From: Deltaproteobacteria bacterium PRO3
GTDB taxonomy: Bacteria > UBA10199 > DSSB01
Reading direction: 5' to 3'
Length of the DNA stretch: 39,873 nucleotides
Assembly: GCA_030263375.1 (NCBI GenBank)
Contig: SZOV01000019.1
Span: 1 to 39,873 of the forward strand
The position numbers and the translations under genes are program-made. This document shows, in pieces, positions 1 to 39,873 of this stretch. Within the stretch, counting starts at the first letter, position 1, and the number at the start of each line of letters is the position of its first letter. The notes beneath the pieces are model-generated. The model ran no database searches and had not been told where the DNA came from. It saw only the letters and a list, made by a program, of their open reading frames with translations.

Positions 1-1390
1 TGCCGACCGATTGGATCGATTCGTTGCCCGGCGTCAGGTACTGGGCCACCGTCATCTTGAGGGCCGAGCCGTCCTTGAGCGAGTACACCGACTGCACCGA
101 GCCCTTGCCGAAGGTCTGGCTGCCGATGACGACGCCGCGGCCGTTGTTTTTGATCGCGCCGGCGACGATCTCGGAGGCCGAGGCCGAGCCGTCGTTGACG
201 ATGACGACCACCGGGTAGTCGGGCTCGGTGTCGCCCGCCGTGGCCTCGTCGACCTCGAGGATCTGGTTGTTGGCGCCGACGGTGAGGACGATGGTGCCCT
301 TGGCCAGAAACTTGTCCGCGATGTCGACGGCCTGGTTGAGCAGGCCGCCCGGGTTATTGCGGAAGTCGAGGATCAGCCCTTTGAAGTTCTTGCTCTTGTC
401 ACGCATCGCCTTCAAGTGGCGGTTGAGCTCGCGGCTGGTCTCTTCTTGGAAGCTTTTCACCTTCAGGATGCCGACGTCGCCCTCGGGGCTTTCGGCCAGC
501 TTGGATTGGACCGATTCGATCTTGATGTTGGCGCGGGTCAGGGTGAAGTCGAGCGGTGCCTCGGCGCCCTCGCGGGTCACCGTGATGGCGACGCTGGTCC
601 CGATCTTGCCGCGCAGGCGCTCGACCGCCTCGGTGAGGTCCATGTTGATCGAGGCCTCGTCGCCGATCTTGACGATCTTATCCTTGGGCTTGAGGCCGGC
701 CCGCGCCGCGGGCGTGTTGGGCAGGGGCGCGATGACGGTGAGCTCGCCGTCCTTCAGGCCGATGACGATGCCGATGCCGCCGAACTCGCCCTCGGTCTGG
801 GTCTTGAACTCGGTGAAAATCTTGGGGGGCAATAGCGAGCTGTGCGGGTCGAGGGAGTCGAGCATGCCGTTGATCGCGGCGTATTGCATGTCCTCGAGCT
901 TGACCTCGCCCTTGTAGTGCGTCTCGACGAAGGCGAAGACGTTCTGGATCACCGGCAGTATGTCGTCGGCGCCCTTCATGGAGGGCACGCTGAAGCTTTT
1001 CTTCTTTCCCGCGAGCTCGACCGTGAAGGAGCCGGCGCCGTCGGGGAAGAGCACCAGGATTTCGGGGACGCTGCGCGAGAGGCCGAGCAGGGCCTCTTTG
1101 AGCAGGGCCTTGGGAGCCAGGGCCTCGGTGTCGTAGTAGTTTTTGACGAGGTAGCGCAGCGTTTGGCGAAAGATCTCGGCCCGGGAGAATTCGCTGTCCT
1201 TCGCCTCGCTGGGCGCGGCGACGACGGCGGGTTGGCCGCGATCGCGGAATTCTTGGAACTTCGGGTACAGGACGACCGCGCCCGCCAGCAGGGTGAAGAA
1301 GAGGAGGATTTTGAAAAGACGGAGTTTCAAGGGTGCTACCTGCGCGGGTCTCGGGATCCAAGCTTCGTGGAAGGCCGGAGTTTTATTCAT
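1..1390 (-). CDS. S41-family C-terminal processing peptidase (CtpA/Prc-like), 3' end cut by window edge
   Basis: The first 463 codons of an envelope serine protease of the CtpA/Prc family, which trims C-termini of periplasmic proteins. An N-terminal hydrophobic anchor spans about residues 25-42. A conserved segment around 168-186 (DPHSS) is followed by a PDZ domain at about 205-275, with GGIGI at its start. The catalytic region shows DFRNNPGG (342-349), the nucleophile motif GSASASE (401-407, probably Ser404) and the general-base lysine in FGKGS (Lys429). The reading frame is still open at base 1, so the C-terminus is missing. The ATG at 1390 was chosen; an in-frame TTG at 1330, just before the anchor, is an alternative. 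It lies 81 bases downstream of the flippase-like gene on the same strand and may be co-transcribed with it. Confidence 0.93.
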   Translation of the reverse strand, partial: MNKTPAFHEAWIPRPAQVAPLKLRLFKILLFFTLLAGAVVLYPKFQEFRDRGQPAVVAAPSEAKDSEFSRAEIFRQTLRYLVKNYYDTEALAPKALLKEALLGLSRSVPEILVLFPDGAGSFTVELAGKKKSFSVPSMKGADDILPVIQNVFAFVETHYKGEVKLEDMQYAAINGMLDSLDPHSSLLPPKIFTEFKTQTEGEFGGIGIVIGLKDGELTVIAPLPNTPAARAGLKPKDKIVKIGDEASINMDLTEAVERLRGKIGTSVAITVTREGAEAPLDFTLTRANIKIESVQSKLAESPEGDVGILKVKSFQEETSRELNRHLKAMRDKSKNFKGLILDFRNNPGGLLNQAVDIADKFLAKGTIVLTVGANNQILEVDEATAGDTEPDYPVVVIVNDGSASASEIVAGAIKNNGRGVVIGSQTFGKGSVQSVYSLKDGSALKMTVAQYLTPGNESIQSVG

Positions 1391-1471
1391 GAATTTCTAT
1401 TTCCATGCCAAGGTTCGAGGCGGTTTATCAAGGGTTTTTTCGCGTTTTCCCCCGCGACGGCGCTTTTCGAA

Positions 1472-2494
1472 TTACGGCGCGGGCGCGGGATTCGGTTTGT
1501 CGCCCGCGTCCCCTTTCATCAGGGACATGAAAACGAAGCCCACGCCGGTCCAGAACAGCATGCGGGTGCGGCGGACGATCTGGATCGAGGTGCCGATGGC
1601 CGGATCGAGCTTCAGCAGGGCGAAGACGCCCGCGAAGGCGCCCTCCATCACCCCCAGGCTGCCCGGGATGAAGACGAAGATCATGTTGATGATCACGGTC
1701 ATGGAGGCCAGCAAATAGCTGTCGATGAAGGAGATGGGATGGCCGAGGAAGCGGGCGGCGAGGTAGATCTCGCCGACGCCGGCCAGGCGGCCCAGAAAGT
1801 GAAGTCCGAAGGCCGCGACGAAGCCCTTGCGGTTCATTTTATAGAAGCGGGAGATGTGCCCGTCGATCTCGTGGACGTTGGCCAGGGTCTTTTCCGAAAA
1901 GTTCCGCTTCAGGCGCAGTTTCTTCAGCAGGTCGAGGAAGAAGCTGAACAGGCCCTCATGGGAGCGATAGAAGAGGAAGCCCGAGACCCCCACGATGACC
2001 GCCAAGGCGACGGGCAGCCCGATTTCCAGGGCCGGGGGCAGGGTGAAGCGGATGAAGGTGATCAGGACGCCCAGCAGCATAAACAGGGCGATGGCCATGT
2101 TGTTGAGGCTGCGGTCCACCACGACCGAGGCGGTCCCCTCGTTGAGCGGGATGTGGTCTTTGAGCATCAAGATGCGCGCCGGGTCGCCTCCCCCCCAGCT
2201 CAAGGGGGTGATGCTATTGATCGCCTCCCCCGAGGCCTTAATCTTGAAAATGTCCCATAAGTTGACGCGTTTACTTAGGTTTTTGAGAAAGATCTCCCAG
2301 GCCAGGGAGTAACTGAGCAACCAAAGGAGGCTGAGCCCGAGGATCCAAAAAAAATTCCAGCCGACCGTGCGCAAATATTCTAATAATACCGATGGTTTAA
2401 GTTTGATCACCAGGTAGACGAAGAAGGCCAGGCCGAGGAGGAAGAAGAAGCGGCGGAGGCGGCGGCGGAACTGGGGGGATTTCAATAAATTCAT
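1472..2494 (-). CDS. YbhN/UPF0104 (LPG synthase TM-region family) flippase-like membrane protein
   Basis: A 340-residue polytopic inner-membrane protein. It has a basic N-terminus (FRRRLRRFFFLL), seven or eight hydrophobic segments, and the family hallmarks GEAINSITPLSWGGGDPARI near residues 90-110 and FIPGSLGVMEG near 290-300. This family includes the membrane part of lysylphosphatidylglycerol synthase (MprF flippase domain) and stand-alone YbhN proteins, associated with moving lipids or lipid-linked precursors. The ATG at 2494 is preferred over an upstream in-frame TTG at 2545 because it begins directly at the basic membrane-entry segment. It is divergent from the CDP-alcohol transferase gene. 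Substrate unknown; the neighbourhood suggests a polar lipid or headgroup. Confidence 0.85.
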   Translation of the reverse strand: MNLLKSPQFRRRLRRFFFLLGLAFFVYLVIKLKPSVLLEYLRTVGWNFFWILGLSLLWLLSYSLAWEIFLKNLSKRVNLWDIFKIKASGEAINSITPLSWGGGDPARILMLKDHIPLNEGTASVVVDRSLNNMAIALFMLLGVLITFIRFTLPPALEIGLPVALAVIVGVSGFLFYRSHEGLFSFFLDLLKKLRLKRNFSEKTLANVHEIDGHISRFYKMNRKGFVAAFGLHFLGRLAGVGEIYLAARFLGHPISFIDSYLLASMTVIINMIFVFIPGSLGVMEGAFAGVFALLKLDPAIGTSIQIVRRTRMLFWTGVGFVFMSLMKGDAGDKPNPAPAP

Positions 2495-2513
2495 GAAGTT
2501 ATTTTCGGGATTT

Positions 2514-2545
2514 CTTATACCAGGCCCGGGGTGGAGGATAGTCAA
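2514..2545 (-). promoter_or_regulatory. candidate promoter for the flippase-like gene
   Basis: Read on the minus strand there is TTGACT (2545-2540) and an extended -10, TGGTATAAG (core TATAAG at 2519-2514), about 20 bases upstream of the ATG. The 20-base spacer is long, so the extended -10 would have to carry most of the recognition. Confidence 0.4.
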
Positions 2546-2573
2546 AAATGCGGGGGCAGGGGGTGTTTTGCCG

Positions 2574-2602
2574 TTGACACCCGATTGTCAAAAACCTTAT
2601 AA
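2574..2602 (+). promoter_or_regulatory. sigma-70-type promoter with internal inverted repeat
   Basis: TTGACA at 2574-2579 and TTATAA at 2597-2602 with a 17-base spacer, a near-consensus housekeeping promoter with a predicted start near 2609. The -35 hexamer is also the left arm of a perfect inverted repeat, TTGACA-N6-TGTCAA (right arm 2586-2591), that fills much of the spacer. It drives the operon starting at 2750 after an untranslated leader of about 140 bases. Confidence 0.75.
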
Positions 2603-2646
2603 CCACCGGATAATCTTCATTTTCTCAGGTCCTTCGGAAGCGAAAA

Positions 2647-2706
2647 ACCAAAAGATATTCGATGCCCCGGCATCGCATCCGCACTCGGCGTCATATACCT
2701 TTTGGT
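2647..2706 (+). promoter_or_regulatory. foldable 5' leader of the CDP-alcohol transferase operon
   Basis: An 8-base outer stem, ACCAAAAG (2647-2654) with CTTTTGGT (2699-2706), encloses a hairpin CGATGC (2660-2665) with GCATCG (2670-2675). It lies inside the predicted transcript and upstream of the coding start. No known riboswitch consensus was recognised; a functional structure is inference. Confidence 0.4.
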
Positions 2707-2749
2707 GGCCGAGCGAGGTCTACCCGGAAGAAGGGACACTGCAAAGTAT

Positions 2750-3565
2750 ATGAGCAAAATCGCCTTTCCACTGAATCTACTCCGACTCAGCCCCGACGAG
2801 CAGGCCACCAGCGGCAAAATCCTCGCGGGCACCGACGCCTGGATCGCCCGAAATATCAATAAACGGATTTCCCTCCCGATCAGCATCCTGCTGGCCCGGG
2901 CGGGCGTGACCCCCAACCAGATCACTCTGTTCAACCTGCTCTTGGGGATCCTCTCGGGCGTGATCGCCGCCTTCGGCGGCTACCCCCACCTCTTGGCGGC
3001 GGGCATTCTCTTCCAGCTGGTCTCGATCATCGACGGCTGCGACGGCGAGGTGGCCAAGCTCAACCAAAAGGCCACCAAGTTCGGCGCCTGGTTCGACACC
3101 GTGGGCGACAACCTCTCCTTCGTCGTCTTCATCACCGGCGTGACCTTCGGGCTGTACCAAGAGACCCACGCGGCCTGGATCCTCAACCTGGCCAAGCTCT
3201 CGTTGTTTTCCTTCGCGATCCTGCTCAGCATCATGATCAGCTACCTGATCCAGCAGAAGGGGGCCTCCGCCTCGCTGGTGACTTACGAGAAAGAGGTCGT
3301 CAGCGCCAAGGCGAAGAAGCAAAATCCGATCGTCGCCAAGCTGGTCTTCTACGGAAAATTCCTGGTGAAGAAGGATTTCTTCGCCTTCCTGTTTTTCTCC
3401 CTGGCGGTGGTCGACCTGCCGCAGGCCATCGTCTTTTTTGCGGCGCTGGGCACCAGCGCCGTCGCCGTCGTGCTCTCGGTGATCACCTTCAACGGCTATC
3501 GGGCCCGCAAGGCCCTGGCCGCCAAGGCCGTTGCCACCGAGGAGGCCCCGGGGGTGTCGCACTGA
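2750..3565 (+). CDS. CDP-alcohol phosphatidyltransferase family membrane enzyme
   Basis: A 271-residue integral membrane enzyme that transfers a phospho-alcohol from a CDP-activated donor to an alcohol acceptor. The family signature D-x2-DG-x2-A-R-x8-G-x3-D-x3-D is visible as DGCDGEVAK...GAWFDTVGD, about residues 94-119, with Lys in place of the usual Arg. Hydrophobic helices follow to the C-terminus. The DGCDGE/FGAWFDT wording resembles, from memory, di-myo-inositol-phosphate-phosphate synthase domains more than PgsA or PssA. The ATG at 2750 lacks a clear ribosome site; an in-frame TTG at 2702 is possible. The stop is separated by one base from the next start, implying coupling. The adjacent nucleotidyltransferase could make the CDP-linked donor. 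Confidence 0.88.
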   Translation: MSKIAFPLNLLRLSPDEQATSGKILAGTDAWIARNINKRISLPISILLARAGVTPNQITLFNLLLGILSGVIAAFGGYPHLLAAGILFQLVSIIDGCDGEVAKLNQKATKFGAWFDTVGDNLSFVVFITGVTFGLYQETHAAWILNLAKLSLFSFAILLSIMISYLIQQKGASASLVTYEKEVVSAKAKKQNPIVAKLVFYGKFLVKKDFFAFLFFSLAVVDLPQAIVFFAALGTSAVAVVLSVITFNGYRARKALAAKAVATEEAPGVSH

Positions 3566-3566
3566 T

Positions 3567-4220
3567 ATGCCGGACAGTCCCCAAAAAAAATCGGTCTGCG
3601 TCTTCGATTTCGACGGCACCCTCGTCGACTCGATGGGTGGCTTCGCCGACCTGGCCGCCCAGCTGATCGCCGAGGCCTACGACTGGCCCCGCGACGAGTC
3701 CCGCGAGGCCTACCTGCGCACCTCCGGACTGCCTTTCTTCCAGCAGCTCGAGGTCTTGTTTCCCGGCGACGCCCGCAACGCAGCGACCGCCGCCGCCTTC
3801 GAGGCGCGCAAGCAGGAAGGTTATTTCGGGCGCCCCTTCTTCCAGGACGTCCCCGCGGCGATAACCGGCCTGCAAGAGCGGGGGCTGCGCGCGGTGGTCT
3901 CCTCCAACAACGGGCAAGAATTGGTCGAGGCCTACCTCGAACGCCGGTCCAAGCCGCGCTTCGACCTGGTGCTGGGTTTCAAGAAGGGCTTCGCGAAGGG
4001 CAAGGCCCACTTCGAGAGGGTTCTCCAGCATTTCGGCCTGAAGGCCTCCGAGATGCTCTTCGTCGGCGATTCGCTGCACGACGCTCGCCAGGCGCTGGAG
4101 TTCGGCGTCGATTTCGTCGGGAGGGTGGGGACCTTCCGCCGAGAGCAATTCCAACAAGTGCATCCGCGGGCCGCGACCGTGCGCGGGCTCGACGAGCTCA
4201 TGGGGGTATTATGCAGGTAG
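3567..4220 (+). CDS. HAD-superfamily phosphatase
   Basis: A 217-residue cytosolic hydrolase. Motif I is DFDGTLVDS near residues 13-21 (nucleophile and acid/base Asp), motif II is SSNNG around 113-117, a motif III lysine lies in the KGFAKGK stretch, and motif IV is GDSLHDAR around 170-177. The fold is that of phosphoglycolate phosphatase-like HAD proteins, with a helical cap between motifs I and II. It starts one base after the CDP-alcohol transferase stop and its own stop overlaps the next gene by 10 bases, so all three are probably translated together. It may remove a phosphate from a pathway intermediate; the substrate cannot be read from the sequence. Confidence 0.88.
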   Translation: MPDSPQKKSVCVFDFDGTLVDSMGGFADLAAQLIAEAYDWPRDESREAYLRTSGLPFFQQLEVLFPGDARNAATAAAFEARKQEGYFGRPFFQDVPAAITGLQERGLRAVVSSNNGQELVEAYLERRSKPRFDLVLGFKKGFAKGKAHFERVLQHFGLKASEMLFVGDSLHDARQALEFGVDFVGRVGTFRREQFQQVHPRAATVRGLDELMGVLCR

Positions 4221-4972
4221 TTCTTCTGGCCGCCGGCATGGGGCTGCGTTTGGGGCATTTGACCCGGGCTCTGCCCAAGGCCTTGATCCGGCTCAACGGC
4301 AAGCCGCTCATCGACTACACCCTGCCGCGCCTGCTGGCGAACAAAAGGGTGGAAGAGGTCGTCGTCGTCGGCGGCTTCGAGCACGGCAACCTCGAGCGGC
4401 ACCTCGACGAAAACTACAGCCTGTTCGGCGACCGCCTGCGCCTGGTCGAAAACCGGGCCTTCACCCGCGGCAACCTCTACACGATGGAAGCGGCGCTGCC
4501 CTATCTCAGCGCTTCCTTTTTGGTTTGCAACGTCGACCACGTCTTTTCCGAAAAGACCTGGGCCTTCATCCTGCAGGAGAGGCCCGAGCCCGCGATCTTC
4601 TGCGATTTTCTGCGCAGCCTGGCCGAGGACGAGATGAAGGTCCTGCTCGACGCCGACAAGCGCGTCGTCGACATGGCCAAGACTCTCGAGAGCTACGACG
4701 CCGGCTACGTCGGCCTGACCTACATGACCGCCGACAAGATCGAGCTCTACCGCGAAGCCCTCGCCGAGACCGCCTCCGCGCGCGGCGACAAGGCCGTGGT
4801 CGAGAACGTCCTGCCCGTGATGGCGGCCCAGGGCGAGGCGATCCGCGTCATTCCCTTCGATAAGAACGTTTGGTACGAGGTCGACACCCGCGAGGACCTG
4901 GCCAAGGCCGAGGCCGCGCTGCGGGCCCTCGAGGCCGAAGAGGCCGCCGACGCGGCCCTGCGCTTCAGCTGA
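4211..4972 (+). CDS. sugar/alcohol-phosphate nucleotidyltransferase (IPCT/LicC-like)
   Basis: A 253-residue cytosolic NTP-transferase of the GT-A fold. The N-terminus carries the nucleotide-binding signature LAAGMGLRLG...PKALIRLNGKPL (about residues 5-33), followed by a NVDHVF metal-site motif near residue 100. The general pattern matches inositol-1-phosphate or choline-phosphate cytidylyltransferases (IPCT, LicC), which make CDP-alcohols. With a CDP-alcohol phosphotransferase two genes upstream, a donor-making role is a reasonable inference; in some organisms IPCT and the transferase are fused. GDP- or dTDP-sugar synthesis is the alternative. The start overlaps the end of the phosphatase gene by 10 bases. 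Confidence 0.82.
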   Translation: MQVVLLAAGMGLRLGHLTRALPKALIRLNGKPLIDYTLPRLLANKRVEEVVVVGGFEHGNLERHLDENYSLFGDRLRLVENRAFTRGNLYTMEAALPYLSASFLVCNVDHVFSEKTWAFILQERPEPAIFCDFLRSLAEDEMKVLLDADKRVVDMAKTLESYDAGYVGLTYMTADKIELYREALAETASARGDKAVVENVLPVMAAQGEAIRVIPFDKNVWYEVDTREDLAKAEAALRALEAEEAADAALRFS

Positions 4973-4991
4973 TTCCGTATTTACACGCCCC

Positions 4992-5014
4992 GCCGTCGGT
5001 GCTAGTCCGACGGC
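4992..5014 (+). promoter_or_regulatory. 8-bp hairpin immediately before the radical SAM start
   Basis: GCCGTCGG (4992-4999) pairs perfectly with CCGACGGC (5007-5014) around a 7-base loop, and the radical SAM ATG begins eight bases later at 5022. There is no Shine-Dalgarno sequence. No T-run follows, so it is a poor intrinsic terminator; translational control or mRNA stability are alternatives. Confidence 0.4.
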
Positions 5015-5021
5015 CTCATCC

Positions 5022-5969
5022 ATGATGCGTCCGAACTTCATCCAAAGAGTGCGTTATTCGCCCTGGTTCACCCAGCTGGTGGTGATCCGCCGCTGCAACT
5101 TGAGCTGCACTTACTGCAACGAGTTCGACCAGGCCTCCGACCCCGTCCCGCTCGAGACGCTGAAGGCGCGGGCCCGCAAGTTGAAAGAGCTGGGCGCCTA
5201 CTCGATCAACCTGACGGGCGGCGAGCCGACCATGCACCCCGGCCTCCCCGAGCTGATCCGCTATTGCCGCCGCGAGCTGAAATTTCTCAACACCTCGATG
5301 ATCACCAACGGCTTCTATTTGAAGAAAGAGCTGATCGAATCGCTCAACGACGCGGGCCTCCAGGCCATGCAGATCTCCATCGACGGGGTGAAGCCCAACG
5401 ACGTCACCGTCAAGGTGCTCGACAGCCTGCGCAAGCGGCTGGGCTATCTCAAGGACTACGCCAAATTCGAGGTGGTGGTCTCGGGGGTGATCGGCTCTTG
5501 CCCGCCGCAGGAGACCTTCGAGGTCATTCAGTTCGCGAAGGAGCAGGGCTTCAAGCCGCGGGTGCTCATCATCCACGACCAGGATGGCCAGGTGAAGTTG
5601 AACGACGAGCAACTCGCGGTCTTCGAGCGGATCAAGAAGCTGATCCCGAAGAGCTTCCCCGAGTTCACCGACTACCGCTACGAGATGATCCGCACCGGCA
5701 GCGCGCCCTTCAAGTGCCGGGCCGGCAGCCGCTATCTCTACGTCGACGAGAACGGCGTGGTCAGCTGGTGCTCGCAGACGCGCGACGCCTTCCGCAAGGA
5801 CTTGATGGACTATTCCTTCGAGGACCTGAAGCGCGAGTTCTACACCTACAAATCCTGCCAGGACAAATGCACGCTGGGCTGCGTCCGCGCGGCGAGCTCG
5901 GTGGATAATTGGCGGCGGCAGGATGCGCCGGGCACCCTCGATCCCGCCGTTTCCAACGGCGCCATCTGA
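5022..5969 (+). CDS. radical SAM/SPASM-like protein
   Basis: A 315-residue protein with the radical SAM cluster motif CNLSCTYC (C-x3-C-x2-C, about residues 25-32), which binds the 4Fe-4S cluster that cleaves S-adenosylmethionine, and a GGEP motif near residues 67-70. The C-terminal third contains CRAG, WCSQ and C-x3-C-x3-C (KSCQDKCTLGC), the spacing expected of a SPASM or twitch extension binding auxiliary clusters. The substrate is unknown. It follows the nucleotidyltransferase by 49 bases containing a strong hairpin, so it is probably in the same transcript and may modify the same product. The next codon (5025) is also ATG. Confidence 0.88.
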   Translation: MMRPNFIQRVRYSPWFTQLVVIRRCNLSCTYCNEFDQASDPVPLETLKARARKLKELGAYSINLTGGEPTMHPGLPELIRYCRRELKFLNTSMITNGFYLKKELIESLNDAGLQAMQISIDGVKPNDVTVKVLDSLRKRLGYLKDYAKFEVVVSGVIGSCPPQETFEVIQFAKEQGFKPRVLIIHDQDGQVKLNDEQLAVFERIKKLIPKSFPEFTDYRYEMIRTGSAPFKCRAGSRYLYVDENGVVSWCSQTRDAFRKDLMDYSFEDLKREFYTYKSCQDKCTLGCVRAASSVDNWRRQDAPGTLDPAVSNGAI

Positions 5970-6024
5970 CGCTTCTTTTTTCACCAACCTAATGGGCGAG
6001 CGGCGTTGTTTTGGTATTGTTTAT

Positions 6025-6044
6025 GATGCCCTCGCCGGGGCATC
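6025..6044 (+). terminator. hairpin after the radical SAM gene, weak terminator candidate
   Basis: GATGCCC (6025-6031) pairs with GGGCATC (6038-6044) around a 6-base loop, followed by a short, mixed T-rich tract. It sits between the radical SAM stop and the next promoter, which is where a terminator is expected. Confidence 0.45.
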
Positions 6045-6050
6045 GTTTCC

Positions 6051-6080
6051 TTGACATCTGTTTGATTTCATTTCTTTATA
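6051..6080 (+). promoter_or_regulatory. sigma-70-type promoter of the lipoprotein block
   Basis: TTGACA (6051-6056) and TTTATA (6075-6080) with an 18-base spacer; predicted start near 6087, giving a leader of about 80 bases before the ATG at 6166. The surrounding DNA is distinctly AT-rich. Confidence 0.72.
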
Positions 6081-6165
6081 GCAACCTCGTTAATTTTGTT
6101 TCGATAAAGGTCAGGTCTTCCGTAAATCTCACCGGGTAAGGGTTTGACGAAGGCGTGTTGAACCC

Positions 6166-6918
6166 ATGCAGAGAATCATAAGCTGTTTGAAGGTAGGGTT
6201 GCTTTCTTGCCTGCTGATCCTTGCCGCCGGCTGCGGTACAGGCGGTCAATTGCCTGTTTTTCAGGATGCCTCCAAGAAATTTTGTCTTGCCGATTCGGAA
6301 TGCGGGCCCTTGGAGATATGTTCCGCTTCCCATCAATGCTTACCCCGCGCCGCACCATGCGAAGGGCAGGTTGATTGCTCCAGTGATTCGGTTTGTTCCG
6401 GCGGCCTCTGCCTAGAGCCCGGGGTTTGCTATTTTGACTATCAGTGCCCCGCCGAAATGGCCTGCGAGTCTTACCGATGCGTCTATCGTCGCTGCTTCCA
6501 GGACTCGGAGTGTGAAATGGGCAAGCGCTGCGACGCCATCGTCGGGAGTTGTCGAGAAGGCCTCTGTTTCGCTGATTCCGAGTGCGCCGAGGGTCATTGC
6601 TGCGATCCGCTGCGGTCGGCCTGCGTTCCGGAGCTTGTCTGCGAGCGGTATGACAAGGGAATTCCTCAAGACTGCCAGCCTGCGTCCGAGAGCTGTGACC
6701 GCGAGGACAACGATTGTGATGGCGCCATCGACGAGGATTACCCGGATCTCGGGAAAAATTGTTCGGTAGGCACGGGTGTTTGTTTCCAGGTGGGAAATCT
6801 TGTCTGCAATCCGGACGGCACGGGTCTTTCGTGCGACGTAACGCCCGGCCCCTCCGATGCGGAGGTTTGCGACGGTGTGGACAACAATTGCGATGGAGTC
6901 ATCGATGAAGGCTGCTAA
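6166..6918 (+). CDS. Cys-rich lipoprotein with two MopE-type metal-binding motifs
   Basis: A 250-residue predicted lipoprotein: a signal peptide with lipobox LAAGC near residues 20-24, then about 130 residues of Cys-rich repeats of the DSEC...C type (for example FCLADSECGPLEIC, CFQDSECEMGKRC, CFADSECAEGHCC), likely disulfide-stabilised. The C-terminal part has two MopE-type motifs, SCDREDNDCDGAIDEDY and VCDGVDNNCDGVIDEGC, whose aspartates resemble EF-hand-like Ca or metal-binding loops (Pfam Cu-binding_MopE type). It ends directly with the second motif. The next gene starts inside its last codons (14-base overlap), pointing to coupled expression. Exact function unknown; exposure outside the inner membrane is expected. 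Confidence 0.85.
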   Translation: MQRIISCLKVGLLSCLLILAAGCGTGGQLPVFQDASKKFCLADSECGPLEICSASHQCLPRAAPCEGQVDCSSDSVCSGGLCLEPGVCYFDYQCPAEMACESYRCVYRRCFQDSECEMGKRCDAIVGSCREGLCFADSECAEGHCCDPLRSACVPELVCERYDKGIPQDCQPASESCDREDNDCDGAIDEDYPDLGKNCSVGTGVCFQVGNLVCNPDGTGLSCDVTPGPSDAEVCDGVDNNCDGVIDEGC

Positions 6919-9205
6919 ATATTTCTTAGGTTGTCTTTTGGGTTTCCTTATTGGTTGCGGCAGTGGCGGTCCTTCCGCCGATCACGATATGATCACGGTG
7001 GATCCCTCCCTCGAGCTGGGGCCGGATGCCGAAATCTACAACGAGGCCCTGGCGAATTACGCGCTGGGTATTATGTATTCTTCGGAAGAGGGGAAGCTCG
7101 CCGTCGTCGTCAATCGTTTGATCATCGATCCGGTGGACGAGACGAGTCTGAACGAGATCCTGCAGAAATATCATGCCGTCGTGGTCGAAGATGCCAATAT
7201 CCCGGTTCCCGAAGACACCATACTGGATACGGACGGGGCCCATTCTGGCGGTACCACTTATCGACTGATAGAATTCGATCCCAACCTTGGAAAGAAGGGC
7301 TATTACGCGGAATATCTGCGCCATCAAGGGGCCTCGATAAACCTGTTGGTGGACTCGCCGGAGACCGAGGGCTTCCTGAATATTCTTGGACAAATGTACC
7401 TAGAGGACTCCGGCAAACTGAGGGATATCCAGGCGGTCGTCTATGCGTCGGAGAGTCCCGTCTCGCTGCTTCAGAATATGCAATTTCCGTTAAATGATTG
7501 GGCGACCTGCAGATGCCTTTGGAGGGAGGGCGGCACCGGTTCCTTAAAGCTAAAGGATGGAGCCACCTGGCATGAGGAAATTCGAGAGGCCCCGATTTAT
7601 AATTCGCTGATTACCGATCGAACGATCAGTCCCCCGAGGTATTGCACCTATAACGACGGCTTGGAGGCCGCCGGGGATAAATTCCTCTCCCAGGGGGACA
7701 ATGTCCTGATCGCCAATTTCGCGACTTTTTACAGCAACCACGAGAAGAATAATGCCCGCTTCCAAACAGGCCCCGAGGGGAATATGCATTTGTGGGCATT
7801 TCCCGCGAGCCTGCTTCCCATTCATCTACCCTCCCAATTGAAAGATTCGCCGCCCGGAGCGGTTCATATCAATCTCAAAGGGCCGAGCGATAATTGTGAG
7901 TGGTGGCCTTCCGAAGTGGACCAATACATCGCCTATCAAAACGTCATTTTATGGGATTGGGATAGGGCGCCCAATGACGACGTGGCTCTTTTTCTCTGGG
8001 AGGGCGATGAATGCTCTATTAAGTTCTTTGCCATTCGCATATGCAATCCCGACGACAAGATCGCCATGTTTCAGGTGGCTCGTAACAGGACTACCTCTCC
8101 AAATGGCCTGCTCCTGCGCGATATTGATTACGCCTCAAATGGTGTTGATATCTGGGACATGTCGTCAGAGCGTGACCTCGATTTGAGAATACAAACCATC
8201 GATTATTGTCGGGCTAAGGATTCCACTATTTCTGAAATCTGCAACGGTTATGATGATACTTGCGATGGAAAGGTGGACGAGGGTTTTGAGTCTAGAGGGA
8301 ATGCCTGTGACAATGGTGGTGTCGGGCAATGCAAATCAATTGGGAACCTTGTCTGCAACGACCCGGATAAACAGCGTGCAGGAGATCCCGCGCTTATCTG
8401 CAACGCTCAATCTCGCCAGGCTTCTCCTGTAGAGATCTGCGACGGATTGGATAATGATTGTGACGGCCAAACGGATGAGAATTGGATCCAGGAAGGCCTC
8501 GCCTGTGGGCTGGACGTAGGAACTTGTGGGGTAGGTGCATTAGGTTGCACCAGTGGGCATATTAGTTGTGAAGGAGAGATCGCTCCAACTGTCGAAGTTT
8601 GTGACGGGGTAGACAACGATTGTGATGGGGTCTCCGATGAGGGCTGTGGTTGCATGCCTGGCGAGACTAGAGGGTGCAGTATTAATTTAGGCCCTTGCAC
8701 ATTAGGGACGCAAGACTGCCTTCCCGGAGGAACCTGGAGTGCTTCTTGTTCCGGCACCGTGCCACAGGTGGAAATCTGCGACGACATTGATAACAATTGC
8801 AATGGAGCTATCGACGAAGGGGTTTTGAATAATTGCGGATTATGCGGCCCGGAACCCGCAGAGGTATGCGACGGGATTGATAATGATTGCGACGGTGAAG
8901 TGGATGAAGGGGTAACTAACTCATGCGGAGGTTGCTGGCAGGAGGGGCCGGAAATCTGTGATAATTTGGATAATGATTGTGACGGGATTATTGATGAAGC
9001 TGATGCGCCGATTTTTTGCGGAATTGGCGCTTGTGAACGCTCCGTTGATTCGGTGTGTCAATTATGCGCCCCAGGTCCTCCGGATTTTGCTAACGAATCC
9101 TTTCAAAATGGTACTTGCAGTAACGGTGTTGATGATGATTGCGATGGAATGACCGACTTTAGCGATCTTCCGGATTGCATTCAACTCCAAGGAGGGGGTG
9201 GATGA
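6905..9205 (+). CDS. large lipoprotein with C-terminal MopE-type metal-binding repeats
   Basis: A 766-residue predicted lipoprotein (signal peptide with lipobox FLIGC). The first 430 or so residues are a domain I do not recognise, with paired cysteines. The C-terminal third (coding about 8235-9160) holds seven MopE-type motifs of the form E-[IV]-C-[DN]-x3-D-[DN]-x-C-[DN]-G-x2-D-E. The fourth has CNG instead of CDG, and the last is degenerate (DDDCDGMTDFSDLPDC). Start: ATG at 6905 with TGGAG six bases upstream, overlapping the previous gene by 14 bases. The stop overlaps the next gene as ATGA. MopE-type repeats are common in surface and secreted proteins of Myxococcota and relatives; metal binding here is inference. 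Confidence 0.85.
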   Translation: MKAAKYFLGCLLGFLIGCGSGGPSADHDMITVDPSLELGPDAEIYNEALANYALGIMYSSEEGKLAVVVNRLIIDPVDETSLNEILQKYHAVVVEDANIPVPEDTILDTDGAHSGGTTYRLIEFDPNLGKKGYYAEYLRHQGASINLLVDSPETEGFLNILGQMYLEDSGKLRDIQAVVYASESPVSLLQNMQFPLNDWATCRCLWREGGTGSLKLKDGATWHEEIREAPIYNSLITDRTISPPRYCTYNDGLEAAGDKFLSQGDNVLIANFATFYSNHEKNNARFQTGPEGNMHLWAFPASLLPIHLPSQLKDSPPGAVHINLKGPSDNCEWWPSEVDQYIAYQNVILWDWDRAPNDDVALFLWEGDECSIKFFAIRICNPDDKIAMFQVARNRTTSPNGLLLRDIDYASNGVDIWDMSSERDLDLRIQTIDYCRAKDSTISEICNGYDDTCDGKVDEGFESRGNACDNGGVGQCKSIGNLVCNDPDKQRAGDPALICNAQSRQASPVEICDGLDNDCDGQTDENWIQEGLACGLDVGTCGVGALGCTSGHISCEGEIAPTVEVCDGVDNDCDGVSDEGCGCMPGETRGCSINLGPCTLGTQDCLPGGTWSASCSGTVPQVEICDDIDNNCNGAIDEGVLNNCGLCGPEPAEVCDGIDNDCDGEVDEGVTNSCGGCWQEGPEICDNLDNDCDGIIDEADAPIFCGIGACERSVDSVCQLCAPGPPDFANESFQNGTCSNGVDDDCDGMTDFSDLPDCIQLQGGGG

Positions 9206-9762
9206 TGAGGACATTCATTTTCTTGTCAATGATTGTTGGCGCGCTGTTTATTAATGCCTGCGGCGCTGGTTGTCCAACTAGAGAGGTAACGCAGGAATTA
9301 AGTTCATTCGAATCCTACCAGGTAACCGTGTCGGACGGGGTTAATCCTGCTTTTTCGAAAGATATATCCCCTTCGGATTCTGATCAATTTGCCTCCTTTG
9401 AGGTTACCTCTTCTTATATCAATCCAAATAACCCAGCACCAAATGACTTAATTTCCTTTCAATTCTTTTTTCCAAGGAATGCCTTGCCCGGAGGGGAGAG
9501 TATATTCCAGCAATCATCCGGTGAGATCTTCACGATCCCCGCTACCGCTTATACTGGTGAGGATGTGATTTATTTTGAAACCGCCCCCAATACGCCAAAA
9601 TATCTGCCTACAACATTTTCGGGAACGGTCTCGATTACGGACCCGAATCATGTTTATTTTAATCTAACATTCGAAAACGGAAGTGACACGCGCCACATCC
9701 AATCGGTGTTCTTTTTTCAAACCGCCACCTTCGACCAGCCGATTGGAGAATGTGAGCCTTAA
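9202..9762 (+). CDS. lipoprotein of unknown function, paralog 1 of 3
   Basis: A 186-residue predicted lipoprotein (hydrophobic signal, lipobox INAC). The mature part starts GAGCPTREVTQ and ends FFFQTATFDQPIGECEP; both ends are conserved in the two following genes. Its remaining Cys residues, near each end, could form a disulfide. The composition (YINPN, SGTVSITDPNHV, LTFENG) suggests an all-beta fold. No family recognised. A strong ribosome site (GGAGG at 9191-9195) precedes two adjacent ATGs (9202, 9205); the first overlaps the stop of the MopE-type gene as ATGA. The DNA is AT-rich: 24 G+C of 60 bases at 9361-9420, against 40 of 60 in carB at 21841-21900. Confidence 0.82.
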   Translation: MMRTFIFLSMIVGALFINACGAGCPTREVTQELSSFESYQVTVSDGVNPAFSKDISPSDSDQFASFEVTSSYINPNNPAPNDLISFQFFFPRNALPGGESIFQQSSGEIFTIPATAYTGEDVIYFETAPNTPKYLPTTFSGTVSITDPNHVYFNLTFENGSDTRHIQSVFFFQTATFDQPIGECEP

Positions 9763-9846
9763 AATACTTCGCAACCTCTGAACTTTAATAAATTGAAAGG
9801 CTAATGCCCAGCCAGACTGAATCCATGCCTTATGCTGTGAACGTTT

Positions 9847-9918
9847 GATGACTGCGACGGAATGACGGACTTTAATGACTTACCCGATTGTCTTCAGCTA
9901 CAGGGCGGAGGTGGCTAA
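9847..9918 (+). pseudogene. fossil copy of the 3' end of the MopE-type lipoprotein gene
   Basis: Frame-preserved remnant encoding DDCDGMTDFNDLPDC then LQLQGGGG and a TAA stop, matching the last 23 residues of the 6905-9205 gene apart from a few substitutions. Similarity at DNA level reaches back to about 9830 with small indels. Its stop overlaps the next ATG as TAATG, mimicking the ATGA junction of the parent. It therefore marks a duplication unit consisting of the MopE gene tail plus the downstream lipoprotein gene. Confidence 0.85.
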
Positions 9919-10475
9919 TGAAATTTTGGATTATTATCTTTTTTGCACTATTGGCAATCCAGTTAAATTCGTGCTTTGGAGGATGTCCTACACGAGAGGT
10001 CACCCAACAGGTGAGTGAATTCGAATCCTATTCGGTTACGGTGGTTTCGCCTCCAGATCCTGAATTTACCTATCAAGAAGATCCTGCTAATCCGACCCAG
10101 TTTGGGTCTTTTGAGGTGACCGAGGGTTACATAAACCCCAATAAAACAATTCCCTCCAATATTGTCTCCTATCAATTCTTCTTCCGAAGAACTGCCCTCC
10201 CCGGAGGGCAAGACATTTTTGATCAGACTGCCGGAGAGGTTTTTACAATCCCCGAAACCCAATACGATGGGAAGGACGTTATTTACGTGGAGTTTGCTCC
10301 TGAAACCCCGGACTACGTTCCGACCTCATATTCGGGAACTGTTAGGATCACCGACCCGAACCATGTTCAATTCGAACTCACCTTCTTCAATGGTGATCAA
10401 TTACGTATTATTAATTCGGTCTTTTTCTTTCAAACGGCCACATTTGACTCACCGATCGGGGAATGTGAACCTTGA
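9918..10475 (+). CDS. lipoprotein of unknown function, paralog 2 of 3
   Basis: A 185-residue predicted lipoprotein (lipobox LNSC), the second copy of the family. It shares with its neighbours the mature N-terminal GGCPTREVTQ, ESY, YINPN, the FFF...ALPGG segment, GEVFTIP, YDGKDVIY, a TDPNHV strand and the C-terminal FFFQTATFDSPIGECEP. The start ATG at 9918 overlaps the TAA of the fossil MopE tail and follows GGCGGAGG. The stop overlaps the next start as TTGA. Function unknown; conservation of both termini and of the two Cys outside the lipobox suggests a compact disulfide-closed beta domain. Confidence 0.82.
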   Translation: MKFWIIIFFALLAIQLNSCFGGCPTREVTQQVSEFESYSVTVVSPPDPEFTYQEDPANPTQFGSFEVTEGYINPNKTIPSNIVSYQFFFRRTALPGGQDIFDQTAGEVFTIPETQYDGKDVIYVEFAPETPDYVPTSYSGTVRITDPNHVQFELTFFNGDQLRIINSVFFFQTATFDSPIGECEP

Positions 10476-11044
10476 GAAGACTCTGGAAACAATCTAATTA
10501 CTTTCTTGCTTTCCTTAATCTGCTCTACTTATCCGCCCTGAATTCCTGCGCTGGCGGTTGCCCTACTAGGGAAGTCACGCAGGAGCTGGCTCAACTTGAA
10601 TCCTATCAAGTCATTATTTCCGATCCGGGTCCTGTAGAATTTACCGTCGAAGTCACTCCGGATCAGCCATCTCCTGGTTTTCAGGTGATAGACGGATATA
10701 TATATCCCTCAAAGCCTCCGCCCTCAGACGGCATTTCATTTAAATTCTTTTTTCGGGATGATGCGCTACCAGGGGGAGAAAGTATCTTTGATCAAATGGA
10801 AGGGGAAGTCTTTAGCTATCAGAATGTACCGTATGACGGTCAGGACATCATTTATATCGAGTTCGCCCCCAATACCCCTGATTACGTCCCGACTTCCTAC
10901 TCAGGCACCGTATCCATCACAGACCCAAATCACGTGCTGTTTGACTTGACCTTCACTAATGGAAGTCAATCTCGCCGGGTAGAATCGGTCTTTTTCTTCC
11001 AGACTGCGACCTTTGACTCTCCGATCGGAGAATGCGAACCATGA
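10472..11044 (+). CDS. lipoprotein of unknown function, paralog 3 of 3 (TTG start)
   Basis: A 190-residue third copy (lipobox LNSC), with CPTREVTQELAQLESYQV at the mature N-terminus and the family ending FDSPIGECEP. Closest in wording to paralog 2 in the C-terminal half (NTPDYVPTSYSGTV). No ATG is available before the signal peptide; TTG at 10472 overlaps the previous stop (TTGA), so translation probably depends on coupling. The stop overlaps the next gene as ATGA at 11041-11044. The segment before its last motif is AT-rich (24 G+C of 60 at 10741-10800). Confidence 0.8.
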   Translation: MRRLWKQSNYFLAFLNLLYLSALNSCAGGCPTREVTQELAQLESYQVIISDPGPVEFTVEVTPDQPSPGFQVIDGYIYPSKPPPSDGISFKFFFRDDALPGGESIFDQMEGEVFSYQNVPYDGQDIIYIEFAPNTPDYVPTSYSGTVSITDPNHVLFDLTFTNGSQSRRVESVFFFQTATFDSPIGECEP

Positions 11045-11421
11045 GCCGCAAGACCTTGGCCCTGTTCCTCCTCGTCGCCTTCGTCTGCTGCACCGCCTGC
11101 GGAAAGTGGAACCCGGCGACCGTCCAGGACATGCGCGACACCTTCGCGCATAAAAAGGAAAAGACGGGGGACCGTTACCGCTTCACGGCGCCCGATGGAA
11201 AGACTCTCCACGTCAACGGGAAAAACCTGAACATCGAAGGCGACGACCTGCTGGTGCGGAAGGGGCGCATGCAGCATCGCATCCCCTTGGATCAGACGCA
11301 GAAGATCGAAAAGTTTAAGCTGAATGCCGGGGCCACGATTGGGGCCGTGTTGGGAGGCGTCGCCGGTCTTTTTACCGTATTTCTCATCCCCGGTCTGCTC
11401 TCGCTCAGCGAGGACTCTTGA
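11041..11421 (+). CDS. small lipoprotein with C-terminal glycine-rich membrane segment
   Basis: A 126-residue protein beginning MSRKTLALFLLVAFVCCTACG (lipobox CTAC). A short polar domain follows (FTAPDGKTLHVNGKNLNIEGDD), and a C-terminal hydrophobic glycine-rich stretch, GATIGAVLGGVAGLF..., could insert in a membrane. No family recognised. It overlaps paralog 3 by four bases (ATGA), so it belongs to the same transcript, yet its base composition is that of the host: 39 G+C of 60 at 11041-11100 against 30 of 60 just upstream. It looks like the native gene against which the AT-rich block ends. Confidence 0.78.
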   Translation: MSRKTLALFLLVAFVCCTACGKWNPATVQDMRDTFAHKKEKTGDRYRFTAPDGKTLHVNGKNLNIEGDDLLVRKGRMQHRIPLDQTQKIEKFKLNAGATIGAVLGGVAGLFTVFLIPGLLSLSEDS

Positions 11422-11509
11422 GCGGCGACCCTGCTCGTGTGATTCGAACACGGAGTGTCATCCAGGTCGCAGCCACCAACGGATTTTTCGCCGCCGAATG
11501 AAAAGAATG

Positions 11510-11593
<84 letters not shown>

Positions 11594-11667
11594 GAGGAAG
11601 GCTCCGTTTCTTAAACTCTTTCCCCGGATTTTGTCTAGTGGTCAATTCGCCGGTCATCGGCGGCCGC

Positions 11668-12519
11668 TTAGGGCTTCAGCGAGATCTCGGACACGCGGTA
11701 GTTCAGCCACGGCCTAATCCAACTGAGCGGGAAGAAGAGGTTGGCCGCCTTGGTCTCCGGCGCGACCTGGACCTCGAGGATCAGGGGGTTTTGGGCGTTG
11801 TCCAAGATCTTGAGCCGCGCGAGCCAGTTGCCCGCCTCGAGGACCGTCACCTCGCGGGTGACGCCGTTCAGCTTCAGGGGGAAATCGGCCGAGTCGTCGG
11901 TCACCTTCAGCTCCTGGGCCGCGGCCTTTTTGTCGGGCCAGGCCTCCAAGCCGCGGTTGGCCAATTCCAGGCTGGCCTCGATCAGCTCGTTGCCCTGGGC
12001 GGGGCCCAGCAGCGGGTTGTCGAGCAGTCCCAGGCCCCAAACCGTCTTGCCTTCCTTTTTCAGCTCGCCGAAGGCCTTGTCGCTCAGCCAGATCGCCGTG
12101 CTGTTCGACAGGAAGAGCTCGCCGCCCGGCCAGAAGAGGGGCAGGGTCATGCGGCGGCCGTCGACGGTGTTGGCTAGGGTCATCTTGCCGGAGCCGTCGC
12201 CGGCCTCGGGGAGGGCGCCGCTCGGGAGACTCTCGGGGCTTGCCCCTTCCGCAGCGGCGAGGCGCCAGGTGAAGGCGAGGCCCTCCGCGCCGCTGGGGTT
12301 TTCGACGAGGATCTTGCGGGGCTTGGCGCCCGCGCCTTCCTGAACGAGGGTGATCTCGAGCCCCTTCCTTAATATAAGATCTTTTCCCTCCAACTTGGGG
12401 CCGTTGGGTTTGTCGGCCTTCTCGATGGGTTGGTCGGGCGCGGGGGCGCGGCGGCAGGCCGTCGCTCCCAAGAAAAAGCCGAGCTGGAGGACGGCGAGTA
12501 GGATGCGGATGGCTTTCAT
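11668..12519 (-). CDS. lipoprotein of unknown function
   Basis: A 283-residue protein with an N-terminal signal (MKAIRILLAVLQLGFFLGATACRR, lipobox ATAC), so probably a lipoprotein. The mature part is rich in short beta-like segments, for example ITLVQEGAGAKPRKILVENPSG and MTLPLFWPGGELFLSNSTAIWL, ending LNYRVSEISLKP. The start ATG at 12519 has AAGGAGG upstream and overlaps the stop of the preceding membrane gene by four bases (ATGA), so the two are co-translated. The wording recalls the periplasmic domain of YidC, but I would not assign that. Function unknown. Confidence 0.8.
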   Translation of the reverse strand: MKAIRILLAVLQLGFFLGATACRRAPAPDQPIEKADKPNGPKLEGKDLILRKGLEITLVQEGAGAKPRKILVENPSGAEGLAFTWRLAAAEGASPESLPSGALPEAGDGSGKMTLANTVDGRRMTLPLFWPGGELFLSNSTAIWLSDKAFGELKKEGKTVWGLGLLDNPLLGPAQGNELIEASLELANRGLEAWPDKKAAAQELKVTDDSADFPLKLNGVTREVTVLEAGNWLARLKILDNAQNPLILEVQVAPETKAANLFFPLSWIRPWLNYRVSEISLKP

Positions 12520-12857
12520 GAAGGCTTTCCCTCCTTGGGGGCGAAAGTGAGATCCAAAATGGACAAAATCCACAGGGACGCGATCGCCAAAAGAAAGGCG
12601 AGCAGCACTTGATAGTCGATCTTCCAGGCCTGAGCGAGCAGGGGGAAGGGATTCAGCTCTGGAGGCCGCCGCACCCCCTGCTTGTTCGCCAGCGCGAAAA
12701 CCACGGAAAGGAAGCGCGCGACCCCCGCGAGGGTGAGCAAGAGGGTCAGGCCGATCATCAGGCCGCCGCGGAGGCGTCGCCCGACGTACCACTGGCCGGC
12801 GCCGGGAAAGACCGTCGCGCTGAGCAGGATCGGAAACCATTTCCCTCGAGCCTTCAT
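12516..12857 (-). CDS. small inner-membrane protein of unknown function
   Basis: A 113-residue protein with an N-terminal hydrophobic segment containing PGAGQWYVGRRLRGG, a GAGQ-x-Y-x-G pattern seen in small multi-pass membrane proteins (TM2/DUF5683-like), then two further hydrophobic helices (about 33-55 and 84-103). The C-terminus is short and basic. It overlaps the following lipoprotein gene by ATGA, suggesting a two-gene envelope unit. It begins 178 bases downstream of mazG on the same strand. No function can be assigned. Confidence 0.75.
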   Translation of the reverse strand: MKARGKWFPILLSATVFPGAGQWYVGRRLRGGLMIGLTLLLTLAGVARFLSVVFALANKQGVRRPPELNPFPLLAQAWKIDYQVLLAFLLAIASLWILSILDLTFAPKEGKPS

Positions 12858-12960
12858 CCCGGAGCCCCATGCTGATTAAAAAATGAGCAATGTGCTATTT
12901 CGCCTCCGGCGCCTCGGCCTCCGAGGCTCTCGCCGAATATATCGCGTTCTCATTTCGAAA

Positions 12961-12980
12961 AATCGCGCCCGCGTCGCGGG
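12961..12980 (-). terminator. possible terminator after mazG
   Basis: On the minus strand CCCGC/GCGGG (arms 12980-12976 and 12972-12968) forms a 5-bp hairpin followed four bases later by a short T-run. It lies about 55 bases past the mazG stop. Short stem, so moderate support. Confidence 0.4.
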
Positions 12981-13034
12981 AAAAAAATTATTCACCGACT
13001 TTTTCACAGCTTCTTAACAGCGCCTGTGAATGAT

Positions 13035-13850
13035 TCAGGACAACGCCTTGGCCTCTTGCCAGAGTCTGTCGAATTCCTCCGCCGTGCAATCTTGGAGCCT
13101 TTTGCCGCCTTGCCGGAGCTTTTGCTCCATCCTTTCGAAGCGCCGCTGAAATTTGAGCGTGCTCTTGCGCAGGGCCTCCTCGGGGTTGATCTTAAGAAAG
13201 CGCGCCGCTTGCGCGAGGGAGAAGAGCAGGTCGCCGAACTCTTCTTCGACGGCATCCTGGTTCTCTGCGCGGATTCCTTCATGCAGTTCTTGAAGCTCTT
13301 CGTTCACCTTGGCGAGGACGCCCTGGGCGTCGGGCCAATCGAATCCGACCCGCGAGGCCTTGGCGCCCAGGCGATAGGCGCGGGCGAGGGCGGGCGTTTG
13401 TACAGGGACGCCGGCGAGCAGCGACTCGTTGGGGTCCTTCTCCGCCGCCTTGATCTGTTCCCACTGCCGCAGGGCCTCCTCTGCCTCGTGGACCTCGCCC
13501 TCGGCGAAGACGTGCGGGTGGCGGCGGACCAGCTTCTCGATGAGGTGGGTTAGGACCTCGTCGATGCGGAAGGAATTTTCTTCGGAGGCGATGCGGCTGT
13601 GGAAGACGATTTGCAGAAGCAGATCTCCCAGCTCTTCCTTGAGCTGCTTCGGATCCTTGGCGTCGATGGCGGCGATGACCTCGTAGGTCTCCTCGAGGAG
13701 GCAGGGGACGAGGGAGTCGGGGGTCTGCTTCTTGTCCCAGGGGCAGCCCTTGGGGCCGCGAAGCTCGTCCATCACTTTCAATAAGGTCATGAACAGCTCG
13801 GGAGTCGATTGCTTTCCGAGGGAATTCAAATCCATGCGTCCGCTTAGCAT
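13035..13850 (-). CDS. mazG: nucleoside triphosphate pyrophosphohydrolase MazG
   Basis: A 271-residue all-alpha NTP pyrophosphohydrolase with two MazG repeats, which hydrolyses (d)NTPs to monophosphates and moderates ppGpp and damaged nucleotides. The first domain shows the family opening LRGPKGCPWDKKQT and the metal-binding EETYE and EELGDLL helices; the second has FDWPD, NEELQEL and EEFGDLLFSL. The length is normal for the family (about 260-270). ATG at 13850 is used; an ATG five codons in (13835) is equally possible, and neither has a clear ribosome site. Confidence 0.95.
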   Translation of the reverse strand: MLSGRMDLNSLGKQSTPELFMTLLKVMDELRGPKGCPWDKKQTPDSLVPCLLEETYEVIAAIDAKDPKQLKEELGDLLLQIVFHSRIASEENSFRIDEVLTHLIEKLVRRHPHVFAEGEVHEAEEALRQWEQIKAAEKDPNESLLAGVPVQTPALARAYRLGAKASRVGFDWPDAQGVLAKVNEELQELHEGIRAENQDAVEEEFGDLLFSLAQAARFLKINPEEALRKSTLKFQRRFERMEQKLRQGGKRLQDCTAEEFDRLWQEAKALS

Positions 13851-13963
13851 CGCGACTTGGGGCTGTCGACCCTATTTTCCGGTTGAATCCCGGGGGGCGT
13901 TGTGAAAAGGTTTAAGAAATTCGGATCCTTCGCGGGGTGACTGCGCGAATCCTCCGAATCCTA

Positions 13964-14036
<73 letters not shown>

Positions 14037-14039
14037 CTA

Positions 14040-14071
14040 TTCGCTCGCTCGGAGTATTCCGAGCGAGCGAA
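14040..14071 (+). terminator. long perfect hairpin behind tRNA-Thr
   Basis: A 14-bp perfect stem (14040-14053 with 14058-14071) around a 4-base GTAT loop, starting four bases after the tRNA. Its position suggests a 3'-processing or termination signal, but no T-run follows. Confidence 0.5.
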
Positions 14072-14080
14072 AACCCAGGG

Positions 14081-14158
14081 GGAGCAAGCGGGCAAACCGG
14101 CCAGGTTGTGGCCGGGCAAACCGTGAGATAGGGTATAAACCCTATCCGAGCTTGCTCC
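14081..14158 (+). ncRNA. predicted three-way-junction RNA element, unknown family
   Basis: A 9-bp outer stem, GGAGCAAGC (14081-14089) with GCTTGCTCC (14150-14158), encloses two hairpins: CCGGCCA/TGGCCGG (14097-14103 and 14109-14115, 5-base loop) and GATAGGGT/ACCCTATC (14127-14134 and 14139-14146, ATAA loop). A direct repeat GGGCAAACCG occurs at 14090-14099 and 14114-14123. No ORF crosses it in an obvious way and no known class was recognised. It may be an RNA, a structured leader, a REP-like mobile palindrome, or part of the tRNA-Thr terminator. Confidence 0.45.
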
Positions 14159-14241
14159 GCTCCTTCCCCTTCAATCTGCCCATGGGCAGGGGATATCCTT
14201 TCCTATTGACGAATTCGCCCGGGGCATTCCAGGCTCGCTGA

Positions 14242-14271
14242 TTGACACTCGTGTACATAAATGGCTATATT
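14242..14271 (+). promoter_or_regulatory. toxin-antitoxin promoter with ACAC-N2-GTGT repeat
   Basis: TTGACA (14242-14247) and TATATT (14266-14271), 18-base spacer. The ATG of the antitoxin starts only five bases after the -10, so the mRNA is predicted to be leaderless. ACAC-TC-GTGT (14245-14254) inside the promoter could be the operator bound by the antitoxin, as is usual for autoregulated type II pairs. Confidence 0.65.
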
Positions 14272-14276
14272 GAGGC

Positions 14277-14537
14277 ATGATTCAGGTCAAGGTCGCCGAG
14301 TTTCGCAACAAACTCAGCGCTTATTTAAAGCGCGTTCGTCACGGGGCGGAGGTGGTCATCACCGATCGCGAGACGCCTATCGGCCGCTTGCTGCCATATC
14401 GCGAAGGCGCCGAAGAAGCCTTTGAGCTGGTGGAACCGGACAAGGGTTACGCCGGCCTGGCGAAGCTCAAGGCACCTACGCTCAAGAAAAATTACCAAGC
14501 GGTCGAAGCCCTGCTGGCGGAAAGGCGTCGACGTTGA
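14277..14537 (+). CDS. Phd/YefM-family antitoxin
   Basis: An 86-residue antitoxin. The N-terminus (MIQVKVAEFRNKLSAYLKRVRHGAEVVITDRETPIGRLLPY) matches the Phd/YefM fold: a beta strand, a helix with RNKLSAYLKRV, then the conserved VVITDRETPIGRLLP strand-turn-strand, which together bind DNA as a dimer. The C-terminal half is charged (EPDKGYAGLAKLKAP...AERRRR) and should wrap the toxin. It overlaps the toxin gene by four bases (TTGA). Autorepression through the promoter repeat is expected for the family. Confidence 0.9.
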   Translation: MIQVKVAEFRNKLSAYLKRVRHGAEVVITDRETPIGRLLPYREGAEEAFELVEPDKGYAGLAKLKAPTLKKNYQAVEALLAERRRR

Positions 14538-14950
14538 TCTGTTACCTCGACAGCTCCGTGGTCTTAAGGCACGTGTTTGGGGAACCGAACCCTCTCCAAG
14601 AATGGACAAAAATCAAGCAGGGCTTCTCGAGCCGCCTGCTGCGGTTGGAGTGCTTCCGAACCGTCGACCGGATTCGCCTGCGCGGGGGATTGTCCGCCGA
14701 AGAGGTTTCCGAGAGGTTTTCCGCCCTCCACCGGCTCTTGGACCACCTAGGCGTGCTTCCCTTGACCGCTCGAGTTTTGGACCGGGCTGAGTTGGGGATG
14801 CACCTCCCTCTGGGGACTCTCGACGGCATTCATTTGGCGACCGCCCTATTATGGAGGGAGAAGCACGGGGCGGATTTCGTCTTTGCCACCCATGATCGTG
14901 AACTGGGATTGGCGGCGCGGTCGCAAGGGCTTGAGGTCATCGGAATATAA
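14534..14950 (+). CDS. VapC-type PIN-domain ribonuclease toxin
   Basis: A 138-residue PIN-domain protein. The acidic metal-binding residues are visible: Asp in YLDSSV (residue 5), Glu in LLRLECFR (about 39), Asp in LGTLDGIHLATA (about 96) and Asp in FATHDREL (about 117). PIN toxins of this type cut RNA, often tRNA or rRNA. The start is TTG at 14534, overlapping the antitoxin stop (TTGA) with GGAAAGG upstream; no ATG is available. The weak start fits the need to keep toxin below antitoxin. Confidence 0.9.
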   Translation: MICYLDSSVVLRHVFGEPNPLQEWTKIKQGFSSRLLRLECFRTVDRIRLRGGLSAEEVSERFSALHRLLDHLGVLPLTARVLDRAELGMHLPLGTLDGIHLATALLWREKHGADFVFATHDRELGLAARSQGLEVIGI

Positions 14951-14961
14951 AGGAGATGCTT

Positions 14962-15390
14962 ATGAGCCGCTTGTCACGTTTTTGGGTCCTGGTCTTGGGG
15001 TGTGTCTTTTGGATTTTGCCTGTGTCGGGTAGGGCTCAAGTCGCCCAGGATCAAGAGCTTACCTATAAAGACCTCAAGTTCGCCTGCACCGGGGTGGCCG
15101 AATCCAAAGAGGACCCGCGATGGGGGAAATACTCCACCAAGCTCATGTTCACGACCGGCGGGCGGGCCTACGTCTCTTATATTCAACTCAGCGTCAAAGA
15201 CGCTCAGGGCAACCTCGTCTTCGAGACCGACTGCGACGCGCCCTGGATCGTCGTCGACCTCAAACCCGGCAAATACTCCCTCACCGCCACCGCCCTGAAG
15301 AAATACACCAAGACGGCCAACCTCACCGTCGGGGGTGGCAAACAAACCGAATTGGCGATAAGATTTCCCGAAATTTCGGGCGATATGTAG
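14962..15390 (+). CDS. small exported protein with carboxypeptidase-regulatory-like beta domain
   Basis: A 142-residue protein with a signal peptide (MSRLSRFWVLVLGCVFWILPVSGRAQ). The mature part has two Cys (FACTGV and TDCDAP), which could pair. Its C-terminal half, IVVDLKPGKYSLTATALKKYTKTANLTVGGGKQ, has the wording of a small beta-sandwich (PEGA or carboxypeptidase-regulatory-like). ATG at 14962 is preferred to ATG 14956 because AGGAG (14951-14955) is six bases from it and abuts the other. It follows the toxin gene by 11 bases but has no obvious functional link to it. The precise role is unknown. Confidence 0.78.
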   Translation: MSRLSRFWVLVLGCVFWILPVSGRAQVAQDQELTYKDLKFACTGVAESKEDPRWGKYSTKLMFTTGGRAYVSYIQLSVKDAQGNLVFETDCDAPWIVVDLKPGKYSLTATALKKYTKTANLTVGGGKQTELAIRFPEISGDM

Positions 15391-15407
15391 CTTTCGGCAA
15401 AAAGCCA

Positions 15408-15436
15408 TTGACACCTGCGGACCGACGAAATAAGGC
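15408..15436 (+). promoter_or_regulatory. candidate promoter of the pyr operon
   Basis: A consensus -35 TTGACA (15408-15413); 17 bases later only TAAGGC (15431-15436), a weak -10. Expected start near 15443, about 50 bases upstream of the leader ORF. Supported mainly by the -35 and by position. Confidence 0.45.
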
Positions 15437-15490
15437 TCCGGCAATTTGACGCGATTTAGCCGCGCAAAGGGCGATTTCAAGGAGAGACGA

Positions 15491-15568
15491 GTGCAGGTCA
15501 AGCCCTGGCAAGAAATGAAAAAGAAAAAGAAGGCGCTGGAACGGATTTTCAAAAACCTCCCACGGTAG
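15491..15568 (+). CDS. pyr operon leader peptide (25 residues)
   Basis: Small ORF starting GTG at 15491 with AAGGAG (15479-15484) six bases upstream, an ideal ribosome site. It encodes MQVKPWQE, then a five-lysine run after Met9, and ends FKNLPR with TAG at 15566-15568. Codons 21-24 form the left arm of the terminator hairpin and the stop lies in its loop. A ribosome finishing the leader would cover the left arm and prevent termination, the arrangement known for the E. coli pyrBI leader. An internal ATG at 15515 could also initiate. A conventional small protein is the alternative. Confidence 0.65.
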   Translation: MQVKPWQEMKKKKKALERIFKNLPR

Positions 15569-15584
15569 CGGGAGGTTTTTTTTT
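15551..15584 (+). terminator. intrinsic terminator / attenuator before pyrR
   Basis: CCTCCC (15556-15561) with GGGAGG (15570-15575), extended by five A-T pairs to an 11-bp stem around an 8-base loop, followed by nine T in a row (15576-15584). It is strong and ends 28 bases before the pyrR start, overlapping the leader ORF. It could simply terminate the upstream gene, but the translated leader makes attenuation more likely. Confidence 0.8.
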
Positions 15585-15612
15585 ATCCGCTCGGGCCTTC
15601 CGCGGGACAAGC

Positions 15613-16143
15613 ATGGCAAACACCTCGGAAAAAATCTTGATGGACGCCTCACAGCTCGAGGCCGTGCTGCAGCGCCTGGCCTCCCAGGTCGCCGAGCGGC
15701 AGGGGAGCGACGGCGCCTATAAGATCGTCGGCATCCATACCCGCGGCGTGCCCATCGCCCGGCGGCTGGCGGCCCTGCTTAAAAGCCCCGAGCCCATCGG
15801 CATCCTGGACATCAATCTCTACCGCGACGACCTGAGCACCGTGGCCGACATGCCGGTCGTCAAAGAGACCGTCCTGCCCTTTCCGGTGGACGGGGCGAGG
15901 GTCCTCTTGGTCGACGACGTCCTTTATACCGGACGCACCGTGCGCGCGGCCCTGGATGCCCTCTTCGACCTGGGGCGTCCCAAAAAGGTCGAATTGCTGG
16001 CCCTGGTCGACCGCGGCGGGCGGGAGATCCCGCTGCAAGCCGACCTCTGCGGCAAGACCCTGCAAGTCCCCGACGACGAGGTCGTCAAGGTGAGGCTGAA
16101 AGAGACCGACGGTCAAGACCAAGTCGTGATCGCGAAACTATAA
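15613..16143 (+). CDS. pyrR: PyrR bifunctional regulator / uracil phosphoribosyltransferase
   Basis: A 176-residue type I phosphoribosyltransferase. The PRPP loop [13 protein letters not shown] lies at residues 97-109, preceded by the hood segment [12 protein letters not shown] (64-75) typical of PyrR. The family senses UMP/UTP and binds a leader RNA hairpin to regulate pyr genes, and most members also convert uracil plus PRPP to UMP. It is first in the operon, followed eight bases later by pyrB. No Bacillus-type PyrR binding loop was recognised in the 170-base leader, so the mode of regulation is open. Confidence 0.94.
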
Positions 16144-16150
16144 AGGTAAT

Positions 16151-17092
16151 ATGTCGCTCAAGACACCACATATCCTGAGCATGTCGGACCTAAGCCGGGA
16201 AGAGATCGAGTTCATCTTCCAAACCACCGACACCTTCCGCGAGGTCGGCGGCCGCGCGATCAAGAAGGTCCCCGCACTGCGCGGCAAGACCGTGATCAAC
16301 CTCTTTTTCGAGAATTCCACCCGCACCCGCACCAGCTTCGAGATCGCCGGCAAGCGCCTCTCCGCCGACGTCATCAATATCTCCAAGTCCTCTTCCTCAG
16401 CGACCAAGGGAGAGACCCTGCTGGACACGGCCAAAAACCTGGTGGCCATGTCGCCCGACATCCTCGTCGTGCGCCACCCCTCGGCGGGGGCGCCCCACGC
16501 GGTTGCCGGCATCCTGCAGCGCGCCCGCATCATCAACGCGGGCGACGGCGCCCACGAGCACCCGACCCAGGCCCTGCTCGACCTGCTCACCATCCGCGAC
16601 CATAAAAAGAAGATCGAGGGCTTGCGCGTCGGCATCGTCGGCGATATCGCGCACTCCCGCGTCGCCCGCTCCAACATCCGCGGCCTCAAGACCTTCGGGG
16701 CCAAGGTCACGGTGGTGGGGCCGAAGAGCATGATCCCCGCCGGCATCGCCGCCCTGGGGGTCGACGTCAGCTACGACCTGGCCGAGGTCCTGCCCGACTT
16801 CGACGTGATCATGATGCTGCGGATCCAAAGCGAGCGCCTCGACCGGACGCCCTTTCCCAGCCTGCGCGAGTATTCCCGGTTTTACGGCCTGAACCCGCAG
16901 CTGCTGAAGCGGGCCAAGCCCGGCGTCGTCATCATGCACCCCGGGCCCGTCAACCGCGGCGTCGAGATCTCGCCCGAGGTGGCCGATGGTCCGTACTCGC
17001 TGATCCTCGACCAGGTGAAGAACGGGGTGGCGGTGCGGATGGCCTTGTTGTACCTGCTCGCTGGCGAAATCGAGAACGTGAAGAACGAATAA
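16151..17092 (+). CDS. pyrB: aspartate carbamoyltransferase catalytic subunit
   Basis: A 313-residue ATCase catalytic chain, joining carbamoyl phosphate and aspartate to carbamoyl aspartate, the committed step of pyrimidine synthesis. Carbamoyl-phosphate site STRTR is at residues 56-60 ([11 protein letters not shown]); SATKGET with the active-site lysine is at about 83-89; HPTQ is at 137-140 and HPGPVNRG near 262-269. Length is normal for the class. No pyrI regulatory chain follows; pyrC comes next after nine bases. Confidence 0.96.
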
Positions 17093-17101
17093 GGATAGAG
17101 A

Positions 17102-18385
17102 GTGAAAAGCGAAGCCTATTTCATCAAGAACGCGAGAATCTTCGACCCGACGCTGGGCCTCGACCAAGTCGGAGACGTCCTGCTGCGTGAGGGCAAGATC
17201 GAGGCCTTGGGCGCGGGGCTCAAGCCGCAGGGGGATTTCAAGACTATCGAGGGGAAGGGCAAGGTCCTGGTACCCGGCTTCGTCGACCTGCACACCCACC
17301 TGCGCGAGCCCGGCTTCGAGCACAAAGAGACCGTCGAGACCGGCACCCGCTCGGCGGCCGCCGGCGGCTTCACCACGATCTGCTGCATGGCCAACACCAA
17401 CCCGGTCAACGACAACGCCGCGGTCACCGAATACATCCTGAACAAGGCCCGCGAGAAGGCCAGCGTCCGAGTCCTGCCGATCGGCGCGATCAGCAAGGGC
17501 CTGCAGGGCAAGGAACTCGCCGAGATCGGCGAGCTGAAGCAGGCCGGCTGCGTCGGCGTCTCCGACGACGGGATGACCGTGATGGACAGCCAGCTGATGC
17601 GCCTGGCCATGGACTACGCCCGGGGCTTCGACCTGCCGGTGCTCACGCATTCCGTCGACGCCGAGTTGGCGCGCGGCGCGGCCATGCACGAGGGCGAGGT
17701 CAGCTGTCGCCTGGGCCTCAAGGGCATGCCCGCCGAGGCCGAGGACATCATCGTCGCCCGGGACATCTATTTGAGCCGCCTGACCGGCTGCCGCCTCCAC
17801 GTCGCCCACGTCAGCACCCTGGGCAGCGTCGAGTTGATCCGTCAGGCCAAGCGCGCCGGCCTGCCCGTGACGGGCGAGGCGGCGCCGCACCACTTCACCT
17901 TGACCGATCAGGCCTGCGAGGGCTACGACACGCACGCCAAGATGTGTCCCCCGCTGCGCAGCGAAGAACATCGCCGGGCCGTCGTCGCGGGCTTGGCCGA
18001 CGGCACCCTCGACTGCATCGCGACCGACCACGCGCCCCACGCGACCGTCGACAAGGAGACCGAGTTCGACCAGGCCGCCTTCGGCATCCTGGGCTTCGAG
18101 ACGGCCTTGCCGCTGGCCTTGCGGTTGGTCGAGCAAAAGGCGATCAGCCTGGCGCGGATGGTCGAGGCCCTCACCGCCAAGCCGCTCGCGGTCTTGCGCC
18201 GGCCCTACCAGGGGCTTAAAGTGGGCGCCGACGCGGATGTCGCCTTGTTGGATTTGGAGGGCCTTTGGACCTATCGTGCGGCGGAGGGCTTTTCCAAGAG
18301 CCGCAACAGTCCCTTCGAGGGCTGGGAGTTGAAGGGGAGGGCGGTCGCGACGTGGGTGGGGGGGAGATGGGTGCATGCCCTGTAA
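17102..18385 (+). CDS. pyrC: dihydroorotase (class I, PyrC)
   Basis: A 427-residue amidohydrolase that cyclises carbamoyl aspartate to dihydroorotate. Zinc ligands are visible as VDLHTHLREPG (His64, His66), VGVSDDG (Asp155/156), LTHSVD (His183), AHVST (His236) and ATDHAPH (Asp309). The length and the SDDG segment place it in class I with the Aquifex-type enzymes, which form complexes with ATCase. The start is GTG at 17102 with AAGGA upstream, nine bases after pyrB. Confidence 0.95.
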   Translation: MKSEAYFIKNARIFDPTLGLDQVGDVLLREGKIEALGAGLKPQGDFKTIEGKGKVLVPGFVDLHTHLREPGFEHKETVETGTRSAAAGGFTTICCMANTNPVNDNAAVTEYILNKAREKASVRVLPIGAISKGLQGKELAEIGELKQAGCVGVSDDGMTVMDSQLMRLAMDYARGFDLPVLTHSVDAELARGAAMHEGEVSCRLGLKGMPAEAEDIIVARDIYLSRLTGCRLHVAHVSTLGSVELIRQAKRAGLPVTGEAAPHHFTLTDQACEGYDTHAKMCPPLRSEEHRRAVVAGLADGTLDCIATDHAPHATVDKETEFDQAAFGILGFETALPLALRLVEQKAISLARMVEALTAKPLAVLRRPYQGLKVGADADVALLDLEGLWTYRAAEGFSKSRNSPFEGWELKGRAVATWVGGRWVHAL

Positions 18386-18425
18386 CGATTTATTAATTTA
18401 TTAAAAGACATTCCTCGGAAATTCT

Positions 18426-19562
18426 ATGCTGCTCAAAAAAGACAAAGCTATATTGATGCTCCAAGACGGCACCCACTTCGAGGGCTACTCCTTCGGCTAC
18501 GCCGGCGAGGCCAGCGGTGAGGTCGTCTTCAACACCTCGCTGATCGGCTACCAGGAGATCCTGACCGATCCCTCCTATAAGGGGCAGATCGTCACGATGA
18601 CCTACCCGATGATAGGCAACTACGGCGTCAACGCCGTCGACGTCGAGTCCGCCGCGCCCCAGGTCGAGGGCTTCATCGTGAAGGAGTACTCCCGGACCTA
18701 CAGCAATTACCGCGCGAAGGAGTCGCTGGGCGACTATCTCAAGCGTTACAAGATCCCCGGCATCGAGGGCATCGACACCCGCGCCCTGGTCCGCCACATC
18801 CGCGACAAGGGCGCCCAGCCGGGCCTGATCTCGACGACCGATTTCGACTTAAAGAGCCTCCGCAAGCGCGCCAAGCAGCTCCCCTCGATGGAAGGACAAG
18901 ACCTGGTCCGCGAGGTGACCTGCGCGAAGCCCTATGTCTGGAAGGAAGGCACCTATTCGGTGGAGCGCGGCGGGGCGGCGGCCCCCGCGGCGGGACTGCG
19001 CCGCAAGGTGATCGCCTACGACTTCGGCATCAAGAAGAACATCCTGCGCAACTTGGTCGACGCCGGCTGCGACGTGAAGGTGGTCCCGGCGACCACCCCG
19101 GCCGAGGAGGTCTTGGCCGAGAAGCCCGATGGGGTGTTCTTGAGCAACGGCCCGGGCGACCCGGCCGCGGTGAGCTACGGCATCGACAACGCCAAGAAGC
19201 TGATCGGCAAGGTCCCGCTTTTCGGTATCTGCCTGGGTCATCAGATCCTCGGCCTGGCCCTCGGCGCGAAGACCTACAAGCTCAAATTCGGCCACCGCGG
19301 CGGCAACCAGCCGGTCAAAAATCTCCAGAGCGGCCAGGTCGAGATCACCGCCCAAAATCACGGCTTCGCCATCGACCCCAAATCGCTCGGCAAGGTGGGG
19401 CAGCTGACCCACGTCCACCTCAACGACAACACGGTCTCGGGCTTCAGCCGCGAGGAAGACGCCGTGATGGCCGTGCAGTACCACCCCGAGGCCTCGCCGG
19501 GGCCGCACGATTCGCTCTATTTGTTCCAACAATTCCGCAACATGATGGATTCGAAGAGTTAA
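18426..19562 (+). CDS. carA: carbamoyl-phosphate synthase small subunit (glutaminase)
   Basis: A 378-residue subunit that releases ammonia from glutamine for carbamoyl phosphate synthesis. The N-terminal domain opens [13 protein letters not shown] with [16 protein letters not shown]. The class I amidotransferase triad is Cys269 in GICLGHQ, His353 and Glu355 in QYHPEA. SNGPGDP at 240-246 is the usual glutaminase turn. It is followed by carB after one base. A 40-base, locally AT-rich spacer separates it from pyrC. Confidence 0.97.
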
Positions 19563-19563
19563 T

Positions 19564-22842
<3,279 letters not shown>

Positions 22843-22941
22843 GGGCGCTTCGAGCCGCGATTATTTCCTAGGCCCGTTGTAGAATTTTGTGTAAATATCG
22901 AAGGCGCTATTCCGTCATCTACCAAGGATTACGATAGGTTA

Positions 22942-22976
22942 GGCTCCTGCGGCTTGGAAGTCGGCGGAAGGGAGCC
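22942..22976 (+). promoter_or_regulatory. inverted repeat in the 5' region of gspC
   Basis: GGCTCC (22942-22947) and GGAGCC (22971-22976) can pair across 23 bases, 14 bases before the gspC ATG. No convincing promoter hexamers were seen in 22843-22990. Confidence 0.25.
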
Positions 22977-22990
22977 GTCGCCCCGATGGA

Positions 22991-23971
22991 ATGTACAACC
23001 CTTTCAGGCTTCCGTGCGTCGCTAAGGCAGAGATAATCGTGGGACTTCTCTTTAAAAAGTACCTTTGGGTCGTCTACCTGTTTCTCATCTTCGTGGGGAC
23101 CTTCTTCCTGGCCAAGATGGCCTCCACCTTGATCGCCTCCAAGCTGCGCATCGAGAAGAACCTCGAGGTCTCCCGCGTCAACGTCGCCTCGGCCCCCCTC
23201 AAGCCGCGCGCCGGTTTCGAGGATTACAAGGTGGTCCTCGATCGCAATATTTTCGACTCGCGGGAGCTGGCCCCCGAGGTTTCCGCCGCTACCCCGACGC
23301 CGACCGAGCTGGACCTCAACGCCCCCGCGACCAAGACCTCCCTCAACATCAAGCTGATCAGCACCTTCTCCGTCGGCGCCGGGACCGACAAGCGCTCCAC
23401 CGCGACCATCCAGGGCGGACAGGGCGCGGCTACCGACACCTACACCGTCGAGGACGAGAAGCAGTTCGCGCCCGGGGTCAAGATCACCAAGATTCTCCCG
23501 GACCGCATCGAGTTCATCAACGGCCCGCGGCTCGAGTACGCCGAGATCGAGAAGTTCGGCTCCGGGCTGACCACGACCAAGCCGGTCTCCGCCCTGGACA
23601 AGCCCGCCGCGGGGGGCACTCCGCCCAGCGGGGAAGGGGTCCAGCAGTTGGAGCAGGGCAAGTTCGTCGTCGATCGCGGCGAGCTGGAGGCCGCCCTGGC
23701 CAATTTGGACCAGCTCTTCACCCAGATTAGGGCCGTCCCCCAGTTTCAAGGGGGAAAATCCGCCGGCCTCAAGCTGCTCAGCATCAAAGGCGGCTCGATT
23801 TTTGCTAAGCTGGGCCTCAAGCGCAACGACGTCCTCGAGCGCATCAACGGCCAGGAGATGGACCTGAAGCGGGGGATGGAGATCTTCGGGCAGTTGAAGG
23901 ACTCCAACCGCATCTCCATCGACCTGGTCCGGGACGGCAAGAAGACCACCCTCGAATACGACATCCAGTGA
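22991..23971 (+). CDS. gspC: type II secretion inner-membrane linker GspC
   Basis: A 326-residue bitopic protein linking the platform to the secretin. One transmembrane helix lies at about residues 25-43 (WVVYLFLIFVGTFFLAKM). The homology region begins DYKVVLDRNIFDSRE, and a C-terminal PDZ domain spans about 255-326 (LLSIKGGSIFAKLGLKRNDVLERINGQEM). ATG at 22991 was chosen; GTG at 23039 would give a more usual short N-terminus and is a real alternative. First of twelve gsp genes; 180 bases precede gspD. Confidence 0.92.
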   Translation: MYNPFRLPCVAKAEIIVGLLFKKYLWVVYLFLIFVGTFFLAKMASTLIASKLRIEKNLEVSRVNVASAPLKPRAGFEDYKVVLDRNIFDSRELAPEVSAATPTPTELDLNAPATKTSLNIKLISTFSVGAGTDKRSTATIQGGQGAATDTYTVEDEKQFAPGVKITKILPDRIEFINGPRLEYAEIEKFGSGLTTTKPVSALDKPAAGGTPPSGEGVQQLEQGKFVVDRGELEAALANLDQLFTQIRAVPQFQGGKSAGLKLLSIKGGSIFAKLGLKRNDVLERINGQEMDLKRGMEIFGQLKDSNRISIDLVRDGKKTTLEYDIQ

Positions 23972-24151
23972 GCGCCATTATTTTGGCGATCCTCCCATAA
24001 CCCAGCTAAGAGAATCATTTTTTCCTTTTATATTACCCCTTCATTTGCTACTTAAGCCCCAGACCCTGGGCCTATTTCCAGCCACTTTCATTCGATCAAG
24101 TTTTTCATCGGCTCAAAAAACCGGGCCTGCAATCTAAGGAGAACGGACGCG

Positions 24152-26521
24152 ATGCGATCTCAATCCCGACTAGCTCAAATTCTACTTATGGGTTGCCTTA
24201 CGGTGACGGCCGCCACGGTTTCCGGCCAAGTCCCTCCGCCGCCGCAGCCCGGTTCCAGCTACGAAGAGTTGAACGTCCCCAAGGCCGTTCCCGTCAAGCC
24301 GACCGCCGAGACGCGGGCGGCCGCCCCCGGGGCGACGCCCGGCCCCGGCGCCGACGAGGGCCTCTATCTCAACGCCGTCGATACCGACGTCCGCGAGATC
24401 ATCAAGCAGATCGCCAAGGTCACGGGCAAAAATTTTCTCGTCGACCAAAGCGTCCGCGGCAAGGTCACGATCATCTCCGAAAAGAAGATGACCATCGAGG
24501 AGGCCTACCAGGCCTTCCTTTCGGCCCTCGAGGTCCTGGGCTTCACCGTCGTCAACGCCCCCGGCGACTTGGTCAAGGTCATCCCGATGAAAGAGGCCCT
24601 GCAAAATCCGCTGCCCATCTACAAAGACGACAGCCCGGTGACCGACGCCTTCATCACCCGGCTCATTCAAATGAGGAACATCTCGGCCCTCGAGATGTCC
24701 AACGCCGTCAAGACCCTGGTCTCCAAAGAAGGCAATCTCTTCGCCTATCCGGCCACCAACACCCTGATCGTCACCGACACCGGCAGCAACATCGACCGGC
24801 TGCTCAAGATCATGAGGGAGCTCGATCAAGAAGGGCCCTCGGAGACCATCGACATTATTCCGTTGCGCTTCGCCGGCGCCAAGGACGTCGCCAATAAGAT
24901 CAACGAGCTCTACGCCGACGACCTGAAGGGCAAGGGCGCCGCCACCACGGCCGCCGCCCGCCGGCCGGCCGCGCGGGGTCCCGAGCTGGAAGAGACCCCC
25001 TACATCTCCAAGATCATCCCCGACGACCGGACCAATTCCGTCATCGTCCTGGCCAGCAAACGCGCCCTGACCAAGGTCCGCGAACTGGTCGCCCGGCTCG
25101 ACCGCAAGCTCGAGGCCGGCACCGAGGGCAAGATCCACGTCCACTACCTCAAGCACGCCAACGCCAAAGACCTTGCCCAGGTGCTGAGCACCCTGACCGC
25201 CAGCTCGGTCACCGCCAGCCGCCAGACCGCCGCCGGCACGCCGCCGGGAGGCGCCACGCCGGGCCGTCAGGCGGCCGCCACCGAGGTCACCGCCGAGTTC
25301 GAGGGCGGCGTCAAGATTGCCCCCGACGAAAACACCAACGCCTTGATCATCACCGCCACCGCCAAGGACTACAATACGCTGGCCAAAGAGGTCATCGACA
25401 AGCTCGACATCCCGCGCAAGCAGGTCTACGTCGAAGTCGTCATCATGGAATTGACCATCGACAAAAACCGCACCCTGGGCGTCAGCGGCCAGGGCGGCGG
25501 CCAGTTCAACCTGGGTGGCAACCCGACCCTGGGCTTCGGATCCTCCTTGGGCGGCACGGCGGCGGGTCTTTCGGCCGCGGCCCTAAGCGGCCTCGCGGCC
25601 GGCGTCGTCAGCCAGACGACCCAGACCATTCCGGTGACCAACGCCGACGGCACGGTCACCAACCTCGAGATCCCGACCTTCGGCGTCATCCTCAACGCCC
25701 TGCAGACCGACACCGACGTCAACGTGCTCTCGACGCCCAACTTGCTGACTCTCGACAACGAAGAGGCCGAGATCGTCGTCGGCGCCACCCAGCCCTTCCC
25801 CTCGGGCACCACCCTGACCCCGGGCGGCAACACGACCTTCAACGTCACCCGCGAGGACGTCGGTATCAAGCGCAAGATGACCCTGCAGATCAACGAGGGC
25901 GACGTCGTCAAGATCAAGCTCAAGCAGGAGATCAGCTCGGTCGTCCCCGGCGCCTCCGAGACCGTCCTGACTTCCCTCGGTCCTACGACGACGAAGCGCT
26001 CCGTCGAGACCGTGGTCGCGGCCAAGGATCAGCAGACCATCGTCATCGGCGGCCTGATCGACGACAAGGTGACCATCACCACGGCCAAGGTCCCCTTCTT
26101 GGGCGACATCCCGATCTTCGGCAACCTCTTCAAGAACAAGAAGACCACCAAGGCCAAGACCAATATCCTGGTCTTCCTGCGGCCCTTCATCATCCGAGAT
26201 TCCAAGGACTTCTTGAAAATCCTGCAAAAGAAGGTCGAAGAGCGGAACATGTTCGTTTCCCAGAACTACGGCAAGGGCCAGCAGAAGGTCATCCGTCAGT
26301 CGATCCGCAACCACGCCGCCGACTTGCTGGAATTCCGCAGGGATATCCAGCGGGTGGATTGGGAGTTCCAAAACGACACCGGCACCCGAGTGGTCCCGAT
26401 CGATACGAATCCGGATTCCTCCGGCTCCTCGTCCGGTTCGCGAGGTTCCAGCGACTCCTCGCGTCTGACCGACCACGACCAACAGCTGCTCCAAGCGGCG
26501 CAGACCGACGACGCGCGTTAG
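24152..26521 (+). CDS. gspD: type II secretion secretin GspD
   Basis: A 789-residue outer-membrane channel subunit. Signal peptide 1-26; N0 domain from about residue 67 (LYLNAVDTDVREIIKQIAKVTGKNFLVDQSV); N1-N3 KH-like domains to about 425, with Ala/Thr/Pro-rich loops; and the secretin core from about 425 (KQVYVEVVIMEL...). The core includes TDVNVLSTPNLLTLDNEEA and the conserved VPFLGDIPIFGNLFK. A polar Ser-rich tail from about 730 is where a pilotin might bind. The start is ATG with AAGGAGAA upstream. Confidence 0.96.
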   Translation: MRSQSRLAQILLMGCLTVTAATVSGQVPPPPQPGSSYEELNVPKAVPVKPTAETRAAAPGATPGPGADEGLYLNAVDTDVREIIKQIAKVTGKNFLVDQSVRGKVTIISEKKMTIEEAYQAFLSALEVLGFTVVNAPGDLVKVIPMKEALQNPLPIYKDDSPVTDAFITRLIQMRNISALEMSNAVKTLVSKEGNLFAYPATNTLIVTDTGSNIDRLLKIMRELDQEGPSETIDIIPLRFAGAKDVANKINELYADDLKGKGAATTAAARRPAARGPELEETPYISKIIPDDRTNSVIVLASKRALTKVRELVARLDRKLEAGTEGKIHVHYLKHANAKDLAQVLSTLTASSVTASRQTAAGTPPGGATPGRQAAATEVTAEFEGGVKIAPDENTNALIITATAKDYNTLAKEVIDKLDIPRKQVYVEVVIMELTIDKNRTLGVSGQGGGQFNLGGNPTLGFGSSLGGTAAGLSAAALSGLAAGVVSQTTQTIPVTNADGTVTNLEIPTFGVILNALQTDTDVNVLSTPNLLTLDNEEAEIVVGATQPFPSGTTLTPGGNTTFNVTREDVGIKRKMTLQINEGDVVKIKLKQEISSVVPGASETVLTSLGPTTTKRSVETVVAAKDQQTIVIGGLIDDKVTITTAKVPFLGDIPIFGNLFKNKKTTKAKTNILVFLRPFIIRDSKDFLKILQKKVEERNMFVSQNYGKGQQKVIRQSIRNHAADLLEFRRDIQRVDWEFQNDTGTRVVPIDTNPDSSGSSSGSRGSSDSSRLTDHDQQLLQAAQTDDAR

Positions 26522-26604
26522 GGCGTTGGTACGGCTATAGGCCTTGCTTTGGCGGCCGCGCGTCGTGCTAAGATATCCCCACCAAAACGAACGGGGTAAC
26601 GGGT

Positions 26605-28314
26605 ATGCTCGATAAAAGCTTGGGAAACATCCTTCTCGAAAACACCGCCTTAACCGAGGCCCAGCTCGAAGAGGGGCTTTTGGTCCAGCGGGAAAAGGGC
26701 ATACGCCTGGGCGAGGCCTTGATCCAGCTGCGTTTTCTCAAGTCCGAAGACATCCTCAAGGCCGTCAGCATCCAATTGGGCATCCCCTATCTCAGCAGCA
26801 TCGACCCCGAGAACATCTCCAGCGAGGCGGCCCATCCGGTTCCGATCAATTTCGCCAAGAAAAACGAGTTGATCCCGCTCGCCAAGTACGCCGACCGGGT
26901 CGAGGTTGCGATCTCCGACCCCTGCAACATCCCGGCCCTCGACGACCTGCGGATGATCTACAACACCAATATCCGGCCCATGATCGCGACCAGCGCCCAG
27001 ATCACCGACGCGATCAACACCGTCTACAACCGCAGCACGGGCGCCGACCGCACGGTGATGAGCGACCTGCAGGAGGAAAACCTCGACAACATCACCCAAG
27101 AGCTGGAAGAGCCGGTCGATCTGCTCGAGGCCGATGACGAGGCGCCGATCATCCGATTGGTCAACTCGCTCTTGTTCCGCTCGGTCAAGCAGAAGGCCAG
27201 CGACATCCACATCGAGCCCTTCGAGAAGGACTTGGTCGTCCGTTTCCGCATCGACGGCGTCCTCTACGACATCATGCACCCGCCCAAGAAGGTGCAAAAC
27301 TCGATCATCTCGCGCATCAAGATCATGGCGAATCTCAACATCGCCGAGAAGCGCCTCCCGCAGGACGGCCGCATCCGCATCAAGATCGCCGGAAAAGACA
27401 TCGATATCCGCGTCTCGACCCTGCCCACCAGCTTCGGCGAGTCGGTCGTCATGCGTCTGCTCGACAAGAGCAAGGTCCTGCTCGACCTGGGTGCGATCGG
27501 CGTCCAGGGCCAGGCCCTCGATATGATGCTCGACCTGATCAACCGCAGCCACGGCATCATCTTGGTCACGGGGCCCACCGGTTCCGGTAAAACGACGACG
27601 CTTTACGCGATGCTCTCGCAGATCAACACCACCGACCTCAAGATCATCACGGTCGAGGATCCCGTCGAGTATCAGCTGCCGGGCATCAACCAGATCCAGG
27701 TCAACCCCAAGATCGATCTCACCTTCGCCAGCGCGCTGCGGTCCATCCTGCGCCAGGACCCCGACGTCGTGATGATCGGCGAAATCCGCGATAAAGAGAC
27801 CGCCGAGATCGCCATTCAGGCCTCGCTGACCGGCCACTTGGTCATCTCGACTTTGCATACGAACGACTCGGCCTCCTCGGCCACGCGTCTGATCGACATG
27901 GGCGTCGAGCCCTTCCTGGTCGCCTCCTCGGTGATCGGCATCATCGCCCAGCGCCTGGTCCGCACCATCTGCAAGGAGTGCCGCGAGCGCTACATGCCCA
28001 GCGACTTCGAGCTGATGCAGCTGGGGCTGAAGCGCGAAGACGTTGCGGACAAGTTCGTCTACAAGGCCAAGGGCTGCTCCGCCTGCCTGGACACCGGCTA
28101 TTCCGGCCGTTTGGGCGTCCACGAGATCATGATGATGGACGATGAGGTGCGCGCGATGGTCATGAAGAACGCCGACGCCCCTAGCATCAAGAAGAAGGCG
28201 ATGGAGAAGGGCATGAAGACCCTCCGCGAGGTCGCCGCCGACAAGGTCCTGCAGGGGGAGACGACGATCGAGGAGATCCTCCGCGTCACGCAGGAGGACG
28301 TCGTCCGCGGCTGA
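26605..28314 (+). CDS. gspE: type II secretion ATPase GspE
   Basis: A 569-residue hexameric ATPase. The N-terminal N1E (T2SSE_N) domain begins LGNILLENTALTEAQLEEGL; the C-terminal motor has Walker A GPTGSGKT (323-330), Asp box TVEDPVEY (349-356), Walker B-type DPDVVMIGEIRD (385-396) and His box HLVISTLHTN (411-420). The zinc-binding four-Cys element is complete (Cys456, Cys459, Cys491, Cys494), as in GspE/PilB. It powers pseudopilus assembly from the cytosolic face. Confidence 0.97.
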   Translation: MLDKSLGNILLENTALTEAQLEEGLLVQREKGIRLGEALIQLRFLKSEDILKAVSIQLGIPYLSSIDPENISSEAAHPVPINFAKKNELIPLAKYADRVEVAISDPCNIPALDDLRMIYNTNIRPMIATSAQITDAINTVYNRSTGADRTVMSDLQEENLDNITQELEEPVDLLEADDEAPIIRLVNSLLFRSVKQKASDIHIEPFEKDLVVRFRIDGVLYDIMHPPKKVQNSIISRIKIMANLNIAEKRLPQDGRIRIKIAGKDIDIRVSTLPTSFGESVVMRLLDKSKVLLDLGAIGVQGQALDMMLDLINRSHGIILVTGPTGSGKTTTLYAMLSQINTTDLKIITVEDPVEYQLPGINQIQVNPKIDLTFASALRSILRQDPDVVMIGEIRDKETAEIAIQASLTGHLVISTLHTNDSASSATRLIDMGVEPFLVASSVIGIIAQRLVRTICKECRERYMPSDFELMQLGLKREDVADKFVYKAKGCSACLDTGYSGRLGVHEIMMMDDEVRAMVMKNADAPSIKKKAMEKGMKTLREVAADKVLQGETTIEEILRVTQEDVVRG

Positions 28315-28419
28315 TCCCTGGAGGAGGGGATTGTCCCCAAACCTTCCCGCCGGTTGGCGCGTTAAAAACCGACGAGGCTTCCGAACCGCTTCAAGCCCTG
28401 ATATCGACTCAATATTCCG

Positions 28420-29652
28420 ATGCCCGTATTTTCATACAAAGGAATGGACGCCGCCGGCAAGAAGACCGCCGGCATCATCGACGCCGAAAACCTCAAGGCG
28501 GCGCGGGCCAAGCTGCGCAAGATCAACGTCTTTCCCACCGAAGTGGTCGAGGGCGGCAAAAGTGGGAGCGGCGCGATCGGGTCGGCGGGCGGCTTCGACC
28601 TGAAGAAATTTTTCAACAAGCCCAAGGTCAACGACGTCGCCAATATGACGCGGCAGCTCTCGACCCTGATCAACGCCAACATCCCCTTAGTCGACGCCCT
28701 TTCCGCCCTGGTCGAGCAGATCGAGCAGCCCACCCTCAAATCGGCCCTCTCCGAGATCCGCGAGAAGGTCCGCGAGGGTATCCGGCTGGCCGACGCCATG
28801 CGCGCCTACCCGCACATCTTCGGCGATCTCTACATCAACATGGTCCACGCCGGCGAGGTCTCGGGCGCCCTCGACACCGTCCTGGTCCGGCTTGCGGACT
28901 TCACTGAGGGCCAGGCCCGCCTGAACAGCAAGGTAAAAGGCGCCCTGACCTACCCGGTCGTCATGGGCGTGGTCGGCATCGTCCTGATGAGCTTCCTCCT
29001 GGTTTTCGTCGTCCCGAAGATTGCCAAGATCTTCGAGGACGCGAAAGCGACCTTGCCGCTCCCGACCCGCGTCATGCTGGGGATCAGCGGCTTTTTGCAA
29101 AATTATTGGTATATCGCGATCATCGTGGTCGCGATCATTTTCTACGCGGTCAAGAAGTACAAGGTCAAGCCCAACGGCCGGAAGTTCTTCGACAAGATGA
29201 GCCTGAGGATGCCGATCTTCGGGGACATGTTCCGGATGATCGCCGTCAGCCGCTTCTGCCGGACCCTCTCGACCCTCCTGGGCGCGGGCGTCCAGCTGAT
29301 GCCCTCCCTCGACATCGTCAAGGGCATCGTCGACAACGTGGTCCTGACGGAGGTCATCGAGGAGACCCGCAACTCGGTCAAGGAGGGCGAATCCATCGCC
29401 GAGCCGCTCAAACGCAGCGGCCAGTTTCCGCCCCTGGTGACCCACATGATCGGCATTGGCGAGAAGACCGGCGAGCTCGAGACCATGCTCGAGAAGGTGG
29501 CCGACACCTACGACGACCAGGTCGAGACCAAGGTCTCCACCTTGACGACCCTGCTCGAGCCCCTGATGATCGTGGTGATGGGCGGCGTCGTCGCGGCCAT
29601 CGTCCTCTCGATTTTATTGCCGATTTTGAAGATGAACCAGATGGTCCGCTAG
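28420..29652 (+). CDS. gspF: type II secretion platform protein GspF
   Basis: A 410-residue inner-membrane platform protein. It opens MPVFSYKGMDAAGKKTAGIIDAEN and has two T2SSF cytosolic domains (about 75-200 and 265-385), each with family motifs (TRQLSTLINANIPLVDAL; CRTLSTLLGAGVQLM). There are three membrane spans, near 180-200, 225-245 and at the C-terminus (MIVVMGGVVAAIVLSILLPI). No clear ribosome site precedes the ATG; the 105-base gap from gspE contains nothing else recognisable. Confidence 0.96.
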   Translation: MPVFSYKGMDAAGKKTAGIIDAENLKAARAKLRKINVFPTEVVEGGKSGSGAIGSAGGFDLKKFFNKPKVNDVANMTRQLSTLINANIPLVDALSALVEQIEQPTLKSALSEIREKVREGIRLADAMRAYPHIFGDLYINMVHAGEVSGALDTVLVRLADFTEGQARLNSKVKGALTYPVVMGVVGIVLMSFLLVFVVPKIAKIFEDAKATLPLPTRVMLGISGFLQNYWYIAIIVVAIIFYAVKKYKVKPNGRKFFDKMSLRMPIFGDMFRMIAVSRFCRTLSTLLGAGVQLMPSLDIVKGIVDNVVLTEVIEETRNSVKEGESIAEPLKRSGQFPPLVTHMIGIGEKTGELETMLEKVADTYDDQVETKVSTLTTLLEPLMIVVMGGVVAAIVLSILLPILKMNQMVR

Positions 29653-29698
29653 CCGGTCCCACGGGGTGGGTAGCGGAACTGATTGAAATAACTTGCTA

Positions 29699-29715
29699 AA
29701 AATATTGAATATTTT
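29699..29715 (+). promoter_or_regulatory. AT-rich palindrome upstream of gspG
   Basis: AAAATAT (29699-29705), TGA, ATATTTT (29709-29715): a perfect inverted repeat in an AT-rich stretch between gspF and gspG. It may be part of an internal promoter or regulator site raising major-pseudopilin expression; no hexamers were convincingly placed. Confidence 0.35.
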
Positions 29716-29778
29716 AAAACGGAACCCAGATCTGTTACGTTAAGCCATTATCGTCCCGTTATGGACAGGAGGGGAAAT

Positions 29779-30252
29779 ATGTCTTTCAGGGGTGTCGCCA
29801 AAGTCCTTCGCAGCCAGGCCGGTATGACCCTCATCGAAATCATGGTCGTCGTCGCCATCATCGGTTCGATCGCGGCCCTGGTCACGGTGAACGTCTTGAA
29901 TTATCTGGACGAGTCCAAGGTCGAGACCACCAAGATCCAAATGAAGAACGTCGAGGGCGCCCTCGACCAATACAAGCGCCGCCACGGCTCCTACCCCACC
30001 ACCGAGCAGGGCCTCTCCGCCCTGGTCGAGAAGCCCACGGTAGGCAAGGTTCCCGACAACTATCCCCCCGACGGCTACCTGAAGGCCGTGCCCAAGGACG
30101 GCTGGGGCAACGATTTCATCTACGCCTCGCCGGGGACGGCCGGGCACAAGATCGAGATCATCTCCTACGGCGGCGACGGGCAGGAGGGCGGCGAAGGCTT
30201 CGACGCCGACATCACCAATTACGAGGTCAAGGAAGAGGCAAAGACGGAGTAG
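29779..30252 (+). CDS. gspG: major pseudopilin GspG
   Basis: A 157-residue type IV pilin-like protein forming the body of the pseudopilus. The leader ends AG|MTLIEIMVVVAIIG, with cleavage after Gly15 and Glu at mature position 5. Position +1 is Met rather than the usual Phe. The C-terminal YGGDGQEGGEGFDADI corresponds to the GspG calcium-binding loop. ATG at 29779 is chosen because AGGAGG lies six bases upstream; the upstream ATG at 29761 precedes that ribosome site. It should be processed by a prepilin peptidase encoded outside the window. Confidence 0.95.
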   Translation: MSFRGVAKVLRSQAGMTLIEIMVVVAIIGSIAALVTVNVLNYLDESKVETTKIQMKNVEGALDQYKRRHGSYPTTEQGLSALVEKPTVGKVPDNYPPDGYLKAVPKDGWGNDFIYASPGTAGHKIEIISYGGDGQEGGEGFDADITNYEVKEEAKTE

Positions 30253-30365
30253 GGGCGGGCCGGGCCGTCGATCCGAGCCTGCGTGGATTTGAAATTTTCT
30301 TGGGCCTGGCGCCGGGGCTTCTTATGAGCCCCCGCGGCAAGGCCTTTTTTTTGAGGGGCTGGGGA

Positions 30366-31013
30366 ATGCGTCTTCAAAGGTCCGACGCCCGGGGTTTCAC
30401 CCTGATCGAGATCATGATCGTCGTGCTCATCATCGCCTTGATGATGGGCATGGGCGTGGCCATCCTCTTTCCCGGCAACGAGGCCAAGCTCCGAGAGCAA
30501 TCCGCCAAGCTGGCAGGCACGATCAAATTCCTCTACAACGAGGCCGCCGTCAAAAATAAATACTACCGCCTGGTCTTTGACCTCGACCAGCAGAGCTACG
30601 CCGTCGAATCCAGCACCGAGCCCTTCCTGGTCCGCATGATCGAGGAAGATCCCAAAAAGAACGCCGCCAAGGACGAGGCCCCCGCCGAGGGCGAACCGGG
30701 CGCCACGCCCGCCGCGGGTTTCACCGGCGAGGAGGGCATGCTGGTCCAGACGACCAAGCTGCCGGCGGGGATCAAGTTCAAGGACGTCTTCGTCATGCAC
30801 CACAAAGAGCGGCAGGAGAGGGGCAAAGTCGAGGCCTATTTCTTCCCCAACGGCTTCGTCGAGCCCCTGGTCGTCAACTTGACCGACGAAGACGAGCAGA
30901 GCTTTTATTCCCTGCAGGTGAATCCCCTGACCGGTCGGTCCAAGATCCGCAGCGAGTACTACGAGGCCAAACCGGAAGAGCTCGTTCCGCAGCCGCAGGA
31001 GGGCTCGTCATGA
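30366..31013 (+). CDS. gspH: minor pseudopilin GspH
   Basis: A 215-residue pseudopilin with cleavage site RG|FTLIEIMIVVLIIAL (after Gly10). The globular part carries an acidic Ala/Glu/Pro/Gly-rich insertion (EDPKKNAAKDEAPAEGEPG and onwards, about residues 98-125) not typical of the family. The ATG at 30366 gives the usual short leader, preceded by GAGGGG. Its stop overlaps gspI as ATGA. Confidence 0.88.
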   Translation: MRLQRSDARGFTLIEIMIVVLIIALMMGMGVAILFPGNEAKLREQSAKLAGTIKFLYNEAAVKNKYYRLVFDLDQQSYAVESSTEPFLVRMIEEDPKKNAAKDEAPAEGEPGATPAAGFTGEEGMLVQTTKLPAGIKFKDVFVMHHKERQERGKVEAYFFPNGFVEPLVVNLTDEDEQSFYSLQVNPLTGRSKIRSEYYEAKPEELVPQPQEGSS

Positions 31014-31561
31014 GGCGCAGGACCGCCGGCTCCGCGGGCTTCACGCTGATCGAGATCATGATCTCGCTCTCCATCCTCTCCATTTCGCTGCTCAGCATCT
31101 ACGCTGCCCAGGGCAACTCGCTGCGCGCCAGCGGTCGCGCCGAGAACATCCAAACCGCCTCGATGCTGGCGCGGCAGAAGATGACCGAAAAGATGATCGA
31201 ACTGCAGAAGGACCTCGATAAGGGCAAGTTTCCCGACGAGCAGATCAACGACCAGGGCGAATTCGAACCGCCTTTCGAGCGCTTCCGCTGGGAATTCGCC
31301 GTGCGCAAGGTCGAGATTCCGGTGGTGCAGGCCCCCGGCCAGGAAGGAGGGGATGCCTCCGGCGGCGGGCCCGCCACCAGCGATGGGAAAGAGCCCGGCG
31401 CCGCCAACCAGGCTCCGCAGGCGGCGACGGAAAATTTGGCCAAGATGGTCACTAAAAAAATCAGCGAATCGGTGCGCGAGATCACCACCAAGGTCATCTG
31501 GCAGGAGCTGGAGGAGGACCAAACCCTGGTGGTGACGACGCACATCGCAAAACTGCAATGA
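31010..31561 (+). CDS. gspI: minor pseudopilin GspI
   Basis: A 183-residue pseudopilin with cleavage site AG|FTLIEIMISLSILS (after Gly10) followed by QGNSLRASGRAENIQTASMLARQKM, typical of GspI. A Gly/Ala/Pro/Asn-rich insertion lies at about residues 108-145. GspI nucleates the tip complex with GspJ and GspK. It overlaps both neighbours by four bases (ATGA at each junction). Confidence 0.88.
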   Translation: MRRRTAGSAGFTLIEIMISLSILSISLLSIYAAQGNSLRASGRAENIQTASMLARQKMTEKMIELQKDLDKGKFPDEQINDQGEFEPPFERFRWEFAVRKVEIPVVQAPGQEGGDASGGGPATSDGKEPGAANQAPQAATENLAKMVTKKISESVREITTKVIWQELEEDQTLVVTTHIAKLQ

Positions 31562-32223
31562 AGTCGCAATTGGGACAAAAAGGGTTCACACTCCTCGAAG
31601 TCATGATCGCCATGTCCATCCTGGCGGCGATGGCCCTGGGCATGTTCGTGGCCGCCCAGCAGACCCTCAACAGCAAGGCCAGCACCGAGGACCGCGACGA
31701 CGCCAACCACTCGGTGGTGCAGGCCCTCAACCGCATTTCCGAGGACCTCGACATGGCGATCATGGTGAAGAGCAAGGACCTGCTGGGGCTCACCTTCGAC
31801 GGGGAATACGCCTTCGAGGGCGGGGAGTCGCGCCTGGATTTCGTCAGCTTCTCGCACCAGCGCTTCATCGCCGATGCCAAGGAGAGCGATCTGGCCGAGG
31901 TGAGCTACTACCTCGTGCCCATGCCCGACGAGGCGGGGCGGAACATGCTGATGCGGCGCGAGGCGACCAAGATCGACAAAAATCTCCAGGAGGGCGGCAC
32001 CGCCTTTCCCCTGCTGGAGAACGTCGAGAGCCTGAGTTTCGAGTATCTCGATCCCAAGTCGGGCGAGTTCAAGAAGACCTGGGACTCGAAGTCCATCGAT
32101 TTCAACAACCAGCTGCCGCAGGCCGTCAAGATCACCATCGAGGCCTTCCTCCCGGAGGAAGAGCAAAAGACCGTCTTCGCGACGATCGCCCCGATCCGGA
32201 TGACGAAGCCGATTTCTTTCTAA
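31558..32223 (+). CDS. gspJ: minor pseudopilin GspJ
   Basis: A 221-residue pseudopilin with cleavage site KG|FTLLEVMIAMSILAAMALG (after Gly9). The downstream text (NRISEDLDMAI; YYLVPMPDEAGRNMLMRREA; LSFEYLDPKSGEFKKTWDS) fits the GspJ beta domain. It starts in the ATGA overlap with gspI and ends one base before gspK. Confidence 0.93.
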   Translation: MKSQLGQKGFTLLEVMIAMSILAAMALGMFVAAQQTLNSKASTEDRDDANHSVVQALNRISEDLDMAIMVKSKDLLGLTFDGEYAFEGGESRLDFVSFSHQRFIADAKESDLAEVSYYLVPMPDEAGRNMLMRREATKIDKNLQEGGTAFPLLENVESLSFEYLDPKSGEFKKTWDSKSIDFNNQLPQAVKITIEAFLPEEEQKTVFATIAPIRMTKPISF

Positions 32224-32224
32224 G

Positions 32225-33547
32225 ATGCGCACCACGGCTCCAAAACCGAATCGCCGTTCCGCCCGGGGCATCGCCCTGCTGATGGTGCTCGCCTCGCTCG
32301 CCATCCTGAGCAGCCTGGTCGTCGAGTTCGCCTACAACAGCAACGTGACCTACAACTTGGCCCTCAACCAGAAGGACCGGGTTCAGGCCTACTACCTGGC
32401 CGAGTCGGCGCTCAATTTCAGCAAGCTGATCCTGAAATTCGACAAGGAGGCCCGCAAACTCGCCGGCGAGGCCAGCAACAAGCTGGGACGTACCATCCAG
32501 ATCCAGCCCCTCTACGAGATGATCCCGCTGAATTCCGAGATCCTGCGCGGCGTCGCCCAGATGGAAGGGGGGGCGGCCCCGGAAGGGGGCGAGGGCGAGG
32601 AGGGGGGCGAGGCCGCCCCGGAGGGTAGCCCCGCGGCGGGGGGCGGCGAGGCCTTGGGCGGCTTCAACCTCAAGGGGGCGGAGTCCTTCCTGGCCTTCGA
32701 GGGGAACTTCGCCTCCGAGATCGGCGAAGAAGACGCCAAGCTCAATGTCAACGCCTTTTTCAACCTTCAGCCCACGCAAAAAAGCTATGAGCGGCTCAAG
32801 AGCACGCTGTATCATCTCCTCCTGACCGACGAGTTCAAGGGGCTCTTCGAGGACAAGTTCCGCGGGGCCAAGGACCTGGCGCAGAACATCGCCGACTACA
32901 TCGACAAGGACGACGCCCAAAACGAGCCGGGCGGCCAGGAGCGCGGCCGGGAAGGCGTGGGCGGCGGTCTCCAGGTCACGATGAAAAACGCCAAGCTGCT
33001 CTCCGTGGAAGAGCTCATGACGGTGCCGGGGATGACCGAGGATATCTTCCAGAAGCTGAAGCCTTACGTCACCGTCTACGGGGGCGACGAGAAGATCTTC
33101 GTGTGCCGGGCCAAGGACCCCTTGGTGAAGTCCCTGATCCTGGCCTACACCGAGAACAACCCCCGGATGGAGCCGGTCCGGGACGACAACATCGAGTTGT
33201 TGACCAAGGCCTTCGACGCCGTGCTAAATAGTTGCCCGGACACCCAGGCTATGGCAAACAGCCTGGACCAGGCCTTGGGGGTGGTACAGCCCGAAAATAC
33301 CCCAAGTCCTTCCAGCGCGGCGCGGGCGGGAGGTCCGACTTCGACGCTGACCGGGGCCACCTCGGGCGGCGGCGCCGGGCTGGGGCAGAGCGATAAATTT
33401 ACGGACATGGTCAAAAACGAAAACAAAATCTTCTCCGTCATCGGCATCGGCACCGTCGGCGAGACCGAGGTCAAATTGAAGACCGTCCTCGACACCAGCA
33501 ATCCCAACCCCAACCGCTGGACGATGCTGTATTGGAGGGTCGAATAG
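32225..33547 (+). CDS. gspK: pseudopilus tip protein GspK
   Basis: A 440-residue large pseudopilin. The leader ends ARG|IALLMVLASLAILSSLVVEF; as is usual for GspK, mature position 5 is not Glu. A Gly/Glu/Ala-rich insertion at about 114-150 precedes the helical domain (FASEIGEEDAKLNVNAFFNL, YHLLLTDEFKGLFEDKF, ADYIDKDD). A SAM-like segment MTVPGMTEDIFQKLKPYVTVYG follows. The TAG stop shares its last base with the GTG start of gspL. Confidence 0.93.
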   Translation: MRTTAPKPNRRSARGIALLMVLASLAILSSLVVEFAYNSNVTYNLALNQKDRVQAYYLAESALNFSKLILKFDKEARKLAGEASNKLGRTIQIQPLYEMIPLNSEILRGVAQMEGGAAPEGGEGEEGGEAAPEGSPAAGGGEALGGFNLKGAESFLAFEGNFASEIGEEDAKLNVNAFFNLQPTQKSYERLKSTLYHLLLTDEFKGLFEDKFRGAKDLAQNIADYIDKDDAQNEPGGQERGREGVGGGLQVTMKNAKLLSVEELMTVPGMTEDIFQKLKPYVTVYGGDEKIFVCRAKDPLVKSLILAYTENNPRMEPVRDDNIELLTKAFDAVLNSCPDTQAMANSLDQALGVVQPENTPSPSSAARAGGPTSTLTGATSGGGAGLGQSDKFTDMVKNENKIFSVIGIGTVGETEVKLKTVLDTSNPNPNRWTMLYWRVE

Positions 33548-35133
33548 TGGCCCAAACCGTCCTCGGCATCGACCTCGGCAGCTATTCGGTGAAGATCGCC
33601 CAAGTCGAACGCGGCTTCGGCGAGTTCAAGCTCGTCAACTTCTTCGAGGTGCCCCTGGTCGCCGAGGAAGTGCTCAGCTACGAGCAATCCGCGTCGGCGG
33701 CCCTGACTAAGTTCGTCCAAGAAAACGCGATCAACTACGACACCTGCGTCGTCTCCCTCCCCGGAAGCCTGGCCTCCTTCCGCACGCTGAGCATGCCCTT
33801 CGGCAACGTCAAGAAGATCGACCAGACCCTCGAGTTCGAGCTCGAGACCCTGATCCCCTTCGACATCGAGGAGGTGCTGTTCGACTACACGATCCTCTCG
33901 AGCACGCCGCAGGAGTCCAAAGTCCTGGTGGCCTATCTCAAGGACGCCGATTTCAAGCGCTTCCTGACCCAGATCCAGACCAGCGGGATCGACCCCCGCT
34001 ACATGGGGATCGACACGGTCGACCTCTCCTACCTGAGCTTCCCGGGATTTCTGCCGCCCGAGGGCCAGTACGCCCTTTTGGACCTGGGCCACAGCAAGGC
34101 CAACCTGATGATCCTCGAGGGGAACAAGATCAAGGGACTGCGTTGCCTGAGCTGGGGCGGCCATCACCTCACCCAGGCGGTGGCCAAGGCCCTCGAGATT
34201 CCCTACGACAAGGCCGAGGCCTGGAAGCACGCCAAAGGCCAGGTCCTGGCGGGCGCCGAAGACCCCGGCCTCAAGGCGATCTACGCCAGCGTCGAAGACC
34301 TCCAGCAGCAACTGAAGCAGACCTTGTTCGCCTTCTACGAGTCCGGCGAGCGCCCCATCGAGGCCCTCTACCTCTCCGGGGGCAGCTCGCGGCTGCTCGG
34401 CATCGACTCTTTCTTCTCCAGCCGCCTCAACATCAACGTCAGCCAGCTCGACGTGCTCGACGACAGCTTCACCGAGCTGCACGACCGCGAGGGCGCGCGG
34501 CACGTGATCCCGACCGCCTTCGCCGAGGCGCTGCGCGCGGTCTACCCGAACAAGGGCGCCAAGATCAATTTCCGCCGCGGCGACTACGCCTACAAGAAAG
34601 ACATCGAGCAGATCGGCGGCTCGCTCAAGCGCATCGGCCTGGTCGCCGCCTCGGTGGCGGTCCTGGCCCTGGCTTATTTCATCATGGCCTACATGACGCT
34701 CTCCTCGCAGGTCGACAAGATGAATAAAAACGTCGCCAAGATGGTCAAGGCCTCGGTCCCCGACCTGCCCAAGGGCGGCGCCCAGTCGGCCAAGCAGGCC
34801 GTCACCGTGCTCGACGGCCGCATCTCGGCGATCTCCGAGAAGCTCAAGCGGGTGGAGGGCGGCGGCTCGGTCAGCGCCCTCGAATTGCTAAAGATGATCT
34901 CGGGGGCGATGCCGCCGCGCGACGAGCTGATCGTCGACATCGACGACCTCAACATCGCGCCCGAGCGGGTGCGGCTCGAGGGGCGCACGGTCTCCTACGA
35001 GGGCGTCGACAAGGTCAAGGCTTCCATGGAGAAGGTGAAGATCTTCAAAAACGTGCAGACGGGCAACGTGCGCAAGGGAGTGCGGGACGAGATCAAGTTC
35101 AGCCTCTCCTTCGACGTGGTCACCGGCGGGTAA
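33547..35133 (+). CDS. gspL: type II secretion protein GspL with complete PilM-like actin fold
   Basis: A 528-residue protein. The cytosolic half is actin-like: GIDLGSYSVK (7-16), FELETLIPFD typical of PilM, ALLDLGHSKANLMIL (about 178-192) and LYLSGGSSRLLGI (about 278-290). One membrane helix follows (about 365-387, GLVAASVAVLALAYFIMAYM), then a PilN-like periplasmic ferredoxin fold ending SFDVVTGG. It couples GspE to the platform. GTG at 33547 was chosen because GGAGG lies directly upstream; an in-frame TTG at 33532 has no ribosome site. The phosphate-loop-like motifs look intact, unlike many GspL. Confidence 0.9.
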   Translation: MAQTVLGIDLGSYSVKIAQVERGFGEFKLVNFFEVPLVAEEVLSYEQSASAALTKFVQENAINYDTCVVSLPGSLASFRTLSMPFGNVKKIDQTLEFELETLIPFDIEEVLFDYTILSSTPQESKVLVAYLKDADFKRFLTQIQTSGIDPRYMGIDTVDLSYLSFPGFLPPEGQYALLDLGHSKANLMILEGNKIKGLRCLSWGGHHLTQAVAKALEIPYDKAEAWKHAKGQVLAGAEDPGLKAIYASVEDLQQQLKQTLFAFYESGERPIEALYLSGGSSRLLGIDSFFSSRLNINVSQLDVLDDSFTELHDREGARHVIPTAFAEALRAVYPNKGAKINFRRGDYAYKKDIEQIGGSLKRIGLVAASVAVLALAYFIMAYMTLSSQVDKMNKNVAKMVKASVPDLPKGGAQSAKQAVTVLDGRISAISEKLKRVEGGGSVSALELLKMISGAMPPRDELIVDIDDLNIAPERVRLEGRTVSYEGVDKVKASMEKVKIFKNVQTGNVRKGVRDEIKFSLSFDVVTGG

Positions 35134-35144
35134 GGGCGCAACGG

Positions 35145-35765
35145 ATGGCGAAATCGGGAAAATACTCCTGGAAAGAGCGGCTCAACCTCGAAGAGCTCTA
35201 CAACACCTTCATCGGCTTCGCCCCGCGCGAGCAGATCCTGGTGGGCGTCGGCGTCGGCGTGGGCCTGCTGCTATTGATCCTCATTCCCTTCGCCTGCGGA
35301 TCCTCGCGATTAAGCAAGCTCGAGAGCCAGATCCAAAGCCACGAGAAGAACGTCAGCAAGGTCGTCGACAAGATCACCGAGTTGCAGCAGGCCCAGGCCA
35401 AGATGAAGGCCGTCGAATCCCGCATCCGGCCCAAGTCGCAGGTGCAGCTGACCACCAAGCTCGAAGCCCTCGCCACCCAGAGCGGGATCGGTCAGAACAT
35501 CGATTCGCTCAAGGAAATGCCGGGCACGCCGGGCGAGGACTTCGAAGAGATGGTCGTCGCGGTCCGCTTGTCCCGGCTCAGCCTGAGCCAGCTGATCGAA
35601 TTCCTCTACGGCATCGAAAGCCAAAGCGACATGAGTCTGCAGGTCAAACGACTCCAGCTCAAGCCACGCTACGACAACCGCCAGCAGTTCGACGCCAACT
35701 TCGAGATCAGCACCTATGTCAGCACCGCGCCCGCCGGCGAGGCGCCCGCGGGCGGAGGAGGTTGA
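35145..35765 (+). CDS. gspM: type II secretion protein GspM
   Basis: A 206-residue bitopic membrane protein. A basic N-terminus is followed by one transmembrane helix (about 29-50, ILVGVGVGVGLLLLILIPFACG), a coiled-coil-like helix (LSKLESQIQSHEKNVSKVVDKI) and a ferredoxin-like periplasmic domain (SLSQLIEFLYGIESQSDMSLQVKRLQLKP). Equivalent to PilO in pili. The identification rests partly on position between gspL and gspN. Its Gly/Ala-rich tail carries the next gene's ribosome site. Confidence 0.9.
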   Translation: MAKSGKYSWKERLNLEELYNTFIGFAPREQILVGVGVGVGLLLLILIPFACGSSRLSKLESQIQSHEKNVSKVVDKITELQQAQAKMKAVESRIRPKSQVQLTTKLEALATQSGIGQNIDSLKEMPGTPGEDFEEMVVAVRLSRLSLSQLIEFLYGIESQSDMSLQVKRLQLKPRYDNRQQFDANFEISTYVSTAPAGEAPAGGGG

Positions 35766-35770
35766 GCGCC

Positions 35771-36706
35771 GTGAAAAACTCCAAGTTTCGCATGCTCGTC
35801 TACGTCGGGGCCGGCCTGTTCTTCTTTCTGTTCTGGCTGGTCTGGGTCTTCCCCACCGACGCACTCAAGTCCCGCATCCTCACCGAGATCGAAAACCAGA
35901 CGCAGGGCCGCTACAAGTTCGACGTCGGCTCGCTCGACGTCAGCATCTTCGGCAGCGTCACCTTTAACAATCTGAAGGTCTCCGAGGGCGTGGGGGAGGG
36001 CGAGAAGGTCCTGCTCAAGACCCCCAAGCTCAAGCTGAGTTTTTCGCCCTTCGCCTTGGCCAGCATGGCGAAGAGTCCCAACCTCGACTTCTACCTGAAG
36101 GGCAGTAAGGGCGATCTGGAAGGCAATTTCCAACAGGACGGCGACGAACTGCGCCTGACCGCTAGCTTCGACCAGTTTCCGATCTCGGACTTGGGCGTCA
36201 TCGGCGCCAAGGCCAAGCTGGACTTAAGCGGCACCGTGGACGGCGACATCGACCTGCAGTTGAACCGCGCCGATGCGGCCAAAAACTCCGGCAAGATAGA
36301 CCTCTCCCTGATCAACCTGACGATGGGACCGAAGCGGGTCTCGATCGACCCCAGCTCGCCCGAGGCCTCGATGGAGATTCCCGAGATCAAGCTGAGCGGC
36401 GGCAAGGACTCCGGGATCCGAGGCGAGGTGAATAAAGAAAACCTCGAGCTCAACTCCATCAAGCTGCAGGGCGGGGACCTCGATCTCGACTTGAGCGGCC
36501 GCGTGGTCTTGCAGGGCGCCAAGGCCGGGGATTACCGGCTCGCCCTCCAGGGCGGCTTTTCCATCGCCGAGGCCCTAGCCAAGGCCTTGCCCTTCCTCTT
36601 CATCATCGAGCAGCAGAAGAATCCCCAGGGCGTCTATCCCCTCAACATCACTGGAAGGTTGGGGAAACCCAGCATCCGCATCGGCACCTTTCAGTTGCCG
36701 ATCTAA
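35771..36706 (+). CDS. gspN: type II secretion protein GspN
   Basis: A 311-residue protein with one N-terminal membrane helix (LVYVGAGLFFFLFWLVWVF) and a long beta-rich periplasmic part. AsmA-like strands occur, for example YKFDVGSLDVSIFGSVTFNNLKV and YPLNITGRLGKPSIRIGTFQLPI at the end. GspN is found in the T2SS operons of Deltaproteobacteria, Xanthomonas and others; its role is uncertain. GTG at 35771 follows GGAGGAGG by about nine bases. The TTG at 35762, overlapping the gspM stop, abuts that ribosome site and is less likely. Confidence 0.85.
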   Translation: MKNSKFRMLVYVGAGLFFFLFWLVWVFPTDALKSRILTEIENQTQGRYKFDVGSLDVSIFGSVTFNNLKVSEGVGEGEKVLLKTPKLKLSFSPFALASMAKSPNLDFYLKGSKGDLEGNFQQDGDELRLTASFDQFPISDLGVIGAKAKLDLSGTVDGDIDLQLNRADAAKNSGKIDLSLINLTMGPKRVSIDPSSPEASMEIPEIKLSGGKDSGIRGEVNKENLELNSIKLQGGDLDLDLSGRVVLQGAKAGDYRLALQGGFSIAEALAKALPFLFIIEQQKNPQGVYPLNITGRLGKPSIRIGTFQLPI

Positions 36707-36774
36707 CTTAATGAAATTACTATGGTTATTTACGAAAGCGGACGCGCAACCTCGTCGCAGCCAAGCCGATAAGT

Positions 36775-36807
36775 CTCCGATTTCCTTGTCTTAAAAGAAT
36801 TTCGGAG
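36775..36807 (+). promoter_or_regulatory. inverted repeat covering the ribosome site of the 951-residue gene
   Basis: CTCCGA (36775-36780) can pair with TCGGAG (36802-36807), and GGAG at 36804-36807 is the only Shine-Dalgarno-like sequence before the ATG at 36817. The pairing would hide it. Confidence 0.35.
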
Positions 36808-36816
36808 TTCCGGGTC

Positions 36817-39672
36817 ATGTCCCCGCCTGTATTTCCATCCCTAAGGGCCCTTGCCTCGCCCCGCGCGGCCGAGACCGGCGCCATCGCGGCTGAGTCGGAG
36901 ACCAACGCCCTCTTGGCCTTCAGCCTGGGCGCCGACTCCCTACGCGGCGGAGCGGAGGAGGGTCGCCGCCTCGAGGTCCTTTGGGGCAGGGCAGCGCTCG
37001 CCGAGCTGGAGGCCTTGAAGGCGGAAAGCGATCCTCAGCTTGTTTTCGAAGGCCTCGGCGCCCTGGCGACCCGTCTGGCCGCCGAGGACCGTCTGGAGGC
37101 CGCGCAGGCGGCCTACGCCTTCATCGCCGGGCGGGCGGCGGACTCGGCCCCCGCGGCGGCACGTCGGGCCCAAGAGGAATGGGATGCCATTCGGGGCCGG
37201 GGGGCCTTGGGGCCGCGACTGGAATTTTTGGGCCGGCGCTTCGCCCGCGAGGCCTCGAGCCCCGCCATGCTGGCCGGGATGGGCGTCGCCTCCACCGTCT
37301 TTCAGCTTTCGCGGGCCGCTTTCTTGGCCCGCCTCACCGCGACGCCCAGCCTGGGCCTCCTCTCGCGAGGTTTCGGCGCCCGCGCTGTCGCCGGCCTGGG
37401 TGCCTTCGCCCTCGAGGCCCCGGCCTTCGCCCTGACCGCCCGCGGGGCCCGCCTCGCCTTGGGAGACCCAGCCGCGACCGCGGCGCCGCTGGGCCATGAG
37501 ATCCTCGGTTCCTATCTCACGCTCGGCGGCTTGAAGCTTTTCGGCGGCCTGGGCGCGGCGGCCGTCCGCTACGCGGGGGCGGGGCCGGTTTCGCGTACTC
37601 TGATTCCGCAGATTTCCACTTATTTTGGGATCGTGGCCGGACATCGCCTCGAGCAGCTCGCGGGCCTGCGCCCCGCCTTGAGCGGTGACACCCTGTGGGC
37701 GGATTCCCTGGTGACCTTGCTGCAATTCCACGTCGGCGGGCGTCTGGCCGGCGAGCTGGGCGGGCCGCGGCTGGCGGCCTGGCAACGCGAGTTGGAGCTG
37801 CGCGGGGCCGTGCTCGCGCGCGAACCGGAAGGAAGTGGGAGCGAGCCTCGGCGTCCTGGCTGGGCCCCGACCTGGCTGCTCGGCGAGGCCGCTATGGCGG
37901 CGCCGGCGGGCGGCCCAAGCGGCCGCGAGCTGCCGAATATCTTCATGATGCAGGGCCCGGAAGGCGGCGGCGGGAGACCTCGCGGCGAACGACTTGCCGC
38001 GGGGGGCAACGGAAGCCGTCGAGGATCCGTGCCGTTGGGCGAGCGCAACGCCTACCAGATCGTGCAGGAATTGCTGCGTTGCCGCGAGCGTTCGCGCCGC
38101 GGCGGCCAAGATCTCAGTCTCTGGCAGCTGATGCGGCGCAAGCTCGAGGCGGGGAGCATCCCGGCCGAACGCGCCGAGGAGCTGCAATGGGCCGTCTTCG
38201 CCTACAGCCTCTTCGAGAATTCCCCGATCCTGCGCCGCGAGTTCGCCCGCGGGGTCTCGGACAACTTCGAGACGGTCGCCTACCGGCTCAACGCCCTGCG
38301 CGCCGAGGTGGCGCGCGAGCAGGGCCAGGACAATTACTCGCTCGGGACCCTGGTCCAAGCCCTCGCCTACGGCGGGAGGATTCCCTTCGAGAAGACGCGC
38401 CAATATCTCTCGGCCGCCTCCGCCTTGGATTTCTACCTGCAAACCCCCAGCCTGCGCTCGATCGGCAAGGAGCATTTTTCGGATCCCTATCGCCTGATCC
38501 GCCGCCTGCGCGAGCTGATGCCCGCCATTGAGGAGCGCCGGGAGCACAGCTACAAGCTCTCCACCTTGGTCGACGCCCTGCGCTGGCACCCGCATTTCCC
38601 CAGGTCCCAGCTGCAGGCCTACACCATGGCCGCCGCGGCCAGCGATTTCGTGCGGGCCCTGCCGCTGGAGCGCCTGCGCCTGGCTCCGGCGCAGTTGCGC
38701 GGCCTCGACATCGAGCAGATCTACCTGAGGCTCCTGCACCTCAAGCCCGTCTTGCGCGGCGAATCGGGAGACCCCGTGACGATCGGCTACGTCCTTTCCG
38801 GATTGCGCAGCGAAGGCCTGGTTAAGATCAAAGGTGGGACGGTCAACGACAGCGCCTTGACCAACGCCCACGTCCTCGACTTCGCCTTCAACCGCTGGTC
38901 CGAGTGGGGCGGTCATTATCGCAACCTCGCGGAGATCCCGAGGAACGGCGAGGGGAGCGGAGCGCGCGCCGGATGGACCCGCCCCCGATACGCGCAGCGC
39001 TTTCTTTTGAAGGAGAACGGGCAACCCTACAGCTACTCCTACGCGGGGAACCTGGTGCGTTGGGGCGAATTTTTATGGAACCACCGCGAGGCCCTACAAT
39101 TGCCTGAGCCGGGTCACGTGGAGGTGCCGCCGCTGGCGTCCTCGCGACGCACGCGGCTCTTGGCCTTCCTCGAGCCTCACTGGGAGGCCCTGCGCGAGAA
39201 GGCGCCGGTGCCGGAGGAGTTTTTCGAGGGGCTGGCCGGCCTGCGGCAGCAGTTTCAGCGCAGCGCCGAGGAGCGTTCGGCGGTCGCCGAGGGCGAGCCG
39301 GGGGAGGTTCCTTCGCTGCGGATTATGGTCGGGGCCTTCTTCAAGGCGAAAGGGGCCGAGATCCCGCGGAGCCTCGAGGTCTATGCCGCGACGATCGACA
39401 CGATCTTACAGCGCTGGCCGGAGTGGCGGCGCCACCTGCGCCGCTTAAGCGAGGTCACGGCGCGCGGGCACGCCGGGGCGCGGGAGCGCTACCGCATCGC
39501 GGAGGAGGGTTTCCAGCAGGCCAACGGCGAGCCTTATTCCCGCACGATTCTCGGCGGCCTGATCCGCTGGGGTTCCTGGGTCTGGGAGCACCGCGGCCGG
39601 CTGGGCCTGCGCAGTGGGGAATCCACGGTGCCGCCACCCGGCGACGAGTCGGGACGCGAGAGTGGCGAATAA
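36817..39672 (+). CDS. 951-residue protein of unknown function with internal repeats
   Basis: No known family recognised. Residues 1-130 are helical and Ala/Glu/Arg-rich with no signal peptide. About 150-330 is Gly/Ala-rich and hydrophobic (GLGAFALEAPAFALTARGA; HEILGSYLTLGGLKLFGGL), possibly membrane-associating. From about 430 there are repeated units beginning at residues 431, 504, 576 and 651, recognisable by SLGTLVQAL, KLSTLVDAL, TIGYVLSGL and DFYLQTP, DFVRALP. A fifth, diverged copy starts near 830. Two copies of another module, NGQPYSYSYAGNLVRWGEFLWNH and NGEPYSRTILGGLIRWGSWVWEH, follow units four and five. It lies 110 bases after gspN, but no functional link is shown. Confidence 0.75.
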   Translation: MSPPVFPSLRALASPRAAETGAIAAESETNALLAFSLGADSLRGGAEEGRRLEVLWGRAALAELEALKAESDPQLVFEGLGALATRLAAEDRLEAAQAAYAFIAGRAADSAPAAARRAQEEWDAIRGRGALGPRLEFLGRRFAREASSPAMLAGMGVASTVFQLSRAAFLARLTATPSLGLLSRGFGARAVAGLGAFALEAPAFALTARGARLALGDPAATAAPLGHEILGSYLTLGGLKLFGGLGAAAVRYAGAGPVSRTLIPQISTYFGIVAGHRLEQLAGLRPALSGDTLWADSLVTLLQFHVGGRLAGELGGPRLAAWQRELELRGAVLAREPEGSGSEPRRPGWAPTWLLGEAAMAAPAGGPSGRELPNIFMMQGPEGGGGRPRGERLAAGGNGSRRGSVPLGERNAYQIVQELLRCRERSRRGGQDLSLWQLMRRKLEAGSIPAERAEELQWAVFAYSLFENSPILRREFARGVSDNFETVAYRLNALRAEVAREQGQDNYSLGTLVQALAYGGRIPFEKTRQYLSAASALDFYLQTPSLRSIGKEHFSDPYRLIRRLRELMPAIEERREHSYKLSTLVDALRWHPHFPRSQLQAYTMAAAASDFVRALPLERLRLAPAQLRGLDIEQIYLRLLHLKPVLRGESGDPVTIGYVLSGLRSEGLVKIKGGTVNDSALTNAHVLDFAFNRWSEWGGHYRNLAEIPRNGEGSGARAGWTRPRYAQRFLLKENGQPYSYSYAGNLVRWGEFLWNHREALQLPEPGHVEVPPLASSRRTRLLAFLEPHWEALREKAPVPEEFFEGLAGLRQQFQRSAEERSAVAEGEPGEVPSLRIMVGAFFKAKGAEIPRSLEVYAATIDTILQRWPEWRRHLRRLSEVTARGHAGARERYRIAEEGFQQANGEPYSRTILGGLIRWGSWVWEHRGRLGLRSGESTVPPPGDESGRESGE

Positions 39673-39730
39673 CCTCGGCGGTTGCTTAGGCGCCCACGCG
39701 ATGATCGTTACGCCGTACTTTTGCCACGTC

Positions 39731-39766
39731 CGCCCCTAGCCGGGGGCGATATGTCCCAGCGGGACA
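39731..39766 (+). terminator. two adjacent hairpins after the 951-residue gene
   Basis: CGCCCC (39731-39736) with GGGGCG (39743-39748), then TGTCCC (39752-39757) with GGGACA (39761-39766). No T-run directly follows, so termination is uncertain; the second palindrome could be an operator for the gene starting at 39828. Confidence 0.35.
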
Positions 39767-39827
39767 CGGCCTGTTCCCCTTGTATCTTGAAAAGAGCCTA
39801 AATTAAGTCACAAACAAGGGAATCCGA

Positions 39828-39873
39828 GTGAGAAAGAGAAAGGACAACCTGCCTGTCCCCCTGGGTCTTAAGA
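39828..39873 (+). CDS. start of an unidentified gene, cut by window edge
   Basis: GTG at 39828 with AAGGG eight bases upstream opens a frame reading MRKRKDNLPVPLGLK that runs to the window end. Only 15 residues are visible, too few to identify; a chance frame is possible. Confidence 0.35.
   Translation, partial: MRKRKDNLPVPLGLK

Follow-up and report, generated by a model that had tools for sequence, protein, structure and literature searches.

In chlamydial Inc proteins, many members encoded in one genome share a single region and are otherwise unrelated in sequence; this region is a strongly hydrophobic bilobed hairpin, and the proteins are exported. Input domains of the PAS and GAF type each head many kinase, cyclase, and transcription outputs, and the alpha-solenoids of the HEAT and PPR type consist of all-helical units in tandem. 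The 951-residue protein P0001, encoded in a 39,873-nucleotide stretch of DNA from Deltaproteobacteria bacterium PRO3 (the window), recalls each of these in part (Table 1). Its N-terminal domain (N-dom) resembles the Inc region in heading many proteins of one genome but differs in its length of about 320 residues, in not being classically transmembrane by hydropathy, and in its recognised payloads, which are metabolic enzymes and regulators; a strongly hydrophobic hairpin of the Inc kind was not found, 55 of 60 N-dom copies having no 19-residue window that reaches 1.6 (Kyte–Doolittle). Unlike PAS and GAF domains, it is larger, all-helical in the model, limited to a few genomes of one class, and placed in front of metabolic enzymes and a repeat protein as well as regulators.

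Table 1 Features of P0001 and the operon upstream of it, in coordinates of the window.
Feature	Coordinates	Strand	Basis or remarks
Type II secretion operon, upstream of P0001	24152..36706	+	Pfam scan of nine genes
ORF P0001, 951 aa	36817..39672	+	N-dom, linker, three helical repeats, terminal module twice
N-dom, residues 56-330, all-helical	36982..37806	+	Genome-wide matches, iterated HMM, AF2 model
Linker, residues 331-424	37807..38088	+	Low pLDDT, raised dN/dS
74-aa repeat unit 1, residues 428-498	38098..38310	+	iE 5.5e-23, repeat profile including the unit itself
74-aa repeat unit 2, residues 499-571	38311..38529	+	iE 4.2e-31, profile including the unit; independent G043 match
74-aa repeat unit 3, residues 573-642	38533..38742	+	iE 5.8e-19, repeat profile including the unit itself
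Terminal module copy A, residues 670-762	38824..39102	+	Matches copy B in profile comparison, E 1.7e-18
Terminal module copy B, residues 843-931	39343..39609	+	Profile match to copy A, E 1.7e-18

A sequence-only reading of the window had taken the N-terminal third of P0001 for a separate domain, which is correct, and had missed its wider significance: an iterated HMM found N-dom in 80 ORFs of the same genome. Counting P0001, there are 81 matches, scattered over 55 contigs, and the other 80 all fall within residues 4–454 of their proteins. Matches to P0001 in genomes G001–G004 number 62, 65, 31, and 78, respectively, and since the listing for G004 gives 99% completeness and 1% contamination, this abundance is not a binning artefact. 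Of the 46 class genomes, five have an expanded N-dom set and three have few copies; the domain is confined to a few genomes of one class. The AF2 model of residues 41–399 is all-helical (pLDDT 83.8), with a head of about 100 residues followed by six long helices rich in Ala, Leu, and Gly. The head may resemble TPR: residues 44–143 of P0001 (about 4–103 of the model) align as helical hairpins with LGN, kinesin light chain, and IFIT1 at Z values of at most 8.9, the best VIA alignment listed (LGN, 82 residues, rmsd 5.4) being at a level common for helical models and not taken as membership. The domain differs from TPR proteins in that the score lies within the chance range, the long later helices are hardly covered, and no Pfam TPR model matches P0001. 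Foldseek searches of the N-dom model against PDB gave no hit at E ≤ 0.001, and in the titles and abstract openings retrieved we found no account of N-dom or of a shared N-terminal domain of this kind, which does not establish its absence from print.

The 67 C-termini that follow N-dom in this genome, some of them truncated where a contig ends, group into 47 clusters including 40 singletons (blastp, 1e-5). Twenty of the 48 scanned singly passed the Pfam cut-off, with very different and mostly intracellular functions; in a bulk Pfam scan of all 67, 25 of 54 families were listed. The payloads include acetyl-CoA carboxylases, part of a fatty acid synthase, an aminotransferase-methyltransferase and a permease, besides many unknowns, together with regulatory proteins (a histidine-kinase ATPase domain in four, and in others PAS, GGDEF, sigma-70 regions, Ser/Thr kinase, HTH, or FHA). 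Many recognised payloads are regulatory outputs, with which a sensor role would fit too.

P0001 carries a genuine 74-residue helical repeat in three units. In a shuffle test of 28 segment pairs (500 shuffles each), units 1 and 2 and units 2 and 3 both reached p = 0.002, the lowest value attainable, and profile–profile comparison gave E-values of 6e-9 and 5e-9 (45 columns) for the same pairs. Compared directly, units 1 and 3 show no such similarity (shuffle p = 0.83; profile E 0.038) and are thus linked by way of unit 2 and the family at large. Jackhmmer seeded with a unit from another genome's protein recovered all three units at the boundaries in Table 1; the E-values of 5e-23, 4e-31, and 6e-19 are flattering, because the search set held eight proteins and the profile absorbed the units themselves. 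The independent support is weaker, with the P0001 C-terminus matching one genome (G043) at E 3.7e-9 over unit 2. Five units had been proposed from the sequence, and the first three stand. The segments starting at 651 and near 830 do not, since the repeat profile reaches them only at E 0.02–0.05 over 12–16 columns; shuffle p for the 651 segment was 0.75 with unit 3, 0.37 with unit 2, and 0.018 with unit 1. Five equal units were accordingly rejected, and both regions are parts of a different module of about 90 residues that is present twice, so that P0001 has three repeats and, in addition, another module in two copies, instead of five repeats with two modules. The duplicated C-terminal pair noticed at first sight was confirmed (Table 1).

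In the predicted structure of the C-terminal part the helix pattern recurs across units 1–3 (mean pLDDT 82.4, pTM 0.59, three aligned orthologs only), and the middle helix of every unit is short, with a long helix next. The array is like HEAT and PPR alpha-solenoids in its tandem all-helical units (three by sequence, with helices recurring in the model) but differs in its 74-residue unit and short middle helix, and no Pfam HEAT, ARM, or PPR model matches P0001. A Foldseek search of the C-terminal model gave nothing at E ≤ 0.001 in BFVD or in PDB, where the best E was 0.38, an absence that is no proof of a new fold; the best VIA score among the families listed (Z 5.1) was not taken as membership. 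No known domain could be assigned to P0001 by sequence search either: Pfam and PDB sequences gave nothing at E ≤ 1, NCBIfam a single meaningless line (E 0.086), and PHROGs nothing at 0.01, and within these libraries the repeat family is new, as had been suggested. Among relatives, L112 matches DUF7437 weakly (1.6e-5, under the family cut-off) and phrog_1174 (5e-4), both families of unknown function, and one relative matches 2rdc in PDB at E 0.006.

The repeat is present in nine of the 46 class genomes and absent from every other genome of the 290 searched. In five of the nine it sits in proteins without a P0001-type N-terminus; the P0001-type payload occurs without N-dom in G043, G028, G037, G023, and, weakly, G041 (the ORFs of the stretches concerned lack N-dom). 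Five jackhmmer rounds over the fetched ORFs of its own genome found no relative of the P0001 payload except itself, and the gene neighbourhoods of the repeat-only relatives, with protein starts read by eye, had no common theme.

P0001 lies, as first noted, directly behind a gsp operon. Seven of the nine genes scanned match T2SS or PilM families in Pfam (GspD, E, F, G, K, a PilM/GspL-like protein, and GspM), the I-position gene has an N-methylation motif only, and the last gene has no Pfam match. P0001 itself matched no T2SS family in Pfam, where its neighbours are recognised. L097 and L098 share the gspK-L-M-N-P0001 order of the window, so that it is conserved across three genomes of the genus; near the G004 ortholog (L190) no gsp protein of the window was matched, on a contig that stops 1.7 kb upstream. 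Orthologs are 94, 62, and 46% identical in the C-terminal part. P0001 is under purifying selection, with dN/dS of 0.14 across 948 codons against L098 and, for N-dom, 0.15 (L098) and 0.16 (L097). The linker has the highest value of any segment (0.34 against L098); its pLDDT drops from 67 in the block that starts at residue 331 to 42–53 thereafter, and the N-dom family HMM extends into it to about residue 377.

We assign a probability of about 45% to the reading in which many proteins share N-dom as a docking or localisation module and P0001 is a stable client with a helical-repeat payload. Through N-dom, many proteins of unrelated function, most of them cytoplasmic, would be brought to a single partner or cellular site that they share, and P0001 would be one client of this lineage-specific domain. 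Its payload, a helical-repeat protein of a class-wide kind in which three 74-residue units precede the duplicated module, is most likely a binding scaffold at the shared site, where the repeats would bind a partner. We infer that N-dom joined a repeat protein that already existed, and that it was not lost from the others. A broader version, in which N-dom is a general address tag that carries about eighty proteins, from acetyl-CoA carboxylase and fatty acid synthase through histidine kinases and sigma factors to repeat scaffolds, to one assembly or compartment, is unlikely, and we know of no protein-based organising system of this kind in bacteria; were it true, the lineage would have a general organising principle. 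N-dom and the class-restricted repeat are two domain families absent from the searched libraries, and N-dom would provide a common label for dozens of hypothetical proteins from several genomes.

The four histidine-kinase payloads and the other regulatory ones would suit a sensory or regulatory input domain, PAS- or GAF-like, by which one common signal controls the attached output. We regard this as possible yet doubtful, because carboxylases, part of a fatty acid synthase, an aminotransferase-methyltransferase, a permease, and the P0001 repeats would be unusual outputs, and two of the four kinases already bear PAS domains of their own; if N-dom were no more than a new input domain, it would still be a main regulatory head of these bacteria. 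Its composition (Ala 17.6, Leu 14.6, and Gly 12.8%), its long helices, and the alignment of a membrane carrier, UCP1 (Z 8.4, 163 residues, rmsd 4.1), are in line with a domain of weak hydrophobicity that inserts into the membrane or self-assembles, forming a patch of membrane or a protein shell to seat the clients. This is distinctly unlikely, since the peak 19-residue hydropathy averages 1.40, with only five of 60 copies reaching 1.6, and the UCP1 score is inside the range of unrelated helical proteins; the earlier suggestion of membrane association thus survives only weakly.

A helix-turn-helix array, which would make P0001 a nucleoid or regulatory protein, had been offered beside the alpha-solenoid. 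The helix order within every unit of the model, the computed pI of 9.7 for the whole C-terminal part, and the repeat consensus Y-S-L-x-T-L-x-x-A-L-x-x-x-G, which we take to resemble recognition-helix patterns of HTH families, speak for it, mildly in the case of the pI. However, no HTH model in Pfam or NCBIfam matches P0001, though other paralogs are matched, four class relatives scanned gave no family above the cut-off, and the net charge, a mild argument against DNA binding, is just +9 over the 223 repeat residues, with 0 and +3 for the two regions of the module. An all-helical array fits the model, and a DNA-binding HTH array is improbable. Least probable of all, and by our estimate very improbable, is the reading of N-dom as a polymorphic delivery domain that serves secreted toxins or effectors, with P0001 exported by the adjoining type II system. 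A single head with many tails, the conserved place behind gsp genes in three genomes, and a Gp49-like domain in one N-dom protein of G007 (a family that includes HigB-type toxins) recall such systems, but the leaders inspected by eye showed no signal peptide, no gsp genes adjoin the G004 ortholog as far as its contig reaches, and N-dom matches are spread over many contigs. Polymorphic toxins were set aside because the recognised payloads are intracellular enzymes and regulators, besides one permease; no toxin family was among those listed for the 48 payloads of the same genome scanned singly.

Returning to the docking reading, the terminal modules are no proven contact surface, since their low dN/dS against L098 (0.03 for copy A, residues 648–775; 0.05 for copy B, residues 836–935) is not repeated against L097 (0.16 and 0.19, respectively), a comparison in which synonymous sites are near saturation. 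N-dom and payload are mostly inherited jointly: for 18 of the 26 cross-species pairs the closest N-dom was that of the payload partner, and these 18 contain all 13 pairs with payload identity of at least 84%. In the other eight (payload identity 42–67%) another paralog's N-dom was closer, and in one case two paralogs whose C-termini are unrelated have N-dom DNA 91% identical over 654 bases; exchange between paralogs, to which both may point, would weaken a payload-specific role. As controls, 22 of the 46 class genomes, including G007, have ORFs matching the PutA payload of G007 (488 to 6454 residues, many of the second half only; N-dom presence judged solely from the N-dom searches), and biotin carboxylases, in ORFs whose roughly 520 residues leave no room for N-dom, coexist in the same genomes with the acetyl-CoA carboxylase fusion, for example in G000, G002, and G004.

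Searched as a whole against its own genome, P0001 gave 81 matches on 55 contigs, and all those other than P0001 itself were confined to its residues 4–454. We iterated an HMM of the helical N-terminal domain (N-dom, residues 56–330) over the ORFs of fetched stretches (58 selected for holding matches, plus the window) and obtained 80 N-dom ORFs; because contig ends cut some ORFs and a TGA splits one gene, the genome holds about 80 N-dom genes, an inexact figure. The domain mostly starts no more than about 140 residues into the stop-to-stop ORF (at 200–204 in two and 320–582 in five).

N-dom was found in eight of 40 genomes, its own counted, with at most 56 candidates scored in the richest. Matches to P0001 numbered 62 in G001, 65 in G002, 31 in G003, 78 in G004 and two in G007, all compared genomes, and matches to an alignment of 60 N-dom copies of sufficient length numbered six in G007, two in G012 and one in G019. 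The 40-genome search found none in G005 and G006, members of the same family. In a search of 290 genomes, nine matched at 1e-5; the single match outside the class (4.8e-6 over 79 columns) is regarded as chance. The domain is present in two MAGs labelled Deltaproteobacteria, JADYZQ (SJ577) and JAIOPF (LakeFargette/Lac Pavin), found by a search that may omit the genome of the window itself. Their contig coordinates suggest identity with G002 and G001.

The N-dom model (residues 41–399, 38 aligned rows; mean pLDDT 83.8, pTM 0.74) was all-helical: the part up to model residue ~85 consists of short hairpins and is followed by six helices of 16–44 residues and a disordered end. It had no Foldseek match in the PDB at 1e-3, and the best rows of a structural aligner were mostly TPR proteins (Z 8.1–8.9) and UCP1 (8.4), levels common for helical models. 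The sequence-only reading had set this third apart as a possibly membrane-associated domain; its hydropathy is moderate (mean maximum 1.40 over 60 copies), and 55 of the 60 copies have no window at 1.6, leaving membrane association weakly supported.

The 67 C-terminal parts (payloads) following N-dom fell into 47 clusters. A bulk Pfam scan of them gave 54 families at 1e-3 (25 of the 54 listed); in single scans of 48, a family was found at 1e-3 in 21 and above the curated cut-off in 20, and 27 had none. The C-terminus of P0001 matched no Pfam family. Five of the eight N-dom proteins of G007, G012 and G019 had a Pfam match. Since N-dom is kept ahead of proteins that share little but being intracellular, it is best explained as a putative common docking or localisation module, the main rival being a putative common input domain. 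As a docking module, N-dom would have P0001 as a scaffold-like client, which may have formed when the domain was joined to a class-wide type of repeat protein.

Location of P0001, its parts, N-dom payloads and associated elements (L, sequence stretch; C, contig; G, genome)
Feature	Location	Strand	Remark
P0001 ORF	36817-39672	+	951 residues
Repeat units 1, 2, 3	P0001 residues 428-498, 499-571, 573-642		jackhmmer
Terminal modules A, B	P0001 residues 670-762, 843-931		profile E 1.7e-18
Multidomain acetyl-CoA carboxylase			Pfam; two proteins
Fas1/AflB-type fatty acid synthase part			Pfam; contig end interrupts
Ketoacyl-synthase C domain			Pfam
Aminotransferase + methyltransferase			Pfam
Amino acid permease			Pfam
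HTH; HTH + GGDEF			Pfam
Histidine-kinase ATPase domain			Pfam; four proteins, two with PAS
Sigma-70 region 4 + ResIII			Pfam
Sigma-70 regions 2-4 + amine oxidase	L022:5292-8957	-	Pfam; TGA-split gene
Ser/Thr kinase			Pfam
FHA; HEAT			Pfam; each twice
Proline dehydrogenase + aldehyde dehydrogenase			Pfam; G007/G012/G019
Histidine-kinase ATPase; Ser/Thr kinase + FGE-sulfatase; Gp49-like; TPR			Pfam; G007/G012/G019
Neighbouring N-dom genes, contig C78	L030:2759-15154		acetyl-CoA carboxylase + Fas1-type fatty acid synthase part
Neighbouring N-dom genes, contig C62	L025:3-16726		acetyl-CoA carboxylase + ketoacyl synthase
PutA-like stretch	G024:C5:78239-80806		
GTAGGGGCGAACCTTGTGTTCGCCC element	about L033:1764-1830, L038:959-1025, L045:192-250; L029:7246, L073:1020		two inverted copies
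GTAGGGGCCGTTCGCGAACGGCCCCTAC palindrome	e.g. about L025:12950, L034:7190		28 bases

The neighbourhoods of N-dom genes on contigs C78 and C62 resemble lipid or polyketide clusters. In the sigma-70/amine oxidase gene the TGA lies inside N-dom, and stretch L085 holds an unbroken relative (payload identity 86%). The PutA-like stretch of another class member, G024, lies within a 6454-residue open frame.

Twenty-six N-dom proteins of the JADYZQ and JAIOPF MAGs had a payload partner in the PRO3 genome (blastp 1e-20), and in 18 of these cross-species pairs the partner's N-dom was the closest one, as it was in all 13 pairs with payload identity of at least 84%; for every other paralog, identity was calculated on the columns shared with that paralog (at least 100). 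Payload identity in the eight exceptions was 42–67%, and some of these partners may be non-orthologs. A cruder comparison of 44 N-dom proteins gave 15 same, 13 different (several with N-doms shortened by contig ends) and 16 without a payload match. Within the PRO3 genome N-doms average 36% identity (1939 pairs). One paralog pair shares 91% DNA identity over 654 bases despite C-terminal parts outside one cluster, which points to occasional exchange between paralogs.

Five repeat units had been proposed for P0001 over 38107–39618 (residues 431–934). Three were delimited by jackhmmer seeded with a G043 unit (eight proteins), with E-values that are non-independent because the profile contains those units. 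In a shuffle test on 28 segment pairs, the floor of p 0.002 was reached by units 1–2, units 2–3, the proposed units 4–5 (from residues 651 and 830) and modules A–B; units 1–3 (p 0.83), 3–4 (0.75) and 2–4 (0.37) were at chance level, units 1–4 gave p 0.018, and unit 4 or 5 against the modules gave 0.012–0.064. Profile comparison over four orthologs was consistent with this (units 1–2, E 6e-9; units 2–3, 5e-9 over 45 columns; units 1–3, 0.038). A match of unit 4 to unit 3 (E 1.7e-7) was disregarded, as it involved merely 12 residues common to both cuts. The first three units stand as a related series, whereas the stretches proposed as units 4 and 5 reached only E 0.02–0.05 over 12–16 columns against a 23-unit profile; the second module proposed to occur twice was borne out.

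A search with the C-terminal part of P0001 covered 60 genomes and matched eight, its own counted: single orthologs in G002 (94%), G001 (62%) and G004 (46%), and one match each in G043, G028, G037 and G023. The matches in these four were shorter (E 3.7e-9 to 5.7e-3), and the proteins concerned carry several units apiece. N-dom was not found in the ORFs of the repeat stretches of these last four genomes or of G041. A profile of 23 units out of seven proteins matched nine of 46 class genomes and the identical nine among 290; seven of the nine had supplied units, and in an eighth, G002, the ortholog is near-identical. What the wide search contributes is therefore limited to G041 (best E 3e-6) and the lack of matches elsewhere. 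The tail behind the repeats in the relatives resembles the P0001 module (hhalign E 1.8e-4 to 4e-3, probability 8–48%), which is no more than suggestive.

An AlphaFold2 model of the C-terminal part (three orthologs aligned; mean pLDDT 82.4, pTM 0.59) was helical save a short hairpin near model residues 269–275 and single bridge residues, with a long-short-long helix pattern recurring across units 1–3; no PDB or viral-model structure matched at E ≤ 0.001. Comparison with the ortholog in stretch L098 gave a dN/dS of 0.14 overall; the repeats had 0.22, the two module regions 0.03 and 0.05, and the linker 0.34. Against the ortholog in L097, where synonymous sites are near saturation, dN/dS was 0.18 overall, 0.19 in the repeats and 0.16 and 0.19 in the modules, so strong module constraint appears in one of two comparisons.

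The P0001 ORF does lie behind the gsp operon, as first read: it sits 3' of type II secretion genes, of which D, E, F, G, K, PilM/L-like and M were recognised by Pfam. Among the nine operon genes scanned (H- and J-position genes left out), the I-position gene matched a methylation motif only and the last gene had no Pfam match. The linkage is retained in all three genus members examined and was not seen at the G004 ortholog, with only 1.7 kb of contig upstream; it is probably incidental.

Two elements occur in N-dom ORFs. One, which is interspersed, consists of two inverted GTAGGGGCGAACCTTGTGTTCGCCC copies flanking a short loop and resembles REPIN/GTAG-type repeats; it lies within N-dom ORFs and also elsewhere (eight of 23 binned matches, from four elements, in N-dom ORFs; 677 kb). 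The other is the palindrome GTAGGGGCCGTTCGCGAACGGCCCCTAC, one frame of which reads GAVRERPL, in own-genome stretches L023–L064; 16 of its 23 binned matches fell inside N-dom ORFs, in stretches that were selected for N-dom genes. The N-dom alignment has GAVRERPL-like letters at two sites.
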